This document shows positions 1-60,202 of a DNA stretch of 60,202 bases, in pieces. The notes under the pieces were generated by a model, which saw only the letters and a program-made list of their open reading frames with translations, did not search any database and was not told where the DNA came from. The translations under genes were made by a program, and so were the position numbers. Source of the stretch: Tistrella mobilis (lineage in GTDB: Bacteria; Pseudomonadota; Alphaproteobacteria; Tistrellales; Tistrellaceae); NCBI RefSeq assembly GCF_039634785.1, contig NZ_JBBIAB010000027.1:1-60202 (forward strand), in the 5' to 3' direction. The stretch's first letter is position 1; each line of letters begins with the position of its first letter.

Positions 1-10
1 GCCAGGCCGT

Positions 11-2689
11 TCATAAACCCGGCGGGTTTCCGTCGTCCACATTCTGTCCGCTCCCGTTTCCTCTGGCGCGGCAGAGAATCACAACGGATTCACCGGATTC
101 AATAACCTTCCGGACGGGCTCAGAGGTTTTAGGGTATCCAGCGGGATGCCAAAGTACATCGAAAGCATTTATTGAGATCAGAACGCGTTTTTTCTTTTTT
201 CTCCGCAACTGGATTGCACTCTCCAGGCGAGACAGCCTTGGCATATTGTGCCAAAGATCGCCATCAAGAGGCGATCCAGTCGAACAATTCCGGCAACCCC
301 AACCATGCGCGGCATATTCCTCCGCAAAAGCAATAAAATCGATCAACCCGTCCAGAACGGACGCAATTTCAGATGAAAAATTCAAATTCACAAAAAACGA
401 AACCGGATACGGAGAGTCATTATGAAGCGCCATTCGGGACAAGAGGCAGAATAAATAGCCACGCCCCATTCCACGAGTGGCCGATATGATAAAGACACGC
501 CGCGGACGATCAAGCCACGGACGACGCATCGACATCTTCATTCCGCGCCACAGTTCGTTCTTGTCGAACGTATTTGCCAGGCTGACCTGTATATCGACGC
601 GATGACGCCCGAACGATATCCGATCGGGCTTGTTGCCAGAACTGCCCTTCTCCTGATGAAAACGCACTGCCGTGTAGCGATCTGCCGGCAATTCTCGCCA
701 ACCCCGTTTCCAATCCCCCCACCCCCGCTTTACCTGATGGAGCAAAACGACAATTGATATGTGCTCAGCCAATCCCATTATACCATTGCAAAATGTATTA
801 ATATAATGTTGAATATGATTAGCGCGCTGTTCGCTGAATTCTTCATTCGAAATCAATTTCAAAAATTCAATAAATCTGTAGATAATTTCTATTATTGAAA
901 TAAAATAGTTATAAATTTCTTTCGATATATTTTCTTTTTTTGTTATATATTCTGAACTATACGATGAATTCAATTTCTTCCAAATTTCTAAGTGTCGTTC
1001 GAAATCTTCAGATCCGCGGTTCATAATATACAAGTTTGATCTCTCTTCTTCATCACCAAAACGAATCGTCCTAAGAAAAATTAATAGAGAATCCACTAAA
1101 TATAAAAGGCTTTCATTTTTTACAAGTTTTGATACTAGATCTTCTTCATCTTCTGGAAATTCACCATAGTGGATCAGATAGATCCCATACTCTACAAAAC
1201 TCTTGATTGCAAACGCCTCTCGCGCAGAAATAGAAGATTTCGAGTCCCGTATGACGATAACAGGGCGGCTTTTATATGGCCGTCGTGCAACGAATTCGCG
1301 AAATGGCCGCAAGACATCTGCCTCTTCCATCCCGATGCCCGCAAAAAGCACCGGATTACCGCCAAAGGTGACGTCCAACCCTTGCCGGAAGAGCATATTC
1401 CGCTGATGATCTCCCGCATAAGCGCGCTGATAATCCGTGCTCGTGATTACAAGATCATCATCCTGTGTCGCACGGCCATGAAGATGAATGACCTGAAGAT
1501 TATAATCTTCGGCATCAAACCCAAAATCGATTAAATTGGTCACCTGCGCCGGCGGAAGCGTCATGTCCCTGGCTCTGCCGCCGAGCGGGCCGATCCGTTC
1601 GACTGAATCCTCACCTGTTGCGAGATAACTACCTTCCGGAATCTGGAACCCGAGATCCTGGAAGAAACGTTCGATCTCAAGATCCCAGTTGAGAGTGGCG
1701 AAGCGCTTGACCTCCAGATCAAAGGCCATCATGTGCAACTGATCAAGCGCGAGAGGCACCATGCTACTCCTGGATCGCCATGTAGAATCGCCTGAATTCT
1801 TCCATATTTCCTCGAATTCATTACAAATATTCAAAATTGATAGTTTATTTTTGTCCTGAAGGAGTGAACTATAAAGAAGTGATACAATAAAATACCCTGA
1901 AACAGGAATTTCCCCAGGAGACATCCCAAGAAGTAATTCTGTTAATTTAGACGACAATTCCGTAGTTTTAGATATATCATTCTTATGTTTTTGACATATT
2001 TTGTTTAATTTATTAGCAGATTCCCTTCCGAATATTTTCACATAATTGCGATTTCTACGCTCAGAGGCGGTCCGGGACAACGGGGCCGCCTCCCCTAAAA
2101 TGCCGTCAAGGACTGACGGGTGCTGTGGAGAGCCGCGGAATTCCCTCAGGCCCGCCTGGTCAAGCAGCTTCTCGATGAAGCGATGTTCATCAATAACCTC
2201 GCGCATGATCATGCGCCTGAAGAGCGAGCGACCCCGCGCGCCACGCCCTCTCGCATCCATGTCCAGTGGGAGATTCGCGGCCGTCGCAGCCTTGGTCAGA
2301 TCTTCATCGGAAAGCGACAGCCAGAAATGTTCGCAAATCTCGAGCGCAAATGTCAGATCGCCCCCTCTCCATTCGCGCTTCTCGACATGATCAAGAATCG
2401 TCGTCAGGCGGTTTTTGATGCGCTCAGCATGCGGGCCACTGCTATCAAGTTTGATCTTTTGAATGACCCGGAGGTGGTCGATGCAGAGATCTGTCCAACT
2501 CACGCGCCCGTAGCTGGTCGACACCCCAGATCCGACCAGTGCCACCAGATTGCCGACATTGAGGGCCCGGTAGAGCAACAGGCGCCCCTGCTGCTCGATA
2601 TCCGCCGGGTCGAATGTCGATTCGACCCGCGTGTAGTTGTAAGCCCAGTCCTTCTCCAACGCCTCCGGTTTGCCTGCCTCTTGTGTCAT
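11..2689 (-). CDS. SIR2-STAND family protein, putative anti-phage NADase; C-terminus possibly truncated
   Basis: 892 residues. The N-terminal half is a SIR2-like NAD-hydrolysing domain: GSGVS (residues 53-57), TLNWDLEIE, HLHG with the catalytic His, and GIGMEEADVLRPF. After an AT-rich middle stretch, the last ~170 residues look like the start of a STAND NTPase: a P-loop-like ATRGMGRG (737-744, Arg743 where Lys is expected) and a Walker B-like VLISINAFD. Such fusions are known in phage defence, where the STAND half senses and the SIR2 half depletes NAD. The chosen ATG has TGGAGGGGG just upstream; an ATG 45 bases further upstream has no ribosome site. The STAND part ends far earlier than usual, at a stop 10 bases from the window edge, so the gene may be frameshifted. 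Parts are far more AT-rich than the rest of the window, which suggests transfer. Defence role is inferred. Confidence 0.75.
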   Translation of the reverse strand: MTQEAGKPEALEKDWAYNYTRVESTFDPADIEQQGRLLLYRALNVGNLVALVGSGVSTSYGRVSWTDLCIDHLRVIQKIKLDSSGPHAERIKNRLTTILDHVEKREWRGGDLTFALEICEHFWLSLSDEDLTKAATAANLPLDMDARGRGARGRSLFRRMIMREVIDEHRFIEKLLDQAGLREFRGSPQHPSVLDGILGEAAPLSRTASERRNRNYVKIFGRESANKLNKICQKHKNDISKTTELSSKLTELLLGMSPGEIPVSGYFIVSLLYSSLLQDKNKLSILNICNEFEEIWKNSGDSTWRSRSSMVPLALDQLHMMAFDLEVKRFATLNWDLEIERFFQDLGFQIPEGSYLATGEDSVERIGPLGGRARDMTLPPAQVTNLIDFGFDAEDYNLQVIHLHGRATQDDDLVITSTDYQRAYAGDHQRNMLFRQGLDVTFGGNPVLFAGIGMEEADVLRPFREFVARRPYKSRPVIVIRDSKSSISAREAFAIKSFVEYGIYLIHYGEFPEDEEDLVSKLVKNESLLYLVDSLLIFLRTIRFGDEEERSNLYIMNRGSEDFERHLEIWKKLNSSYSSEYITKKENISKEIYNYFISIIEIIYRFIEFLKLISNEEFSEQRANHIQHYINTFCNGIMGLAEHISIVVLLHQVKRGWGDWKRGWRELPADRYTAVRFHQEKGSSGNKPDRISFGRHRVDIQVSLANTFDKNELWRGMKMSMRRPWLDRPRRVFIISATRGMGRGYLFCLLSRMALHNDSPYPVSFFVNLNFSSEIASVLDGLIDFIAFAEEYAAHGWGCRNCSTGSPLDGDLWHNMPRLSRLESAIQLRRKKKKRVLISINAFDVLWHPAGYPKTSEPVRKVIESGESVVILCRARGNGSGQNVDDGNPPGL

Positions 2690-2931
2690 TGCCCCCTCCA
2701 GAACATCCCGCGCCAATACCGGTATCGATATCATGATTAAATGGTCACTCTATTTATAGTGGAATAAACTGCCTGAATCGAAATTCGTATCCCCGTTGCC
2801 CGAGGTAAAACGTGCGCGACCAGAGGCCGGGGCTGGATGTCCCGCCCCGCGCCATCTACCATCGCCTGCACCCCTGCGTATGCTGGCGCGGCGATCCGGA
2901 TCGTCGCGCCGCACAGGGGAGTCTGCGCGTG

Positions 2932-3633
2932 ATGCATGTCTATATCGATGGTGCCCGGCAGCCGCTGGGCGCCGGGTTCGACGACTATCTGAACCCTGGC
3001 CGCACGGCGGTGGTGTCGATCGATCTGCATCGGGGCCATCTGGAGGATGATCCCGACTGCCCCTGCCCCGCCCCCAGGGCGCGGGCGATCGTCGGGGGCG
3101 TGAACCGGTTTCACGCCGCGGCGCGGGCGGCCGGCGTGCCGGTGATCCATGTCCGCAGCACGCTGCGCAAGGGGGGCGTCGACGACATCGCCGGCATTCC
3201 ATCGGCCTGGCGGCGGGTGTTCCCGCTTCATGTCGGCCCGATCCCCAATTCCGACGGCCATGCGATCGAAGGCTCGCGCTGGACGGAGTTCGTGACCGAG
3301 GTCGACGATCGCGATCTGGTGGTTTCGGGCAAGAAGCGGCTTTCGGCCTTCTACCCCACCGATCTCGACTTCCTGTTGCGCAATATGGGCGTCGAGGCGC
3401 TGATCCTGAACGGCTGCCTGGCCGATTGCTGCGTGCTCAACACCGCCTTCGACGGCTCCAATATGGGCTATCGGGTCACGGTGCTGCGCGATCTGGTGGC
3501 GGGCACGACCGAGGATCTGGAAGCCGCATCGCTGAAGATCGTCGCCATGCATCTGGGGCTGGTCGCCGATGCGGAGGATCTGCTCGGCGCCTGGCAGGAG
3601 CGGCAGCCCGCTGCAAAAAAACGGGCGGGATGA
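2932..3633 (+). CDS. Isochorismatase-family cysteine hydrolase
   Basis: 233 residues, the usual length for the family. The catalytic triad is visible: Asp in VVSIDLHRGH, Lys in SGKKRLSAF, and Cys in NGCLADCCVLNTAF. The family hydrolyses isochorismate, N-carbamoyl amines or other amides in the cytoplasm; the substrate here cannot be told. The ATG is preceded by AGGGGAG; the frame is open upstream for 40 codons, but that extension has no family similarity. A GTG three bases upstream is an alternative start. The gene stands alone, divergent from the SIR2 gene and convergent with fruA. Its last codons form one arm of the fruA terminator hairpin. Confidence 0.88.
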   Translation: MHVYIDGARQPLGAGFDDYLNPGRTAVVSIDLHRGHLEDDPDCPCPAPRARAIVGGVNRFHAAARAAGVPVIHVRSTLRKGGVDDIAGIPSAWRRVFPLHVGPIPNSDGHAIEGSRWTEFVTEVDDRDLVVSGKKRLSAFYPTDLDFLLRNMGVEALILNGCLADCCVLNTAFDGSNMGYRVTVLRDLVAGTTEDLEAASLKIVAMHLGLVADAEDLLGAWQERQPAAKKRAG

Positions 3634-3648
3634 TCGCCATCCCGCCCG
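3615..3648 (-). terminator. Intrinsic terminator of the fru operon
   Basis: Read on the minus strand, a perfect 10-bp stem (arms 3648-3639 and 3631-3622, CGGGCGGGAT/ATCCCGCCCG, 7-base loop) is followed by seven T. It lies 22 bases after the fruA stop. The distal arm and T-run fall inside the 3' end of the opposing isochorismatase-like gene. Confidence 0.88.
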
Positions 3649-3669
3649 CGAGCCCCAAGGCAGACCGGC

Positions 3670-5451
3670 TTAAACCGCGGCCGGTGCCGCGGGTTTGGCC
3701 AGCGGCTTTTTCAGGATGCGCAGCATGATCGCGGTCACCACCGTGCCCGCGATCAGCGCGACCAGATAGCCGCCGAGCGAAACCACGGCATTGGGGATCG
3801 GCAACACGAAGATGCCGCCATGGGGCACCTTGAGCTGGGCGCCCACCGCCATCGAGATGGCGCCGGCAAGACCCGAACCGACCATCAGCGACGGGATCAC
3901 CCGGAACGGATCGCGCGCGGCGAAGGGGATGGCCCCCTCGCTGATGAAGGCGAGGCCGAGCACGGCCGCGGCGTTGCCCGCCTCGCGCTCGTCACCCGTG
4001 AACCGGCCGGGGAAGAGCTTGGTCGCGAGCGCGATGCCGAGCGGCGGGGTCATGCCGGCCGCCATGGCCGCCGCCATCGGCCCGTAGATTTCAGAGGCGA
4101 TCAGGCCGGTGGAGAAGGCATAGGCGGCCTTGTTGACCGGGCCGCCCATGTCGAAGGCCATCATCAGCCCGATGATCAGGCCGAGCAGGATGGCGCTGCC
4201 GCCCTGCATGTTGCGCAGCCAGTCGCTGAGGGTCGCCAGGAGCTGCGCCACCGGCTCGCCCACCACGAACAGCATCAGCAGCCCGGTGAGCAGCGAGCCC
4301 AGGATCGGCAGGATCAGGACCGGCTTCAGCCCCTCCAGATTCCTGTGCAGGCGGATGTTGCGATTGAGCCAGGCGGTGCCGTAGCCGGCGATGAAGCCGG
4401 CGACGATGCCGCCCAGGAAGCCGGCGCCGATCTGGGTGGCGATCATGCCGCCGATCATGCCCGGGGCGATGCCCGGCCGGTCGGCGACCGAATAGGCGAT
4501 ATAGCCGGCGAGCGCCGGCACCATCAGCGCGAAGGCGCCCTTGGCGCCGATCTGGAACAGGGCATAGGCGAGCGTGCCCTGATTGGCGTCCTCATAGGCA
4601 TAGATGCCGCCCAGCGCGAAGGCGATCGCGATCAGCAGGCCGCCCGTGGTGACGAAGGGCAGCATGAAGGAGACGCCGGTCATCAGATGACGATAGGGAC
4701 CCGTGCGGCCGGATCCCTGTGCGCCCGCCGCCTTCGACGCAGCCGGTGCCGCATCATCCGGGGCCGCGGCACCCTTGCCCTGCACCCTGGCATCGGCGAA
4801 AGCACGGTTGATCAGCCCCTGACCGTCATTGATCGCAGGCTTGGTGCCGGAGAGATAGACCCGCTTGCCGTCGAAGCGCGACAGGTCGACCTGGGTGTCG
4901 GCGGCGATGATCACCAGATCGGCGGCGCGGATCTCCTCGGCGGTCAGCCCGTCCCGCGCCCCCACCGAGCCCTGGGTCTCCACCCGCGCCTCGTGCCCCA
5001 GCGCCTTCGCCGCCTGAAGGATGCCCTCGGCGGCCATGAAGGTATGGGCGATGCCGGTGGGACAGGAGGTGATGGCGACGATCCGCCGGCCGCCGGCCTG
5101 TGGCGCAGCAGCGGCCGCCGCCGGGGCGGGTGCCGCCTGCCCCGCCAGGGCGCGGGTGAGCACCGCCGCCGGGTCGCGCAGCACGTCGTCGACGCCTGCA
5201 GCCGTCACGGCCTTGCCGGCAAAGCGCGGATCACCGCCGTTGCCGCCGATGGCCAGCACCGCATCGGCATCGGCGATGTCGGCAGCCGCCAGCACATCGC
5301 GGGCGGTCTCGCCGTCGTGGAATTCGATCGCGATCGCATGACCGCCGTCATGGGCATGCTTGCGCAGCGCTTCGGCCGCCAGCACCGCCCGTGTGCCGAG
5401 CCGTTCGGTCCCGGCCTCTTCGGCCGTGATCACGGCCACCAGTTTCGACAT
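3670..5451 (-). CDS. fruA: PTS fructose transporter subunit IIB'BC
   Basis: 593 residues. It imports fructose and phosphorylates it to fructose 1-phosphate. Domains in order: an N-terminal degenerate IIB' domain (~1-105) lacking the active Cys, a linker, the working IIB domain (~120-225) with phospho-accepting Cys130 in [11 protein letters not shown], and the membrane IIC domain (~255-590) with about ten hydrophobic segments. This matches E. coli FruA (563 residues). The ATG has GGGGG six bases upstream. It is the last gene of fruB-fruK-fruA, 34 bases after fruK, and ends at a strong terminator. Confidence 0.95.
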
Positions 5452-5485
5452 GTTTCCCCCTTCTGCCGCGAGAGGCGGCAGCGGA

Positions 5486-6466
5486 TCAGTTCCGGACCTG
5501 AAGACGGTCGGCGATATCGGCCTCGGCCAGATGCACGCGGGCCATGGCCGCCTCGACCACGCCCCGCCCCGGCAGATGCGGCCCCACAAGGCCAAGCTTG
5601 GTCGCGGCGAAAGCGGTGCCGGCGCGGGCGATCCGTTCGAGATCCCCCCCCTCCGCATGGGCGGCGACGATGCCGGCAACCATGGCGTCGCCCGCCCCCA
5701 CCGTGCTCAGCACGCGCTCGGGCGGCAGGCCGGCATGGATCGCGCGGGTGGCGGTCACGAACAGGGCCCCCTCTGCCCCCATCGAGACCACCACCAGCGC
5801 GATCCCCCGCGCCACCAGACCCTGCGCCGCCGCCAGCAGATCGGCCCTGGTTTCGAGCCGCCGGCCGGCCCAGGCGGCAAGCTCGTCCCGGTTGGGTTTC
5901 ACGCAGTCGGGCAGCGCATCCTCGTCGGCACCCAGGGCGGTGGCGAGCGGCGCACCGCTCGTATCCAGCACCACCCGGGCGCCGCGGGCGCGGAGCCTGC
6001 GGCAGAGATCGGGATAGATCCCGACCGCCACCCCAGAAGGCAGGCTGCCGGCCAGCACCACCACCGATCCGGCCCCCGCCACCTCGTCGAGCACGGTGCG
6101 CAACCGGCCGAGATCGGCGGCCCCGACCGCCAGGCCGGGCAGGTTGATATCGGTGGTGTCGGCTGCGGCCAGATCGGCCAGTTTCACATTGACCCGGGTC
6201 TCTCCGGGCACCCTGAGAAAGCGGTCGGCGATGCGGCCGGCGGCGAAGATCTCGTCGAAGGCGGCAGCATTGTCGCGCCCCAGAATGCCGGTCGCGGTGA
6301 CCCGCAGCCCCCAATCGGCCAGGCAGCTTGCGACATTGACGCCCTTGCCGCCGGGGCTGCGTTCCACCCGCTTCGCCCGATGAACCTCTCCCGGCACCAG
6401 ATGGTCGATCACGATCGTCTGGTCGATCGCCGGGTTGAGGGTGACGGTGATGATCGCGGCCGTCAT
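5486..6466 (-). CDS. fruK: 1-Phosphofructokinase
   Basis: 326 residues, PfkB/ribokinase family. It phosphorylates fructose 1-phosphate to fructose 1,6-bisphosphate. Visible motifs are the N-terminal [12 protein letters not shown], the PfkB signature [10 protein letters not shown], and the C-terminal GAGDAMVAG carrying the catalytic Asp and anion hole. The start overlaps the fruB stop as ATGA, which implies translational coupling. Position between fruB and fruA is the standard fru operon order. Confidence 0.96.
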
Positions 6467-9006
6467 GCCCCGAGCCTCGCCTCCAGCGCCCGGACATCGG
6501 CCGCGGTGCCGGCGGCAAGGGCCTCTTCGGCCAGCGCCTTCAGCGCCCCGTGGTCCAGGCCGCGCAGCCGGGCCTTCACCGCCGGAATGTCGCGCGGCGT
6601 CATCGACAGCTCGCGCACGCCAAGGCCTGAGAGCAGCGCCGCGCCGAAAGGATCGCCGGCGATGCCGCCGCAGACACCGACCCAGCGGCCGGCACGGGCG
6701 GCCCCCTCGACCGTCATCCGGATCAGCCTGAGCACGGCCGGATGCAGGCTGTCCGCCTCGGCGGCCAGATCCGGATGCTGCCGGTCGATCGCCAGGCCGT
6801 ACTGGGTGAGATCGTTGGTGCCGATCGAGAAGAAGTCGACATGGGGGGCGAAGACATCCGCCTGCACGGCGGTCGACGGCACCTCGACCATGATGCCGAG
6901 CGGCACCTGCGGTGCATCGAGATCGGCGCGGATGCGGTCGGCGATCCGGCGCAGCTCCAGCACCTCGCCCAGCGAGGTGATCATCGGGAACATGATCGAA
7001 AGCTTCGCGCCCTCGCGGGCGGCGCGATAGAGCGCACGCAGCTGGGGTTCCAGCAGATCGGGCCGGCGCAGCAGCAGCCGGGCGCCGCGCACGCCCAGGA
7101 AAGGGTTCTCCTCATGCGGCAGATGCAGATGCGCCACCTGCTTGTCGCCGCCGATATCGAGCGCCCGCACGATCAGCGGCCGGCCGTCGAGTGCCGCGGC
7201 CATGTCGCGATAGAAGGCATACTGCTCGTCCTCGTCGGGCGTGCGGTCACGCTCGAGGAACAGGAATTCGGTGCGCATCAGGCCGACGCCCTCGGCCCCC
7301 TGATCCAGCGCCAGCGGCACCTGATCGGGCCGGTTGACATTGGCCCCGATCTCGACGGTGTGGCCGTCGGTCGTCCGTGCCGGCAGGCCGCGTTCCTCCG
7401 CCGCCCGCGCCCGCAGCGCCGCCTGCTCGTCGGCCCAGTCCCGGGCGGAGGCAAGCGCCGCATCCGACGGCTCGACATAGAGCCGCCCGGCCTGACCATC
7501 CAGGATCACCTGCGTGCCGGGGGTGATGTCGAGCAGCGCACCGCCTCCGGCCACCATCGCCGGCAGCCCCAGCGTGCGCGCCAGGATCGCGGTATGAGAG
7601 GTGGGGCCGCCCTGGGCGGTGGCGAGGCCGATCACTTTCCCCGTATCCAGCCCGGCCGTGTCGGAGGGCGAGAGATCGGCGGCCAGCAGGATCACCGGCC
7701 CCTCGGGCAGGTCACCGATGCCGCCCTGGGCGAGGCCCGGCTCGATCCGCAGCAGCACCCGCCGGCCGACATCGCGCAGATCCGCGGCCCGGGCGGCAAG
7801 GACCGGATTGTCTGAGGCCGCCAGCCGCCCGGCCAGCCGCTCCACCGCCTCGTGCCACGACCAGGCGACGCCATGGCCTTCGACCATCAGCTGGCAGGCA
7901 AGGGTCACCAGATCGGCATCGTTCAGCAGTTCGGCCTGGGCCTCGAAGATCTTCGCTTCCGCAGCGCCCAGCCGGCGGGAGGTATCGTCGGCCAGAACCT
8001 TGAGCTGCTCGCGGGTCAGCTGCAATGCACCGTGGAGGGCATCGCCGCCCTCGATCAGCGAAACCGGCCGGTCCGGGACGGTGATCGGCCCCGCTGCCAG
8101 CACATGGACACGACCGATGGCGAGGCCGGGTGCGGCGGGCAGGCCCGCCACCGGCACCAGCCCGGCATCGGCGGGCGGGGTCCAGCCGGCAACCGGTGCG
8201 GCGGCCCGCTCGGCCGCACGGGCGGCTGCCGCCCGTTCTTCCTGCCCCAGACGGTCCATCACCGCCTTCATCTGCTGCAGCGCCCGGGCGGCATCGGCCC
8301 CTTCGGCCGAAACCCGGACGCTGTCGCCCTGCTTCAGGCCAAGCTGGAGCAGCGGGATCATGTTTTTGGCGTCCGCCGCCTCGCCGCCATGGCGGATGCG
8401 GATCCGGGCCTGGAACCGCCGGGCCGTATCGGCCCAGACAGAGGCGGGGCGGGCATGAAGGCCGGTCGGGTAGTCGACCGTCCAGTCGAAGCCTTCGGCG
8501 AAATCGGTCGCCTCTCCCGCCGCAGTGGCGGGCAGATCCTCGCCCGACAGCGCCCGGATGATGTCTTCGGCACGGCTGGTGCGGGTGAGTTCGGCCAGCC
8601 GCGCCTCATCGTTCAGCAGCCGGGTCAGGCGGCGCAGGATCGCGATATGGGCATCGGATCTGGCGGCGATCGCCACCACCAGGCGGGCGGTCTGGCCGTC
8701 ATTCCAGGTCACGCCCGCCGGCACCTGCAGCACCGCCACGGCATTGCCATGGACCAGCGCGCGGTCGTCGACCATGCCGTGGGGGATGGCGACGCCGGCG
8801 CCCAGGAAGGTGTTCGCCACCGCCTCGCGCTTCAGCATGCTGTCGACATAGGCCGGTGCGCAGACGCCGGCGGCCACCAGCATCTGCGCCGCCTCGCGGA
8901 TGGCTGTCGCCTTGTCGGCAGGGGCGGCCCCCAGCCGGATGAGATCGCGGCGGATGGCGGCGGCGCCGTCGGCCGGCGGCGCGAAGGGCTCGGGGGCTGG
9001 CGTCAT
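6463..9006 (-). CDS. fruB: Fructose PTS multiphosphoryl transfer protein (IIA-HPr-EI fusion)
   Basis: 847 residues combining three PTS modules, so the system does not need separate general PTS proteins. IIA-Fru (~15-160) has its phospho-His at 76 in AIPHG. HPr (~173-260) has His184 in TGLHARPAS. Enzyme I (~285-847) has His471 in GGPTSHTAIL and the PEP-binding C-terminal barrel. Phosphate runs PEP to EI to HPr to IIA to IIB of FruA. The ATG has GGGGAGGAAG upstream; the open frame upstream of it is not conserved-looking. First gene of the operon, divergent from the LacI-type regulator across a 276-bp control region. Confidence 0.95.
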   Translation of the reverse strand: MTPAPEPFAPPADGAAAIRRDLIRLGAAPADKATAIREAAQMLVAAGVCAPAYVDSMLKREAVANTFLGAGVAIPHGMVDDRALVHGNAVAVLQVPAGVTWNDGQTARLVVAIAARSDAHIAILRRLTRLLNDEARLAELTRTSRAEDIIRALSGEDLPATAAGEATDFAEGFDWTVDYPTGLHARPASVWADTARRFQARIRIRHGGEAADAKNMIPLLQLGLKQGDSVRVSAEGADAARALQQMKAVMDRLGQEERAAAARAAERAAAPVAGWTPPADAGLVPVAGLPAAPGLAIGRVHVLAAGPITVPDRPVSLIEGGDALHGALQLTREQLKVLADDTSRRLGAAEAKIFEAQAELLNDADLVTLACQLMVEGHGVAWSWHEAVERLAGRLAASDNPVLAARAADLRDVGRRVLLRIEPGLAQGGIGDLPEGPVILLAADLSPSDTAGLDTGKVIGLATAQGGPTSHTAILARTLGLPAMVAGGGALLDITPGTQVILDGQAGRLYVEPSDAALASARDWADEQAALRARAAEERGLPARTTDGHTVEIGANVNRPDQVPLALDQGAEGVGLMRTEFLFLERDRTPDEDEQYAFYRDMAAALDGRPLIVRALDIGGDKQVAHLHLPHEENPFLGVRGARLLLRRPDLLEPQLRALYRAAREGAKLSIMFPMITSLGEVLELRRIADRIRADLDAPQVPLGIMVEVPSTAVQADVFAPHVDFFSIGTNDLTQYGLAIDRQHPDLAAEADSLHPAVLRLIRMTVEGAARAGRWVGVCGGIAGDPFGAALLSGLGVRELSMTPRDIPAVKARLRGLDHGALKALAEEALAAGTAADVRALEARLGA

Positions 9007-9153
9007 CGTCTGGTCTTCCTCCCCTGCCCGGCCGTCTGGGTCCGCCCCTGTTGTCGGGGCCACCGGGCGTGTCGACAGGCACGGCCCCGGCGGCCCGCGG
9101 GGCCGGCTTGGGGCGTGCGGAATTTTCGTGCCGGACGGCACCTCGGGGTGAAT

Positions 9154-9167
9154 TGAAATCGATTACA
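9154..9167. promoter_or_regulatory. Candidate FruR-type operator in front of fruB
   Basis: TGAAATCGATTACA fits the LacI-family pattern TGAAANCGNTTTCA with one mismatch and the central CG. It lies about 150 bp upstream of the fruB start, in the fruB-regulator intergenic region, and resembles the site at 9264. Confidence 0.65.
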
Positions 9168-9263
9168 CAAACACTGTCAAGGCAGCACCCTTTCACACAT
9201 ATGCTGCACTGCAGCAAATGCTTGCATTCCGCCAGCCGATGGGCGAAAATCCGGTTTACGGAA

Positions 9264-9279
9264 CTGAAAACGATTTCAG
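9264..9279. promoter_or_regulatory. Candidate FruR-type operator overlapping the regulator's ribosome site
   Basis: CTGAAAACGATTTCAG has perfect outer arms CTGAAA/TTTCAG around a central CG. It ends three bases before the ATG of the LacI-type gene, where the ribosome site would be. This position suggests autorepression. Confidence 0.75.
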
Positions 9280-9282
9280 GCT

Positions 9283-10293
9283 ATGTCCACGCTCAAGGCC
9301 AGAATCAAGGATGTCGCCCGCGAAGCCGGGGTCTCGGTCGCAACCGTGTCGCGGGTGCTGACCGGCGGCCCCGTCAGCACGCAGCTGCGCGACAAGGTCG
9401 ATGCGGCGATCCGCGCCACCGGCTATCGCCCCAATCTTTCGGCCCGCCGGCTGCGCTCTCAGCACAGCCGGACGATCGGCCTGATCGTGTCCGACATCCG
9501 CAACCCCTTCTTCACCGCGGTCAGCCGGGCCGTGGAAGATGCCGCCTACGAGGCCGGCATGCGGGTCATCCTATGCAACACCGACGAGAACCCTGAGAAA
9601 GAGGCGATGTATCTGCGCCTCATGCAGGAGGAACGGGTGACCGGGCTGATCTTCGCACCCACCCGCACCTCGGCCGAGGCCCTGTCGCAGACCGCGCTCG
9701 ACTTCCCGGCGGTGCTGATCGATCGCGTCGGCCCCCCGGGCCTGCACGATGCCGTGGTGCTCGACAATGCCGCCGCCGCCCACACCCTGGTCTCGCATCT
9801 GATGGAACAGGGCTATCGCCGCATCGGCGGCCTGTTCGGCAACACCAGCACCACCGGCATCGAACGCCATGCCGGTTTCGCCGCGGCCCTCGCCACCCGC
9901 GGTCTGCCGGCCCCCGCCCGTTTCGTTCCGCCCACCGCCGATGCGGGAGAGGCGGAGCTGCTGGACTGGATGCAGTCGGCCGATCGCCCCGATGCGCTGA
10001 TCGCCAGCAACGGCCAGCTTCTGCTGGGCGTCGCCCGTGCGGTCCGCCGGCTGGGGCTCAGCATGCCGCATGATCTGGCGGTTGCCGGTTTCGACAACGA
10101 GACCTGGACCAGCCTGGTCGGCCCCGGCCTGACCGTCATCGAACAGCCGGTGCACGAAATCGGCACCACCGCCATGTCGCTGCTGTTCGACAGGCTGCAG
10201 CGCCCGGGCGGCCCGGCCCGCAAAATGGTGCTCTCGGGCCGGCCAATCCTGCGCGGCTCCACCGGCGCCCGGCTGCGCGCCGTCGCAAACTGA
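9283..10293 (+). CDS. LacI-family transcriptional regulator of the fru operon
   Basis: 336 residues. The N-terminal helix-turn-helix is IKDVAREAGVSVATVSRVL (residues 8-26), followed by the LacI hinge region and a periplasmic-binding-like effector domain. It probably represses fruBKA and itself, with a fructose phosphate as inducer, as for other FruR/Cra-like members; this is inferred from the divergent position and the two operators. No good ribosome site is visible before the ATG because the operator occupies it. It ends at a strong terminator. Confidence 0.9.
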   Translation: MSTLKARIKDVAREAGVSVATVSRVLTGGPVSTQLRDKVDAAIRATGYRPNLSARRLRSQHSRTIGLIVSDIRNPFFTAVSRAVEDAAYEAGMRVILCNTDENPEKEAMYLRLMQEERVTGLIFAPTRTSAEALSQTALDFPAVLIDRVGPPGLHDAVVLDNAAAAHTLVSHLMEQGYRRIGGLFGNTSTTGIERHAGFAAALATRGLPAPARFVPPTADAGEAELLDWMQSADRPDALIASNGQLLLGVARAVRRLGLSMPHDLAVAGFDNETWTSLVGPGLTVIEQPVHEIGTTAMSLLFDRLQRPGGPARKMVLSGRPILRGSTGARLRAVAN

Positions 10294-10300
10294 CCCCTTC

Positions 10301-10323
10301 AGCCCGGCCCCGCCGGGCTTTTT
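10301..10323 (+). terminator. Intrinsic terminator of the LacI-type gene
   Basis: Perfect 8-bp stem AGCCCGGC/GCCGGGCT with a CCC loop, followed by a run of five T, eight bases after the stop codon. Confidence 0.9.
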
Positions 10324-10406
10324 CGTGCCGCACGCCATGCCCGGCGGTGGAGGGCATGTCCGTCATGTCTGCGACCGCGACCAACCGGCCTTCGACAAAC
10401 GCACAG

Positions 10407-10434
10407 GTGCACGTGGCCCGGGGGCCACGTGCAC
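10407..10434. terminator. Long hairpin downstream of the dab operon
   Basis: Two perfect 13-base arms, GTGCACGTGGCCC and its complement, separated by only two bases. It lies 49 bases downstream of the PII-like gene on the minus strand. There is no T-run on either strand, so a Rho-dependent or transcript-stabilising hairpin is as likely as an intrinsic terminator. Confidence 0.5.
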
Positions 10435-10482
10435 ATCCATGCTTTGACCGTCCACCGGCCTCATCGCCGCGGGTCGCCAGGA

Positions 10483-10839
10483 TTATCCGGCCTCGGGCCG
10501 GGTGAAATGCTCCAGGCGCACCACCTGCACATCCGAGATGAACATCACCCCCGACTGCTTGCGGAAGAGCGGCGCCAGGCCGGCGGCGATCCGGCGGATG
10601 GCATTCTCGGGCGCCACGGCAAGCAGCATCACCAGGCTGGCCTGGTCGTTGAACAGCAGCCGCCCCTCCTGGAAGCGGTGATGCCCCTTGCCGGCGACGT
10701 CGCGGATGAGGGTGTAGCCAGAGACGCCCGAGTCGTCGAGCAGGCGCCGGACGAAGGGCTCGGTCTCACCGATGACGATGATCTCGATCTTCTTGAGCGG
10801 GTGGAACAGGATCTGATCGGAAGCGGCTGCGTCGGTCAT
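10483..10839 (-). CDS. PII-like signalling protein linked to the DAB system
   Basis: 118 residues, GlnB/CutA-like ferredoxin fold by its pattern: KKIEIIVIGE strand, LLDDSGVSGYTLIRDVAGKGHH with a T-loop-like turn, and VMFISDVQVVRLEHF. PII-like genes regularly accompany dabA/dabB; they probably tune the transporter to the nucleotide or bicarbonate state, by analogy with SbtB and CPII proteins. There is no canonical uridylylated T-loop Tyr in a GlnB-type context. The ATG has GAGGAG upstream. It follows dabA by 46 bp and is the last gene of the row. The ligand is unknown. Confidence 0.82.
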   Translation of the reverse strand: MTDAAASDQILFHPLKKIEIIVIGETEPFVRRLLDDSGVSGYTLIRDVAGKGHHRFQEGRLLFNDQASLVMLLAVAPENAIRRIAAGLAPLFRKQSGVMFISDVQVVRLEHFTRPEAG

Positions 10840-10885
10840 GGGTACGTCTCCTCGGGATCGGATCGGGGTCGGATCTGACATCGGT

Positions 10886-13354
10886 TCAGGCCGGAATCGG
10901 GGTGGCGGAGGCAAGGGCACCACTCTCGGACATCGCCTCGGGTGCCTGTTCGGGCAGCGCCTGCAGCCAGGTGCCGCTGCGGTCGCGCCGCCAGCTGCAT
11001 CCGGTTTCGGGATCGAGCACCGCGAGCGCGACCCAGCCATTGTCGAACAGGGTGGAGAGCACGGCATGGCGTTCGATGGCCGCCTCCACCCGGGCGCGCG
11101 GCGCCTGGACCACGGCCATCAGCCGAAGCGGCTCGTGCCGGATCTGCCCGTCCGCCACCATCACCGACTGGAGCGGCAGACCGACGGCGAGATCGGGGCC
11201 GTTGCCCTTCAGCACGCCGAGACCCGCCACCGGATCGTGGATGGTCTTCGACCCTGCCCCCCAGGTGTCGTTGTCGAGCGTCGAGAACAGATACTGAGTG
11301 TTGATCCACTCCGCGACCACCATCGGCGCGGTCAGGATCACCTCCAGGAGCCGGCCGTCGGCATCCGCCTGCCAGTCATAAGAATGCAGGAAGGTCCGCC
11401 CGCCAAGGTCGAGATGGCGGGTGAGCGCCCGATCGCCGACGATGAAGGCGGCATTGCCGGCCAGCGCCCATTCGGGCCGGACTTCGGACCAGTCGGCGGC
11501 CCGCTTTTCCACCGCCCGGACCGGATCGGCCGGATCGGCATCGGTCAGGTGCGACGCCCGTTCGGCAGCCGCCGCCCGCCGCGCCCGGTCCAGATCGGCC
11601 TGGAGCCGCCGGAAGCTCTGCCGGGACGCCGCCACCGGATCGGGATCGAGAGAGACCCGATCGGTGGTGGTGTCGTGCTCTGCCGACAGGAAGCGGGTGG
11701 TCTCGGGGATCACGATGCCCCGCTCCGCCAGCGCCGCCCGCACCGCCGGCGCATTCAGCAGCGCCGCCAGGATCCGGGCGTTGGGCCCGCCCCGATTGCC
11801 GCCGCAGGCGCCGCAATCGAGGCCCGAGGCGAAGACGTTGTTGACCGTATGACCGCCATGACCGCAGAAGACCACCAGCTCGGCGAAGCCCTTGGTCAGG
11901 CCCATCACCCGCAGCGCCCCCTCGGCGAAGAAGGCCTGCTCGGCAGGCGACAGCCCCAGGATCAGATCCTCAGCGTCGTCATGGTGGTGGTGGTGGTGAT
12001 GATCATGGTCGTGATGCAGATCCAGGCCCGGCACCACCGGCACCTCAGGCATGACGGCCCGGCCGAAGCCGGTGGACAGCCGCTCCGCCAGCCGGGGGCT
12101 CAGCGTGCGCAGCATCATGGCCGCACCATGGGCAAGGCCCGTCGCCTCGATGTAGCCGAAGCTGCCGGCAACGCCCGCCTTCAGCTCCTTGACCAGAGAC
12201 TTCAGCCCGCCCAGCCGCCGCCGGCCGGCAAGGTGCCGCGCCGCCAGATCCGCCGCCTCGGGCAGCGGGTGTTCGTCGACCAGATGACGGGGCCGGAGCA
12301 GCACCGGGCACGAGGCATGGGGGTCATCCTCGCCGAAGGGCCGCACCGCGACCGGGATGCCGAAGAAGCCGGCGAAGCCCAGCGTCGCCCAGGGGCCCGT
12401 CGCCTCCAGATGCCGCCGCAGCACTTCCGAGCGCACATCGATGCAGAGAACGATCTGGCCGAGAGGCTGGTCCGCCCCCGCAGCATCCGCCGCGGGCGGG
12501 GTGGCGGTCAGCATGGTCAGCAGCCGCTGGCGGTGGCTTTCCTCCCAGGCTTCCAGCGCCACCAGACCGGCCGGCGCGCGCAGCCGCCTGTCCGCGGGCC
12601 CGGCCGGCGCCGCGACCGGCGGCAGGGTCACCCCCAGCAGATCCGCGAGTGCCAGCCGCACCGCCACATAGTCGAGCAGAGAGGCGGGAGCGACGGCGTT
12701 CCAGGGATGATGCCCCCCTTCGGCCACCCGCCAGCGCAGATGCGCAACCCAGCCCGGCAGGGCCACCAGATGGGCCCGGATGATCCCCTCGCGGGTTGCG
12801 ATGTCCAACCCGGCCAACCGCTGGTGGACCAGCACCGCCGGATCGTCCGGCAGCTGGTCGATCCGCCGCCGCTCGGGGATCGCCCGATCATGGCGGGCCA
12901 GCCGCCGCCAGGCCCGGTAGAAGCCCAGCTCCCGATCCGGCATCGCCCATGTCGCCTGCCCCTGGTCGAGGAAGGCCGCAAGCCAGAAGCCGGTCAGCCG
13001 GTCGAGATCTGCGGCGGCGCCGGTGGCCGCCCGCCGGCCGGGCACGACCTCGTGCTGCAGGGCCTTGATCAACCGGTCGGGGTCGGCCAGCTCCGGCCGG
13101 CCATGGCGCAGCGCCGCAACCGTCAGCACCGGGGCCGAGATCCGGCCATCCGCCAGGGCCGGGGCCACCATCCCGGCATCGGGCCAGGGCCGGCCGCCGA
13201 ACAGCCGGGCCGCCTCGGCGGTCGCCGCCTCGAAGGGCAGATCCTCAAGCCCCTGAAGGGGGTTGATGGCAATCATGGTGTGGAGGGGCCGCCAGGGAGC
13301 GATGCAGGCGGCAGCGGCTTCGATCTCGGCCAGGAGCCGTGCGGTCTCAGGCAT
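10886..13354 (-). CDS. dabA: DabA: zinc-dependent inorganic carbon accumulation subunit (DUF2309)
   Basis: 822 residues, full length. DabA is a beta-carbonic-anhydrase-like cytoplasmic protein that, with DabB, couples a cation gradient to net CO2 hydration and bicarbonate accumulation. All four expected active-site residues are present with the family's spacing: Cys304 and Asp306 (VLCIDVRSE), His499 (CGHGGH) and Cys514 (LDCGACGG). An unusual histidine-rich stretch lies at 447-460 (eleven His, three acidic). The ATG, with AAGGG eight bases upstream, overlaps the end of dabB by eight bases; a GTG nine bases earlier is less likely. Confidence 0.93.
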   Translation of the reverse strand: MPETARLLAEIEAAAACIAPWRPLHTMIAINPLQGLEDLPFEAATAEAARLFGGRPWPDAGMVAPALADGRISAPVLTVAALRHGRPELADPDRLIKALQHEVVPGRRAATGAAADLDRLTGFWLAAFLDQGQATWAMPDRELGFYRAWRRLARHDRAIPERRRIDQLPDDPAVLVHQRLAGLDIATREGIIRAHLVALPGWVAHLRWRVAEGGHHPWNAVAPASLLDYVAVRLALADLLGVTLPPVAAPAGPADRRLRAPAGLVALEAWEESHRQRLLTMLTATPPAADAAGADQPLGQIVLCIDVRSEVLRRHLEATGPWATLGFAGFFGIPVAVRPFGEDDPHASCPVLLRPRHLVDEHPLPEAADLAARHLAGRRRLGGLKSLVKELKAGVAGSFGYIEATGLAHGAAMMLRTLSPRLAERLSTGFGRAVMPEVPVVPGLDLHHDHDHHHHHHHDDAEDLILGLSPAEQAFFAEGALRVMGLTKGFAELVVFCGHGGHTVNNVFASGLDCGACGGNRGGPNARILAALLNAPAVRAALAERGIVIPETTRFLSAEHDTTTDRVSLDPDPVAASRQSFRRLQADLDRARRAAAAERASHLTDADPADPVRAVEKRAADWSEVRPEWALAGNAAFIVGDRALTRHLDLGGRTFLHSYDWQADADGRLLEVILTAPMVVAEWINTQYLFSTLDNDTWGAGSKTIHDPVAGLGVLKGNGPDLAVGLPLQSVMVADGQIRHEPLRLMAVVQAPRARVEAAIERHAVLSTLFDNGWVALAVLDPETGCSWRRDRSGTWLQALPEQAPEAMSESGALASATPIPA

Positions 13355-14816
13355 GGGAAGCACCCTTCGTGACGGAGGAGGTGGTGGCAGCGGCGGGCCG
13401 CGCCGCCGTGGCGAAGAAGGTCCAGGCAGCGGCGGCCCGGCGATCGAGGCCGAGGGCGATTCCGCCCCAGCCCATGAGCAGCGCCACCGGCAGCAGAAGG
13501 TGATACAGGGCGAGCGGCTGCGGTGCCGCCGCGACGCCCGTCAGGGCATCGACGATCAGGATGACGGCGCCATAGAGACCGCCGGCGATCAGGGCCGCCA
13601 CCGGCAGCGCCAGCAGCACCACCATGGTCCGGGCGCCGGTGCGCAGCACACCGGTTGCAAGCTGCAGCCCGGCCAGCCCCGCGATCGCCACCAGGATGGC
13701 GCCGGTATCGGCCCGGCCCCCAAGCGTGGCGTCGAGCTTGCCGGTCACCAGGGCGAAGCCGGCGCCGGCGGCGATGGCCGCAGGCCAGGCGAGCATCAGG
13801 CGGGACGCCGTCACCGGCACCGACGCCCTGGGTGCATGGGCACCGGCCAGCGCCGAGCCCGCCCCCAGGAAGAGGCTCGCCTTGTAGAGCCCGTGCAGAA
13901 CGAGATGGGCAAGAGCGGCGCCGGGGAAGCCCAGCGCGGCCTGAACCGTCATATAGCCCATCTGCGCGCTGGTAGAGGCAGCCAGCCCCCGCTTCACACC
14001 CGTCTGGGCCCGGGACGCGGCCGCCCCGATCAGCATCGCAAGGCTGCCCATGGCGAAGGCCGCGACGGTTGCCGCCGGCACCGCTTCAAAGACCGGCAGG
14101 GTCCGCAGCATCAGGATGCCGCCGGCATTGACCAGGCCCGCATGCATGAAGGCGGAGACGGGGGTGGGCGCGGTCATCGAGGCCATCAGCCAGCCATGAG
14201 CGGGCGGCAGCGCACACTGCACCACCACCGCAGCCACCAGGGCCAGCGCCGCCAGCGTGATGATCATCGGATCCGCAGCAGGCAGCCCGGCTGCGAGGCC
14301 TGAGAAGCGGTGCCCGCCCGTGGCCAGCCAGAGCAGAAGCAGGCCGACCCCCAGAAGCACCGTGCCGCCGATCAGGCTGCGGCGCGCAAGGGACGCCGCG
14401 GCATCGGCAGCCGCCCAGCCCCGGGCGTGGCCGATCGCCCGCGGCAGCACCAGCGCCACCACCGACCAGGCGGCCAGGAAGGCCAGCATGTGGTCTGCGG
14501 CGGCCAGGACCAGGGCGGCAAGCGTCAGGATGCCGAGCCGGAGATCGAAGCCGCGACGGTCGCGATCACCGTCCATGTAGCGCCAGGCGAAGCCCTGGAC
14601 CAGGGCGGACAGGCCCAGCACCGCCGTGGCCAGGAAGAGCGCTGCCCTGTCGATGGTGAGCGGGCCGAGGACGATGCCGTCCCCGACCGGCAGCGCCACA
14701 AGCGCAACCACTGCCGCCAGCGCGGCAGCGCCGGTCAGATGACGAAGCCCCGGGCGACGGCCGGGAGCCTGCGGCAGGGACTGAACGCTGCGGGTCGCTG
14801 TCTGAAAACCGGTCAT
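13347..14816 (-). CDS. dabB: DabB: NuoL/MrpA-like membrane subunit of the DAB complex
   Basis: 489 residues, almost entirely hydrophobic, with about 13 membrane segments. It belongs to the proton-conducting antiporter family (Proton_antipo_M) shared by NuoL, NuoM and MrpA. The body carries the lysine/histidine-containing helices typical of the family (HGWLMASM, MHAGLVNAGG, HGLYKASLFL). In DAB it provides the cation path that drives DabA. GGAGGTG lies eight bases before the ATG. It overlaps dabA and is preceded by a hairpin and inverted repeat that may control it. Not part of a complex I operon: no other nuo or mrp genes are near. Confidence 0.92.
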   Translation of the reverse strand: MTGFQTATRSVQSLPQAPGRRPGLRHLTGAAALAAVVALVALPVGDGIVLGPLTIDRAALFLATAVLGLSALVQGFAWRYMDGDRDRRGFDLRLGILTLAALVLAAADHMLAFLAAWSVVALVLPRAIGHARGWAAADAAASLARRSLIGGTVLLGVGLLLLWLATGGHRFSGLAAGLPAADPMIITLAALALVAAVVVQCALPPAHGWLMASMTAPTPVSAFMHAGLVNAGGILMLRTLPVFEAVPAATVAAFAMGSLAMLIGAAASRAQTGVKRGLAASTSAQMGYMTVQAALGFPGAALAHLVLHGLYKASLFLGAGSALAGAHAPRASVPVTASRLMLAWPAAIAAGAGFALVTGKLDATLGGRADTGAILVAIAGLAGLQLATGVLRTGARTMVVLLALPVAALIAGGLYGAVILIVDALTGVAAAPQPLALYHLLLPVALLMGWGGIALGLDRRAAAAWTFFATAARPAAATTSSVTKGASHA

Positions 14817-14866
14817 CTGCGGACACCTCCATTGCGTGGGGACGTGACCGCTTTTCGCATATGCAG

Positions 14867-14887
14867 AAAAATCCGTGAAACGGATTT
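14867..14887 (-). terminator. Weak terminator-like hairpin between lysR and dabB
   Basis: On the minus strand AAATCCG and CGGATTT form a 7-bp stem with a 5-base loop, running into a T5 tract. It lies just after the lysR stop and 50 bases before dabB. It could end lysR transcripts or act as an attenuator for dabB. Confidence 0.5.
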
Positions 14888-14898
14888 ATCTAATCAAT

Positions 14899-14919
14899 CT
14901 TATCACGTTTATCGATAAG
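14899..14919. promoter_or_regulatory. Candidate LysR-type binding site upstream of dabB
   Basis: CTTATC-N9-GATAAG inverted repeat, containing the palindrome TTATCGATAA, in an AT-rich patch. It overlaps the stop codon of the lysR gene and lies about 85-100 bp upstream of the dabB start, a usual position for LysR activation. Confidence 0.5.
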
Positions 14920-15808
14920 TCTGGACCCGTTCCCGGATGAAGCCGGCAAGGGCATCGGTGGCCGGATCCGGCCGCGGCACCGACAGCAGGCAGATCTCGG
15001 CATCGCTGAGCGCCGGCCATCCGCGGCGGGAATCGAACCCCACCAACCCCTCGGGCACCATGGTCCGGGGCAGCACGGTGAAGCCCAGCCCCGCCTTCAC
15101 CGCCGCGACCGCACCGGCAAAACTCGGGCTGGAATAGGCCACCGTCCAGGGCAGGCCGATTTCGGCCAGCGCGCGGGTCGCACGGGCCCGGTAGACGCAG
15201 GGCGGCGGCGACAGGACCAGGGGCAGCGGGTCGGCGGATGCCGCCTCGGCCACCTCTGCGAAGGGGGTCTCGGGGCTCATTTCCGGTCCGCCGACCCAGA
15301 CCAGATGTTCCCGCCAGAGCCGGATGCTGTCGGCATGCAGATCGTCCGGATCCTGCTTGATGACGATCAGGTCGTAACGCCCGGCCTTCAGGCCGTCGAT
15401 CAGATGCAGGGTCAGATCGCAGTTCACATCCAGCCGGATGCGGGGATGTGCAGCCGCGAAAGCCGCCAGGATCTCGGGCAGATAGCGCGTGGCAAAGTCT
15501 TCGGGCGAGCCGAAGCGGACCTCGCCCGCGATCTCGGGCGTACGGAACCGGTCGAGCATCGTATCCGACAGCCGGATCATCTGGCGGGCATAGCCCAGCA
15601 GCACCTCGCCCTCGCGGGTCAGGCGGACATTGCGCTTGTCCCGGTCGAACAGGGTGCAGCCGACCAGATCCTCCAGCTTGCGGATCTGGGTGCTGACGGC
15701 CGATTGCGACCGTCCGACCCGTTCGGCGGTGCGCGAAAAGCTGCGCGTTTCCGCCAGAGAAACGAAACTGCGCAGCAGCGCGGTGTCGATGTCATGCACC
15801 GGAGACAT
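14909..15808 (-). CDS. LysR-family transcriptional regulator, between ppc and dabB
   Basis: 299 residues. The N-terminal winged helix is LLRSFVSLAETRSFSRTAERVGRSQSAVSTQIRKLE (11-46, quoted in parts by family rule: SFSRTAERVG, QSAVSTQIRKLE), followed by an effector domain starting near EVRFGSPEDFA. It starts 20 bases after the ppc stop on the same strand and precedes dabB, so it is a candidate regulator of carbon uptake, like CbbR/CcmR-type proteins; this is inference. GGGGAGG sits only one base before the ATG, so a GTG nine bases further in (15799) may be the true start. Confidence 0.88.
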   Translation of the reverse strand: MSPVHDIDTALLRSFVSLAETRSFSRTAERVGRSQSAVSTQIRKLEDLVGCTLFDRDKRNVRLTREGEVLLGYARQMIRLSDTMLDRFRTPEIAGEVRFGSPEDFATRYLPEILAAFAAAHPRIRLDVNCDLTLHLIDGLKAGRYDLIVIKQDPDDLHADSIRLWREHLVWVGGPEMSPETPFAEVAEAASADPLPLVLSPPPCVYRARATRALAEIGLPWTVAYSSPSFAGAVAAVKAGLGFTVLPRTMVPEGLVGFDSRRGWPALSDAEICLLSVPRPDPATDALAGFIRERVQTYR

Positions 15809-15828
15809 GCCTCCCCGGATCTGCGGGG

Positions 15829-18624
15829 TCAGCCGCTGTTGCGCAGCCCGGCCGAGATCCCGTTGATGGTGAGATGGATGCCGGAGAGATGGCGGTCGCT
15901 GCCCGCCTCCGACCGGTGCTGGCGCAACATTTCGACCTGAACATGGTTCAGCGGATCCAGATAGGGGAAGCGGTCGCGGATCGACCGCGCCAGCTGCGGC
16001 GTCCGCTCCAGCACCATCGTCTGACCGGTGATCGCCAGAAGTGCCGCCTCGGACGACTGCCATTCGGCACGGATCCGGCCGAACACCGCCTCGCGCAGCG
16101 CCTCGTCGGGCACCAGTTCGGCATAGCGGGAGGCGATCGCCATGCTGGTCTTGGCCAGCACCATCTCCATGTTCGACAGCAGCGTGGTGAAGAAGGGCCA
16201 GTCGCGATACATCCGCCGCAACCGGTCGAGCCCGGCATCGCCATGACGGTCACGCCAGGCGGTCACCGCCGCCCCGAACCCGTACCAGCCGGGCAGCATC
16301 GCCCGACACTGCGACCACGAGAACACCCAGGGGATCGCACGCAGATCCTCGATCCGCCGCGTGCGGCTGCGCGAGGCCGGACGGCTGCCGATATTGAGCG
16401 AGGCGATCTCGGTGATGACGGTCGAGGCCCAGAAATAGTCTTCAAAGCCGGGCGTTTCGTAGACGAGGGCCCGATAGGCGGCAAAGGCGGTGTCGGACAG
16501 CTCTTCCATCGCCGCCATGTCGGCCTCGAGATCGGCGCAGGCCGGCTGCGGCAGAAGGCTCGCTTCCAGCGTGGCGGCGACGAAGGTTTCGAGGTTGCGC
16601 CGGCCAAGGCCCGGATTGGCGTATTTGCTTGAGATGATCTCGCCCTGTTCGGTGACCCGGATCCGGCCGCCCACAGCGCCGGCCGGCTGGGCCAGGATCG
16701 CGTCATAGGCTGACCCGCCGCCCCGACCGACCGAGCCGCCGCGCCCATGGAACAGGCGCAGCGCCACCCCGGCCTCGCGGAAGCAGGCGACCAGCTCCGT
16801 CTCCGCCTTGTAGAGTTCCCAGCGCGAGGTGACGAAGCCGCCATCCTTGTTGCTGTCGGAATAGCCCAGCATGACCTCCTGCATCTCATCGCGCGAGGCG
16901 ACGAGGCGGCGATAGGCCGGGCAGGCAAAGACCCGCCGCATGATCTGCGGCGCGGCCCTGAGGTCGGCGATGGTTTCGAACAGCGGCACGATATTCACTG
17001 CGGCGGTCCCGTCGGGCCGCACCAGCCCGACCTCCTTCAGCAGCAGCGCCAGTTCCAGCAGGTCCGAAGCCCCATCGGTCTTCGAGATGATCACGTTCTC
17101 GATCGCCTGGGGCCCGAGGCGGCGATGGGTCGCCGCCGCCTCTGCGAAGATTGCGAGTTCCGCGGTGGTCTCTTCGCAGTATTCCGCAAAGGGCGATACC
17201 AGCGGCCGGGTGGTCGCAAGCTCGCGCTCCAGAACCGCGATGCGTGCCTCTTCGTCCAGCGACAGATAGTCGGTGCCGGGGGCGGCCACCTCCAGCAGCT
17301 CGGCCACCGTGCGCTCATGCACCGCCGAATTCTGGCGCAGATCAAGCACCGCCAGATGGAAGCCGAAACAGTCGACCGCCCGCCTCAGACGCCGCAGCCG
17401 GCCGCGGGCGAGCAGAACCGAGCCATTGGCCACCAGGCTCTCATAAACGACGTCGAGATCCCGGGCAAGCCCGGCCGGATCGGCATAGCGCGGCGCCACG
17501 GGCACCGGGCGGGTCACCGCATCGGCCGCGTCGAGGGCCACCGCCGTCGCCGCCATCCGGGCATGAATGCCGGCCACCGCCAGGCGATAGGGTTCCTGGC
17601 GCTGATGTTCGGGCGTCACCGGCGAGGCCGCAGCCAGTGCCGCCAGATCGTCGCTCACCGGCACCAGCGTCGCCGACAGCGAGAGTTCGGCCCCCAACTC
17701 GTGCAATTCGGCAAGATAGAATTTCATCGCCTGGCGGGTGTGCAGCCGCATGGTCGTGCGCAGCACGTCGGCGGTCACGAACGGGTTGCCGTCGCGGTCG
17801 CCGCCGATCCAGCTGCCCATCTTCAGGAACGAGGCGACACCCGCCCGCGCCTCGGCGGTGCTGCCGGCGCGGCGGGCGAGCATGTCTTCCACCCGGGCAT
17901 GAACGGCCGGCACCTCGGTCAGGAAGGTCTCGTCGTAATAGCTCAACCCGTTGACCACTTCGTCGATCACGGTCAGGCGGGTGCGGCGCAGCATGGCGGT
18001 CTGCCAGAGGGTGAGCACCGCGCGGGTGACCTCTTCCTCGATCGCCGCCGCCTCTTCGCCCTGCGGCCGCTCGCGGTCGCGGCGGTCGAGCAGGCGGGCG
18101 ATTTCCGCCTCGCGCGTCAGCGTGCTCTTGCGGCGCACCTCGGTCGGATGGGCGGTCAGCACCGGCCCCACCCGTGCCGTGTCGAAAAAGGCCGCCAGCC
18201 GATCGGGATCGAGCCCCTCGGTCGCCGCGCGCGCCATCGCATAGTCGAGCGTTCCGGCCGCCGGACCGTCGCCATCGGGCATGCCGGCGCGCGACTGGCG
18301 CAACCGGTCCTGATCCTCGGCGATGTTGGCGAGATGGGAGAAATAGCTGAAGGCGCGGACGATCTTCAGCCCCTGCACCGTGTCCATGCCACCCAGCAGC
18401 GCATCGAGTTCGTCATGGGCGGCACGATCCTCGTCGCGATGGAAGCGGATCGAGGTCTGGCGGATCCGCTCCACCAGATCGAAGACCTCCGCCCCCTCAT
18501 TGAGGCGGACGATGTCGCCCAGGATCCGGCCAAGGAAGCGGATGTCGTCCTTCAGGGCTGCATCGGAGCCGTTGCCGTTGGCCGCCCTGGCGGGACCGCG
18601 CGTCATGCCGTCGTCGTCGCTCAC
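15829..18624 (-). CDS. ppc: Phosphoenolpyruvate carboxylase
   Basis: About 931 residues. It carboxylates PEP with bicarbonate to oxaloacetate, the main anaplerotic step. Visible motifs are [13 protein letters not shown] with catalytic His159, [31 protein letters not shown] and the C-terminal [13 protein letters not shown] in place of the common QNTG end. The start is uncertain: a GTG at 18624 has GGGAGCAGG upstream, an ATG at 18606 and another at 18675 have no clear ribosome site. It is the first gene of a same-strand row with lysR and the DAB genes, which would supply its bicarbonate substrate. Confidence 0.94.
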
Positions 18625-18781
18625 ACCCTGCTCCCTGCTCTTCCGCGGGGTCGTGCCATCCGCCACCGCCTCCATCTATTGGTAAGGCTGCCGGCGCGGC
18701 ATCACAAGGCGGAGACTTGCTCCTTTCGCCGCAATGCGGCAGAGAAAGCTTCATGCCAGCCACCGTCACCGGACCCCGATC

Positions 18782-19255
18782 ATGACCACCACGCCGCCCG
18801 CCATTCTGTTCGTCTGCCTGGGGAATATCTGCCGCTCTCCTCTTGCCGAAGCCGCGATGCGCCGGGCGGCCGCGGCGGCGGAGCTGGAGGTGGTGATCGA
18901 CTCCGCCGGCATCGGCGGCTGGCATGCGGGAGAGATGCCCGACGGACGGGCCCGGGCCGTGGCCGCCCGTCACGGCATCGATATCAGCGGCTATCGTGCC
19001 CGTCAGGTGAAGGGATCCGACTTCACCCGTTTCACCCACCTGGTCGCCATGGATCACGAGAATCTGGAGGCGCTGCGCCGACTGGCCCCCGCCGGGGCCA
19101 CGGCAGAGATGTCGCTGATGCTGGATCATGTCCCCGGCCGGCTTGGGCAGGCGGTGGCCGATCCCTATTACGGCGCAGACGCAGGCTTCGACCTCACCTG
19201 GGCCCAGGTCACGGCCGGGGCCGAGGGGCTGGTGGCGCGGCTGCGCCAGGGCTGA
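18782..19255 (+). CDS. Low-molecular-weight protein tyrosine phosphatase
   Basis: 157 residues, the family's usual size. The P-loop CLGNICRSP (C-X5-R) lies immediately after the first strand ILFV, and the general acid Asp is in DPYYG near the C-terminus. It dephosphorylates tyrosine (or arginine, in some members) in the cytoplasm. The ATG nearest the first strand was chosen, although its ribosome site is poor; an in-frame ATG 48 bases upstream is possible. Divergent from ppc. No exopolysaccharide kinase gene lies near, so its target is unknown. Confidence 0.92.
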   Translation: MTTTPPAILFVCLGNICRSPLAEAAMRRAAAAAELEVVIDSAGIGGWHAGEMPDGRARAVAARHGIDISGYRARQVKGSDFTRFTHLVAMDHENLEALRRLAPAGATAEMSLMLDHVPGRLGQAVADPYYGADAGFDLTWAQVTAGAEGLVARLRQG

Positions 19256-19337
19256 TCCCCCACCAGGGTGAATTCCGCTCAGGCTGCTCCCCGGCCGATT
19301 TGGGGGTGACCCGGCCGCCCGCTTCCGCTCTGCTGCA

Positions 19338-19362
19338 GGTCTGCCGCCTTGCGCGGCAGACC
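19338..19362. other. Hairpin in the leader of the aldo/keto reductase gene
   Basis: Perfect 10-bp stem GGTCTGCCGC/GCGGCAGACC with a 5-base loop, 20 bases before the aldo/keto reductase ATG and 83 bases after the phosphatase stop. No T-run follows. It may be a terminator for the phosphatase gene or a leader structure. Confidence 0.4.
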
Positions 19363-19382
19363 GCAACCGGGGAGGACGATCC

Positions 19383-20408
19383 ATGGAATACCGCACGCTC
19401 GGCGGTTCGGGGCTGAAGGTCCCGGCACTGATCCTGGGCACCGCCACCTTCGGCGGCGGCACCGAGTTCTTCCGCAAATGGGGGGAGACGGGGGTGGCGG
19501 AGGCCACCCGGCTGGTCGATCTGGCGCTGGATGCCGGCTGCACCATGTTCGACACCGCCGACAGCTACTCGCTCGGCCGGTCGGAAGAAATCCTGGGGGA
19601 GGCGATCCGCGGCAGGCGCGACCAGCTGCTGATCGCGACCAAGACCGGCATGGCGCTGGGGCCCGGCCCCAATGATCTCGGCACCTCGCGCAGCCGGATC
19701 ATCGCCTCCTGCGAGGCGAGCCTGAAGCGGCTCGGCACCGACCGGATCGACCTCTACCAGCTTCACGCTTTCGATGCGGTGACGCCGGTGGACGAAATGC
19801 TGCATGCGCTGGATACGCTGATCCGCGACGGCAAGATCCGCTATGCCGGGGTCTCGAACTATTCCGGCTGGCACCTGATGAAGATGCTGGCGGCGGCCGA
19901 CCGCCTGGGTCTGCCACGGCCGGTGGCGCACCAGGTCTACTATTCCCTCGTCGCCCGGGATGCCGAATGGGAGCTGATGCCGCTCGGGCTCGACCAGAAG
20001 GTCGGTACCCTGGTCTGGAGCCCCCTCGGCGGGGCCCGGCTCTCGGGCCGTGTCGGCCGCAACCGACCGGCACCGGCCGACAGCCGGGCCGCGACCGATG
20101 CCAGCTGGCAGGTGCCGGACGAGCGGCTTTATGCGATCACCGACGTGCTCGAGGCCCTGGCGGCCGAGACGGGGCACAGCGTTCCCTGCCTCGCCCTCGC
20201 CTGGCTGCTGGGCCGGCCGGGGATTTCCGGACTGGTGATCGGCGCCCGCACGCCGGAACAGCTGGCGGCCAATCTGACGGCAGGCGAGATCATGCTCGAC
20301 ACCGACCAGATCGCCCGCCTCGACGCCGCCAGCGCCGTCAGCCCACCCTATCCCTATTGGCATCAGCAGCGGACCATGGCCGCCCGCAACCCGCCGCCGG
20401 TGCCCTGA
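19383..20408 (+). CDS. Aldo/keto reductase
   Basis: 341 residues, an NADPH-dependent TIM-barrel oxidoreductase. The catalytic tetrad can be assigned: Asp and Tyr in FDTADSYSLG, Lys in IATKTGM, His in YQLHAFD; the cofactor-binding end is near LVIGARTPEQL. It resembles the YajO/Tas-like subgroup. GGGAGGA lies seven bases before the ATG. The gene stands alone, convergent with the ion channel gene 14 bases downstream. Substrate unknown. Confidence 0.92.
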   Translation: MEYRTLGGSGLKVPALILGTATFGGGTEFFRKWGETGVAEATRLVDLALDAGCTMFDTADSYSLGRSEEILGEAIRGRRDQLLIATKTGMALGPGPNDLGTSRSRIIASCEASLKRLGTDRIDLYQLHAFDAVTPVDEMLHALDTLIRDGKIRYAGVSNYSGWHLMKMLAAADRLGLPRPVAHQVYYSLVARDAEWELMPLGLDQKVGTLVWSPLGGARLSGRVGRNRPAPADSRAATDASWQVPDERLYAITDVLEALAAETGHSVPCLALAWLLGRPGISGLVIGARTPEQLAANLTAGEIMLDTDQIARLDAASAVSPPYPYWHQQRTMAARNPPPVP

Positions 20409-20422
20409 GCGCGGGGGCCCGA

Positions 20423-21037
20423 TCAGTCGCCCGCGCCGGTGTTATGGTCCGAGATATGGTCGGCGCGGTGGCGCACGTCCTGAATATGCGGCCGCCACGG
20501 GGCATGCGGATGCCAGGGCTGCCAGGCATGATGCCCTTCGGGCTGGCCCTCTCGCGCCTTGCGCGCCGACCGGCGCTCGTCATGGCGCTCGATCGCGCTG
20601 GTCAGCACCGCCACCACCACGGCGGTGGTCCAGCCGAACAGGATGATACCGTTGACCGAGGCCATCGCCCCCAGCAGCCGCCACTGGTGGTCGAGCACGA
20701 TATCGCCATAGCCAAGCGTGCTGAAGGTCACCACCGAGAAATAGAGCGCGGATTCGAGGTTCGAGAACTCGCCCAGCCAGAGCAGCATCACCGCCCAGCC
20801 CCAGATCTCGATGGTATGGGCGACCAGCATCCCCAGGGTGGCGGCCGCAACCATCATCGGAACCGCAATAAAGGCATCGCCCAACAGTTTCGACATCGTC
20901 GGCTCGAAGCGCCGGAGCCCGGCGATCACTGCGACGGTCGCAATTGTATGCAGTGCGATATTGCCGAGGATCGCTGCCGTCGCAACCACGAGCTGGAGGC
21001 TGACGCCAATATCAGGGGCAATGTCGACTTCGGTCAT
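20423..21037 (-). CDS. Two-helix potassium-channel-like protein
   Basis: 204 residues with about four hydrophobic segments; the last two flank a pore loop with the potassium selectivity filter TLGYGD (SVVTFSTLGYGDIV). This is the Ion_trans_2 arrangement. After the pore the protein ends in a charged, histidine- and tryptophan-rich cytoplasmic tail of about 50 residues with no known domain. The ATG used has GGAG ten bases upstream; 13 upstream codons are open but unlikely to be translated. Single gene. Confidence 0.85.
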   Translation of the reverse strand: MTEVDIAPDIGVSLQLVVATAAILGNIALHTIATVAVIAGLRRFEPTMSKLLGDAFIAVPMMVAAATLGMLVAHTIEIWGWAVMLLWLGEFSNLESALYFSVVTFSTLGYGDIVLDHQWRLLGAMASVNGIILFGWTTAVVVAVLTSAIERHDERRSARKAREGQPEGHHAWQPWHPHAPWRPHIQDVRHRADHISDHNTGAGD

Positions 21038-21169
21038 GAAGGGCGGCTCCGGGCACGGGCGATCTGCCACCGGCAAGGGTGGCTCGACAGCCTAGCGCCG
21101 TCGCCACCGGCCGCAAAGTGCTGCCGACCAAGGTGCATGCGATCCCGCCTTTTCAGGCGCCCCCTGCCG

Positions 21170-21207
21170 AAAAAAACCGCACCGCCGCGCGGGGCGCGGC
21201 GATGCGG
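21170..21207 (-). terminator. Intrinsic terminator of the PepSY-cytochrome b561 operon
   Basis: On the minus strand a 14-bp stem (one G-U pair, CCC loop) at 21207-21177 is followed by seven T. It lies 33 bases after the cytochrome b561 stop. Confidence 0.92.
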
Positions 21208-21240
21208 CGACAGCAGATAGGGGCAGCCGGGCGGAGCGGC

Positions 21241-21798
21241 TCAGCGGCGCCAGCGCTTGCGGCCGGTGACCATGGCTGCAACCAGGTTGACCCGGCCGAA
21301 CAGGCTCTCCAGGATCGCAACCGCAGCATGGACCAGGGCGAGCGGAATGATCGCCTCGGCCGCGGCCTCATGAAGCCCTTCCACCCAATCGACGCCCCAG
21401 AAGGTATCGGTGGTCGTCATGATGCCGGTCACCGTGACCACGGCCAGCAGGGCCATCAGCGCCAGCATCATGACCGCACCTGCCGGATTGTGCCCGACAT
21501 AGTCTCGGGCGCGGCCAGCCAGAAGGTCGCGAAAATAGCCGATCAGCCGGCGCGGCGCGGGGACGAAGTCGGTAAAGCGCGCATGACGCGTGCCCACGAA
21601 CCCCCAGATGATCCGGATGGCCAGCACCGCCGCCAGCACATAACCGACCAGACGATGCGGACCTTCGCCTTCTTCAAGCAGCCCCAGATCGAGCACGCAG
21701 CCCACGACCGTCATCCAGTGGAAGGCACGCACGACCGGATCCCAGACCCGGACCCCGGGCCCGCCCGGCCGTGCGGCCGCCTCGATCCCCGCAGCCAT
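21241..21798 (-). CDS. Cytochrome b561-family protein
   Basis: 185 residues with four membrane helices and conserved histidines for two b-type hemes: FHW in helix 1, GPHRLVGY in helix 2, and HEAAAE and LVHAAVA in helices 3 and 4. It moves electrons across the inner membrane from a quinol or other donor. It starts three bases after the stop of the exported PepSY protein, so the two are surely co-expressed. This pairing recurs in proteobacteria, but its substrate is not known. Confidence 0.9.
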   Translation of the reverse strand: MAAGIEAAARPGGPGVRVWDPVVRAFHWMTVVGCVLDLGLLEEGEGPHRLVGYVLAAVLAIRIIWGFVGTRHARFTDFVPAPRRLIGYFRDLLAGRARDYVGHNPAGAVMMLALMALLAVVTVTGIMTTTDTFWGVDWVEGLHEAAAEAIIPLALVHAAVAILESLFGRVNLVAAMVTGRKRWRR

Positions 21799-21801
21799 GG
21801 C

Positions 21802-22092
21802 TCAATCGATCTCCTGCTTCACGATGTGGCCGTCGGTCGGGTCGAAATAGACCTCGACCTTCCGGCCTTCCTTGTCGTGGCCGTAGATCTCGTAGCAATT
21901 GCCCTTGGTGGTCTTGAAGGTGCGGATGTCCTTGTAGCCCATCTCGGCGATCTTCGCCTTCATCTGGTCTTCGGACATCCACTTGTCCTTGGGGGCGCTG
22001 GTGCAGGTCGTGCTGGCCAGGGCCGGTGCGGCCAGGATGGTCAGAACGGCGGCGGGGGCCGCAACGGCGGCAAACAGACGAGCAAACGACAT
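21802..22092 (-). CDS. Secreted PepSY-domain protein
   Basis: 96 residues. A signal peptide (1-26, cleavage after ALA) is followed by one PepSY domain: MKAKIAEMGYKDIRTFKTTKG, read as MKAKIAEMGYKDI then RTFKTTKG, and VYFDPTDGHIVKQE at the end. Two Cys (CTS and NCYE) could form a disulfide in the periplasm. The chosen ATG gives a normal signal peptide; upstream codons do not. It is the first gene of the pair with cytochrome b561 and may act as its periplasmic partner. Confidence 0.85.
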   Translation of the reverse strand: MSFARLFAAVAAPAAVLTILAAPALASTTCTSAPKDKWMSEDQMKAKIAEMGYKDIRTFKTTKGNCYEIYGHDKEGRKVEVYFDPTDGHIVKQEID

Positions 22093-22244
22093 GGGGAGAG
22101 ACTCCAGAGGGCAGTGGGGAAGCTGATCCGATGTGGCGGCGCAGACGGCACCGTCCCGCGCCACGTCATCAGCCTACCCATGCGGGCTTTCACCCCACTT
22201 ACCCACGGCTTGCGCGATCCTTACGGCCCGCGCCCGGGACGATC

Positions 22245-24227
22245 TCAGCGCCCCAGAAGCCCCTTCAGCGCATCGCCGAAATTGCCCGAGCGCACGTCGT
22301 CGAGCGCCTTGCGCGTGGCGTCGGGATCTTCGAGCGTGCGCTTGACCGTCCCTTCCAGATCAGGCCGGAACGACAGGTTGTCCCAGGGACCCTGAACCAG
22401 AACCGGCACCATCACGCCAGAAAGCCCGGTCTGTCCGCCCTGGCCTTCCAGATTGGCCACGGCCTTGGGCTCGATGCGATAGTCGACCCGCCGCGCCGGC
22501 AGATCGACCGCCCCCTGCCCGCCGACCCGCAGCAGCGGCGCCTGCATCTCGGCGTCGCGATTGGTCAGGATGCCCTTGTCGAGGGTGTAGGTCCCGGCCA
22601 GGCGGGCAAAATCGGTCTTGCGCGCATCGGCCGTATCACCGCGCAGGGCGCCGGTCGGATCACGGATCAGCGCCGCAATGTTGATGCCGCGGATCGCGCC
22701 GTCGGTGAATTCGAACAGCCCCTTGCCGCCGAGCGACCCGATCAGGGCACGCTGGCTGTTGCCGCGCGCCGTCAGATCGGCCTCCAGCCGGCCCTTGCCT
22801 TCCAGACGGTCGAAACCGGCGGCCGCCTTCAGCAGCGGCAACATGTCGAGACCGCTGAAGGTGGCCTCGACGTTCATCGACGCAGGCGCCGCCCGGCCGT
22901 CCAGGCCGATGGTCGCCGAACCGCTGCCGCCATAAAGCGTGGTCTTCGGCACCTCGATCCGCGCCCGCCGGTCATCGAGGGCCAGGCGGAGTTCGGTCGC
23001 CCCCAGCTTGGTATCGCCGAGGCTGACCGAAGTCGCATTCAGCGTGACATCGGCATCGAGCAGCCCCAGGGCGGAGAGATCGATCGGATCGTCGCTCCAG
23101 CCGCCCGCGGCCTTGTCCGTCCCGGCCGCGCCGTTCCCGGCACCGGGCTCCGATCCGCCTGCGACATAGCGATCAAGCACCAGATCGCCGGTGGTCAGCC
23201 CGGCGGTGATCTTCGGGCGCGGCCCCGCGATATCGGCCGAGAGCGAGCCCGTGGCCTTGATGTCGTCGACACCCAGTTTCATGTCGGTGAGGGCGACCCG
23301 CGTCGCCGTGGCGTCGATCCGGCCGTCGAGGTTCAGCCGGGTGGCGACGCCATCCGGCAGGGCCGGCCCGGGGGCCGCGGCGGCGATGATCGACCGGAGA
23401 TCGGGCAGCGACAGCCCGACCGTCCCGTTGAAGCCCGGAGAGGCACCAAGATCGGCATCGCCGGCGAGATGGATCTTGCCCTCACCCAGGCCGAGATCCA
23501 GGCTGACGGGGGTCTTGCCGCCTTCAAGCACCGCCCGGGTCTGCCCCGCCTCGGCCGAAATCGTCACCGGCTGATCCCGCCAGCTGGCATCGCCCGCAAG
23601 CGTCAGGCTGCTCTCGAGATCGGGGGCGGCAAGGGTCAGGTTCACGTCGTCGAGCCGCTCGTCGGTGCCGCTCATGGCATCGGTGTAGATGACCGTGCCG
23701 TTGGTGATCTTCACCTCGCCGAGGCTGAGACCCGAAAGCCCGCCACCGGAAGACGGCGTTGCAGCCGGCGCAGCCGGGGCCGACCCGCCGGCCGCGGGTG
23801 CCGCCGGTGTCAGGGTGCCCGTGCTCGTCTGCCCGCCTGCATGGATCTGCCAGTTGGCCGCGCCATCGGCGTTGCGCTCCAGCCGGATCACCGGTTCGTC
23901 CAGCACGAAACGCCGCACCTGAACATCGCCCGACAGCAGCGGCCAGAGGGCGAGTTCGACCTGAAGCTGGCCGATACGCGCCATGTCGCCGGCATCCGAC
24001 CAGGGGGCATTGGCGAAGCGGGCGCCGTCCACCCGGACCGCAAGATCGGGCAGAACGTTCAGCCCGACATCCCCCTCGATCACCAGCTTGCGCCCGGTGC
24101 GGGCCTCCACCTCGGCGGTGACCCGCTGCACGATCGCCTCGGTCGGGATCAGGAAGGGGGCCGCGATCGCGGCGCCGGCCAGCACGACCACCAGCACCCC
24201 AACTGCAATCAGGATCTTCTTCATCAT
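22245..24227 (-). CDS. AsmA-family protein
   Basis: 660 residues. One N-terminal membrane anchor (3-25) is followed by the AsmA N-terminal beta-groove region with VEARTGRKLVIEGDV and, near the C-terminus, the AsmA_2 part with GTYTLDKGILTNRD and YRIEPKAVA. AsmA proteins are periplasmic bridge-like proteins linked to lipid transfer and outer membrane homeostasis. A low-complexity Ala/Pro/Gly insert lies at about 145-165. The start is either of two adjacent ATGs (24227 or 24224). Confidence 0.9.
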   Translation of the reverse strand: MMKKILIAVGVLVVVLAGAAIAAPFLIPTEAIVQRVTAEVEARTGRKLVIEGDVGLNVLPDLAVRVDGARFANAPWSDAGDMARIGQLQVELALWPLLSGDVQVRRFVLDEPVIRLERNADGAANWQIHAGGQTSTGTLTPAAPAAGGSAPAAPAATPSSGGGLSGLSLGEVKITNGTVIYTDAMSGTDERLDDVNLTLAAPDLESSLTLAGDASWRDQPVTISAEAGQTRAVLEGGKTPVSLDLGLGEGKIHLAGDADLGASPGFNGTVGLSLPDLRSIIAAAAPGPALPDGVATRLNLDGRIDATATRVALTDMKLGVDDIKATGSLSADIAGPRPKITAGLTTGDLVLDRYVAGGSEPGAGNGAAGTDKAAGGWSDDPIDLSALGLLDADVTLNATSVSLGDTKLGATELRLALDDRRARIEVPKTTLYGGSGSATIGLDGRAAPASMNVEATFSGLDMLPLLKAAAGFDRLEGKGRLEADLTARGNSQRALIGSLGGKGLFEFTDGAIRGINIAALIRDPTGALRGDTADARKTDFARLAGTYTLDKGILTNRDAEMQAPLLRVGGQGAVDLPARRVDYRIEPKAVANLEGQGGQTGLSGVMVPVLVQGPWDNLSFRPDLEGTVKRTLEDPDATRKALDDVRSGNFGDALKGLLGR

Positions 24228-24366
24228 CCGCGCCTCTCTCCCCGGGGACCAGGATACGGTCTGTCAGATGTTCCGAGCCCACCATGCCTTATCCCGGCCC
24301 GGTTGTCCGGTGACAGAACATGTCACGGCCCGAATGGCTGCACCCGCAGGGCTACGTCCCGCGACG

Positions 24367-24403
24367 AAAAAAGGGCGGACCCGCCGAAGCGGATCCACCC
24401 TTT
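24367..24403 (-). terminator. UUCG-capped intrinsic terminator of the OmpA-like lipoprotein gene
   Basis: On the minus strand a 15-bp stem with two G-U pairs is closed by a UUCG tetraloop (24388-24385) and followed by six T. It lies 62 bases after the stop. Confidence 0.93.
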
Positions 24404-24465
24404 CTGTCGTCTTCGCGATCTCCGGCCCGGTCACCCGGGCCGGCGTCGGTCAGGATCCGCCGGGA

Positions 24466-25311
24466 TCACTGCGCCAGACGGATGATCACGACGCGGTTGC
24501 GCTGCTCGCGCACGCCGTCGGCGGTCGGCACCGGCACGTCACGCTCGCCATGGGCAACGGCGGTGATCGCGTTGCGCGGCACGCCCAGCTTCACCAGCTC
24601 GGCGGTCACCGACTCGGCGCGGCGGGTCGACAGGCGGTCGTTGTACGGGATCGGGCCCGAACGGTCGGTGTGCGCGTCGAGACGCAGCGCGACCGACTTG
24701 CGCTCCTTATAGGCCTGGGCCGCATCACGGATGATGTCATAGGCCTGGCCGTGCAGCTGGGCGCTGTCCCACGGGAAGAAGATCTGGAACTCGACCGGCT
24801 TCACCACGGCGACCGGCTGCGGCGCCGGGGCGGCCTTGGCCTCGAGCTCGGCCATCGCATCCTCGAACATCTTGCGGCAGGCCGCGATGTCCTCGGGCTG
24901 ATGGTTCTCTTCCTGCTCCTGGACCCAGCAGTCGAAGCCGGCCTGGGCCTTGGCGGCCGCAACCGGCTTGGCCGAGGTGGCACCGCCGTTCAGCTGCGTC
25001 ATCAGGCGCTGACGGGCCGAGGACAGGGCCGGAACCGAGGCGGCCGGCAGGTACCAGTCGGAGAGCTGCTCCGGCGGCACCATGGTGCCTTCGCGGGCCC
25101 ACTCGCCCTTCTGCGCGAAGACGTCGCCGTCGACCCAGTCGAACTCGGCGCGCTCGGCGCGGGCCAGCGCCAGATACTCGTCCGACAGCGCTGCGAGGAA
25201 CGGATCGGCCGGGGCCGGGGTCTGCGCGATGCTGTCGGGGTCGATCAGACCGCAGGCAGAGATGCTGCCGGCAACGAGGCCGACCACGGCAATGCGGTTC
25301 AGCGCGTTCAT
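24466..25311 (-). CDS. OmpA-family outer membrane lipoprotein
   Basis: 281 residues. A lipoprotein signal with lipobox GSISACG (Cys20) leads to an N-terminal region of about 150 residues with no known domain, an Ala/Pro linker, and a C-terminal OmpA peptidoglycan-binding domain (~175-281) with LDAHTDRSGPIPYNDRLS and RRAESVTAEL. It likely tethers the outer membrane to peptidoglycan. Two Cys (DCW, AACRK) in the N-terminal region could form a disulfide. Single gene with a strong terminator. Confidence 0.92.
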   Translation of the reverse strand: MNALNRIAVVGLVAGSISACGLIDPDSIAQTPAPADPFLAALSDEYLALARAERAEFDWVDGDVFAQKGEWAREGTMVPPEQLSDWYLPAASVPALSSARQRLMTQLNGGATSAKPVAAAKAQAGFDCWVQEQEENHQPEDIAACRKMFEDAMAELEAKAAPAPQPVAVVKPVEFQIFFPWDSAQLHGQAYDIIRDAAQAYKERKSVALRLDAHTDRSGPIPYNDRLSTRRAESVTAELVKLGVPRNAITAVAHGERDVPVPTADGVREQRNRVVIIRLAQ

Positions 25312-25829
25312 TATGGATTACCCTCCTTGGTGAAGCCGTTGGGGTGGTTGCCGGGCATCCTATCGAATACGGCAGATGATGCCCGAGTCATCGTCGTGGC
25401 TTTTTCGTCACCCTTGATGCCCACCATAGAACACGGCCTGCATCAGGGCTTCTGGCGCGTGATTTCCGGTATCCGGCCGGGTTTCAGACGGTCGGGCACC
25501 GCAGCTCACGCTGCCATTCGGAGATCATGCAACCCCCGCTGTGCTTCGCGAGCCTGCACCTTCTCCACGCCGCCCGGCGAGGGGAATGGCGGCAGGCTTC
25601 GCACGAAGGCGCGGCTTCGAGAATACTCCCGAAACCGGCCGGGAAAAACAGGCAACCGGCGCCGTTCCGGCCGATCGGGCTTCGCGACGGGCGGGCTCCG
25701 GCGTGCCCTCCGTCGCTCAACTCCTGCGGCCGTTTTACGATCCATGATGGGCGGACCGGATTGACGCCACATATTGTCACAGCATCCTTAATGTTTCGCG
25801 ACACGGGGTCAGGTCAAGGGTTGCGTCGA
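25312..25829. other. 518-bp divergent intergenic region, no gene seen
   Basis: Lies between the start of the OmpA-like lipoprotein gene (minus) and the HDAC-like gene (plus), so it must hold both promoters. A TTGACG at 25761 could be a -35 element for the plus strand, but no good -10 follows. A 106-codon open frame at 25484-25804 (minus) has atypical composition and no recognisable domain, so it is not called. Confidence 0.6.
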
Positions 25830-26747
25830 ATGAGTCTGAGCTTGGTGCATCATTCCTGCTACACTGTGCCCTTCCCGCCACGACACCGTTTCCCGATCGG
25901 CAAGTTCGCGGCCCTGAAGGCGCATCTGGACCGGGGGCCGTTCGCCGACAGGTTTCACCATATCGTGCCCGAACCTGCCGAGGCGGCTCTGCTGGAGCGG
26001 GCCCATACGCCCGATTACGTCGCCGACGTGCTGGCCTGCCGGCTGGATCCGACGGCGATCCGCCGCATCGGCGTGCCCGTCACCCCGCCGGTGGTGATGC
26101 GGGCGACGGCATCGGTGGGCGGCACGGTCGCAGCGGTCGAGGCAGCCCTGGCCCGCGGCATCGCCAGCAACACCGCCGGCGGCAGTCATCATGCCCATGC
26201 GGGTTTCGGTGCCGGGTTCTGCGTGTTCAACGACGTCGCCGTGGCCGCCTGTCATGCACATGCCACGGGGCGGGCCGGGCGGGTCGCGATCATCGACCTG
26301 GATGTTCATCAGGGCGACGGCACCGCCCGCATTCTGGAGGATCAGCCCTGGGCGGTGACCTTCTCGATGCACGGGGCCCGCAACTTCCCGGTCCGCAAGG
26401 CCCGCAGCACCATCGATATCGAGCTGCCGGACGGCACCGGCGACGCGGCCTATCTCGATCAGCTGGAAGACGCCCTGCCCGGGCTTCTGGACGCGCCCCG
26501 GCCGGATCTGGTCATCTATCTGGCGGGGGTCGATCCGCATCGGGACGACCGGCTGGGCCGGCTGGCGCTGACCGATCGCGGCCTGGCCGCCCGAGAACAT
26601 CTCGTGCTCGACCGGTGTCTCGCCCGTGGCATTCCGGTGGCCACGGTGCTGGGTGGCGGCTATGACGAGGATGTCGAGGCCCTGGCACGCCGCCATGCGC
26701 TTGCGATCGAAACCGCCGTCAGACTTGCAGAGGCCTACAGATTGTGA
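25830..26747 (+). CDS. Histone-deacetylase-family amidohydrolase (AcuC/HDAC-like)
   Basis: 305 residues, cytoplasmic zinc deacetylase fold. The His-His pair (GGSHHAHAGFG), the zinc ligands Asp and His in IIDLDVHQGDGTA and the later Asp in YLAGVDPHRDDRLG, and FCVFNDVAVAA are all present, so it should be active. Known bacterial members deacetylate acetyl-CoA synthetase, polyamines or other small amides; which applies here is open. AAGGG lies nine bases before the ATG. Its stop overlaps the next gene as TGATG. Confidence 0.93.
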   Translation: MSLSLVHHSCYTVPFPPRHRFPIGKFAALKAHLDRGPFADRFHHIVPEPAEAALLERAHTPDYVADVLACRLDPTAIRRIGVPVTPPVVMRATASVGGTVAAVEAALARGIASNTAGGSHHAHAGFGAGFCVFNDVAVAACHAHATGRAGRVAIIDLDVHQGDGTARILEDQPWAVTFSMHGARNFPVRKARSTIDIELPDGTGDAAYLDQLEDALPGLLDAPRPDLVIYLAGVDPHRDDRLGRLALTDRGLAAREHLVLDRCLARGIPVATVLGGGYDEDVEALARRHALAIETAVRLAEAYRL

Positions 26748-27217
26748 TGGACGACGAGGCGAAGCCCCCCGCTGCCGGCAATTCGGTCGCGGGCATCGCG
26801 GCCATGGTGGCCGCCGGAACCAGGCGGATGCTGGAAGAGGCGATGGATATGGCCGTGCTCGCCGAATTTCCGCTCGCCTCGGGCCGGCGGGCCGATCTGA
26901 TGGCGCTCGACGCCAGAGGGCAGTTCACGCTGATCGAGATCAAGAGCGGCGCCGCGGATTTTCGCACCGACCGGAAATGGCCGGAATATGCCGGCTGGGC
27001 CGATCGTTTTCTGTTCGCCGTCGCCCCCGATTTTCCGCAGCAGATCCTGCCCGAAGACGAGGGGCTGATCCTTGCCGACGCCTTCGAGGCGGCGATCCTG
27101 CGCGAGGCGAAACCACGCCCGCCGCTCGCCCCGGCCCGCCGCAAGGCGCTGACCCTGCGCTTCGCCCGGATTGCGGCGCGGCGACTTTCGGGCGGCACCA
27201 CGCCAAGGGACGTCTGA
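26747..27217 (+). CDS. mmcB: MmcB-family DNA repair protein
   Basis: 156 residues. It matches the alphaproteobacterial MmcB family (formerly DUF1052), a PD-(D/E)XK nuclease-like fold: SGRRADLMALD ... FTLIEIKSG gives the D-X(n)-E-X-K core, and WPEYAGWADRFLFAV follows. In Caulobacter mmcB is SOS/DNA-damage induced. The ATG overlaps the HDAC-like stop (TGATG), so expression is coupled; a GTG one codon earlier is possible. Confidence 0.85.
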   Translation: MDDEAKPPAAGNSVAGIAAMVAAGTRRMLEEAMDMAVLAEFPLASGRRADLMALDARGQFTLIEIKSGAADFRTDRKWPEYAGWADRFLFAVAPDFPQQILPEDEGLILADAFEAAILREAKPRPPLAPARRKALTLRFARIAARRLSGGTTPRDV

Positions 27218-27243
27218 AGGGAGCCTGGCCCTCTGAAGGGGGC

Positions 27244-27885
27244 TCAGTCCAGTCTGGCCTGCCGCCGAGGCAGGACGGCTTCGATCGCCGAGACGATCTC
27301 GCGATCGGTCGGCTCCACCCGCGAGGGCCAGCTCTTTACCGCCCGGCCCTGGGCATCGATCAGATATTTGTGGAAATTCCAGCGCGGCGCCGCGTCGTCG
27401 CCAAGCGAGGCGGTCAGCCAGCGAAAAAGCGGATGCGCCTCGTTGCCGCGCACCGTCTGCTTTTCCGCCAGCGGGAAATCGACGCCATAGGTGACGGTGC
27501 AGAATTCCCTGGTGCGACCGGCCTCGTCGTATTCCTGGCCGCCGAAATCACCCGAGGGGACGCCGACCACCACGAGGCCGCGGTCGCGATAGTCCTGCCA
27601 GAGCTTCACCAGCCCTTCATACTGCCGGGTGAAGCCGCAGAGCGAGGCGGTGTTGACGATCAGCAGCGGCTGGCCGCGCCAGGCCGCCATGTCGATCGTG
27701 CCGCCATCGATAGCCGGCAGGGAAAAATCATAGGCCGTCATGCCGCCCACCTCCGCCGTCGCCTGTGTCGACGCCTCACCGCCGGTGCTGCGCGGCAGGG
27801 CAGAGGCCGGCAGCACCGCCACAGCCGCGATCGTGGCCGCCGCGGTTACGGCGATACCTGCCGCCAGGATCCTGCCGATGGTCAT
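27244..27885 (-). CDS. Glutathione peroxidase-family protein, probably exported
   Basis: 213 residues. A signal peptide or anchor (about 1-30, ending ASALP) precedes a Cys-type glutathione peroxidase domain: peroxidatic Cys in NTASLCGFTRQYEGL, the GVPSGDFGGQEYDE motif and WNFHKYLID with the catalytic Trp and Asn. Members with Cys mostly use thioredoxin-like donors. The export signal puts it in the periplasm, less common than cytoplasmic forms. A pair of direct repeats lies 29-58 bp upstream. Confidence 0.92.
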   Translation of the reverse strand: MTIGRILAAGIAVTAAATIAAVAVLPASALPRSTGGEASTQATAEVGGMTAYDFSLPAIDGGTIDMAAWRGQPLLIVNTASLCGFTRQYEGLVKLWQDYRDRGLVVVGVPSGDFGGQEYDEAGRTREFCTVTYGVDFPLAEKQTVRGNEAHPLFRWLTASLGDDAAPRWNFHKYLIDAQGRAVKSWPSRVEPTDREIVSAIEAVLPRRQARLD

Positions 27886-27913
27886 GATGCGCGCCTTTCC
27901 GGCTGAGACACAG

Positions 27914-27943
27914 AGCCTGAAACGTCAAACAAGCCTGAAACGT
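27914..27943. repeat. Direct repeat pair upstream of the glutathione peroxidase gene
   Basis: Two identical 12-mers AGCCTGAAACGT (27914-27925 and 27932-27943), 18 bp apart, so on nearly the same DNA face. The position fits a tandem binding site of a regulator of the glutathione peroxidase promoter. Hairpin-prone GC-rich sequence follows up to the ftsK stop. Confidence 0.5.
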
Positions 27944-28043
27944 GAAGGGCCGCCCTGCCCTCTCCCGTCAGGGGAGAGAATAGGACGGCCCGTCGGTCGT
28001 TCAAGCCCGGAACCGGGGGTGCGCCCCCGGGAATTTCCGGGGC

Positions 28044-30440
28044 TCAGCTCTGCTGGCGCCGCTCGGCGAAGTAGTTGCGGGCATTGACCAGGATCTGGCG
28101 CCGGCCGACATGATCGGGCGGGCTGATCATGCCCTCGGACTCCATCCGCTCCACCAGCCGGGCGGCACGGTTGTAGCCGATCTGCAGATGGCGCTGGATG
28201 AAGCTGACAGAGACCTTGTCTTCGCGCAGGATCAGCGAGACCGCCTGGGCGAAGATATCGCCGTCATCCTCCCCCTCGGCCGCGACATCGTCGGAGGGCA
28301 GCCCCTCCACCGGACCATCGCCGTCATCCTCTTCGGTGACGCTGTAGACATAGTCGGGCCGGCCCTGGCCGCGCAGATGCTCGACCACCTCTTCGACCTC
28401 GCGATCGCTCACGAAGGGGCCGTGGACGCGGGTGATGCGCCCGCCGGCCGCCATGAACAGCATGTCGCCCTGGCCCAGAAGCTGCTCGGCCCCCGCCTCG
28501 CCCAGGATGGTGCGGCTGTCGATGCGGCTGGTGACCTGGAAGGAAATCCGGGTCGGGAAATTGGCCTTGATGGTGCCGGTGATCACGTCCACCGAGGGCC
28601 GCTGGGTGGCCATGATCAGATGGATGCCGGCGGCGCGGGCCATCTGGGCCAGCCGCTGGATCAGGGTCTCGATCTCCTTGCCCGCCACCAGCATCAGATC
28701 GGCCATCTCGTCGACGACCACCACTATATAGGGCAGGTGTTCAAGATCGACGATCTGCTCCTCGAAGATCGGCTCCTGCTTCGCCTTATCGTAGCCGACC
28801 TGCACCCGGCGGGTCACCTGCTCGCCGCGCTCGGCAAGCTCGGCCACCCGGCCGTTATAGCCTTCGATGTTGCGCACGCCCAAAAGCGACATGGAGCGGT
28901 AGCGGCTCTCCATCTCGCGCACGACCCATTTCAGTGCCGCGACCGCCTTGTTGGGGTCGGTGACGACCGGGGTCAGCAGATGCGGGATCTCGTCATAGAC
29001 CGACAGTTCCAGCATTTTGGGGTCGACCATGATCAGCCGGCACTGTTCCGGCGGCAGCCGGTAGAGCAGCGACAGGATCATGGCATTGATGCCGACCGAT
29101 TTGCCCGATCCGGTGGTGCCGGCGATCAGCAGATGCGGCATGCGGGTCAGATCGACCACCACCGGCTCGCCGCCGATATTCTTGCCCAGCGCCAGAGGCA
29201 GGCGGTGATGCGCCTGGGTATAGGCGGGCGAGGCCAGGATTTCGCGCAGATAGACGGTCGCCCGCGACTCGTTCGGCAGCTCGATACCGATCACGCTGCG
29301 TCCGGGCACCACGGCGATGCGCGCGGTGATGGCGCTCATCGACCGGGCGATGTCGTCGGCGAGGTTGATCACGGTCGAGGATTTGGTGCCGGGCACCGGC
29401 TCCAGCTCGAACAGGGTCACCAGCGGCCCGCGCCGGACCTCCATGATCTCGCCGCGCACCCGGAAGTTCCTGAGCACGGTTTCAAGCTTGCGGGTCTTGT
29501 CGGCCAGCACGCCCTCGTCCAGCGCCGGATCGTCCTCGGCTTCCGAGGTCGCCAGCAGGGCCAGGGCAGGCAGGACATAGCCGGCATCCTGGCCGGCGTC
29601 GTCCCAGCTCTCCGGCTCGTCGCCCGCACCGTCCTCAGCTGCCCCGGCCTCGCCGGCCTCTTCATCGGCGGCCGCCTCGTCTTCATCGGCAGCCTCGGCT
29701 GCCAAGGCGTCCGCGTCGTCGAGATCGTCATCAACGATATCGTCGAGAGGATCCGCCTCCTCGTCCGCAGAGGCGTCATCAAACGCCGGATCGGCATCGA
29801 CCGGCGCTTCGGAGACATCCTCCGCCGCGTGCTCGACCGCGGTGTCCTCGTCCGCCATATCCTCGGCAGGCTCGACCGCATCCGTGTCGGCATCGTCATC
29901 ATCGAGGGTATCAGCGACGGGCCCGGCCATATCGACCGCCTCTGCCTCGGCATCTGCTTCATTGGCGGCGGCCAGCGCCTGGAAGTCGAAGACCGGCTCT
30001 TCGCCCGGGATCACCTCGGCGGTCAGCAGCTCGCCTTCCATGAGCGGCGGCGGCAGAACCAGGGGCATGGACAGAGCCAGGGCGAGAGCTTCCGCCTCGT
30101 CGGGCCAGTCTTCGCCATCCTCGGGCTCCAGCGCCGGGGCAAGGGCCGCTTCCGACCATTCCACCCCCGCCAGGAAGCCATAGGCAACCGCCAGCGCCTG
30201 CGCCTCGTCGATGGTGCCGGTGGCATAGATGACGGCCGCCTGCTCGGTGCCGGGATGGGCTTCGATCGCCCATTCCGGCTGGCCGCTATCGTCCAGCGCC
30301 AGCTTGATCAGACGGAAGGGGCGGTCGGTCATCGCGCACCACAGGCCGAATTCCTCGGCACGTGGCGGCATGGCGTTGTCCTGCTCGGGCTCGCGGCGCG
30401 GGTCCAGATCGGGCAGCGTATAGGGGCGCCGTGCGGTCAT
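28044..30440 (-). CDS. FtsK/SpoIIIE-type DNA translocase without a membrane domain
   Basis: 798 residues. The C-terminal ~500 residues are a complete FtsK motor: alpha domain (YVLPALALLATS onward), Walker A GTTGSGKSVGI, Walker B YIVVVVDEMADLM, and the gamma winged helix (FIQRHLQIGYNRAARLVE) that reads KOPS-like sites. The usual four N-terminal membrane helices are absent. Instead there is a ~110-residue soluble region (FGLWCAMTDRPFRLIK ... EAQALAVAYGFLAGVEW) that I do not recognise, and a very acidic linker of ~180 residues. The ATG overlaps the upstream PAS gene as ATGA. It may be a second, soluble translocase beside a normal FtsK elsewhere. Confidence 0.9.
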   Translation of the reverse strand: MTARRPYTLPDLDPRREPEQDNAMPPRAEEFGLWCAMTDRPFRLIKLALDDSGQPEWAIEAHPGTEQAAVIYATGTIDEAQALAVAYGFLAGVEWSEAALAPALEPEDGEDWPDEAEALALALSMPLVLPPPLMEGELLTAEVIPGEEPVFDFQALAAANEADAEAEAVDMAGPVADTLDDDDADTDAVEPAEDMADEDTAVEHAAEDVSEAPVDADPAFDDASADEEADPLDDIVDDDLDDADALAAEAADEDEAAADEEAGEAGAAEDGAGDEPESWDDAGQDAGYVLPALALLATSEAEDDPALDEGVLADKTRKLETVLRNFRVRGEIMEVRRGPLVTLFELEPVPGTKSSTVINLADDIARSMSAITARIAVVPGRSVIGIELPNESRATVYLREILASPAYTQAHHRLPLALGKNIGGEPVVVDLTRMPHLLIAGTTGSGKSVGINAMILSLLYRLPPEQCRLIMVDPKMLELSVYDEIPHLLTPVVTDPNKAVAALKWVVREMESRYRSMSLLGVRNIEGYNGRVAELAERGEQVTRRVQVGYDKAKQEPIFEEQIVDLEHLPYIVVVVDEMADLMLVAGKEIETLIQRLAQMARAAGIHLIMATQRPSVDVITGTIKANFPTRISFQVTSRIDSRTILGEAGAEQLLGQGDMLFMAAGGRITRVHGPFVSDREVEEVVEHLRGQGRPDYVYSVTEEDDGDGPVEGLPSDDVAAEGEDDGDIFAQAVSLILREDKVSVSFIQRHLQIGYNRAARLVERMESEGMISPPDHVGRRQILVNARNYFAERRQQS

Positions 30441-30883
30441 GCGTCCACCCTGTAGGCGGCGACGAGGAGCTTGCTCACCTCGCCGTCGAGATCGAAGAAG
30501 GGCAGCACCAGACGTTCCCAGGTCTGCTGCTCGCCGTCGAACATCGCCGTGTACACCCGCGAGACCGGCAGCCGGTCGGCGCGCACCGCATCGTATTCAG
30601 CGGCAAGCACGGCGGCCCGGTCGGCCGCGATCCGGGCCAGGGTGCAGCCGGTCAGGTCGCCGCCGAAGGCGGATGCATAAGCGGGGCTGTAATAGCGATA
30701 GACGTAACCGCCGGTTTCGTCCAGACCCAGGATGGCCATGTTGTCGAGCCAGGGCCTGAGGTCGGCCGGCGACATGCCGTCGAGAGCGGGAAAGCTGCCG
30801 CCGGCGCACAGCCGGAGCCAGAGGCCATAGAGGGCCTTCAGCTTGGGATGCCGCACGACGAGCGCCAGAGTGGATGAGGACAT
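30437..30883 (-). CDS. PAS-domain protein coupled to the soluble FtsK
   Basis: 148 residues. It looks like a single PAS domain of the PAS_5 type found in alphaproteobacteria: PKLKALYGLWLRLC at the N-terminus, MAILGLDETGGYVYRYYSP, and a C-terminal VLPFFDLDGEVSKLLVAAY. No output domain is attached. Its stop overlaps the ftsK start, so the two are translated together. The ligand and partner are unknown; an interaction with the unusual FtsK N-terminus is a guess. Confidence 0.75.
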   Translation of the reverse strand: MSSSTLALVVRHPKLKALYGLWLRLCAGGSFPALDGMSPADLRPWLDNMAILGLDETGGYVYRYYSPAYASAFGGDLTGCTLARIAADRAAVLAAEYDAVRADRLPVSRVYTAMFDGEQQTWERLVLPFFDLDGEVSKLLVAAYRVDA

Positions 30884-30995
30884 CGCGGAACCGATTACGG
30901 TTGGAGAGACGGAACGGAAAGAGGTCGACGCAACGCCGAAGACGGCCGCATCCGGCAGGCCTGCCGGCCACGACCGTCGCGGACGATCCGCCGGA

Positions 30996-31784
30996 TCAGG
31001 CCTTGAGCTTCCAGCCGCGGGCCAGCGCCCGCCAGCAGGCGATGCCAAGCACCAGGTCGACGCCGGCCAGCACGGCCATGCCCGCCAGCACCGACCCGTC
31101 GGCATGGCCGGTGACGCCATAGCGGAACCCGTCGATCATATAGAAAAACGGGTTGAGATGCGCCGCAAAGCTCCAGCCTTCGGGCAGGCGCTCGACCGAA
31201 TAGAAGGTGCCCGACAGGAAGGAAAGCGGGGTGATCACGAAGTTGGTGATCGCCGCCATCTGGTCGAACTTGTCGGCCCAGACGCCCACCAGAATGCCGA
31301 TCAGCGCCATCATCGCCGAGGCGGCGACCAGGTGATAGATCACGAAGCCCGGATGGGCGAATTCGAAATGCACGAAGGGGCTCATCGCCGCGATGAGGAC
31401 GATGCCGACGGTCACACCGCGGGTCACCGCCCCCAGCGCATAGCCCAGCGTCATCTCGACGGCGGAAAGCGGCGCCATCAGAACGTCGACGATATTGCCC
31501 TGCACCTTCGAGATCATCAGCGACGAAGACGAGTTCGCGAAGGCGTTCTGGACCACCTGCATCATGATCAGGCCGGGCGCCAGGAATTCCAGATAGGGCA
31601 CGTCGCCCACCGTCTCGACCGCCCGGCCGAGGGCGAGCGAGAAGATCGCGAGGAACAGCAGACCCGTCACCACCGGTGCGGTCAGGGTCTGGCCCGCCAC
31701 CTTCACGAAGCGGCGCACCTCGCGCAAATAGAGGGTCGCGAAGCCCCGCCAGTTGACCGCTCCCATCTGTCGCGGCTCGCCCAT
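30996..31784 (-). CDS. ABC-2 type transporter permease
   Basis: 262 residues with six membrane helices: FATLYLREVRRFVKV at the N-terminus, GLIMMQVVQNAFANSSSSL, and NFVITPLSFLSGTFYSVERL characteristic of the YadH/NodJ subgroup. Such permeases export polysaccharide, lipid or drug substrates with a separate ATPase, but no ATPase gene lies beside it. GAGGTGA precedes the chosen ATG; upstream codons are not convincing. Confidence 0.9.
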   Translation of the reverse strand: MGEPRQMGAVNWRGFATLYLREVRRFVKVAGQTLTAPVVTGLLFLAIFSLALGRAVETVGDVPYLEFLAPGLIMMQVVQNAFANSSSSLMISKVQGNIVDVLMAPLSAVEMTLGYALGAVTRGVTVGIVLIAAMSPFVHFEFAHPGFVIYHLVAASAMMALIGILVGVWADKFDQMAAITNFVITPLSFLSGTFYSVERLPEGWSFAAHLNPFFYMIDGFRYGVTGHADGSVLAGMAVLAGVDLVLGIACWRALARGWKLKA

Positions 31785-31940
31785 GTCGTCACCTCGCTTC
31801 CACCGGACCCGACGGCACGCGCCGCCGCCCCCCTGCTTCCGGCCGTTCACGAGCCGGATGGGGCCGCCGGAGGATAAGCGCCATGGGCCGGAGGGGCAAG
31901 AGCGGGGCGGGAACGTCTGTCGTACACGCCGGCCCAGGCC

Positions 31941-34544
31941 TCAGCGTGAGGGTTGGGAGTCGCCTCCCGCTTCCCCCGAATCCTCATCGATCCGCGGCGG
32001 GCGGCGGCTGTCTTCGTCGCCGGGCACCGCATGAACGTCGCGCCGGTCCTCGGGGTCCTCTGCCGCTGTTGCCACCGCCGGCAGCTTGGGGGCCGCATGT
32101 CCCGTCGCACCCGAGCGCCAGGAGCCTTCGGTCTTAAGCACCTGCACCGGCGCAGCCGGCGCCTTGCCGTCCTTGCCTACACCGAAATAAAGCGTGGTAT
32201 GCGGGAAGGGGATCTCGATGCCGCGCTCGTCGAAGACCTGCTTGATGCGGGCGAAGAAGGCGCGCTTGATCCCCCATTGCTGGCCGGGCTTCGTCATGAT
32301 GCGGCCGCGGACGACCACGTCACTGGCACCGAAACGGTCGAGCCCGAAAATCTCGATCGGCTGAAGGATCAGATCCCGGAACTCGGGATCGTGCCCCATG
32401 GCGAGCCCGACCTCGCGCATCATCTCGGCCACCTCGCCCACATTCTCGCGATAGGCGACGCTGATATCCAGCAGGGCGTAGGAGAAGTCCTTGGTCAGGT
32501 TCTGGACGATGTCGACGGCGCTGAACGGCACGGTGCGCACCACACCCTCCACGTCGCGCAGGCGGATGGTGCGCACGGTCATGCGCTCTACCGCCCCCGT
32601 CTGCCCGGCGACGGTCACCACGTCGCCGACCGAGATCGTGTCTTCGAACAGGATGAAGGCGCCGGTGATGAAGTCCTTGACCAGCGTCTGGGCACCGAAA
32701 CCGATGGCGAGGCCGACGACGCCGGCACCGGCCAGCAACGGCGCGATATCGATGCCGATTTCCGAGAAGACGGTCAGCACCACCACCAGGGTCAGGATGA
32801 TCATGACCACATTGCGCAGCATCGGCAGCAGGGTCTTGGCGCGTGTGGTGGGCGCGCGATCCCCATCGGATTGCAGGCGCCGCGAAATGGCCCCGTCGAC
32901 CATTTCCCAGATCACCGCGGCACCGACCACGAAGACCACGATCTTGACCAGCGCCCCCACCACCCGGGCGCCGGCGTCGGAGGCGAGCCAGGCCAGACCG
33001 CCCAGACCCCAGACTTCCAGCAGCGCCAGCACGGCGAAGACATGGATGAAGCCAACGATGGCGGTTCGGGTGATGGACAGATAGCGGTTCACCCGGGTTT
33101 CGATGCCGGGATGGCGCAGGATGAACTCGTCCGAGACCGAGAACAGCCGCTCCAGCATCCGTTCCGCCGCCATCACCGCCACCCGGTCCAGCAGCAGGAT
33201 CAGGATGGTGGCGCCGGTCGCCTGCGCCAGAAAGGTGAAGCCGCCATCGACCCCCAGCAGCCAGATCCCGGCCGCAATGGCGACATAGGCCAGCGCCAGC
33301 ACGTGCCAGACATCGGCGAGACGCGCGCGCAGGGTCGCCATGCCCATGCGCGTCACCTCGCGCGCACGGTCGGCGGCCGCAGCGGCGAGATCGGGGGGAA
33401 CATCGTCGTCGGTGGTCCGGACATCCGCCTCTGCCGGCGTCACCCCAAGCGGTGCCGAGCCGTCGCCGGGATCGGCCATCGCCGCCTCGGTGCCGGGCAC
33501 GTCGTCGGCAGCGAACTGGAGCGGCCGGCGGCCGGCGATCACATCGGCGACCTCGCGGCGGTTCTGCAGCACCACCACCGCCGCCAGGCTGGCCACGAAC
33601 AGGCCGAAGACCTTGGACGCGACCAGCAGTACCGGCGGCGAGACCCCAAGCGTGCGGGCGACATCGTACAGGAACCAGCCATAGACGGTGATGCGCGCGA
33701 AGCGCTTCAGCCAGATGTAGAGATAGGCGGCGGTTTCGTCAGAGAAGGGCAGCGGCCGAAGCCGGCGCACCTGCGGACGAAGCGCCATGCGCCCGGCCGC
33801 CAGTATGGCGCGCACGGCGATATTGGCCTGCACGACGGCGATCGCGATCATCGCCGCATCGCCGGTCGGGCGCACCAGGGCGGTTGCCGCGGCAGCACCG
33901 CCCGCAAAGCCCGCAATGCCCAGAAGATCGATCAGCAGCAGGCAGATACCGCGTGCAGCCCGGCGCCAGCGCGAGGCCGGCGGATTGGTCCCAAGCCGCA
34001 GGCGGGGGCGCGACAGCAGCGCCTTGACGATCCATTCCAGCAGAAAGCCCGCCGCAACCACCGCCGCCAGGCGGCCGATCAGCTCAATCCACTGCTCCCG
34101 CTTCCGGTCGTTGGCAAGGCCGCGGCCGATACGCTCCAGCTCGTCGGGCGTATGCGACAGCGCGACCGCCGCCTTCTGCAGGTCGCGCCCCAGCGCATCG
34201 AGGCGATTGGCGATCACCGTCGCCGGGCCGTCGAGGAAGGGCATCACCAGTTCGGCCGCCAGCTCCTCGCCCTCTGCGGGTGTCGCAGGGGTTTCGGCCG
34301 CCTTCAGGCGTTCGATCAGCTTCTCCCGACCCTCCGGATCCTCGAGCAGCTTGATCAGCGCATCCACCTCCGCCTGACCGTCGCTGGCGGCGGCATCGGC
34401 AGATCCGGACCCCGTGGAAGGCAGTCCGGGCAGGGTCTGGGCCTGCAGCGGGGCGACGGCGACCGTCGTCAGAAGAAGCAGGCAGACCAGAATCGCAAGC
34501 ACGATTCGGCGCAGGCGGGCGAAGGCGGTAAGGCGCGGCATCAT
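31941..34544 (-). CDS. Large MscS-family mechanosensitive channel
   Basis: 867 residues. A signal peptide (PRLTAFARLRR plus a hydrophobic core, cleavage near LQA) leads to a periplasmic region, then about ten membrane helices and the C-terminal MscS core: pore helix region GAGVVGLAIGFGAQTLVKD, beta domain DVVTVAGQTGAVERM, and the cytoplasmic alpha/beta cage ending in PFPHTTLYFG. It releases solutes on hypo-osmotic shock. The two adjacent ATGs at 34544 were preferred because they give a proper signal peptide; earlier in-frame starts do not. The last ~60 residues are low-complexity and charged. Confidence 0.92.
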   Translation of the reverse strand: MMPRLTAFARLRRIVLAILVCLLLLTTVAVAPLQAQTLPGLPSTGSGSADAAASDGQAEVDALIKLLEDPEGREKLIERLKAAETPATPAEGEELAAELVMPFLDGPATVIANRLDALGRDLQKAAVALSHTPDELERIGRGLANDRKREQWIELIGRLAAVVAAGFLLEWIVKALLSRPRLRLGTNPPASRWRRAARGICLLLIDLLGIAGFAGGAAAATALVRPTGDAAMIAIAVVQANIAVRAILAAGRMALRPQVRRLRPLPFSDETAAYLYIWLKRFARITVYGWFLYDVARTLGVSPPVLLVASKVFGLFVASLAAVVVLQNRREVADVIAGRRPLQFAADDVPGTEAAMADPGDGSAPLGVTPAEADVRTTDDDVPPDLAAAAADRAREVTRMGMATLRARLADVWHVLALAYVAIAAGIWLLGVDGGFTFLAQATGATILILLLDRVAVMAAERMLERLFSVSDEFILRHPGIETRVNRYLSITRTAIVGFIHVFAVLALLEVWGLGGLAWLASDAGARVVGALVKIVVFVVGAAVIWEMVDGAISRRLQSDGDRAPTTRAKTLLPMLRNVVMIILTLVVVLTVFSEIGIDIAPLLAGAGVVGLAIGFGAQTLVKDFITGAFILFEDTISVGDVVTVAGQTGAVERMTVRTIRLRDVEGVVRTVPFSAVDIVQNLTKDFSYALLDISVAYRENVGEVAEMMREVGLAMGHDPEFRDLILQPIEIFGLDRFGASDVVVRGRIMTKPGQQWGIKRAFFARIKQVFDERGIEIPFPHTTLYFGVGKDGKAPAAPVQVLKTEGSWRSGATGHAAPKLPAVATAAEDPEDRRDVHAVPGDEDSRRPPRIDEDSGEAGGDSQPSR

Positions 34545-34900
34545 CGTCTCGCTCGACACGAATGGAACCGTGCCTGAACCGGCACGACCGGGACTGTGGA
34601 GACCGTATGTAGCCCGCATCCCGGCGTCAATCATTGCGCCGCACGCCCTGGAAACGTCACGGCCGCCCCCGCATGCTTCGGTGCCGCCGCCCGGCTCAGA
34701 CAACTGCGTTGCAACGCCCGGATTCGCGTAATTCGGGATGGATATGCGAAACGGATTCAATTAAAGATATAAAAACAACGTATAAGGCGATTTATAAAAA
34801 GTATCATATCCTGATACGAGAAAACGCCGAGGCGAGCCGGACCCGCATCCGCATCGATGCGCTCCGTGGGATGGAGCGAAGAGGGGGAGAAGAGGGGCAG
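34545..34900. other. 356-bp divergent intergenic region with AT-rich promoter zone
   Basis: Separates the MscS gene (minus) from the TAXI receptor gene (plus). The part 34740-34820 is much more AT-rich than its surroundings and holds several TATAAA/TATAAG-like hexamers and an inverted repeat at 34801. It therefore probably carries the TRAP promoter. No gene is seen. Confidence 0.6.
34801..34817. promoter_or_regulatory. Inverted repeat upstream of the TAXI-TRAP genes
   Basis: GTATCA-N5-TGATAC, perfect 6-base arms, in the AT-rich promoter zone about 85 bp before the TAXI receptor start. The shape fits a GntR-type operator, but no such regulator is encoded nearby. Confidence 0.45.
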
Positions 34901-35974
34901 ATGAGGACGAGCATGGGCCGCGCATGGCGCGGCGGACTGGCAGCCACCCTGAAAGCGGCTGCCGGAACGATGGCCTTTTGCGCCTGGGTGGCAGCCGGCC
35001 TGTCACCGATCGGGCCGGCCGCAGCCGCAGACCCGGTCGAGGTCAAATTCGCGACCATCAGCAATACGTCGGATGAATACGCGCTGGGGGTCACCTGGTC
35101 CACCCTGCTCGACAAGACCCGGTCGGGCATCACCATGGAAGTGGTGGCCCATGGCGGCACGCCGAAGCTGCTGCGCGGCGTGGTCGACAAGGATTGGGAT
35201 ATCGGCATCATCGCCTCGCCGCATCTGCTCTATGCGCGCGACGGGCTGTTCATGTTCAAGGGCAGGGCCGAGGACGGCAAATACTATGACGACGTCCGCG
35301 TGCTGCTGACGCTGGAAAGCGGTGTCGCCCATTATCTGACGCGCGCCGGATCGGGCATCCGCACTCTCGCCGATCTTCGCGACAAGTCCATCGCCGTCGG
35401 CACGCCCGGCGGCTTCTCGGGCACGATCAATCTTGCCCTTCTGGCGGCCCATGGGCTGGATCCGGCCAAGGGTGAGGTGAAGGCGCAATACCTTGAATAC
35501 TCGACCGCCATGGACGAGCTGCGCAACGGCATGCTCGATGCGGTCTATCTCTGGGGCGGCCTGCCGCAGGGGGCCGTCGCCTCGGCGGCGCTGCAGAGCG
35601 ACCTCGCCTATGTGGGCCTGGATCCGGCCGCCATGGAAAGCTGGCGCAAGACCTTTCCGGCCGCGGAGTATTACGACCTGGTCACGCTGACCCCGGAGCG
35701 CATCTCGACGGCCTATGACGGCCATCTGAAGCCCGAGGCGCCGGTGGTGAGCTGGACGACGCGCATGCAGATCATCGTCCATCGCGACATGCCTGACGAT
35801 GTCGCCTACCGGCTGGTCAAGACGCTGTGGGAGAACATCGACGAGGTTCGCCAGGCCTCGCGCGAACTCTCGATCATGTCGCTCGATCAGGCGGTACAGA
35901 GCGCCAGCGGCATCATCCATCCGGGCGCGAAACGCTTCTACGTCGAAGCCGGGGTGATGAAGCCCCAGTCCTGA
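34901..35974 (+). CDS. TAXI-family TRAP transporter solute-binding protein
   Basis: 357 residues. A signal peptide ending near AAAA (residues ~1-45) precedes a periplasmic binding domain of the TAXI type: VKFATISNTSDEYALGVTW, IRTLADLRDKSIAVGTPGG, YRLVKTLWENIDEVRQ. It captures a substrate, often a carboxylate, for the TRAP permease 140 bases downstream. GAGGGG lies before the ATG at 34901; an ATG at 34913 is an alternative. Substrate unknown. Confidence 0.9.
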   Translation: MRTSMGRAWRGGLAATLKAAAGTMAFCAWVAAGLSPIGPAAAADPVEVKFATISNTSDEYALGVTWSTLLDKTRSGITMEVVAHGGTPKLLRGVVDKDWDIGIIASPHLLYARDGLFMFKGRAEDGKYYDDVRVLLTLESGVAHYLTRAGSGIRTLADLRDKSIAVGTPGGFSGTINLALLAAHGLDPAKGEVKAQYLEYSTAMDELRNGMLDAVYLWGGLPQGAVASAALQSDLAYVGLDPAAMESWRKTFPAAEYYDLVTLTPERISTAYDGHLKPEAPVVSWTTRMQIIVHRDMPDDVAYRLVKTLWENIDEVRQASRELSIMSLDQAVQSASGIIHPGAKRFYVEAGVMKPQS

Positions 35975-36024
35975 TCCCGGGTGCGCCCCCGCCGCCCGCG
36001 ACCGCCACGACGGATCCCGAAGAC

Positions 36025-36070
36025 GACCGACCGACCGACCGGCCCGCCCTTTCAGGGCTCGGGCCGGTCG
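36025..36070 (+). other. GACC tandem repeat and long hairpin between receptor and permease genes
   Basis: Four tandem GACC units (36025-36040) run into a hairpin: outer arms CGACCGGCCC/GGGCCGGTCG (36036-36045, 36061-36070), inner arms GCCCT/AGGGC. No T-run follows. A hairpin here would fit processing or partial termination that yields more receptor than permease. Confidence 0.55.
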
Positions 36071-36114
36071 ACCGGAAGAGCTGCGTCTTCGATCAGCACC
36101 CGAGGACACATCCG

Positions 36115-38076
36115 ATGAGTGTCATCACCGACGGTCCGGCCCGTGCATCGGCGGCCCGTTCCGACACCTGGACGCGGACCACCCGCGGCCTCGCCGATGC
36201 CTGCGGCCTCGCCCTCATGATCTTCATCCTGGCGACGATCGCATTGGGGGAACTGCCACTGCCCGTGCAGCGCGGCGCGGTGCTGCTGCTCGGCGCCGCG
36301 GCCATCCTGTTTTCCACCCCCACCCTGCCCGCCACCTGGCGCAGCGGACGAACCGGCCGCCTGGCCGATCGGGCACTGACCATCGTCTTTCTGGCCGCCA
36401 TCCTGGCAGCGATGATCTATGTGTTCATCGACTGGTTCGAGATGTTCTCGTACCGCATGGGCTTTCCGCTGCCCGAAGACGTGATGGTGTTCTGCGCCAC
36501 CCTGATCGTGACGCTGGAAATCACCCGTCGGGCCTGCGGCATGGGAATGGCCCTTCTGGTGGTCGGCTTCATGGGTTTCGTCTGGGCCGGTCCCTGGCTT
36601 CCGGGGGTGCTGCACCACTCCAGCGTGCGGCCCGAAGTGGCGCTTGAAGAGATGTTCGGCCAGGGCGGCATCCTGGGCTCGTCGCTCGGCCTGATGGCAT
36701 CGATGATCTATGTCTTCGTGCTTTACGGTGCCGTCCTGCGGGCCAGCGGTGCCGGCGAATCGATCATCCGTCTTGCCGGCCGCGCCACCCGGCGCGTTCC
36801 CGGCGGGCCCGCCCAGGCCGCCGTCGTCGCCAGCATGGGTTTCGGGTCCCTGTCCGGCTCGGGCCCGGCAAACGTGCTCGCCACCGGCTCGTTCACCATC
36901 CCCTTCATGATCCGGGCCGGCTATCGCCCCGCCTTTGCCGGCGCGGTCGAAGCCTGCGCGTCCACCATCGGCCAGATCACCCCGCCGGTGATGGGTATCG
37001 TGGCCTTCCTGATGGCCGACATCACCGGCATTCCGTATGTCACCATCGTCGTCGCCTCGGTTCTGCCCTGCCTGCTGTTCTATGCCAGCATCTCGCTCAG
37101 GGTTCTGTTCGCGGCCCGGGCGCGCGGCATGGAAGCGGCCGATGCCCGTGCTGCCGCCGAACTGCCGCCGGTCGACCGCGGAGACGTGATCCAGGGCCTG
37201 ACCGTCGCCGCATCGGCCGGCGGCATCGTCGCCCTGCTCGCCTCGGGCTATTCACCCGCCTATGCCTGCCTTGCCGGTATCGCGGTGATCTTCCTCGGCG
37301 GCATCTGGCATGCGCCGATGCGCATGGGGCCGCGGGTCGTCATCCGCGTTCTGATCGAAGCGGCCCGCGACGGGCTGGGCCTGCTCGCCATGTGCGCCGC
37401 CGTCGGCATCATCCTGGCCGTGGTCAACATGACCGGCATCGGCCTCGCCTTCAGCAAGCTGGTTCTGGCGGTCGGCGGCGACGACCTGTTCATGGCGCTT
37501 CTGGCGACGATGGCCGCCTCTCTGGTGCTCGGCACCGGCCTGCCGACGACGCCGGCCTACCTGCTGCTCGCCTTCACCGTGGTGCCGGCCCTCACCCAGC
37601 TCGGGCTGTCGGTGATCACCGCGCATCTGTTCATCTTCTATTTCGGCATCATGTCGGCGATCACCCCGCCGGTGGCGCTGTCGGCCTTCTCGGCCGCCTC
37701 GATCTCGCGCGTTCATCCGATGCGGCAGGCCATGGCCGCGGTCCGGCTGGGGGCGACCGGTTTCATCATCCCCTTCCTGATGGTCTACCATCCGGGAGTG
37801 CTGATCGTGGACCAGGCGCCGCTCACCGTCCTCACCTCCACCCTTGCCTGCCTGGTGGCGGTGACGGCGCTGGCGGCAGCCGATCAGGGCTGGCTGATCC
37901 GCCGGCTCCATCCGGGCTGGCGGTTGCTGCTGGCAGCCGCGGCCTTCGGGTTGATCCTGCCCGAGGCGCTGTCCACCGTTGCGGCCGTGGCGGCGCTCAC
38001 CCTGGTGATGACGGTCCAGATCGTCCTGGCCCGTCGCGAACGGGCCGCACGGCCGGCGGCACTGGCCGCGGAATAG
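36115..38076 (+). CDS. TRAP transporter fused permease (4TM/12TM)
   Basis: 653 residues, with small and large TRAP membrane subunits fused, as usual with TAXI receptors. Motifs of the large subunit are visible: MGFGSLSGSGPANVLATGSF, EACASTIGQITPPVMGIVAF and GTGLPTTPAYLL, plus the second IMSAITPPVALSAF. It is a sodium- or proton-driven secondary importer. GAGGA lies eight bases before the ATG. It forms a unit with the TAXI gene upstream. Confidence 0.94.
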   Translation: MSVITDGPARASAARSDTWTRTTRGLADACGLALMIFILATIALGELPLPVQRGAVLLLGAAAILFSTPTLPATWRSGRTGRLADRALTIVFLAAILAAMIYVFIDWFEMFSYRMGFPLPEDVMVFCATLIVTLEITRRACGMGMALLVVGFMGFVWAGPWLPGVLHHSSVRPEVALEEMFGQGGILGSSLGLMASMIYVFVLYGAVLRASGAGESIIRLAGRATRRVPGGPAQAAVVASMGFGSLSGSGPANVLATGSFTIPFMIRAGYRPAFAGAVEACASTIGQITPPVMGIVAFLMADITGIPYVTIVVASVLPCLLFYASISLRVLFAARARGMEAADARAAAELPPVDRGDVIQGLTVAASAGGIVALLASGYSPAYACLAGIAVIFLGGIWHAPMRMGPRVVIRVLIEAARDGLGLLAMCAAVGIILAVVNMTGIGLAFSKLVLAVGGDDLFMALLATMAASLVLGTGLPTTPAYLLLAFTVVPALTQLGLSVITAHLFIFYFGIMSAITPPVALSAFSAASISRVHPMRQAMAAVRLGATGFIIPFLMVYHPGVLIVDQAPLTVLTSTLACLVAVTALAAADQGWLIRRLHPGWRLLLAAAAFGLILPEALSTVAAVAALTLVMTVQIVLARRERAARPAALAAE

Positions 38077-38119
38077 GGCGCCCCCGATCCCCAGGCGTCA
38101 CAGGTTCCGGCGCCGCGAC

Positions 38120-39433
38120 CTACAGCATGTCGCGGAGCCGGAACCAGGCCATGGTCGCGACCAGCAGGGGGGTCCGCGCCCAGCCGCCGGGAAAATCGAT
38201 GTGGCGCAGGCCGTGGAACAGATCGAAACGGCTGCGATCACCGGTCACGGCCTCGGCCGCCAGACGCCCGGCCAGCGCCGTGGCAGCCAGGCCATGGCCT
38301 GAAAACCCCTGCAGCACCAGGATCTCTGGCGTCACCGCGGCGAAATGCGGCGTGCGGTCATGGGTGATGTCGACGAACCCGCCCCAGACCTCGGCGGTCG
38401 GCACATCGGCCAGATCGGGGAAGATGCCGATCATGGTCCGGCGCATCGCGGTGTCCAGGTTCAGCGGCTCCAGCGTCGAATAGCTGACCCGGCCGCCGAA
38501 CAGCATCCGGCGGTCGCCGGCCAGGCGGAAATAGTTGAGCGCGAACTTGCAGTCCGACACCGCCACCCGGCCGGGCAGCAGCCGCTCGGCCAAGGCCGGA
38601 TCCAGCGGCTCGGTGGCCAGTACATAGGTGCCGACCGGCATCACCTTCCAGCGCACCTCGGGGATCAGCCGGCCATTCTCGTGATTGGCGGCGGCGACCA
38701 CCGCATCGGCGGTGATGCTGCCATGCGGCGTCTCCACCCGAGGCGGCGCGCCCCGGTGGAGGGCGGTGGCCGATGTCTCCTCGAAGATCCGGACTCCCGC
38801 CTCTTCGGCCACGCGCGCCAGACCGAGCGCATAGGCCAGCGGATCGAGATGGCCGGCGCCGCGGTCCAACATGCCGCCGATATAGCGCGGGCTGCCGACA
38901 TGCTCGCCGATATGGGCGGCGGGGATCAGCTCCGACCGGTCATAGCCCCAGGCGCGTTCGCGGGCCAGCTCCGCTTCCAGCCCCCGCATATGGCGGGGCT
39001 TCAGCGCGGCCATCAGAACGCCCTCGGCAAAGTCACAGTCGATTTTATGACGAGAGATGCGATCGCGGACCAGGTCCAGCGCCTCGACGCTCATGCGCCA
39101 CATGGTGCGGGCCTTGTCTTCCCCCACCTTGGCGATCAGCCGGTCGGTGCCGGCCGCGAAGCCGTTCAGCAGCTGGCCGCCATTGCGCCCCGAGGCCCCC
39201 CAGCCGATCCGCCGCGCCTCCACGACCGCCACACTGAGCCCGCGCTCCGCCGCCTCGATCGCCGTCGACAGCCCCGCCAGTCCGCCGCCGATGACACAGA
39301 GATCGACCCTGAGATCACCCTCCAGCGGCGGCCGCCGGCGCATGCGCCCCAGATTGTCTGCGGCATAGCGCGACCGGACATGCGGTTCGGGCGCAAGCGC
39401 CGGGACAGGGGCGGTGGTGACGTCGGCGCACAT
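38120..39433 (-). CDS. FAD-dependent amine/amino-acid oxidoreductase (PuuB/DadA-like)
   Basis: 437 residues of the DAO family. The FAD-binding motif is VDLCVIGGGLAGLSTAIEAA (~46-65) with the following EARRIGWGASGRNGGQ typical of gamma-glutamylputrescine oxidases and related enzymes. The C-terminal FAD contact is LQGFSGHGLAATALAG. It oxidises an amine or amino acid. The ATG at 39433, with GGAAGG upstream, is preferred over a TTG three codons earlier. Convergent with the TRAP permease; no puu genes nearby, so the substrate is open. Confidence 0.9.
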   Translation of the reverse strand: MCADVTTAPVPALAPEPHVRSRYAADNLGRMRRRPPLEGDLRVDLCVIGGGLAGLSTAIEAAERGLSVAVVEARRIGWGASGRNGGQLLNGFAAGTDRLIAKVGEDKARTMWRMSVEALDLVRDRISRHKIDCDFAEGVLMAALKPRHMRGLEAELARERAWGYDRSELIPAAHIGEHVGSPRYIGGMLDRGAGHLDPLAYALGLARVAEEAGVRIFEETSATALHRGAPPRVETPHGSITADAVVAAANHENGRLIPEVRWKVMPVGTYVLATEPLDPALAERLLPGRVAVSDCKFALNYFRLAGDRRMLFGGRVSYSTLEPLNLDTAMRRTMIGIFPDLADVPTAEVWGGFVDITHDRTPHFAAVTPEILVLQGFSGHGLAATALAGRLAAEAVTGDRSRFDLFHGLRHIDFPGGWARTPLLVATMAWFRLRDML

Positions 39434-39568
39434 CGGGGCCAAACCTTCCTTCTGGCAGCACGAGGGCGCTCCGTTTCCGCCGGGAGGGAAAAGAACGCCC
39501 GGCGAGAGTAGCCCGGCGAAAGTATCGGGCGCACCCGCAGGCCGGTCAAGGAAGCCCCGCGGAGGGTG

Positions 39569-40465
39569 TCACGACGCCGGGCCGGCGGCAATCTCCAGCA
39601 GCCAGTCGCGCACCGCGATCACGTCCGGCGCCGATCGTTCCGTTTCCGGGATCAGCAGGTGATAGCCGTCCCCCGGCAATTCCGGGCCGAAGGGCGCCGT
39701 CAGCAGGCCGGCGGCAAGGTCGTCGGCGACCAGGGTCAGGCTGGCGATCAGCGCCCCATGGCCGGCGATCGCCGCCTGGATGGCATGGGCGTCGTCGGTG
39801 AAGCTCAGCACCGCCGTGCCCGCGGGTTCCGGCCTTCCGGCGGCGCCGGCCCAGGCCCGCCAGTCGGGCACGCGTTCCTGCCGCCGCCAGTCGACCCTGA
39901 GCAGCGGCACCTTCTCAAGATCCTCGGGCGACCGCAGGCCCAGCCGCGGGCTTGCCACCACGCCGAAGCGATCGGTGATCAGGGTTTCGGCCACGAGCCC
40001 CGGGAAGGGCCCCCGGCCGTAGCGCACCGCCAGATCGGCAATGCCGGTGCCAAGCTCGACCACATCATCCGAGGCGTGCAGGCGAAGCTCGTGACCGGGG
40101 AACCGCGCCCGAAACCGGCCGAGCGCCGGGATAAGCCGCTTCGCAGTGAACAGGCCGAGTGCGGTCAGTGTCACCGCCCGCCGCGGCGCCGGGGGGCGAA
40201 GCGCCGCCACCGCCGCCGCCATGGCGTCGAAGCCGTCGCGCAGCACCGGAAACAGCCGGTCGCCGGCGGGGGTGGTCACCACCTGCCGCACCCGCCGTTC
40301 GAACAGGGGCAGGCCCAGCGTCTCTTCCAGCAGGCGGATCTGATGGCTGACGGCGGTGGGGGTGACACCAAGCTCGGCCGCGGCCAGCCGGAAGCTCTGA
40401 TGGCGGGCCGCCGCCTCGAAGGTCTTGAGCGCCTGGAGCGGCGGCAGCCTGCGGGAAGGGATCAT
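39569..40465 (-). CDS. LysR-family regulator (GcvA-like), divergent from azoR
   Basis: 298 residues. Helix-turn-helix region is LQALKTFEAAARHQSFRLAA, then LGVTPTAVSHQIRLLEE; the C-terminal effector domain is of the GcvA type (ADLAVRYGRGPFPGL). The start was placed at the ATG that fits the family's RRLPPLQALKTFE beginning; an ATG 18 bases upstream is possible, and neither has a clear ribosome site. Its likely target is the divergent azoreductase gene. Confidence 0.88.
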   Translation of the reverse strand: MIPSRRLPPLQALKTFEAAARHQSFRLAAAELGVTPTAVSHQIRLLEETLGLPLFERRVRQVVTTPAGDRLFPVLRDGFDAMAAAVAALRPPAPRRAVTLTALGLFTAKRLIPALGRFRARFPGHELRLHASDDVVELGTGIADLAVRYGRGPFPGLVAETLITDRFGVVASPRLGLRSPEDLEKVPLLRVDWRRQERVPDWRAWAGAAGRPEPAGTAVLSFTDDAHAIQAAIAGHGALIASLTLVADDLAAGLLTAPFGPELPGDGYHLLIPETERSAPDVIAVRDWLLEIAAGPAS

Positions 40466-40571
40466 GGATGAACTGATCTTCATTATCGGCTGAGGGATAC
40501 GATTTTGTCAGCCGCCGGAATTCAGGGCAATTCTCATGTCATCCACACTCCACGGATGAAGGAGATGCATC

Positions 40572-41252
40572 ATGATCCGGCTGCTGCAGATCGATGCCAG
40601 CGCCCGCCCCGGCCGCTCGGGCACAGATCCCCATGGCTCTCACACCCGCCGGCTGACCGCGCGTTTCGCAGATCGGTGGCGGCAGCATCGCCCCGACGAC
40701 GAGATCATCTGCCGCGATGTCGGTCTCGCGCCGCCGGCCCCCGTCGACGCCGACTGGGTCAGGGCTGCCTTCACCCGGCCCGAGGCGCGCGACGACGCCA
40801 TGCAGGCAAGGCTTGCCGAAAGCGACCGGTTGACGGCGGAACTCCTTGCCGCCGACATCGTGGTGTTCGGGGCGCCGATGTACAATTTCGGCCTGCCGTC
40901 AGCGCTCAAGGCCTGGATCGACAATATCGTGCGGGTCGGTGTCACCTTCGGCTTCGACCGCGCCCGCGGCGACGCGCCTTATTGGCCGATGCTGCCGGCG
41001 GGCAGGCGGGCGGTGGTCCTGACGGCACGCGGCGACCTGGGATATGGGCCGGGCGGCATTCAGGCCCATAACGAGCTGGTGGTGCCCGGGCTCGCCGCCC
41101 CGTTGCGCTATATCGGCATGGGCGCGGTGGATGTGGTGGCGATCGAGGGCGACGAATTCGGCGACGACCGCCTTGCGGCTTCGATCGCCGCGGCAGAGGC
41201 GGCAGTGGACCGCCTGGTCGACCGCCTCACCGTCGGCGGCGCAGCCAGATGA
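40572..41252 (+). CDS. azoR: FMN-dependent NADH-azoreductase
   Basis: 226 residues, flavodoxin-like fold. APMYNFGLPSALKAWIDN is the AzoR FMN-binding signature, and the N-terminal IDASARPGRSGTDPHGSHTR binds the FMN phosphate. It reduces quinones and azo compounds with NAD(P)H in the cytoplasm. AAGGAG lies seven bases before the ATG. The 3' end overlaps that of the opposing PepSY membrane gene by 26 bases. Confidence 0.92.
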   Translation: MIRLLQIDASARPGRSGTDPHGSHTRRLTARFADRWRQHRPDDEIICRDVGLAPPAPVDADWVRAAFTRPEARDDAMQARLAESDRLTAELLAADIVVFGAPMYNFGLPSALKAWIDNIVRVGVTFGFDRARGDAPYWPMLPAGRRAVVLTARGDLGYGPGGIQAHNELVVPGLAAPLRYIGMGAVDVVAIEGDEFGDDRLAASIAAAEAAVDRLVDRLTVGGAAR

Positions 41253-42306
41253 CGAGACCTGTGACATAGAACACCGGCAGGGCGAGCCCGGCCAGAAAGG
41301 CCACCACCTGCCCGGGCCATCCCAGCATCAGCCGGCCGTGCAGCGCGTTCATGACCCCGTGCAGATCCGGACCGTGGGACATCGCTTTCACGGTGCCGCA
41401 GCCCGGGTCGACCATGAGCCTGCCGGTGGTCGTCGTGACCATCCAGCCCGGCCCGGCTGCCATCACTCCCAGAAAGCCACCGCTTTGCGATGCGGCGAGC
41501 CCCAGGCGCACCGCGGTGGCGGCATCCGGCACGGCCACGCAGGCATCGTCCGGCACTGGTGGGGCCGCAGCGGCGGGCGGCAGACCACGCCGCGCGCCGC
41601 CAATCAGATCGGGGCGCGCAAGCAGTGTGCCGGTCACCGCCACCACCGCCAGCGGCAGCAGCAGCCAGATGCCTGCGGTCACGTGCAGCACCCTGATCTG
41701 CCGATGCCAGGGCCCGGCGAGCGACGGCAGCAGCCTGCGGCGCCAGGCACCCGGCCGCCGCCCGCCTTCCGGTCGCCGTGGCCACCAGAGGCAGGCCCCC
41801 GTCGCAAGCGACAGGCAGAGCACCACCCCGACCACCGCCACCAGCCCGGCGCCGATCGGGCCGCCAGCCAACGCCCGATGCAGATCCAGCACCTGCGCGA
41901 AGGCGAGATCCCCGAACGGACGGATGCCGAGCAGGTCGCCGCGCGCGGGATCGAAGGTCGCGACAAGAAAGCGCGGACCGCCATCGCCGGCCGGTTCGGT
42001 CAACAGGGCAAGCACGGTGGCGACCGGCATCGGCCCGCTGCCGGGGGCCGTGACAGACAGCAGACGGCGCGGCCCGGTTGCGATCGCCTGGGCCGCCTGC
42101 ACCTGAAGATCGGGCGGCAGGGGCGCCGCGGCAGGATCGACCGGTCTTGCCATCGCCCCCAGTTCCAGGCGGAGCCACGGCTCCTTCACCACCAGGGCGG
42201 CACCGGTCACCCCCAGCAGGGCCGCCACCGCTCCGATGGTCAGCCCCAGCCAGAGATGCAGCTGCAGCCAGATCTTCCGCCAGGATGGCCGGACAGGGCG
42301 GGGCAT
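41227..42306 (-). CDS. PepSY-associated transmembrane protein of the siderophore cluster
   Basis: 359 residues with four membrane helices (near 15-38, 150-172, 200-222 and 330-352) and a periplasmic PepSY region between. Conserved features are LQLHLWLGLTIGA, VLDLHRALAGG, RVLHVTAGIW and the C-terminal LHGRLMLG. Proteins of this type accompany TonB-dependent siderophore receptors and probably reduce ferric siderophore in the periplasm or inner membrane. The ATG overlaps the MFS stop as TGATG. Last gene of the operon. Confidence 0.9.
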   Translation of the reverse strand: MPRPVRPSWRKIWLQLHLWLGLTIGAVAALLGVTGAALVVKEPWLRLELGAMARPVDPAAAPLPPDLQVQAAQAIATGPRRLLSVTAPGSGPMPVATVLALLTEPAGDGGPRFLVATFDPARGDLLGIRPFGDLAFAQVLDLHRALAGGPIGAGLVAVVGVVLCLSLATGACLWWPRRPEGGRRPGAWRRRLLPSLAGPWHRQIRVLHVTAGIWLLLPLAVVAVTGTLLARPDLIGGARRGLPPAAAAPPVPDDACVAVPDAATAVRLGLAASQSGGFLGVMAAGPGWMVTTTTGRLMVDPGCGTVKAMSHGPDLHGVMNALHGRLMLGWPGQVVAFLAGLALPVFYVTGLVIWLRRRR

Positions 42307-43568
42307 CACGGCGCCTCCCTGAGCCCGGCCTCGGCCAGGCGCAGCGCCGCCGACCGCCGGGCATGCAGCACGGCCGCGACGGCGAGACCGGCCGCAACGG
42401 CCACCGCCAGGAAGGCACCGCCATAGCCTGCGGCGGCGGCAAAGGCGGTGACCGCCGACGAGGTGCCGATTTCTCCCAGATCCCGGGTGCTCTGCACCGA
42501 GGTCATGTCGGTCCCGGCCTGGCCGGCGGCAGCGGCGAAGCGCATGGCCAGGGCCATGGCCGCGACCGAGGCCGCCCCGGCCCCGAAGGCGCCGAGCGCG
42601 GCGGCGAGAACAGGCAGTGACAGAGGCACCGGGGCGGGCGTGAGAGGCAAAAGACCCGCCGCCTGCGCTGCCCAGATCAGCGCCGCCAGCCCTGATGCCC
42701 CAAGTCCGGCGAACAGCGCCCGCCAGGCGCCGAGACGCGCCACCATCCAGGCCCCGCCACCACAGCCCAGCAGAATGGTGACGGCACCGGCCGCGATGCC
42801 GAGCCGGCCGACCGCCGCGATCGTCCAGCCGGCATCGATCAGGAACAGCTTCCAGAGGCCGAAGCCGGCGCTGGCTGTGACGGCGGAAAGCAAGGCCACC
42901 GCCAGCAGGGGCAGTGCGCCGGGCCGGGTGGCGAAGGCTTTGAGGCTGGCCCGGCTGCGCGGCGCGTCGCCATGCTGCAGGGCCGGCCCCTCGCGCCAGA
43001 GCAGGGCCAGCACCAGCCCTGCCGCAACCACCCCCGCCACCACCAGCAGCGCGCCGGTCAGGCCGATCAGGCCGGCCAGCACCAGCGTGCCGGAGCCGCC
43101 GAAGAAGAAGCCGATCATGGTCCCGGCCACCTGAATGCCGTTGGCTCGGGCCAGATCGCGGCCGTGGAAGTGTTCGGCCGCAAGCCCGTCGGTGGCGGTG
43201 TCCTGGGTGGCGCCGGCAAGCGAGGCAAGCGCGAAACCCGCCACCAGCCAGCCCGAGACGGTCTCGGACACCCCCGTCGCCACCACGGCCAGCAGGGTTG
43301 CCAGCACCAGCGACTGCATCGGCAGCACCCAGCTCCGCCGACGGCCGAGGCGCGGCGACCACCGGTCGTCGACCAGCGGCGCCCAGAGGAATTTGAGCAC
43401 CCAGGGCAGCCCGACCAGCGGCAGGAAGGCGAGCCTGTCAAGGGCCGCCCCCTGCTGGCGCAGCAAGCCCGGCAGCGCCTCCATCGCCAGGCCCAGCGGA
43501 ATGCCCTGGGTCATGTAGAGGACGGCGATCATCAGGAAGGCGAAGGGACGACCGGTTCCGAGGGTCAT
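42306..43568 (-). CDS. MFS transporter, RhtX/FptX-like siderophore importer
   Basis: 420 residues, 12 membrane helices. YMTQGIPLGLAMEALPGLLR at the N-terminus and the LKFLWAPLVDDRWSPRLGRRR loop between helices 2 and 3 are typical of the AmpG/RhtX/FptX group, which brings ferric siderophores or muropeptides through the inner membrane. Position between the TonB receptor (4 bp before) and the PepSY protein (1-base overlap) supports siderophore import. Confidence 0.9.
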   Translation of the reverse strand: MTLGTGRPFAFLMIAVLYMTQGIPLGLAMEALPGLLRQQGAALDRLAFLPLVGLPWVLKFLWAPLVDDRWSPRLGRRRSWVLPMQSLVLATLLAVVATGVSETVSGWLVAGFALASLAGATQDTATDGLAAEHFHGRDLARANGIQVAGTMIGFFFGGSGTLVLAGLIGLTGALLVVAGVVAAGLVLALLWREGPALQHGDAPRSRASLKAFATRPGALPLLAVALLSAVTASAGFGLWKLFLIDAGWTIAAVGRLGIAAGAVTILLGCGGGAWMVARLGAWRALFAGLGASGLAALIWAAQAAGLLPLTPAPVPLSLPVLAAALGAFGAGAASVAAMALAMRFAAAAGQAGTDMTSVQSTRDLGEIGTSSAVTAFAAAAGYGGAFLAVAVAAGLAVAAVLHARRSAALRLAEAGLREAP

Positions 43569-43572
43569 GGCG

Positions 43573-45720
43573 TCACCAGCTGTAGCGCAGGCTGGCCACG
43601 ACCGTGCGCTCATAGCCCAGGCTGCAATTGGCCTCGGACGAGCAGCCGGCGACGTAATAGCGGTCGAAGAGATTGCTGGCGTTCACCGCCACCCGCCAGT
43701 CGCCCAGCTGATAGCGCACCCCAAGATCGACGAGCGTGACATCGGGCACGGTGAAGCTGTTGCGGGCATCGCCGGCACTTTCGCCCACATAGCGGACACC
43801 GGCCCCCAGCCCCAGCCCGGCCAGCGGCCCGGACCGCACCGTGTAATCGCCCCAGAGCGAGGCCATCTGATCGGGGATGCCGGTCGGCTTCCTGTGCAGA
43901 TCGGCGCCCAGGCTGCGGGTCACCTCGGGATCCTGCCAGGTATAGGCGCCGATCAGGCTGACGCCTCCGCCCAGTTCGGCCACCGCCTGAAACTCGATAC
44001 CGCGGCTCCAGATCTCGCCGGTCTGATAGCGGGCCGCCGGGTTGGTGGGGCTTGCGGTGACGACATTGGTCTGGGTGAGATCGAACCAGGCCAGGGTGAA
44101 AAAGCTGTCGAAACCGTCGGGCTGGAATTTGGCCCCGACTTCCAGCTGCTCCGCCTCCGACGGCCGGAACGCCCGGCCATCGACATCCGTGCCCGAGACC
44201 GGTGAGAACGAGGTCGACCACGAGACATAGGGGGTCAGGCCCGCCTCGAAGGCCCAGGCCGCCCCCGCCCGCCAGGTGAAGGCATCATCGGACCGGCTGG
44301 TGCGGGCGTCGTTGTCCATATGGTCGGTGACCCGGCTGCGGGCCCAGTCCTGCCGGCCACCCAGGCTCAGCACCAGCCCCTGGGGCAGGCGGATCTGCTG
44401 GTGGGTATAGACGCCGATCTGGTCGATCCGGGTGGTGTTGTCCGAAACCTTGAGCGACGGGTTGGCGATCGCCTGACCATAGACCGGGTCATAGAGGTCG
44501 ATCGGCGTTGCCGCACCCATGAACTGGTAGAAATCCTCGGCGTTGTAGCGGTAGTCCAGGCCGAAGAGCGAGGTGACGGACGCCGGCCCCGCCTGCCAGT
44601 CCGCCTGGAGCTGGGTATCGGTGTTGAAGAGATCCGCATCGACACCGAAGCGATAGGCACCCCGGTTGACCATGGTGCCGTCGGTCGCAAGCGGGGTGTA
44701 GGCGTAGACATTGGCCTGATCGAAATCGAGCCGGTCATAGCGGGTGTTCTGACGCAGCTGCCAGCGGTCGTCGAAACGATGCTCGAAAGCCCAGCCGAAA
44801 GCGGTCTGGGTGCGGTCGAATTCGTTGAGCGATGGATCGCCGGAATAGCGATTCATCGGGATCCGGCCATGGGTGTTGGGCAGCACCGTGCCCGAGGCGG
44901 GCAGCGGGCCCGGAGTCCCCGCCTCGTCCTGCTGACGGCTGGCGAGCAAAGTGAGGCTGGTATCCTCGCCAAGTGACAGGGTCAGCGCCGGGGCGACATA
45001 GATCCGGTCGTCGCGGTTATGGTCGATCTGGGTATCGGCATCGCGGGCAAGGGCCGTCAGCCGGAACAGGGCGCGGCCGTCATCCACCAGCCGCCCGCTC
45101 AGATCCACGGCCGCCTGCAGCCGATCGTGGCTCCCGCCCGAGATTTCCACCATGTGCAGCGGATCGGCGGTCGGGCGCTTGGTGATCGCATTGATCAGCC
45201 CGCCCGGTGCCGCCTGACCATAGAGCACCGAGGCCGGGCCGCGCAGCACCTCGATCCGCTCCAGGCCGAAGGGCTCGATCCGGGTGGTCATCTGGTTCGA
45301 CATCTGCCGGAGCCCGTCGCGATAGAGGCCGAGCGTGGTGGCATTGAAGCCGCGGATGGTGAGCTGGTCGTATCGATTGTCGGCATTGGCGAGGCCGGTG
45401 ACGATACCCGGCGTGTAGCGCAGTGCCTCCCCCAGGCTCTGGGCCTGCTGCATTTCCATCTGCTCGCGGGTCACCACCGATACCGATTGCGGCGTTTCGG
45501 ACAGCGGGGCATCGGTCTTGGTGCCGATGGTCGCGGTCTGGGCGACCACACCGCCGGCCGGCCTCCACGACGCGGGGCGCGTCTCCTGCACCTGAAGGGC
45601 GGGCAGGGTCTCGGCATCCTCTGCATCGGCGGCAAAAACCGGCGAGACCTGGGAGAGCAGCCCGGCAGCAATCAGGAGCGTGGGCGACAGCCGGGCGGAG
45701 CCGGAACGGGAGAGCGGCAT
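43573..45720 (-). CDS. TonB-dependent siderophore receptor
   Basis: 715 residues. Signal peptide (1-30, ending VFA), plug domain with SETPQSVSVVTREQM and the conserved IEVLRGPASVLYGQAAPGG (written here IEVLRGPASVLYG), and a 22-strand outer membrane barrel ending in the aromatic residue Trp (LRYSW). It resembles FhuA/FoxA/FpvA-type ferric siderophore receptors. The TonB box probably lies in LPALQVQ. A Fur-like box is 53 bp upstream. First gene of the operon with the MFS and PepSY genes. Confidence 0.95.
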   Translation of the reverse strand: MPLSRSGSARLSPTLLIAAGLLSQVSPVFAADAEDAETLPALQVQETRPASWRPAGGVVAQTATIGTKTDAPLSETPQSVSVVTREQMEMQQAQSLGEALRYTPGIVTGLANADNRYDQLTIRGFNATTLGLYRDGLRQMSNQMTTRIEPFGLERIEVLRGPASVLYGQAAPGGLINAITKRPTADPLHMVEISGGSHDRLQAAVDLSGRLVDDGRALFRLTALARDADTQIDHNRDDRIYVAPALTLSLGEDTSLTLLASRQQDEAGTPGPLPASGTVLPNTHGRIPMNRYSGDPSLNEFDRTQTAFGWAFEHRFDDRWQLRQNTRYDRLDFDQANVYAYTPLATDGTMVNRGAYRFGVDADLFNTDTQLQADWQAGPASVTSLFGLDYRYNAEDFYQFMGAATPIDLYDPVYGQAIANPSLKVSDNTTRIDQIGVYTHQQIRLPQGLVLSLGGRQDWARSRVTDHMDNDARTSRSDDAFTWRAGAAWAFEAGLTPYVSWSTSFSPVSGTDVDGRAFRPSEAEQLEVGAKFQPDGFDSFFTLAWFDLTQTNVVTASPTNPAARYQTGEIWSRGIEFQAVAELGGGVSLIGAYTWQDPEVTRSLGADLHRKPTGIPDQMASLWGDYTVRSGPLAGLGLGAGVRYVGESAGDARNSFTVPDVTLVDLGVRYQLGDWRVAVNASNLFDRYYVAGCSSEANCSLGYERTVVASLRYSW

Positions 45721-45772
45721 GAGTGAGGCCTCTGATATCGGCAGGAACGGAGACGGACGGCGCGCGTCATGT

Positions 45773-45787
45773 TGCGAATGAATCGCA
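45773..45787. promoter_or_regulatory. Fur-like 7-1-7 box upstream of the TonB receptor gene
   Basis: TGCGAAT-G-AATCGCA, an inverted repeat in 7-1-7 spacing with one mismatched pair, 53 bp before the receptor start. Its right half AATCGCA is identical to that of the box at 46744. Confidence 0.6.
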
Positions 45788-45864
45788 TCTACGGCCGGTC
45801 TCCGAAATGCCGGAGGCCTACGATGGCAGGAGTCAGATCTCCGCGGACGGGCGGCGGGACCGGG

Positions 45865-46677
45865 TCAGCGCAACCGCCCGGGAGAGATGCCGAAGCGGCG
45901 ACGGAAGGCGGTGGACAGATGATTGGGGCTGTAGCCGACCCGATAGGCGGCCTCGGCGACCCCCATCTCGCCGGTCGATATCAGGCGATAGGCCAGCTGC
46001 AACCGTTCCTCGGCGACGAAATCGGCGATGCTGGTGCCGAACTGGCGACGGAAGCCGTCGGTCAGCTTGCGCACATTCATTCCCACCCGCCTTGCCAGCA
46101 CCGGCAGCGTCGGCGCATCGGCCGGCGCGGTCTTCAGGATGTGATATGCCTCTCGCAGCCGTTCCAGATCGCGGCTGGTCAGGCGCGCGCCCCGGCCGTC
46201 GGTCTCAAGGAAGCCGGCTGCAACCGTCGCGACCAGTTCCAGCCCTTTGGCCGCCCGCCAGGCCCGGCCGATACCGCCCGAGAACGGGCAGGTCGCGATC
46301 TGCAGAGCCAAAGCGCAGGCCGTCCGCCCGGCCCGGGCCTGGTGAATGCCCGGTGCGCCGGATCCGGCGCCCAGCCGCTCCGCATCGCTGCCGAGCAGAT
46401 CATCGCGAGAGGCGGGATCGAGGGCGATGGTCACGTAGCGCACACCATCCTGCGCCGTCATGCCGTGGCGGGTCTCGAAGGCCCGTTCGGCCACCAGCAG
46501 GCAGATCGCCGGCCCGGCGATGTCGAGATCCCTGCCGCCGTCGACCGTCAGGCCGAAACGACCGCTCATGACAAGACCCAGCTTCAGACCGGGCAGCACC
46601 GTCTCTGTCGGCAAGGCCGACGGATCAGCGCGGAAGACACCATCCGCAACCGCGATGCTGAACGAGGAGACCGACAT
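45865..46677 (-). CDS. AraC-family regulator, PchR-like
   Basis: 270 residues. The C-terminal ~100 residues hold the two AraC helix-turn-helices: LPVLARRVGMNVRKLTDGFR and AEAAYRVGYSPNHLSTAFRR (each 20 residues). The N-terminal part is a beta-rich effector region typical of PchR-type regulators that sense ferric siderophore. GGAGG lies seven bases before the chosen ATG; a GTG two codons upstream is less likely. It precedes the TonB receptor on the same strand and is likely its activator. Confidence 0.9.
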   Translation of the reverse strand: MSVSSFSIAVADGVFRADPSALPTETVLPGLKLGLVMSGRFGLTVDGGRDLDIAGPAICLLVAERAFETRHGMTAQDGVRYVTIALDPASRDDLLGSDAERLGAGSGAPGIHQARAGRTACALALQIATCPFSGGIGRAWRAAKGLELVATVAAGFLETDGRGARLTSRDLERLREAYHILKTAPADAPTLPVLARRVGMNVRKLTDGFRRQFGTSIADFVAEERLQLAYRLISTGEMGVAEAAYRVGYSPNHLSTAFRRRFGISPGRLR

Positions 46678-46743
46678 GCGCACACCTCCAGCCCCCGTCG
46701 ACGGGGCAGGACAGGAATCACTTGCCGCGACCCTAGCATTTAT

Positions 46744-46758
46744 TGAGAATCAATCGCA
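46744..46758. promoter_or_regulatory. Fur-like box between the AraC gene and the multicopper oxidase
   Basis: TGAGAAT-C-AATCGCA in 7-1-7 spacing, in the divergent region 67 bp before the AraC regulator and 111 bp before the multicopper oxidase. It shares the half-site AATCGCA with the box at 45773. Confidence 0.55.
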
Positions 46759-46868
46759 ACAGAGCCCGACCCGGCAGCTGCGGCGATTTGCGCGGGTCTG
46801 GCGGCTTGAAACTCGCGCAGGTCCTGCCAGGATCGGCCCGGTAGTTCCATGACAGAAGGCAGTCGACA

Positions 46869-48254
46869 ATGGCCGTGACCCGCCGCGAACTCCTGCTCGG
46901 CAGCGCCGCCGGCCTCGCCATCGCCGCCGGCACCAGCCTGATCACCCGCCGGGGCATGGCTGCCGCCGACCTGACCCTGCCGGTGGGCGGGCTCGACCAT
47001 CCGATCGTGCCGGGCACGGTCACCCGCGACATGATGAGCTTCGCCACCGATGGCCCGCCGCCGGTGCTGCGCATGCGCCGCGGCCGGCCGTTCACCGTCG
47101 ATGTGGTCAACAACCTGGCCGAGACGACCGTGGTCCACTGGCATGGCCTGCGGATCGACAACGCCATGGACGGCGTGCCCTATCTGACCCAGGCCCCGAT
47201 CGATCCGGGGCAGAGCTTCCGCTACACCCTGACGCCGCCGGATGCCGGCACCTTCTGGTACCATCCCCATTGCAACACGCTGGAACAGATGGGCCGCGGC
47301 CTGACCGGGCTGCTGGTGGTGGAAGAGGACGAAGATCCCGGCTTCGACCGGGATCTGCCGCTCAACATCCGTGATTTCCGCCTGGGTCAGGACGGCCAGT
47401 TCATCGAATTCTTCCGCGCCCGTGCCGCCGCCCGTGGCGGCACGCTGGGCACGGTGTCGACCGTGAACTGGCAGGTGGAGCCGGTCTACGATCTGCCGGC
47501 GGGCGGGCTGATCCGCCTCAGGCTGGCGGTCACCGACGTCACCCGGGTCGGCCTCTACGAGGTGACCGGCGGCGAGGCGCAGGTGATCGCCCTCGATTCC
47601 AACCCCCTGCCCCGGCCGCTGCCGCCCCGGGGCGTGCTGCTGGCCCCCGGACAGCGGGCCGATATCGCGCTGCGCATGCCCGACAGTGCGGACGAGATCG
47701 TCACCCTGGCCCTGCGCCTGCCCCAGGGGCCCCAGCCCATCGCCCGCTTCCGGCCGGCCGGCAAGAGCGCCCGGCGCAGCCTGATGGAGCTGAAGCCGCT
47801 GGTGGCGAACCCGGTTGCGGAGCCCGATCCTGCCCGGGCGGAGATCCTGGAATTCGTCTTCGGCTGGTCGCCCGGCGGCAAGCCGCCGGTCGCCAGCATC
47901 TGCGGCACGCTGGGCTACACTTTCTGGTCGATCAACCGCATCGCCTGGGAAGGCGACACCCCCGACCCGATGGCGCCGCTCGCGGTTCTGAAACAGGGGA
48001 AGCCCTATGTGCTGCGGCTGCGGAACGAATCGCCCAACGACCATCCGATCCACCTTCACGGGCTGACCTTCCGGCTGCTGCGGTCGGACAAGCGCGAGAT
48101 CCTGCCGCTGCTCACCGACACCGCCCTGCTGCAATCGGGCGAGACCATGGACGTGGCCCTGGTCGCCGACAATCCCGGCGACTGGGCCTTCCACTGCCAC
48201 GTCATCGAACATCAGAAGACCGGGCTGACCGGCTATCTGCGCGTCGAGGCCTGA
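46869..48254 (+). CDS. Tat-exported multicopper oxidase
   Basis: 461 residues. Twin-arginine signal TRRELLLGSAAG at the N-terminus. All four copper-binding motifs are present: HWHG (90-93), WYHPH, HPIHLHG and HCHVIEHQ (442-449, type 1 Cys443). The axial position ten residues after Cys443 is Leu453, which is usual for laccase-type proteins of medium to high potential. Such enzymes oxidise Cu(I), Fe(II) or phenolic siderophores in the periplasm. The neighbouring siderophore cluster and Fur-like box suggest an iron role. GAAGG precedes the ATG. Confidence 0.93.
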   Translation: MAVTRRELLLGSAAGLAIAAGTSLITRRGMAAADLTLPVGGLDHPIVPGTVTRDMMSFATDGPPPVLRMRRGRPFTVDVVNNLAETTVVHWHGLRIDNAMDGVPYLTQAPIDPGQSFRYTLTPPDAGTFWYHPHCNTLEQMGRGLTGLLVVEEDEDPGFDRDLPLNIRDFRLGQDGQFIEFFRARAAARGGTLGTVSTVNWQVEPVYDLPAGGLIRLRLAVTDVTRVGLYEVTGGEAQVIALDSNPLPRPLPPRGVLLAPGQRADIALRMPDSADEIVTLALRLPQGPQPIARFRPAGKSARRSLMELKPLVANPVAEPDPARAEILEFVFGWSPGGKPPVASICGTLGYTFWSINRIAWEGDTPDPMAPLAVLKQGKPYVLRLRNESPNDHPIHLHGLTFRLLRSDKREILPLLTDTALLQSGETMDVALVADNPGDWAFHCHVIEHQKTGLTGYLRVEA

Positions 48255-48256
48255 GG

Positions 48257-49036
48257 TCAGCCGCCCGCCAGTTCCACCCCCACCCCGGCCACGGCGAGCA
48301 GGGCCGTGATCGCGGGCGGCGGCGGGGTATCGGTCACCACCAGGTCGACCTCGGTGATCACCGCCAGCGAGACCAGACCACGGCGGAAGAACTTGCTGCC
48401 GTCGACCGCCAGGATGGTGCGCTTCGCCTGCTGCATCGCCGCGCGCACCGCCTGCACCTCGCCATGATCGTCATCGCCCATGATGCCGTGCTCGTCGATG
48501 CCGCTGACCGAGATCACCGCGGTGTCGAAGCGGAAGGCGCCGATGAAATCGACGGTCTCGTGGCTGAAGACGCCGGCATCGACATGGCGGACGAACCCGC
48601 CCGGAACCGCGACGGTGGCGCTTTCCACCTCGCTCAACAGGGCTGCGCTGCGCAGGCTGTAGGTCACGACCCGCAGGTTCTGCCGCCCGGTCAACGCCTG
48701 CGCCACCGCTTCGCAGGTGGTGCCGGTATCGAGGAAGACCGCCGATCCGTCCCCGACCAGCTCTGCCACCCGCGCACCGATCCGCGCCTTGCCGTCGGCA
48801 TTCTCGACCCGGCGCTGACGATAGGTCGGCGGGTCTATGGGCGGCGCCGCAAGCGTGCCGCCGCCGTGGAGCCGGCGGACCAGCCCCGCCTCTTCCAGAT
48901 CGATGAGATCGCGGCGCGCCGTCTGGGTGGTCACCCCGAAGCGGGTCGAAATCTCGTCGAGCGAGATGAAGCGATGTTGCTGAAGATGCGCGACGAGCTG
49001 CGCCTGCCGTCGGCTCTTCTTGTCCGTGTCGTCCAT
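48257..49036 (-). CDS. DeoR-family transcriptional regulator
   Basis: 259 residues. The N-terminal DeoR helix-turn-helix is ISLDEISTRFGVTTQTARRD, followed by LEEAGLVRRLHGG; the C-terminal DeoRC sensor domain has FLDTGTTCEAVAQAL and LAVDGSKFFRRG. Members respond to sugar phosphates. GGGGGACG lies before the ATG. No sugar catabolic gene lies beside it; convergent with the multicopper oxidase with a 2-base gap, so its target is unknown. Confidence 0.92.
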   Translation of the reverse strand: MDDTDKKSRRQAQLVAHLQQHRFISLDEISTRFGVTTQTARRDLIDLEEAGLVRRLHGGGTLAAPPIDPPTYRQRRVENADGKARIGARVAELVGDGSAVFLDTGTTCEAVAQALTGRQNLRVVTYSLRSAALLSEVESATVAVPGGFVRHVDAGVFSHETVDFIGAFRFDTAVISVSGIDEHGIMGDDDHGEVQAVRAAMQQAKRTILAVDGSKFFRRGLVSLAVITEVDLVVTDTPPPPAITALLAVAGVGVELAGG

Positions 49037-49089
49037 TCGTCCCCCGAAACCGGATGAGGTCTCGCGTCGATGAGACCTCACTATATACG

Positions 49090-49122
49090 CGGACGGGGAG
49101 GGGGTGTCCCCCTCCCCGTCCG
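49090..49122 (-). terminator. Terminator hairpin of the autotransporter gene
   Basis: Perfect 15-bp GC-rich stem (49090-49104 with 49108-49122) and a 3-base loop, 21 bases after the autotransporter stop. No T-run on the minus side (TATATA follows). Confidence 0.7.
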
Positions 49123-49143
49123 TTCTGACGACGGTGGCTGCGA

Positions 49144-52100
49144 TCAGAACTGAATGCGCAGCTTCGCCGTGACCGAGTGGTCGGTGACGTCGCTGCCGAA
49201 CTGGCCGCCATAGCCGACCGACAGGGCGGTGTCGTCGGTGAGCCCGACCTCGAGACCGGTGCGCAGGACGGCGGTGTTCTCCGCAATCGCGGCACCGGTC
49301 ACGCCGAAGCCCGAGCCGCCGGCGGCGAAGCGCAGATCCGCATCGGGGTCGACATCGCCGAAGGCATGACGCCAGCCCAGTTCCGCCCGGAAGGCCGCCG
49401 GGGTCTCACCCAGGCCGAATTCCTGCACGGTGCGCAGGCCGAGGGTCGTGAAGGTGGTGCGCATGTCGACGCCATCGCCCGCGAGGGCCGCAGCACCGCC
49501 GGTCTCGGTGAAGTCGTCGCCCGACAGGCTGATATGGGCCACGCCGGCGAAGGGCTCGAAGGCGCCATGGCTGGTATCGAAGCGATAGTTCACCTCGCCG
49601 AAGACCTGGGCGGCATTGACGTCGTAATCCGCGGTCAGGGTTTCGGTGGTGCCGGCATAGGCGACATGGCGGGTGGTCTCGGCGTCGTTCAGGCTGTAGG
49701 CCGCACCCAGATGCGCGCCGAAGCCGCCCATGCGGGTCGCGGCATAAAGACCGACATGATAGCTGTCGGCATCGAGCTTGCTCCCCGTGCCGTCCTGCTT
49801 GACCGAAGCCTGACCGAAGCCGGCGAAGGCACCGATCCGCCAGTTTTCGCCGACCGCGGCATCCAGGCCGAACAGCGTGCCCGAGGTGTTGCGGTCGATC
49901 GAGGTGACGTCGTCGCCATCGTTCGAGCCCCAGGCGCCATAGGCCTGCAGCCACATCCGCCCGGCACCGAAGGCCGCGGAAGCCGGGGCCTCGATGCCGG
50001 CGCTGAGCGCGCCCTGGGCGGCGACCACGTCGCCGACCGCCATCGCACCCTGCATCAGCGCACCGGCCGCCGAGGCATGCAGCTCGCCCGACAGGCTGTC
50101 GAAGGCGGCACTCGCCGTCCCGGTGTCGGTCAGCACCACCGCATCATAGACGGCATTGCCCATGGCAAGGCTTTCGACCGCGGCAGCCGTGGCGCGCTGA
50201 TTGGCCGTGCCGGCCACGCTCCTGAACGAGGTGTCGTTGCGCTCCAGGCGGAGCGTGACGTCCTTCGCCCCATAGCTGAGCGTCGGGTCGAGGAAGGCCA
50301 GAGAGCTGGTCACGGTGCCGAAGCTGCCGGTCACGCCCTCTTCCGCGGTCAGGATGGTGTAGTCGGTCAGCGGCGCATAATTGCCGCCCGCCGCCATCGC
50401 CAGCACCGAGCCCGCAAGGGAGGCGCTGCCGGTGACGTCGACCCGGTCGGCCTTGCCGTCGGCATCCACCTCGACCTCGTAAACCGAGCCCTCGGCCATG
50501 GTCAGGTCGCCTGCGACCTTCAGCGTGCCGATCGACCGGCCCGGCGCCAGACGGCCACCCGAGGCAAGGGTCAGATTGCCGACGGTGCCGGTCCCGCCCA
50601 GAACGGCGCCGTCCTGAACCGTCGTCAGGGTCGAGCCCGCCAGCGAGCCGTCGACATTCAGCCGACCGGCCGCAACCGTGGTGGTACCGGTGAAGCTGTT
50701 CGCGGCCGTCAGCGTCAGCGTGCCGGCGCCGGTCTTGGCAAAGGCACCCGTGCCGCTGAACACGCCCGAGGCGGTGACCGCCGCATCGGCATCCGCCACC
50801 TCGATGAAGCCGCCGCCGGCCTCGACCGAAACATTGCGGGCCAGCGTCGCCATCTTTGTGCCGGCAATCCGCAGCCCGCCATTGTCGAGCCGGAGCTGCG
50901 CCGTGGCGTTGCCGAGTGCCGCGTCCTCGTCCACGATCACCGTGCCACCATCGGTCACCAGGGTCTCGCCGATGAAGGAATGGTCGTCGATGCAGTATTC
51001 CTGGATGGCAGCCTGGAAGCGCGGATCGTCGCTGGCGCAGTCGAGCAGGGTCTTCTTCTCAGTCTCGGTCAGGCCCGCCAGAACCGGCATGCCGTTCTCG
51101 TCCGAGATCTGGCCCAGATAGAGATCGGTCCGCATGTTGTTGCGGGTGAGGTAGAAGACCTTGCCCTTCTCCTCGAAGACCGCGGCAGCGCCACCCCAGA
51201 CCAGCCGGGTCGCCTCGGCCTCGTCTGCGGTGCCGGCGCCGGTGGTATAGGTTTCGAGCGCCGGGCCGACCCATTTGACCACATGGGCCACGGGCTCGTG
51301 GTCGGAGAGCGGCGTGGTGCCGTCATTGGCATAGCCGGTGTCGTCGAGCACGCCGGTATAGGCGTCATCGGCGGCATCGGCCAGGACCTGCCACTTGCCG
51401 AAGGGGCGCGAGGCCATGAAATGGTCGATCGTCACCCGGTCCCAGCTGGTCCAGGTGTTGGTGTGATCCTCACCCGCCGACGGCCAGGTGGTGCTGCCGT
51501 CCGCCAGGTCATGGGGCGCGTAGGTCTCGCGCTCGCTTTCCTTCTGCAGCAGGATGTACTGCTTCTTCAGGATGTTCATGGTCTGCGGCGTGTTGCCGGC
51601 AACCGGATAGGTCTCGTCCTCGAAGGTCAGGCCCTTCTCGGCCATGTCCTTGGCGACGATCTGTTCCCATTGCCGCCAGCTCATGCTGGAAATGCTGTCG
51701 ATCCCGGGGAATTCGTCGCGATGGGTGTCGAAATAGCCCTGGATGACATTGCGGTAATGGGCGCTGCCATTGCCGTCCACCGCCTGCATGGCGGCAACAT
51801 AGGCCTCGAAATCGGCCTCGCGGCCCTCGGGCGTGTACTGCTGGGCCAGCTGTCGCCAGAGCTCCGAACTGCCGCCGTCGATGATCGTGCGGGCAAAGAG
51901 ATAGGACTGCTGTTCGGCACGATGCAGGCCACGCTCCGACAGGTCGCCGGCATTGAAGTCGCCGGTGATGATGATCGGCTTGCCCTGGGCCCGGGCCCAG
52001 TCGTTCAGCGCCTTGGCCTCGTCGATACGATAGGTCGGCTCGTCGTAATAGTTCAGATGCACCGTGCCGACGATGGTCTCGGGCGTCCGGTTCTGCGCCT

Positions 52101-52494
52101 CGACCGTCTGATACGAGATCCGCACGCCGTTCTCATAGGCGCCATGATCGCCGGCGAGCCGGGAGGCGAGACCGACATCCCCGATCTGGCCGGTGGTGTA
52201 GGTGCCGAGCCCTTCGCTCTCCAGCAGCGGCGGAATGGTCGCGAGGTAGGTCGTGCCGCCGCGCAGCTCCTGGAAGGTCAGGATGTCGTAATTGCCGTTG
52301 ACCAGGAATTCCGACATCGCCGCCGCCGGGTTCGGCTTGAAGCGGTCACCCCAGGTGTTGAGCGACAGAATGCGCAGCTCGCCGTCCTCCGCATGGACCG
52401 GCGTATGCAGAAGCGGCAGGATCGCCACCGTGGACAGAAGCAGCATCTGCAAGCGCCGGCGGGGCGGCCTTGCGCGAAGGTCGGAGCGGGTCAT
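49144..52494 (-). CDS. Autotransporter with an endonuclease/exonuclease/phosphatase passenger
   Basis: 1116 residues. Signal peptide (1-35, cleavage after VHA). Passenger residues ~38-405 form an EEP (DNase I/sphingomyelinase-like) domain: LSLNTW (Asn46), FQEL (Glu76), GTVHLNY (His146), TGDFNAGDLSE (Asp179, Asn181), and LSDHEPV (Asp398, His399), with a ~150-residue insert before the last motif. A stalk follows with autotransporter-associated strand repeats (TLTLTAANSFTGTTTVAAG). The last ~280 residues are the barrel, ending in Phe (LRIQF). It should display or release a nuclease or phosphodiesterase at the surface. AGGA lies eight bases before the ATG; a GTG five codons earlier is less likely. 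Confidence 0.92.
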   Translation of the reverse strand: MTRSDLRARPPRRRLQMLLLSTVAILPLLHTPVHAEDGELRILSLNTWGDRFKPNPAAAMSEFLVNGNYDILTFQELRGGTTYLATIPPLLESEGLGTYTTGQIGDVGLASRLAGDHGAYENGVRISYQTVEAQNRTPETIVGTVHLNYYDEPTYRIDEAKALNDWARAQGKPIIITGDFNAGDLSERGLHRAEQQSYLFARTIIDGGSSELWRQLAQQYTPEGREADFEAYVAAMQAVDGNGSAHYRNVIQGYFDTHRDEFPGIDSISSMSWRQWEQIVAKDMAEKGLTFEDETYPVAGNTPQTMNILKKQYILLQKESERETYAPHDLADGSTTWPSAGEDHTNTWTSWDRVTIDHFMASRPFGKWQVLADAADDAYTGVLDDTGYANDGTTPLSDHEPVAHVVKWVGPALETYTTGAGTADEAEATRLVWGGAAAVFEEKGKVFYLTRNNMRTDLYLGQISDENGMPVLAGLTETEKKTLLDCASDDPRFQAAIQEYCIDDHSFIGETLVTDGGTVIVDEDAALGNATAQLRLDNGGLRIAGTKMATLARNVSVEAGGGFIEVADADAAVTASGVFSGTGAFAKTGAGTLTLTAANSFTGTTTVAAGRLNVDGSLAGSTLTTVQDGAVLGGTGTVGNLTLASGGRLAPGRSIGTLKVAGDLTMAEGSVYEVEVDADGKADRVDVTGSASLAGSVLAMAAGGNYAPLTDYTILTAEEGVTGSFGTVTSSLAFLDPTLSYGAKDVTLRLERNDTSFRSVAGTANQRATAAAVESLAMGNAVYDAVVLTDTGTASAAFDSLSGELHASAAGALMQGAMAVGDVVAAQGALSAGIEAPASAAFGAGRMWLQAYGAWGSNDGDDVTSIDRNTSGTLFGLDAAVGENWRIGAFAGFGQASVKQDGTGSKLDADSYHVGLYAATRMGGFGAHLGAAYSLNDAETTRHVAYAGTTETLTADYDVNAAQVFGEVNYRFDTSHGAFEPFAGVAHISLSGDDFTETGGAAALAGDGVDMRTTFTTLGLRTVQEFGLGETPAAFRAELGWRHAFGDVDPDADLRFAAGGSGFGVTGAAIAENTAVLRTGLEVGLTDDTALSVGYGGQFGSDVTDHSVTAKLRIQF

Positions 52495-52644
52495 CTCATC
52501 TTTCCTCACATGCGGCGCCGGAGGGGAGGCCGAAGCCGGCGCCGAATGTAAGGATAGCGACTCTTAATGTATGAAAGATGACATTCTGGACGATCAGGCG
52601 ACTCTCATACTCCCATACCCTTGTATCGCCTCCGGAACATCGGA

Positions 52645-54576
52645 TCAGGCTGCCGGGCGCCGGCGGCTCCGGCGCCGCCTCGCCGCCAGATGCATCAGAA
52701 GCACCAGGGCCAGAAGTCCCAGCCCGGCAAGTTCGCTCATCCGATCCGGGGTCATGATCAGCAGCCCGGCCACGAAGCCGGCCATCCGCTCCGGACCGCT
52801 GATCCTGCCAAGCCCGTAGGCATAGCCCTCCAGGGCCGAAGCGAGGACGATGATCGCCGCGGCCGCGGTCGCGATCGAGGGCAGCACCGCCGACGGCGGT
52901 CCGTCCAGCAGCAGGGCCGGCTCCAGTACGAACATGAAGGGCAGGATGAAGAGCACCGCGCCCAGCTTCATCGACATCACCCCGGTCTTCAGGGCCTGCG
53001 CCCCCGAAATCTGTGCGGCGGTGATCGAGGCGAGCGCCACGGGTGGGGTGATGTAGGACAGCATGCCCCAATAGAGGATGAACAGATGCACCCCCACCGG
53101 CGGCAGCCCCAGCTCGACCAGAGCCGGCGCCAGCACGGTGGCGAGGAAGATGTAGCAGGCGCTGACCGTCATCCCCATGCCGAGCACAAAACTGGTTGCA
53201 GCTCCCAGGATCAGCAGCAGGACGACGTTCCCGTCGCCATAGAGGATCAGCTCCCGCGAAAAGGCGCTGCCGACACCGGTGATGGCGAGCGACCCCACCA
53301 CCAGGCCGATGCCGCAGAGGGTGGCGACGAGATAGGCGATATTGCCGGTCAGTTCGCGCAGCAGCGCCAATGCCCGGGCCAGACCCGGCAGGCGACGATG
53401 GCGGATGAATGCGAGCACGAGCATGAGCGCCGTGGCGTAATAGGCGGCACGGGCCGGCGACACGGTGAACAGCAGCACGACCAGGGCCGCCAGCGACAGG
53501 ATATGCGGCCAGCCATCCGCCAGGATCCCGCCGAGCGGCCTCAGACCGTCGAGGCTCCCCGCCTGAAGCCCGTGACGTGCGGCGTGGAGATCGACCTGAA
53601 ACAGCAGGATCATGTAGTAGAGCACCGACGGCACCAGGGCCGCGAGCATGATGGTGGTGTAGGCGGTATCCAGGAACGAGGCCATGATGAAGGCCACCGC
53701 TCCCATCACCGGCGGCATCAGCGTGCCGCCGGTCGACGCACAGGCCTCGACGGCCGCCGCATAATGCGGGGCATATCCGGCCCGCATCATGGTGGGGATG
53801 GTCAGCCGGCCGGTGGTCAGCACGTTCGAAATCACGCTGCCGGACAAAGACCCGAACAGCGCGCTCGAAATCACCGAGACCTTGGCCGGCCCGCCGCGGC
53901 TGCGCCCCATCAGCGCCAGCGACAGATCCATGAAGAACCGGCCGCCGCCCAGGCCGCTCAGGATGCAGCCGAAGATGATGAAGCCGACCAGCGTGTCGGC
54001 GACGACCCTGAGCGGAATGCCGATGATGCTTTCGGTGCCCATGGCATGTTCGGCTGCGGTCTCCACAAGGCTGAGCGACGGCCCCCAGAGGAAGCCGGGC
54101 ATCATGTCGGCGAACAGCGGATAGACCGCAAAGACGGCGCAGATCACGAGAAGGAGCGGCCCGCCGAACCGGCGCACGGCTTCGAGCGACAGCAGCACCA
54201 GCGCCCCCGATACGATACTGGCCGGCAGGGGGGCGACGACGGCCCAGCCCTCGGTGATGATCGCTTCGGCATTCCAGGCCAGGAAGCCGCCACAGATCAG
54301 CGCCATCGCCGCAAGCGCCAGGTCCAGCCACATCGTCGCGGTCCGGTGGGGACGCCCGGGCCCGGCCAGAAAGGCCGCCGTCAGGAAAAGGCCGATCAGG
54401 ACGTAATAGTAGCGGGTGGCCAGAAGCGGGAAGAGACCGAACAGGTGGATGTTGAAGGTCTGGAGCAGGATGACCACAAGGCCGGTCAGCCCCACGGCCG
54501 CAAGCATCCCGCTGATGAAACCGGGCAGGCGCCCGGCCGTCCCGGCCGCGGGCGAAGGAATGTCGGTGACGGACAT
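52645..54576 (-). CDS. TRAP transporter fused permease (4TM/12TM), second system
   Basis: 643 residues. The fused small and large TRAP membrane subunits show SSALFGSLSGSVISNVLTTG, EACASTGGTLMPPVMGAVAF, GMGMTVSACYI and YWGMLSYITPPVALASI. It belongs with the TAXI receptor gene 63 bases upstream and differs in sequence from the permease at 36.1 kb. GGAG lies nine bases before the ATG. Last gene of the minus-strand unit with the CoA transferase and the acyl-CoA dehydrogenase. Confidence 0.94.
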   Translation of the reverse strand: MSVTDIPSPAAGTAGRLPGFISGMLAAVGLTGLVVILLQTFNIHLFGLFPLLATRYYYVLIGLFLTAAFLAGPGRPHRTATMWLDLALAAMALICGGFLAWNAEAIITEGWAVVAPLPASIVSGALVLLSLEAVRRFGGPLLLVICAVFAVYPLFADMMPGFLWGPSLSLVETAAEHAMGTESIIGIPLRVVADTLVGFIIFGCILSGLGGGRFFMDLSLALMGRSRGGPAKVSVISSALFGSLSGSVISNVLTTGRLTIPTMMRAGYAPHYAAAVEACASTGGTLMPPVMGAVAFIMASFLDTAYTTIMLAALVPSVLYYMILLFQVDLHAARHGLQAGSLDGLRPLGGILADGWPHILSLAALVVLLFTVSPARAAYYATALMLVLAFIRHRRLPGLARALALLRELTGNIAYLVATLCGIGLVVGSLAITGVGSAFSRELILYGDGNVVLLLILGAATSFVLGMGMTVSACYIFLATVLAPALVELGLPPVGVHLFILYWGMLSYITPPVALASITAAQISGAQALKTGVMSMKLGAVLFILPFMFVLEPALLLDGPPSAVLPSIATAAAAIIVLASALEGYAYGLGRISGPERMAGFVAGLLIMTPDRMSELAGLGLLALVLLMHLAARRRRSRRRPAA

Positions 54577-54639
54577 GTCAGAGACTCCGGCAGGATCCAG
54601 GGCGGGCCCGCCGGCGACAGATCCGGCGGGCCGTGACGG

Positions 54640-55776
54640 TCACTGGCCGATCGCGCGGCGCTTTTCCGTCCAGAAGGCGCTCCAGTCCTGATCCGACATC
54701 CCCTTGTCCATCGCCTCCTCGCTGGCGGTCTGCCAGGCCTTTTCCACCGCCTGCAGGCGCGCCAGCCGCTGGTCGTTCCAGGCCTGATCCGCCTCGGTCC
54801 AGACACCGATGTCTTTCAGGTAGCGCACCGCACCGGGGTGAAACGGCGCATCGGCAGGCGTGGTGCCGGCCTCGCCCAGTTTCCAGTGCGGCATCGCCGG
54901 CGTCGCCTTGGCATACAGACCATAGGTCTCGTCCAGCGCCTTGGTGAAGGCATAGACCTCCTGGTCGTCGGTATCGGCATAGACCGTGATCATCGGATAG
55001 CGCACCGAGAAGATCTGCGCCGGATGCTCGGGAGAGATGCCGGCCCCCTGTGTCGCCATGGCGGGGGCGAAGAAGCTTGCGACCGACCTGATCGCCGCCC
55101 AGCCGCGGTCATTGTCCGGCGGCATGGGCACCCAGCTCAGGCCGCGCGGAGAACTCTCCAGCTCATAGAGCGTGGCGGCCGTGGGCGTCGATCCGGCGGC
55201 ATCGACATCGCCATCGACCAGCGCCCGCAACGCCGCACCGTAGGACGGCATGTCCACCACCTGCACGTCATCCCAGGTCAATCCGCCGAAGGCCATGATG
55301 GCCTCGACCTTGATGTTGATCGACGGATTGGCCTTGATCCGGGGCACGCGCTTGCCGCGCAGATCTTCAATCGTCGCGATGCCGGCATCGGCGGCGGCGG
55401 CAAGTCCGAAGGTCGACGGCCGACCGGCCACGACACGCAGATCCTGCGGGCCCCATTCGCGGGCCGCGAAATCGTAGAGGCCCTCGGTGGCGAAGTAGAG
55501 TTCATTGGCCAGCCAGCCATATTGGGCACGCCGGGTTTTCAGGGGCAGCAGCCGGCCGATCGAGGTGCCGGACGGCGTGATGCGCACGCGCACCCCCGTC
55601 TCCCGCCCCATGGCATCGGCGATCGCAGAGGCCTCAGCATAGCCGCTGGATCCCACATCATAGGTCGCCCAGACCATGGTACGCGGCAGGGCATCGTCTG
55701 CAGCATGGACGGGCGCCGCGCCCGACCCGCAGGCAAACCCTGCCAGCAGGCCGATGACCGGAAGCATCTTCCTCAT
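54640..55776 (-). CDS. TAXI-family TRAP solute-binding protein, second system
   Basis: 378 residues. A signal peptide (1-25, ending VHA) is followed by the TAXI domain: VWATYDVGSSGYAEASAIAD, VRVRITPSGTSIGRLLPLK, IATIEDLRGKRVP, and PFHPGAVRYLKDIGVW at the C-terminus. It presumably binds the organic acid that the adjacent CoA transferase activates. GGAGG lies five bases before the ATG. Confidence 0.9.
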   Translation of the reverse strand: MRKMLPVIGLLAGFACGSGAAPVHAADDALPRTMVWATYDVGSSGYAEASAIADAMGRETGVRVRITPSGTSIGRLLPLKTRRAQYGWLANELYFATEGLYDFAAREWGPQDLRVVAGRPSTFGLAAAADAGIATIEDLRGKRVPRIKANPSINIKVEAIMAFGGLTWDDVQVVDMPSYGAALRALVDGDVDAAGSTPTAATLYELESSPRGLSWVPMPPDNDRGWAAIRSVASFFAPAMATQGAGISPEHPAQIFSVRYPMITVYADTDDQEVYAFTKALDETYGLYAKATPAMPHWKLGEAGTTPADAPFHPGAVRYLKDIGVWTEADQAWNDQRLARLQAVEKAWQTASEEAMDKGMSDQDWSAFWTEKRRAIGQ

Positions 55777-55855
55777 GATTTCCTCCCCATATCCTTATTG
55801 TCGTTCAGGTCTTTGTCATCCTGGGCGCGCCCTTGTTCCCCGGCGTCGCCTGCCG

Positions 55856-57061
55856 TCAGGTCCGGCGTCTGGTGGGGGTCACCTCCGATGTTTCGAGCGC
55901 CGTCACCTCGTCGTCCGAGAACCCGTGCTGGCGCAGAATGTCGGCCGTGTGCTCGGCAAAACCCGGCGGTCTCAGACGGTAGCCGGGGGGCGAGCGGCGG
56001 GGCCGCACCGGCGCACCCAGCCCCCGATAGCCGTCGATCTCGATCGTCATGCCCCGATGGACGGTGTGGGGATGACGCAGGCTTTGGGCGACATCCAGGA
56101 CCGGACCGGCCGGCACCCCCTGATGGAGCAGGCGGTCGGCCAGTTCCACGCCGTCATGAGCGGCGAGCGCCGCTTCCAGCGCCCCCCGCAGCGCATCCCG
56201 GTGGATCACACGGTCCCTGTTCGATCGGAAGCGGCTGTCCTTCGCAAGATCGGGCGCCCCGACAGCCGCGCAGAGGCGCGCGAACTGGCGGTCATTGCCG
56301 ACCGCCAGATAGATCGGGCAGCTGCCTGTCCGGTAGGTCGAATAGGGTGCGATATTGGGATGATCATTGCCGGTCCGCTGTGGCAGGGCACCGGACAGCA
56401 TGTGGTTGGCGGCATGCGGGTGCAAAAGCGAGATCGCCGAGTCGAACAGCGTGGCATCGACGAACTGGCCCCGCCCGCTCTGGTGGCGCGCCTGGAGGGC
56501 CAGAAGCACGCCGATCACCGCATTCAGGCCCGTAACCATGTCCACCACCGGCAGGCCCACCCGGGTCGGGTCGCCCCCGGCCGTGCCGTTGACGCTCATG
56601 ATACCGCCCATCGCCTGGAGGATGGCGTCATATCCAGGCATGCCACCAAGCGGGCCGTCGCTACCGAAGCCGCTGATGCGACACTGGATCAGCTGGGGAA
56701 AGCGGGGCGCCAGCACCGTCTCGAAATCCAGCCCCCAGCCTTCAAGCGTGCCGGGCTTGAAGTTCTCGACCAGAACATCCGCCCCTTCGAGCAGGCGAAG
56801 CAGGACATCGCGGCCCTGCTGCTGCCGCAGATCGAGCGCGATCGCGCGCTTGTTGCGGTTCAGCCCCAGAAAATACGACGCCGTCTCGTCCTGAAAAGGC
56901 GGCCCCCATTCACGGGTTTCATCCCCCGCCGGCGGCTCCACCTTGATGACATCCGCCCCATGATCCCCCAGGATCTGGGCGGCGAGCGGTCCGCCGAGAA
57001 CACGGCTCAGATCAATCACCTTCAGCCCGACAAGCGCGCCGGTCGTGACCGCCGCGCTCAT
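55856..57061 (-). CDS. Family III CoA transferase (CaiB/BaiF)
   Basis: 401 residues, the usual length. LSRVLGGPLAAQILGDHGAD and VIKVEPPAGDETREWGPPF at the N-terminus and LDLRQQQGRDVLLRL are typical. The catalytic Asp is in MPGYDAILQAMGG. It moves CoA from a donor such as succinyl-CoA or an acyl-CoA to a carboxylate. The start overlaps the stop of the acyl-CoA dehydrogenase by four bases (ATGA). The last ~20 residues are basic and not conserved-looking. Confidence 0.93.
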   Translation of the reverse strand: MSAAVTTGALVGLKVIDLSRVLGGPLAAQILGDHGADVIKVEPPAGDETREWGPPFQDETASYFLGLNRNKRAIALDLRQQQGRDVLLRLLEGADVLVENFKPGTLEGWGLDFETVLAPRFPQLIQCRISGFGSDGPLGGMPGYDAILQAMGGIMSVNGTAGGDPTRVGLPVVDMVTGLNAVIGVLLALQARHQSGRGQFVDATLFDSAISLLHPHAANHMLSGALPQRTGNDHPNIAPYSTYRTGSCPIYLAVGNDRQFARLCAAVGAPDLAKDSRFRSNRDRVIHRDALRGALEAALAAHDGVELADRLLHQGVPAGPVLDVAQSLRHPHTVHRGMTIEIDGYRGLGAPVRPRRSPPGYRLRPPGFAEHTADILRQHGFSDDEVTALETSEVTPTRRRT

Positions 57062-58791
57062 GGCCGGGCCTCCGCCGCCATGGCGACATCACGCAGGGCA
57101 GCATCCAGCAGCGCTTCAGCCGCCTCGTCAGACCCGGCCATCGCCAGCGGGTCCCGCGGCACCAGCTTGTGACGCACCACATGATCGGCCATCACCAGGC
57201 GGTCGCCGCCCTGGTCATTGCACAGGCTGCGAATGCGGGCGTCTTCCCAGGCCATGATCACGGCAGAGGTGGCGTTGTAGACGGCAGAGGCCGCCCGGCG
57301 GACATCCGCCTCGGCATCGCGGCTGTTGGCGACCTGATCGAGGAAACCGGCCGCCCGATGGAAAGCCTCCGCGATGGCAGAAATGCCGGCCCCGTCTCTC
57401 TCCGCCTCGTCGAGCAGTCGCTCCGCATGCCTGGTCAGGGCGGTCAGCGCGTCCTCGCGGCGGACGGCACGGGCGACATCCAAGGCGACGATGTTGCTGG
57501 TCCCCTCCCAGATGGAGCCCAGATGGGCATCGCGCAGCACCCGGGCATCCGACCATTCCTCGATATAGCCGCAGCCGCCCCGGGCCTCCATGGCATCTCC
57601 GGCGACCTTGCGGGCATCGCGGCAGGCGCGAAACTTGATCAGCGGCGTCAGGATCCGCAGGACAGAGGCCATATGCCGATCGCCGCCATCCGCCGCCTCG
57701 AGCACCCAGGCCGTATGGAACACCATCGAGCGCGCCTGCTCGGCGGTGACCATCATCTTCAGGATCTGCCGGCGCATCAGCGGCAGATCCTGGAGCCGCC
57801 GGCCGAACGCCACCCGGTTCCGGGCAATGAACAAGGTCTCGAAGACCGAGCGGCGCATCAGCCCGGCGGAGCGCACCCCGTTGGACAGCCGCGACATGTT
57901 GATCATGTCGGTCATCTGTCTGAAGCCCTGGCCGGGATCGCCGACGAGATGGGCAACGGCACCGTCGAGCTGAATCTCGCCGCTCGCCATCGAGCGGGTC
58001 CCGAGCTTGTCCTTCAGCCTGACGATGCGATACGCATTCCGCGCCCCGTCCGGCAGATGACGGGGCAGGAGAAACAGCGACAGCCCACCCGTGCCTGCAG
58101 CACCGCCTTCCGGACGCGCGAGCACCATGGCCAGCGCGGCATCGGGATTGGAGCAGAACCATTTGTCGCCATAGAGGCGCCACACACCGTCCTCCAGACG
58201 GGCAACGGTGTCGATCGCGCCGACATCCGACCCGGCGGCCTGCTCGGTCATGAACATCGCCCCCTGATACAGCGCGTCCATATCCTGGCTGGTCAGTCGT
58301 TCGGCATAGCGGGCCACCAGATCCGGCGCGCCGAACTTCATCAGGGTCCGGGTCAGCGCATCCGTCATGCTCAACGGGCAGCACAGCCCGAACTCCGCCT
58401 GAGCGAACAGGAAGACCAGCCCGTACTTCACCAGCGGCGGCAATCTGTCCCCCGCTCCGAAGACACCCGGGCGATGCGACATAGCCGCCAGACCGAAGGC
58501 GCCGAAAGCATGGGCCTCCATCTCCAGATAGGCAGGATGCTTCTCGATCCGCTCGTCGGGCATCCCGTTCCGGGCCCGAAGATGCAGCACCGGCGGGTTG
58601 CGGTCCGCCGCGAGCGCCAGCCGTTCAAGCCGGTCGCCGACCAGCTTCCCCATCCGTTCGAACTGCGGCAGAACCCGTGCCTGCACGGATGCGCTCAGAT
58701 AGGCCCTGAGCAGGTTCTGCAGGCTCCTGTCCGCCTCGAAGACGTTGGTGCCGCGGCTGTCGGGGATGTTGCGGTGGATGGCGCTGCCCAT
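57058..58791 (-). CDS. Acyl-CoA dehydrogenase, AidB-like subgroup
   Basis: 577 residues, longer than a standard acyl-CoA dehydrogenase (~380) and close to AidB (~540). Recognisable are TEQAAGSDVGAIDTVA, WFCSNPDAALAMVLARPEG, LKDKLGTRSMASGEI, and GGCGYIEEWSDARVLRDAHL followed by IWEGTSNIVALDVARA with the Glu at the catalytic base position. It oxidises an acyl-CoA using FAD; true AidB instead protects DNA. Coupling to a CoA transferase and a TRAP importer favours a catabolic role. Confidence 0.9.
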   Translation of the reverse strand: MGSAIHRNIPDSRGTNVFEADRSLQNLLRAYLSASVQARVLPQFERMGKLVGDRLERLALAADRNPPVLHLRARNGMPDERIEKHPAYLEMEAHAFGAFGLAAMSHRPGVFGAGDRLPPLVKYGLVFLFAQAEFGLCCPLSMTDALTRTLMKFGAPDLVARYAERLTSQDMDALYQGAMFMTEQAAGSDVGAIDTVARLEDGVWRLYGDKWFCSNPDAALAMVLARPEGGAAGTGGLSLFLLPRHLPDGARNAYRIVRLKDKLGTRSMASGEIQLDGAVAHLVGDPGQGFRQMTDMINMSRLSNGVRSAGLMRRSVFETLFIARNRVAFGRRLQDLPLMRRQILKMMVTAEQARSMVFHTAWVLEAADGGDRHMASVLRILTPLIKFRACRDARKVAGDAMEARGGCGYIEEWSDARVLRDAHLGSIWEGTSNIVALDVARAVRREDALTALTRHAERLLDEAERDGAGISAIAEAFHRAAGFLDQVANSRDAEADVRRAASAVYNATSAVIMAWEDARIRSLCNDQGGDRLVMADHVVRHKLVPRDPLAMAGSDEAAEALLDAALRDVAMAAEARP

Positions 58792-58864
58792 CGGGGTCCT
58801 CCGGTTGACATCTTCTTACCGAAAGCCTCCTCGATCATTCATTCGCGTTCCAATACCATGTGCG

Positions 58865-58884
58865 AATAGTTCGATAGCACTATT
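58865..58884. promoter_or_regulatory. Candidate LysR operator in front of the catabolic unit
   Basis: AATAGT-N8-ACTATT inverted repeat in the 109-bp divergent region, 16 bp before the LysR start. A second pair, ATTCGC (58841-58846) and GCGAAT (58862-58867), overlaps it. The position fits autoregulation and control of the acyl-CoA dehydrogenase promoter. Confidence 0.55.
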
Positions 58885-58900
58885 TGAATGAGAGGTGCGG

Positions 58901-59797
58901 ATGGCCATCACCTTCAAGCAGTTGCGCTACTTCCTGGTCCTGGCCGAGCAGCTGCATTTCGGCCGCGCCGCACAGCAGCTCAACATCTCTCAGCCGCCGC
59001 TGAGCACGAGCCTGCGACAGCTGGAAGAGACGCTGGGCTTCGCCCTGATGGAACGCAGCACCAAAGCCGTACGGCTGACGCCGGCCGGCGCCCTCTTTGC
59101 CGAACATGCCGCCCGTATCCTGGGCCAGCTGGATGCCGCCTGCGTCCTCGCCGAACAGACGGCCAAGGGGGTGGCGGGTGAGATCACCGTCGCCTTTGTC
59201 CCCTCAATGCTGTTCCGCCGGCTGCCGGCCACGCTTCAAGCCTTCCAGGAGGAACACCCCACCATCGAACTGCGCCTTCAGGAGATGAACACCGCCAGTC
59301 AGATCGAAGAGCTGATCAATCACCGCATCGATGTGGGCTTCGTGCATTCGGTGGCGCTTCCGGACGAGGTATCGGAGATCACCATCGAAACCGAACGCCT
59401 GGTCTGCTGCGTGCCCTATCAGCACCGGCTGGCATCCCGCAGCCGCATCAGCCTGCACGAGCTGGCGGGGGAACGGGTGCTGGTCTTCGCCCGCACCTTC
59501 GCAGCCCATTACCACGATCGCATCGTCGGGCTGCTGAGGGCCGCAGGCGTCGACGTCTATCCGCACTACCGGATCCAGCACTGGTTCACCGTGGTCGCCC
59601 TGGTCGCGCAGGGCATGGGCGTCTCCCTGGTTCCCCATTCGCTCAGCCGCAGCGGCTTCGACGACGTCGTCTACCTCGAAATCGAGGAGCGCCAGGCGGA
59701 GCACCGGGTCTCGCTGATCTGGCGGACATCCGGGTTGAGCAATGCCGCGCGCGCCTTCGTCGACCACGTGCGGTTGCGGACGAGCATTTATCGGTGA
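58901..59797 (+). CDS. LysR-family regulator of the acyl-CoA/TRAP unit
   Basis: 298 residues. FKQLRYFLVLAEQLHFGRAA and ISQPPLSTSLRQLEETLGF make the LysR winged helix; the effector domain has GEITVAFVPSMLF and VALVAQGMGVSLVPHSL. It resembles BenM/CatM-like regulators of aromatic or organic acid catabolism. AGAGG lies six bases before the chosen ATG; a GTG two codons upstream is less likely. Divergent from the acyl-CoA dehydrogenase gene. Confidence 0.92.
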   Translation: MAITFKQLRYFLVLAEQLHFGRAAQQLNISQPPLSTSLRQLEETLGFALMERSTKAVRLTPAGALFAEHAARILGQLDAACVLAEQTAKGVAGEITVAFVPSMLFRRLPATLQAFQEEHPTIELRLQEMNTASQIEELINHRIDVGFVHSVALPDEVSEITIETERLVCCVPYQHRLASRSRISLHELAGERVLVFARTFAAHYHDRIVGLLRAAGVDVYPHYRIQHWFTVVALVAQGMGVSLVPHSLSRSGFDDVVYLEIEERQAEHRVSLIWRTSGLSNAARAFVDHVRLRTSIYR

Positions 59798-59894
59798 GAG
59801 AGGGACGTCATATGGAAAGAAGCTCGCGGGGCCCCGCCAGAGTGAAATCCGGCCCCCGCTGACCCACGTGTTCTTGACGGGGCCTGAACGCAGC

Positions 59895-59929
59895 AACGCC
59901 GCCCGCGGCGAATGGCCATGGGCGGCGTT
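59895..59929. terminator. Bidirectional hairpin between the LysR gene and the rRNA operon tail
   Basis: Perfect 10-bp arms AACGCCGCCC/GGGCGGCGTT with a 15-base loop. It lies 98 bases after the LysR stop and 11 bases after the tRNA-fMet 3' end on the other strand. Only a short T-run (TTT) on the plus side. Confidence 0.6.
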
Positions 59930-59939
59930 TGCTTGAAAC

Positions 59940-60017
<78 letters not shown>

Positions 60018-60102
60018 TCAGGGCGTTTGTCTTGTCAGTGTGGATCGAGATGAGATCGCGCTTTGTTGTTCGAGCGTTCCATGTCCGTCCATGCGGTTGC
60101 AA

Positions 60103-60202
60103 GACCTGGCAGCGACCTACTCTCCCGCGTCTTAAGACGAAGTACCATTGGCGCAGGACGGTTTCACGGCCGAGTTCGGGATGGGATCGGGTGGTTCACG
60201 TC
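60103..60202 (-). rRNA. rrf: 5S rRNA, 3' part (5' end lies outside the window)
   Basis: Read on the minus strand, the last ~100 bases of a 5S rRNA: GATCCCATCCCGAACTCGG, GTGAAACCGTCCTGCGCC, ATGGTACTTCGTCTTAAGAC and GGGAGAGTAGGTCGCTGCC are characteristic conserved blocks. The 3' end is placed just after GCCAGGTC. The rest of the gene, and presumably 23S and 16S, lie beyond the right edge. Confidence 0.93.

What the first reader, a model, noticed from the sequence alone, without database searches (positions are those of the whole stretch)
11..2689. SIR2-STAND defence-type gene at the window edge
The protein joins an apparently intact SIR2 NADase to the start of a STAND NTPase. This architecture is known from anti-phage systems. 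Nothing else in the window is defence-related, so the neighbours beyond the left edge decide whether it sits in a defence island.
Basis: partly seen in the sequence, partly recalled or inferred. Interest (0 to 1): 0.55.

Follow-up and report, generated by a model that had tools for sequence, protein, structure and literature searches.

The report
Broken SIR2 immune receptor-like gene
A bacterial gene resembling an NAD-destroying immune receptor has been cut in two by a jumping DNA element; its relatives form a little-studied family whose energy-switch domain has lost the usual magnesium-binding letters.

Summary
In detail: the ORF has an N-terminal SIR2 domain with the catalytic-type Asn and His, then the start of a STAND domain. 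The reading of the edge changes. Window 1-121 is the end of a multi-copy DDE insertion sequence (IS), not gene sequence. The missing 3' half lies at the end of contig C7 beside the other IS end, with the same 3 bp (TCT) at both junctions and matching frames. In a congener and a same-species genome the two flanks lie 3.4 kb apart around other genes. So this is a low-GC, strain-variable SIR2-STAND-TPR gene of about 1,580 codons, broken by an IS. Its neighbours look like biotin, fructose-PTS and isochorismatase-family genes; no defence island is evident. In 34 aligned homologues (29 alphaproteobacterial by label) SIR2 Asn and His are kept 34 of 34, the Walker A Ser/Thr is replaced 34 of 34 (33 Gly, 1 Tyr), and the Walker B Asp position has no acid 34 of 34. 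Walker A Lys/Arg is kept. Characterised Avs5 differs: its Walker A is canonical. Best reading: an NLR-like NADase sensor whose switch binds nucleotide but probably hydrolyses it poorly or not at all. The copy here is probably dead; anti-phage function is inferred.

The parts
122..2689 (-). 5' part of the SIR2-STAND-TPR gene (856 codons from ATG 2689); the 3' part lies on contig C7 (L034:9255-11420, minus, 722 codons)
710..2605 (-). SIR2 domain including a long helical insert between the GSG loop and the catalytic-type Asn (P0001 residues 44-675)
1688..1690 (-). codon of the catalytic-type Asn (T-L-N-W-D), Asn in 34 of 34 homologues
1478..1480 (-). codon of the catalytic-type His (second His of HLHG), His in 34 of 34 homologues
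122..607 (-). start of the STAND (NB-ARC-like) domain, cut by the IS just after the Walker-B-like strand
458..475 (-). P-loop RGMGRG: Gly replaces the Walker A Ser/Thr (Gly 33, Tyr 1 of 34 homologues)
158..172 (-). Walker-B-like strand end INAFD: Asn at the Asp position; no D/E there in 34 of 34 homologues
122..124 (.). 3 bp (TCT on the coding strand) repeated at L034:11421-11423 beyond the other IS end: presumed target-site duplication
1..121 (.). end of a multi-copy DDE-transposase insertion sequence (IS5-like by recall); holds the in-frame stop of the truncated ORF at 11-13
2812..3633 (+). neighbour: isochorismatase-family hydrolase, divergent; flank shared with relatives from window 2828/2829 onwards

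Best explanation
The feature is the 5' half of a horizontally acquired single-gene, NLR-like NADase receptor: SIR2 effector, NB-ARC/STAND switch, winged helix, TPR sensor. An insertion sequence has interrupted it inside the switch domain, so this copy is probably non-functional. In the intact family the TPR array would sense an invader or stress signal, the switch would let the protein assemble, and the SIR2 domain would then destroy NAD+ and stop the infected cell. Because the Mg-ligand positions of Walker A (Ser/Thr) and Walker B (Asp) are replaced in every member examined, the switch most likely works by nucleotide binding or exchange rather than efficient ATP hydrolysis. Shown here: architecture, IS split, strain variability, family-wide residues. 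Inferred: NAD+ cleavage, anti-phage role, loss of hydrolysis, death of this copy.
For: The contig end is an IS end. The C-terminal half is at the C7 end beside the other IS end. TCT lies on both sides and the frames match. The flanks lie 3.4 kb apart in a congener and in a same-species genome. GC is 0.474 and 0.568 for the two gene parts against 0.69 for the flanks. SIR2 fold: DSR2, ThsA, KomC and Avs5. Switch and TPR fold: STAND-TPR 6mfv, Foldseek E 2e-7; NB-ARC of NRC1, Z 17.8 over 309 residues; TPR proteins up to Z 26.6. Residue counts. One homologue locus (L055, Ahrensia) has a strong Septu PtuA hit about 2 kb downstream.
Against: I found no test of any member of this family. PADLOC gives only weak hits at E<=1: ThsA, LmuA, Dsr1, PDC-S25, and generic SIR2 and TPR models. 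Homologue neighbourhoods are not clearly defence islands: of 134 neighbour proteins, 20 scanned singly gave 1 with a PADLOC hit at 1e-5, though the whole set matched 203 PADLOC families (25 shown) that I could not place one by one. Adenylate kinases use a GKG P-loop and are active (recalled), so the Walker A change alone does not prove loss of catalysis. The 3 bp repeated here (TCT) departs from the T-N-A next to this IS at 8 of 8 other left ends and 9 of 9 other right ends checked, and the C32 copy has TTA on one side and TCA on the other. The IS could be polymorphic in the culture, which the assembly cannot show.
Confidence: 0.7

Rival explanations
1. The gene is intact in the organism and only the contig edge cuts it.
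For: The window is a contig end.
Against: The last 121 bases occur at 12 listed places, 11 of them within about 400 bases of a contig end. The rest of the gene continues next to the element's other end with the same 3 bp and matching frame.
Confidence: 0.03
2. The family is a signalling or metabolic regulator using SIR2 as an NAD-dependent sensor or deacylase, not a phage-defence NADase.
For: No experimental data; no clear island; the gene sits singly among housekeeping-like genes here.
Against: The SIR2 part is nearest in fold to defence NADases (DSR2, ThsA, KomC, Avs5). Distribution is sparse: 6 of 385 genomes of the class including its own, 4 of 289 relatives including its own. The locus is low in GC and differs within the species.
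Confidence: 0.2
3. The STAND domain is a working ATPase with an unusual GKG-type P-loop, as in adenylate kinases (recalled), with another acid replacing the Walker B Asp.
For: Lys/Arg kept in 34 of 34; three residues after the missing Asp there is Glu in 16 and Asp in 11 of 34. PaAvs5-1 itself has a reduced Walker B, IIFIE (PMC12931631, passages). Ser/Thr stands one residue after the Gly in 12 of 34.
Against: No acid at the Asp position in 34 of 34; the later Ser/Thr is absent in 22 of 34; the later acid is absent in 7 of 34.
Confidence: 0.25
4. The truncated 892-residue product (SIR2 plus half a switch) still acts, as a sensor-less or constitutive form.
For: The SIR2 region is complete and its frame is open to a stop within the IS.
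Against: In PaAvs5 the C-terminal repeat domain is reported essential for activation (PMC12931631, passage). A constitutive NADase should be selected against (inference).
Confidence: 0.07

Closest known systems
Avs5 / AVAST type 5 (SIR2-STAND; PaAvs5, EfAvs5)
   Same: N-terminal SIR2_2 effector, STAND middle, C-terminal helical repeats; the SIR2 part superposes on 9nc9 (Z 14.8) and 9jap (Z 14.1).
   Different: PaAvs5-1 has Walker A GPAGSGKT, and the Avs5 tested there have nSTAND3 PF20720 (PMC12931631, passages). This family has GxG[KR]G in 32 of 34, no nSTAND3 hit at E<=1 in 6 proteins, and no Avs5 chain among the PDB sequences matched by its profiles at E<=1.
DSR2 and ThsA defence sirtuins
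   Same: SIR2 fold with the same kind of Asn/His (DSR2 Z 19.6, ThsA Z 19.4).
   Different: The match covers the SIR2 part only; they lack this kind of STAND-TPR half (recalled).
SAMD9 family
   Same: SIR2-like domain, STAND-like domain with an altered P-loop, TPR array (PMC5445408, passages); 9zjs among Foldseek matches, E 5.2e-5.
   Different: SAMD9 changes the Lys to Gly (GG[TS]) and has AlbA_2 and OB domains. Here Lys/Arg is kept and Ser/Thr is lost, with no AlbA_2 or OB hit at E<=1 in 6 proteins.
iSTAND / iSTAND2 inactive STAND modules
   Same: STAND modules described as inactive (PMC8195603, PMC7159879, passages).
   Different: Those are components of MoxR-vWA ternary systems (same passages). 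Here a SIR2 effector is fused in one chain and no such partners were recognised, in a partial check.
STAND-TPR protein 6mfv
   Same: Best Foldseek match of the switch-plus-TPR half (E 2e-7).
   Different: Low global TM-score (0.21 and 0.29); no SIR2 effector known to me (recalled).

Membership tests
SIR2-type defence NADase domain | SIR2 fold with catalytic-type Asn and His | tested here: met
   (Asn 34 of 34, His 34 of 34)
SIR2-type defence NADase domain | NAD+ hydrolysis | not testable with these tools
   needs an enzyme assay
Avs5 (AVAST type 5) | SIR2 effector, STAND and C-terminal repeats in one chain | tested here: met
   for homologues; in this genome the chain is split by an IS
Avs5 (AVAST type 5) | nSTAND3 domain (PF20720) | tested here: not met
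   no Pfam hit at E<=1 in the window part, the C7 part and 4 homologues
Avs5 (AVAST type 5) | canonical Walker A GxxxxGK[ST] | tested here: not met
   Ser/Thr replaced in 34 of 34 homologues and in the window; Avs5 motif from PMC12931631 (passage)
Avs5 (AVAST type 5) | match to a PADLOC Avs model | tested here: not met
   hits at E<=1 in 6 proteins were ThsA, LmuA, Dsr1, PDC-S25, SIR2 and TPR models only
Avs5 (AVAST type 5) | phage-triggered NAD+ loss and protection | not testable with these tools
   needs experiment
STAND superfamily (NB-ARC-like) | P-loop domain, helical part, winged helix, repeats | tested here: met
   model of the L052 half: NB-ARC 8bv0 Z 17.8 over 309 residues, 6mfv; TPR_12 in Pfam; MHD-like His 32 of 33
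STAND superfamily (NB-ARC-like) | canonical Walker A and B motifs | tested here: not met
iSTAND / iSTAND2 | genomic partners MoxR and vWA | tested here: inconclusive
   none recognised, but only by eye on the C7 end and in the 25 of 68 Pfam families shown for the window
SAMD9 family | AlbA_2 and OB-fold domains, GG[TS] P-loop | tested here: not met
   no such Pfam hits at E<=1 in 6 proteins; P-loop keeps Lys/Arg 34 of 34

The most novel reading that the evidence does not exclude
A so far unnamed lineage of bacterial NLR-like SIR2 receptors works with a STAND switch that binds nucleotide without Mg-dependent hydrolysis. It would separate nucleotide binding from hydrolysis in immune-receptor activation and be a bacterial parallel to the altered P-loop of SAMD9.
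Probability: 0.45. Interest if true: 0.65.

Novelty: new variant of a known kind. Interest (0 to 1): 0.45.

Why it matters
PaAvs5, a SIR2-STAND receptor, needs its Walker motifs for immunity. A family that keeps the SIR2 Asn/His in 34 of 34 members but has lost both Mg-ligand positions in 34 of 34 would directly test whether ATP hydrolysis is needed at all. The IS-broken copy, at a site that differs within one species, shows how such genes are gained and lost.

Tried and rejected
Rejected: that the frame at window 14-121 is part of the STAND domain (it is IS sequence). Not supported: a defence island around this gene. Tried without result: phage records (no match); NCBIfam (0 families for the gene); PDB sequence profiles for a STAND or Avs5 match (SIR2, TPR and chance-like rows only); five paper searches, whose listings showed nothing that describes this family. 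That library holds only open-licence papers, so the absence is weak evidence. Avs5 was not among the 50 Foldseek rows shown; it appears only in the VIA second look.

Neighbourhoods of homologues: 147 neighbour ORFs were listed by a crude longest-ORF rule; 134 were scanned (13 left out to stay within limits: 2 of L079, 1 of L082, 4 of L083, 6 of L084). One search matched 203 PADLOC families, 25 shown; its first member had a DrmD hit (E 3e-51) that Pfam reads as IstB of an IS21 element. Twenty proteins tested singly gave 1 hit (RT-Protease_XI at L068). A search of the 28 genomes or records behind these loci for one PtuA model placed one match, next to the family gene in L055; the other Septu-like members remain unplaced.

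Rows dropped: L053 and L081 (near-duplicates) and L085 (short match) before the 34-row family (31 rows plus L015, L016, L019). Of those 31 rows, 28 went into A4 with the window part and 27 into A5. The 34 fall into 31 clusters at 70% identity. Some members are incomplete (31 of 34 have a residue at the GSG position).

Full report
Observation. The window is the whole of contig C27 (60,202 bases) of a 6.16-Mb genome in 62 contigs. A minus-strand ORF runs from ATG 2734 (or, more likely, ATG 2689, preceded by GGAGG) to a stop at 11-13. Pfam finds SIR2_2 (E 6.7e-11) and nothing else at E<=1. PADLOC gives only weak ThsA hits. The genome is alphaproteobacterial: G246 and G221, told as the same class, have contigs of the same lengths as two records titled Alphaproteobacteria bacterium.

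The edge is an insertion sequence. Window 1-121 matches 12 listed places in the same genome; 11 of them lie within about 400 bases of a contig end, the twelfth (76% identical) is internal. A fuller copy on C32 encodes a DDE_Tnp_1 transposase; IS5-like is my recall. The gene sequence therefore stops at window 122, just after the Walker-B-like strand.

The other half. A profile of homologues finds two pieces in the genome: the window and the end of contig C7. The last ~121 bases of C7 recur as the other end of the same element (12 places listed). TCT flanks the element on both sides and the frames match. Against this, other copies have T-N-A next to the element (8 of 8 left ends and 9 of 9 right ends checked), so this target is unusual, and the C32 copy has unlike triplets on its two sides; three matching bases alone could be chance. 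The C7 part (722 codons from the junction) carries TPR_12 (E 4.4e-11) and takes up the homologues' alignment where the window part stops. With the 856 codons of the window this makes about 1,580, against 1,570 in the A. lipoferum plasmid protein WP_162488318.1.

Independent check by synteny. In a congener (G001) the C7 side (L034 1952-9221) and the window from 2828 on lie on one contig at 93% identity, 3.4 kb apart; between them are, by my reading of the ORFs, a TonB-dependent receptor and an MFS transporter. In a same-species genome (G289) the flanks are 96-97% identical, end at L034 9221 and window 2829, and enclose the same pair. So the two contigs adjoin, and the SIR2-STAND gene occupies a site that differs within the species. 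GC is 0.474 and 0.568 for the two gene parts against 0.69 for the flanks. Neighbours are biotin-synthesis genes by my reading on one side, and an isochorismatase-family hydrolase and fructose-PTS genes on the other. A scan of 38 other window ORFs gave 6 PADLOC families at 1e-5, each in one ORF (two SspH models, mad8, WYL, HerA, SoFic); I did not place them. The Pfam families shown (25 of 68) are mostly of housekeeping type. No island is evident.

The family. One genome-collection scan gave 34 loci; with three rows dropped and three proteins found earlier added, 34 were aligned. By record label 29 of 34 are alphaproteobacterial (placement of the names is mine); the others are labelled Binataceae, Granulosicoccaceae, Mesoflavibacter, Derxia and Bryobacter. 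In 385 genomes of the class 6 including its own match at 1e-10, one of them (G171) over a TPR stretch only. Residues: SIR2 Asn 34 of 34, His 34 of 34. Walker A Gly-x-Gly 34 and 33 of 34, Lys/Arg 34 of 34 (27 K, 7 R), Ser/Thr position Gly 33 and Tyr 1. Walker B Asp position N 22, S 6, G 2, H, Y, C, T 1 each. An acid stands three residues on in 27 of 34. An MHD-like His in the winged helix is kept in 32 of 33 (the label MHD is recalled). Ser/Thr one residue after the Gly occurs in 12 of 34, so the motif is not simply shifted.

Structure. The window part was modelled at mean pLDDT 71, the STAND-WH-TPR half of homologue L052 at 76 with pTM 0.84. The SIR2 part (residues 44-675, with a long helical insert) fits DSR2 (Z 19.6, 272 residues, 3.3 A), ThsA (19.4), a KomBC mutant complex (18.0), FAM118B (15.8) and Avs5 (14.8 and 14.1) in the VIA second look; Foldseek's own best was E 6.8e-3. 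The second half matches a STAND-TPR protein (6mfv, E 2e-7) and SAMD9 (9zjs, E 5e-5) by Foldseek. By VIA it fits the NB-ARC module of plant NRC1 (8bv0, Z 17.8, 309 residues), listed below 49 rows that are mostly TPR or other helical-repeat proteins. The P-loop-like segment sits between the domain's first strand and helix, as a P-loop should.

Mechanism. PaAvs5 needs its SIR2 activity, its Walker A and Walker-B-like residues and its repeat domain (PMC12931631, passages). By analogy the intact family would sense through the TPRs, assemble through the switch and cut NAD+. The replaced Mg-ligand positions suggest nucleotide binding or exchange without efficient hydrolysis. Precedents for altered STAND switches are SAMD9 (Lys to Gly; PMC5445408, passages) and iSTAND/iSTAND2 (PMC8195603 and PMC7159879, passages). 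Against it, adenylate kinases have an active GKG P-loop (recalled), and PaAvs5-1 itself works with a reduced Walker B. For association with defence, one homologue locus (L055) has a Septu PtuA about 2 kb downstream, but 20 other neighbours tested singly gave one hit. The copy in this genome no longer has its switch and sensor in one chain and is most likely dead.

Verdict. Not a plain SIR2-STAND defence gene at an edge, but an IS-broken member of an apparently uncharacterised SIR2-pseudoSTAND-TPR family (papers searched). It is a new variant of a known kind; its function is untested.

Noticed in passing
window 1-121; L007:1-245 (contig C13): The insertion sequence is listed at a dozen places, and on C13 two of its ends lie head to tail (92% and 99% alike to the window's), as if one copy had inserted beside or into another; it seems to cause many of the assembly breaks.
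   Followed up: partly
L051:8214-11587 and L093:5334-8638: The site between the bioA-like and isochorismatase-like genes carries a TonB-receptor-like and an MFS-like gene in a congener and in a same-species genome, and the SIR2-STAND gene here, with borders at the same bases.
   Followed up: partly
window (one or more of 38 ORFs scanned): PADLOC SspH (E 1.6e-62) and mad8 (E 8.9e-41) match some ORF; which one, and whether it has to do with defence, was not resolved.
   Followed up: no
L055:12837-15194: A strong PtuA (Septu) match lies about 2 kb downstream of the family member in Ahrensia sp. R2A130.
   Followed up: partly
L015:16789-19263: In Azospirillum lipoferum 4B the SIR2 family gene is followed by an 824-residue hypothetical protein that looks patatin-like by eye; it is not next to the gene in this genome.
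   Followed up: no
G289 (same species): A 6.5-Mb genome in 5 contigs with a 3.92-Mb contig; the sizes recall Tistrella mobilis (recall only, not checked).
   Followed up: no
L052 and L053: Near-identical matches are binned as Binataceae and as Xanthobacteraceae in one MAG set, so the taxon of that member is uncertain.
   Followed up: no
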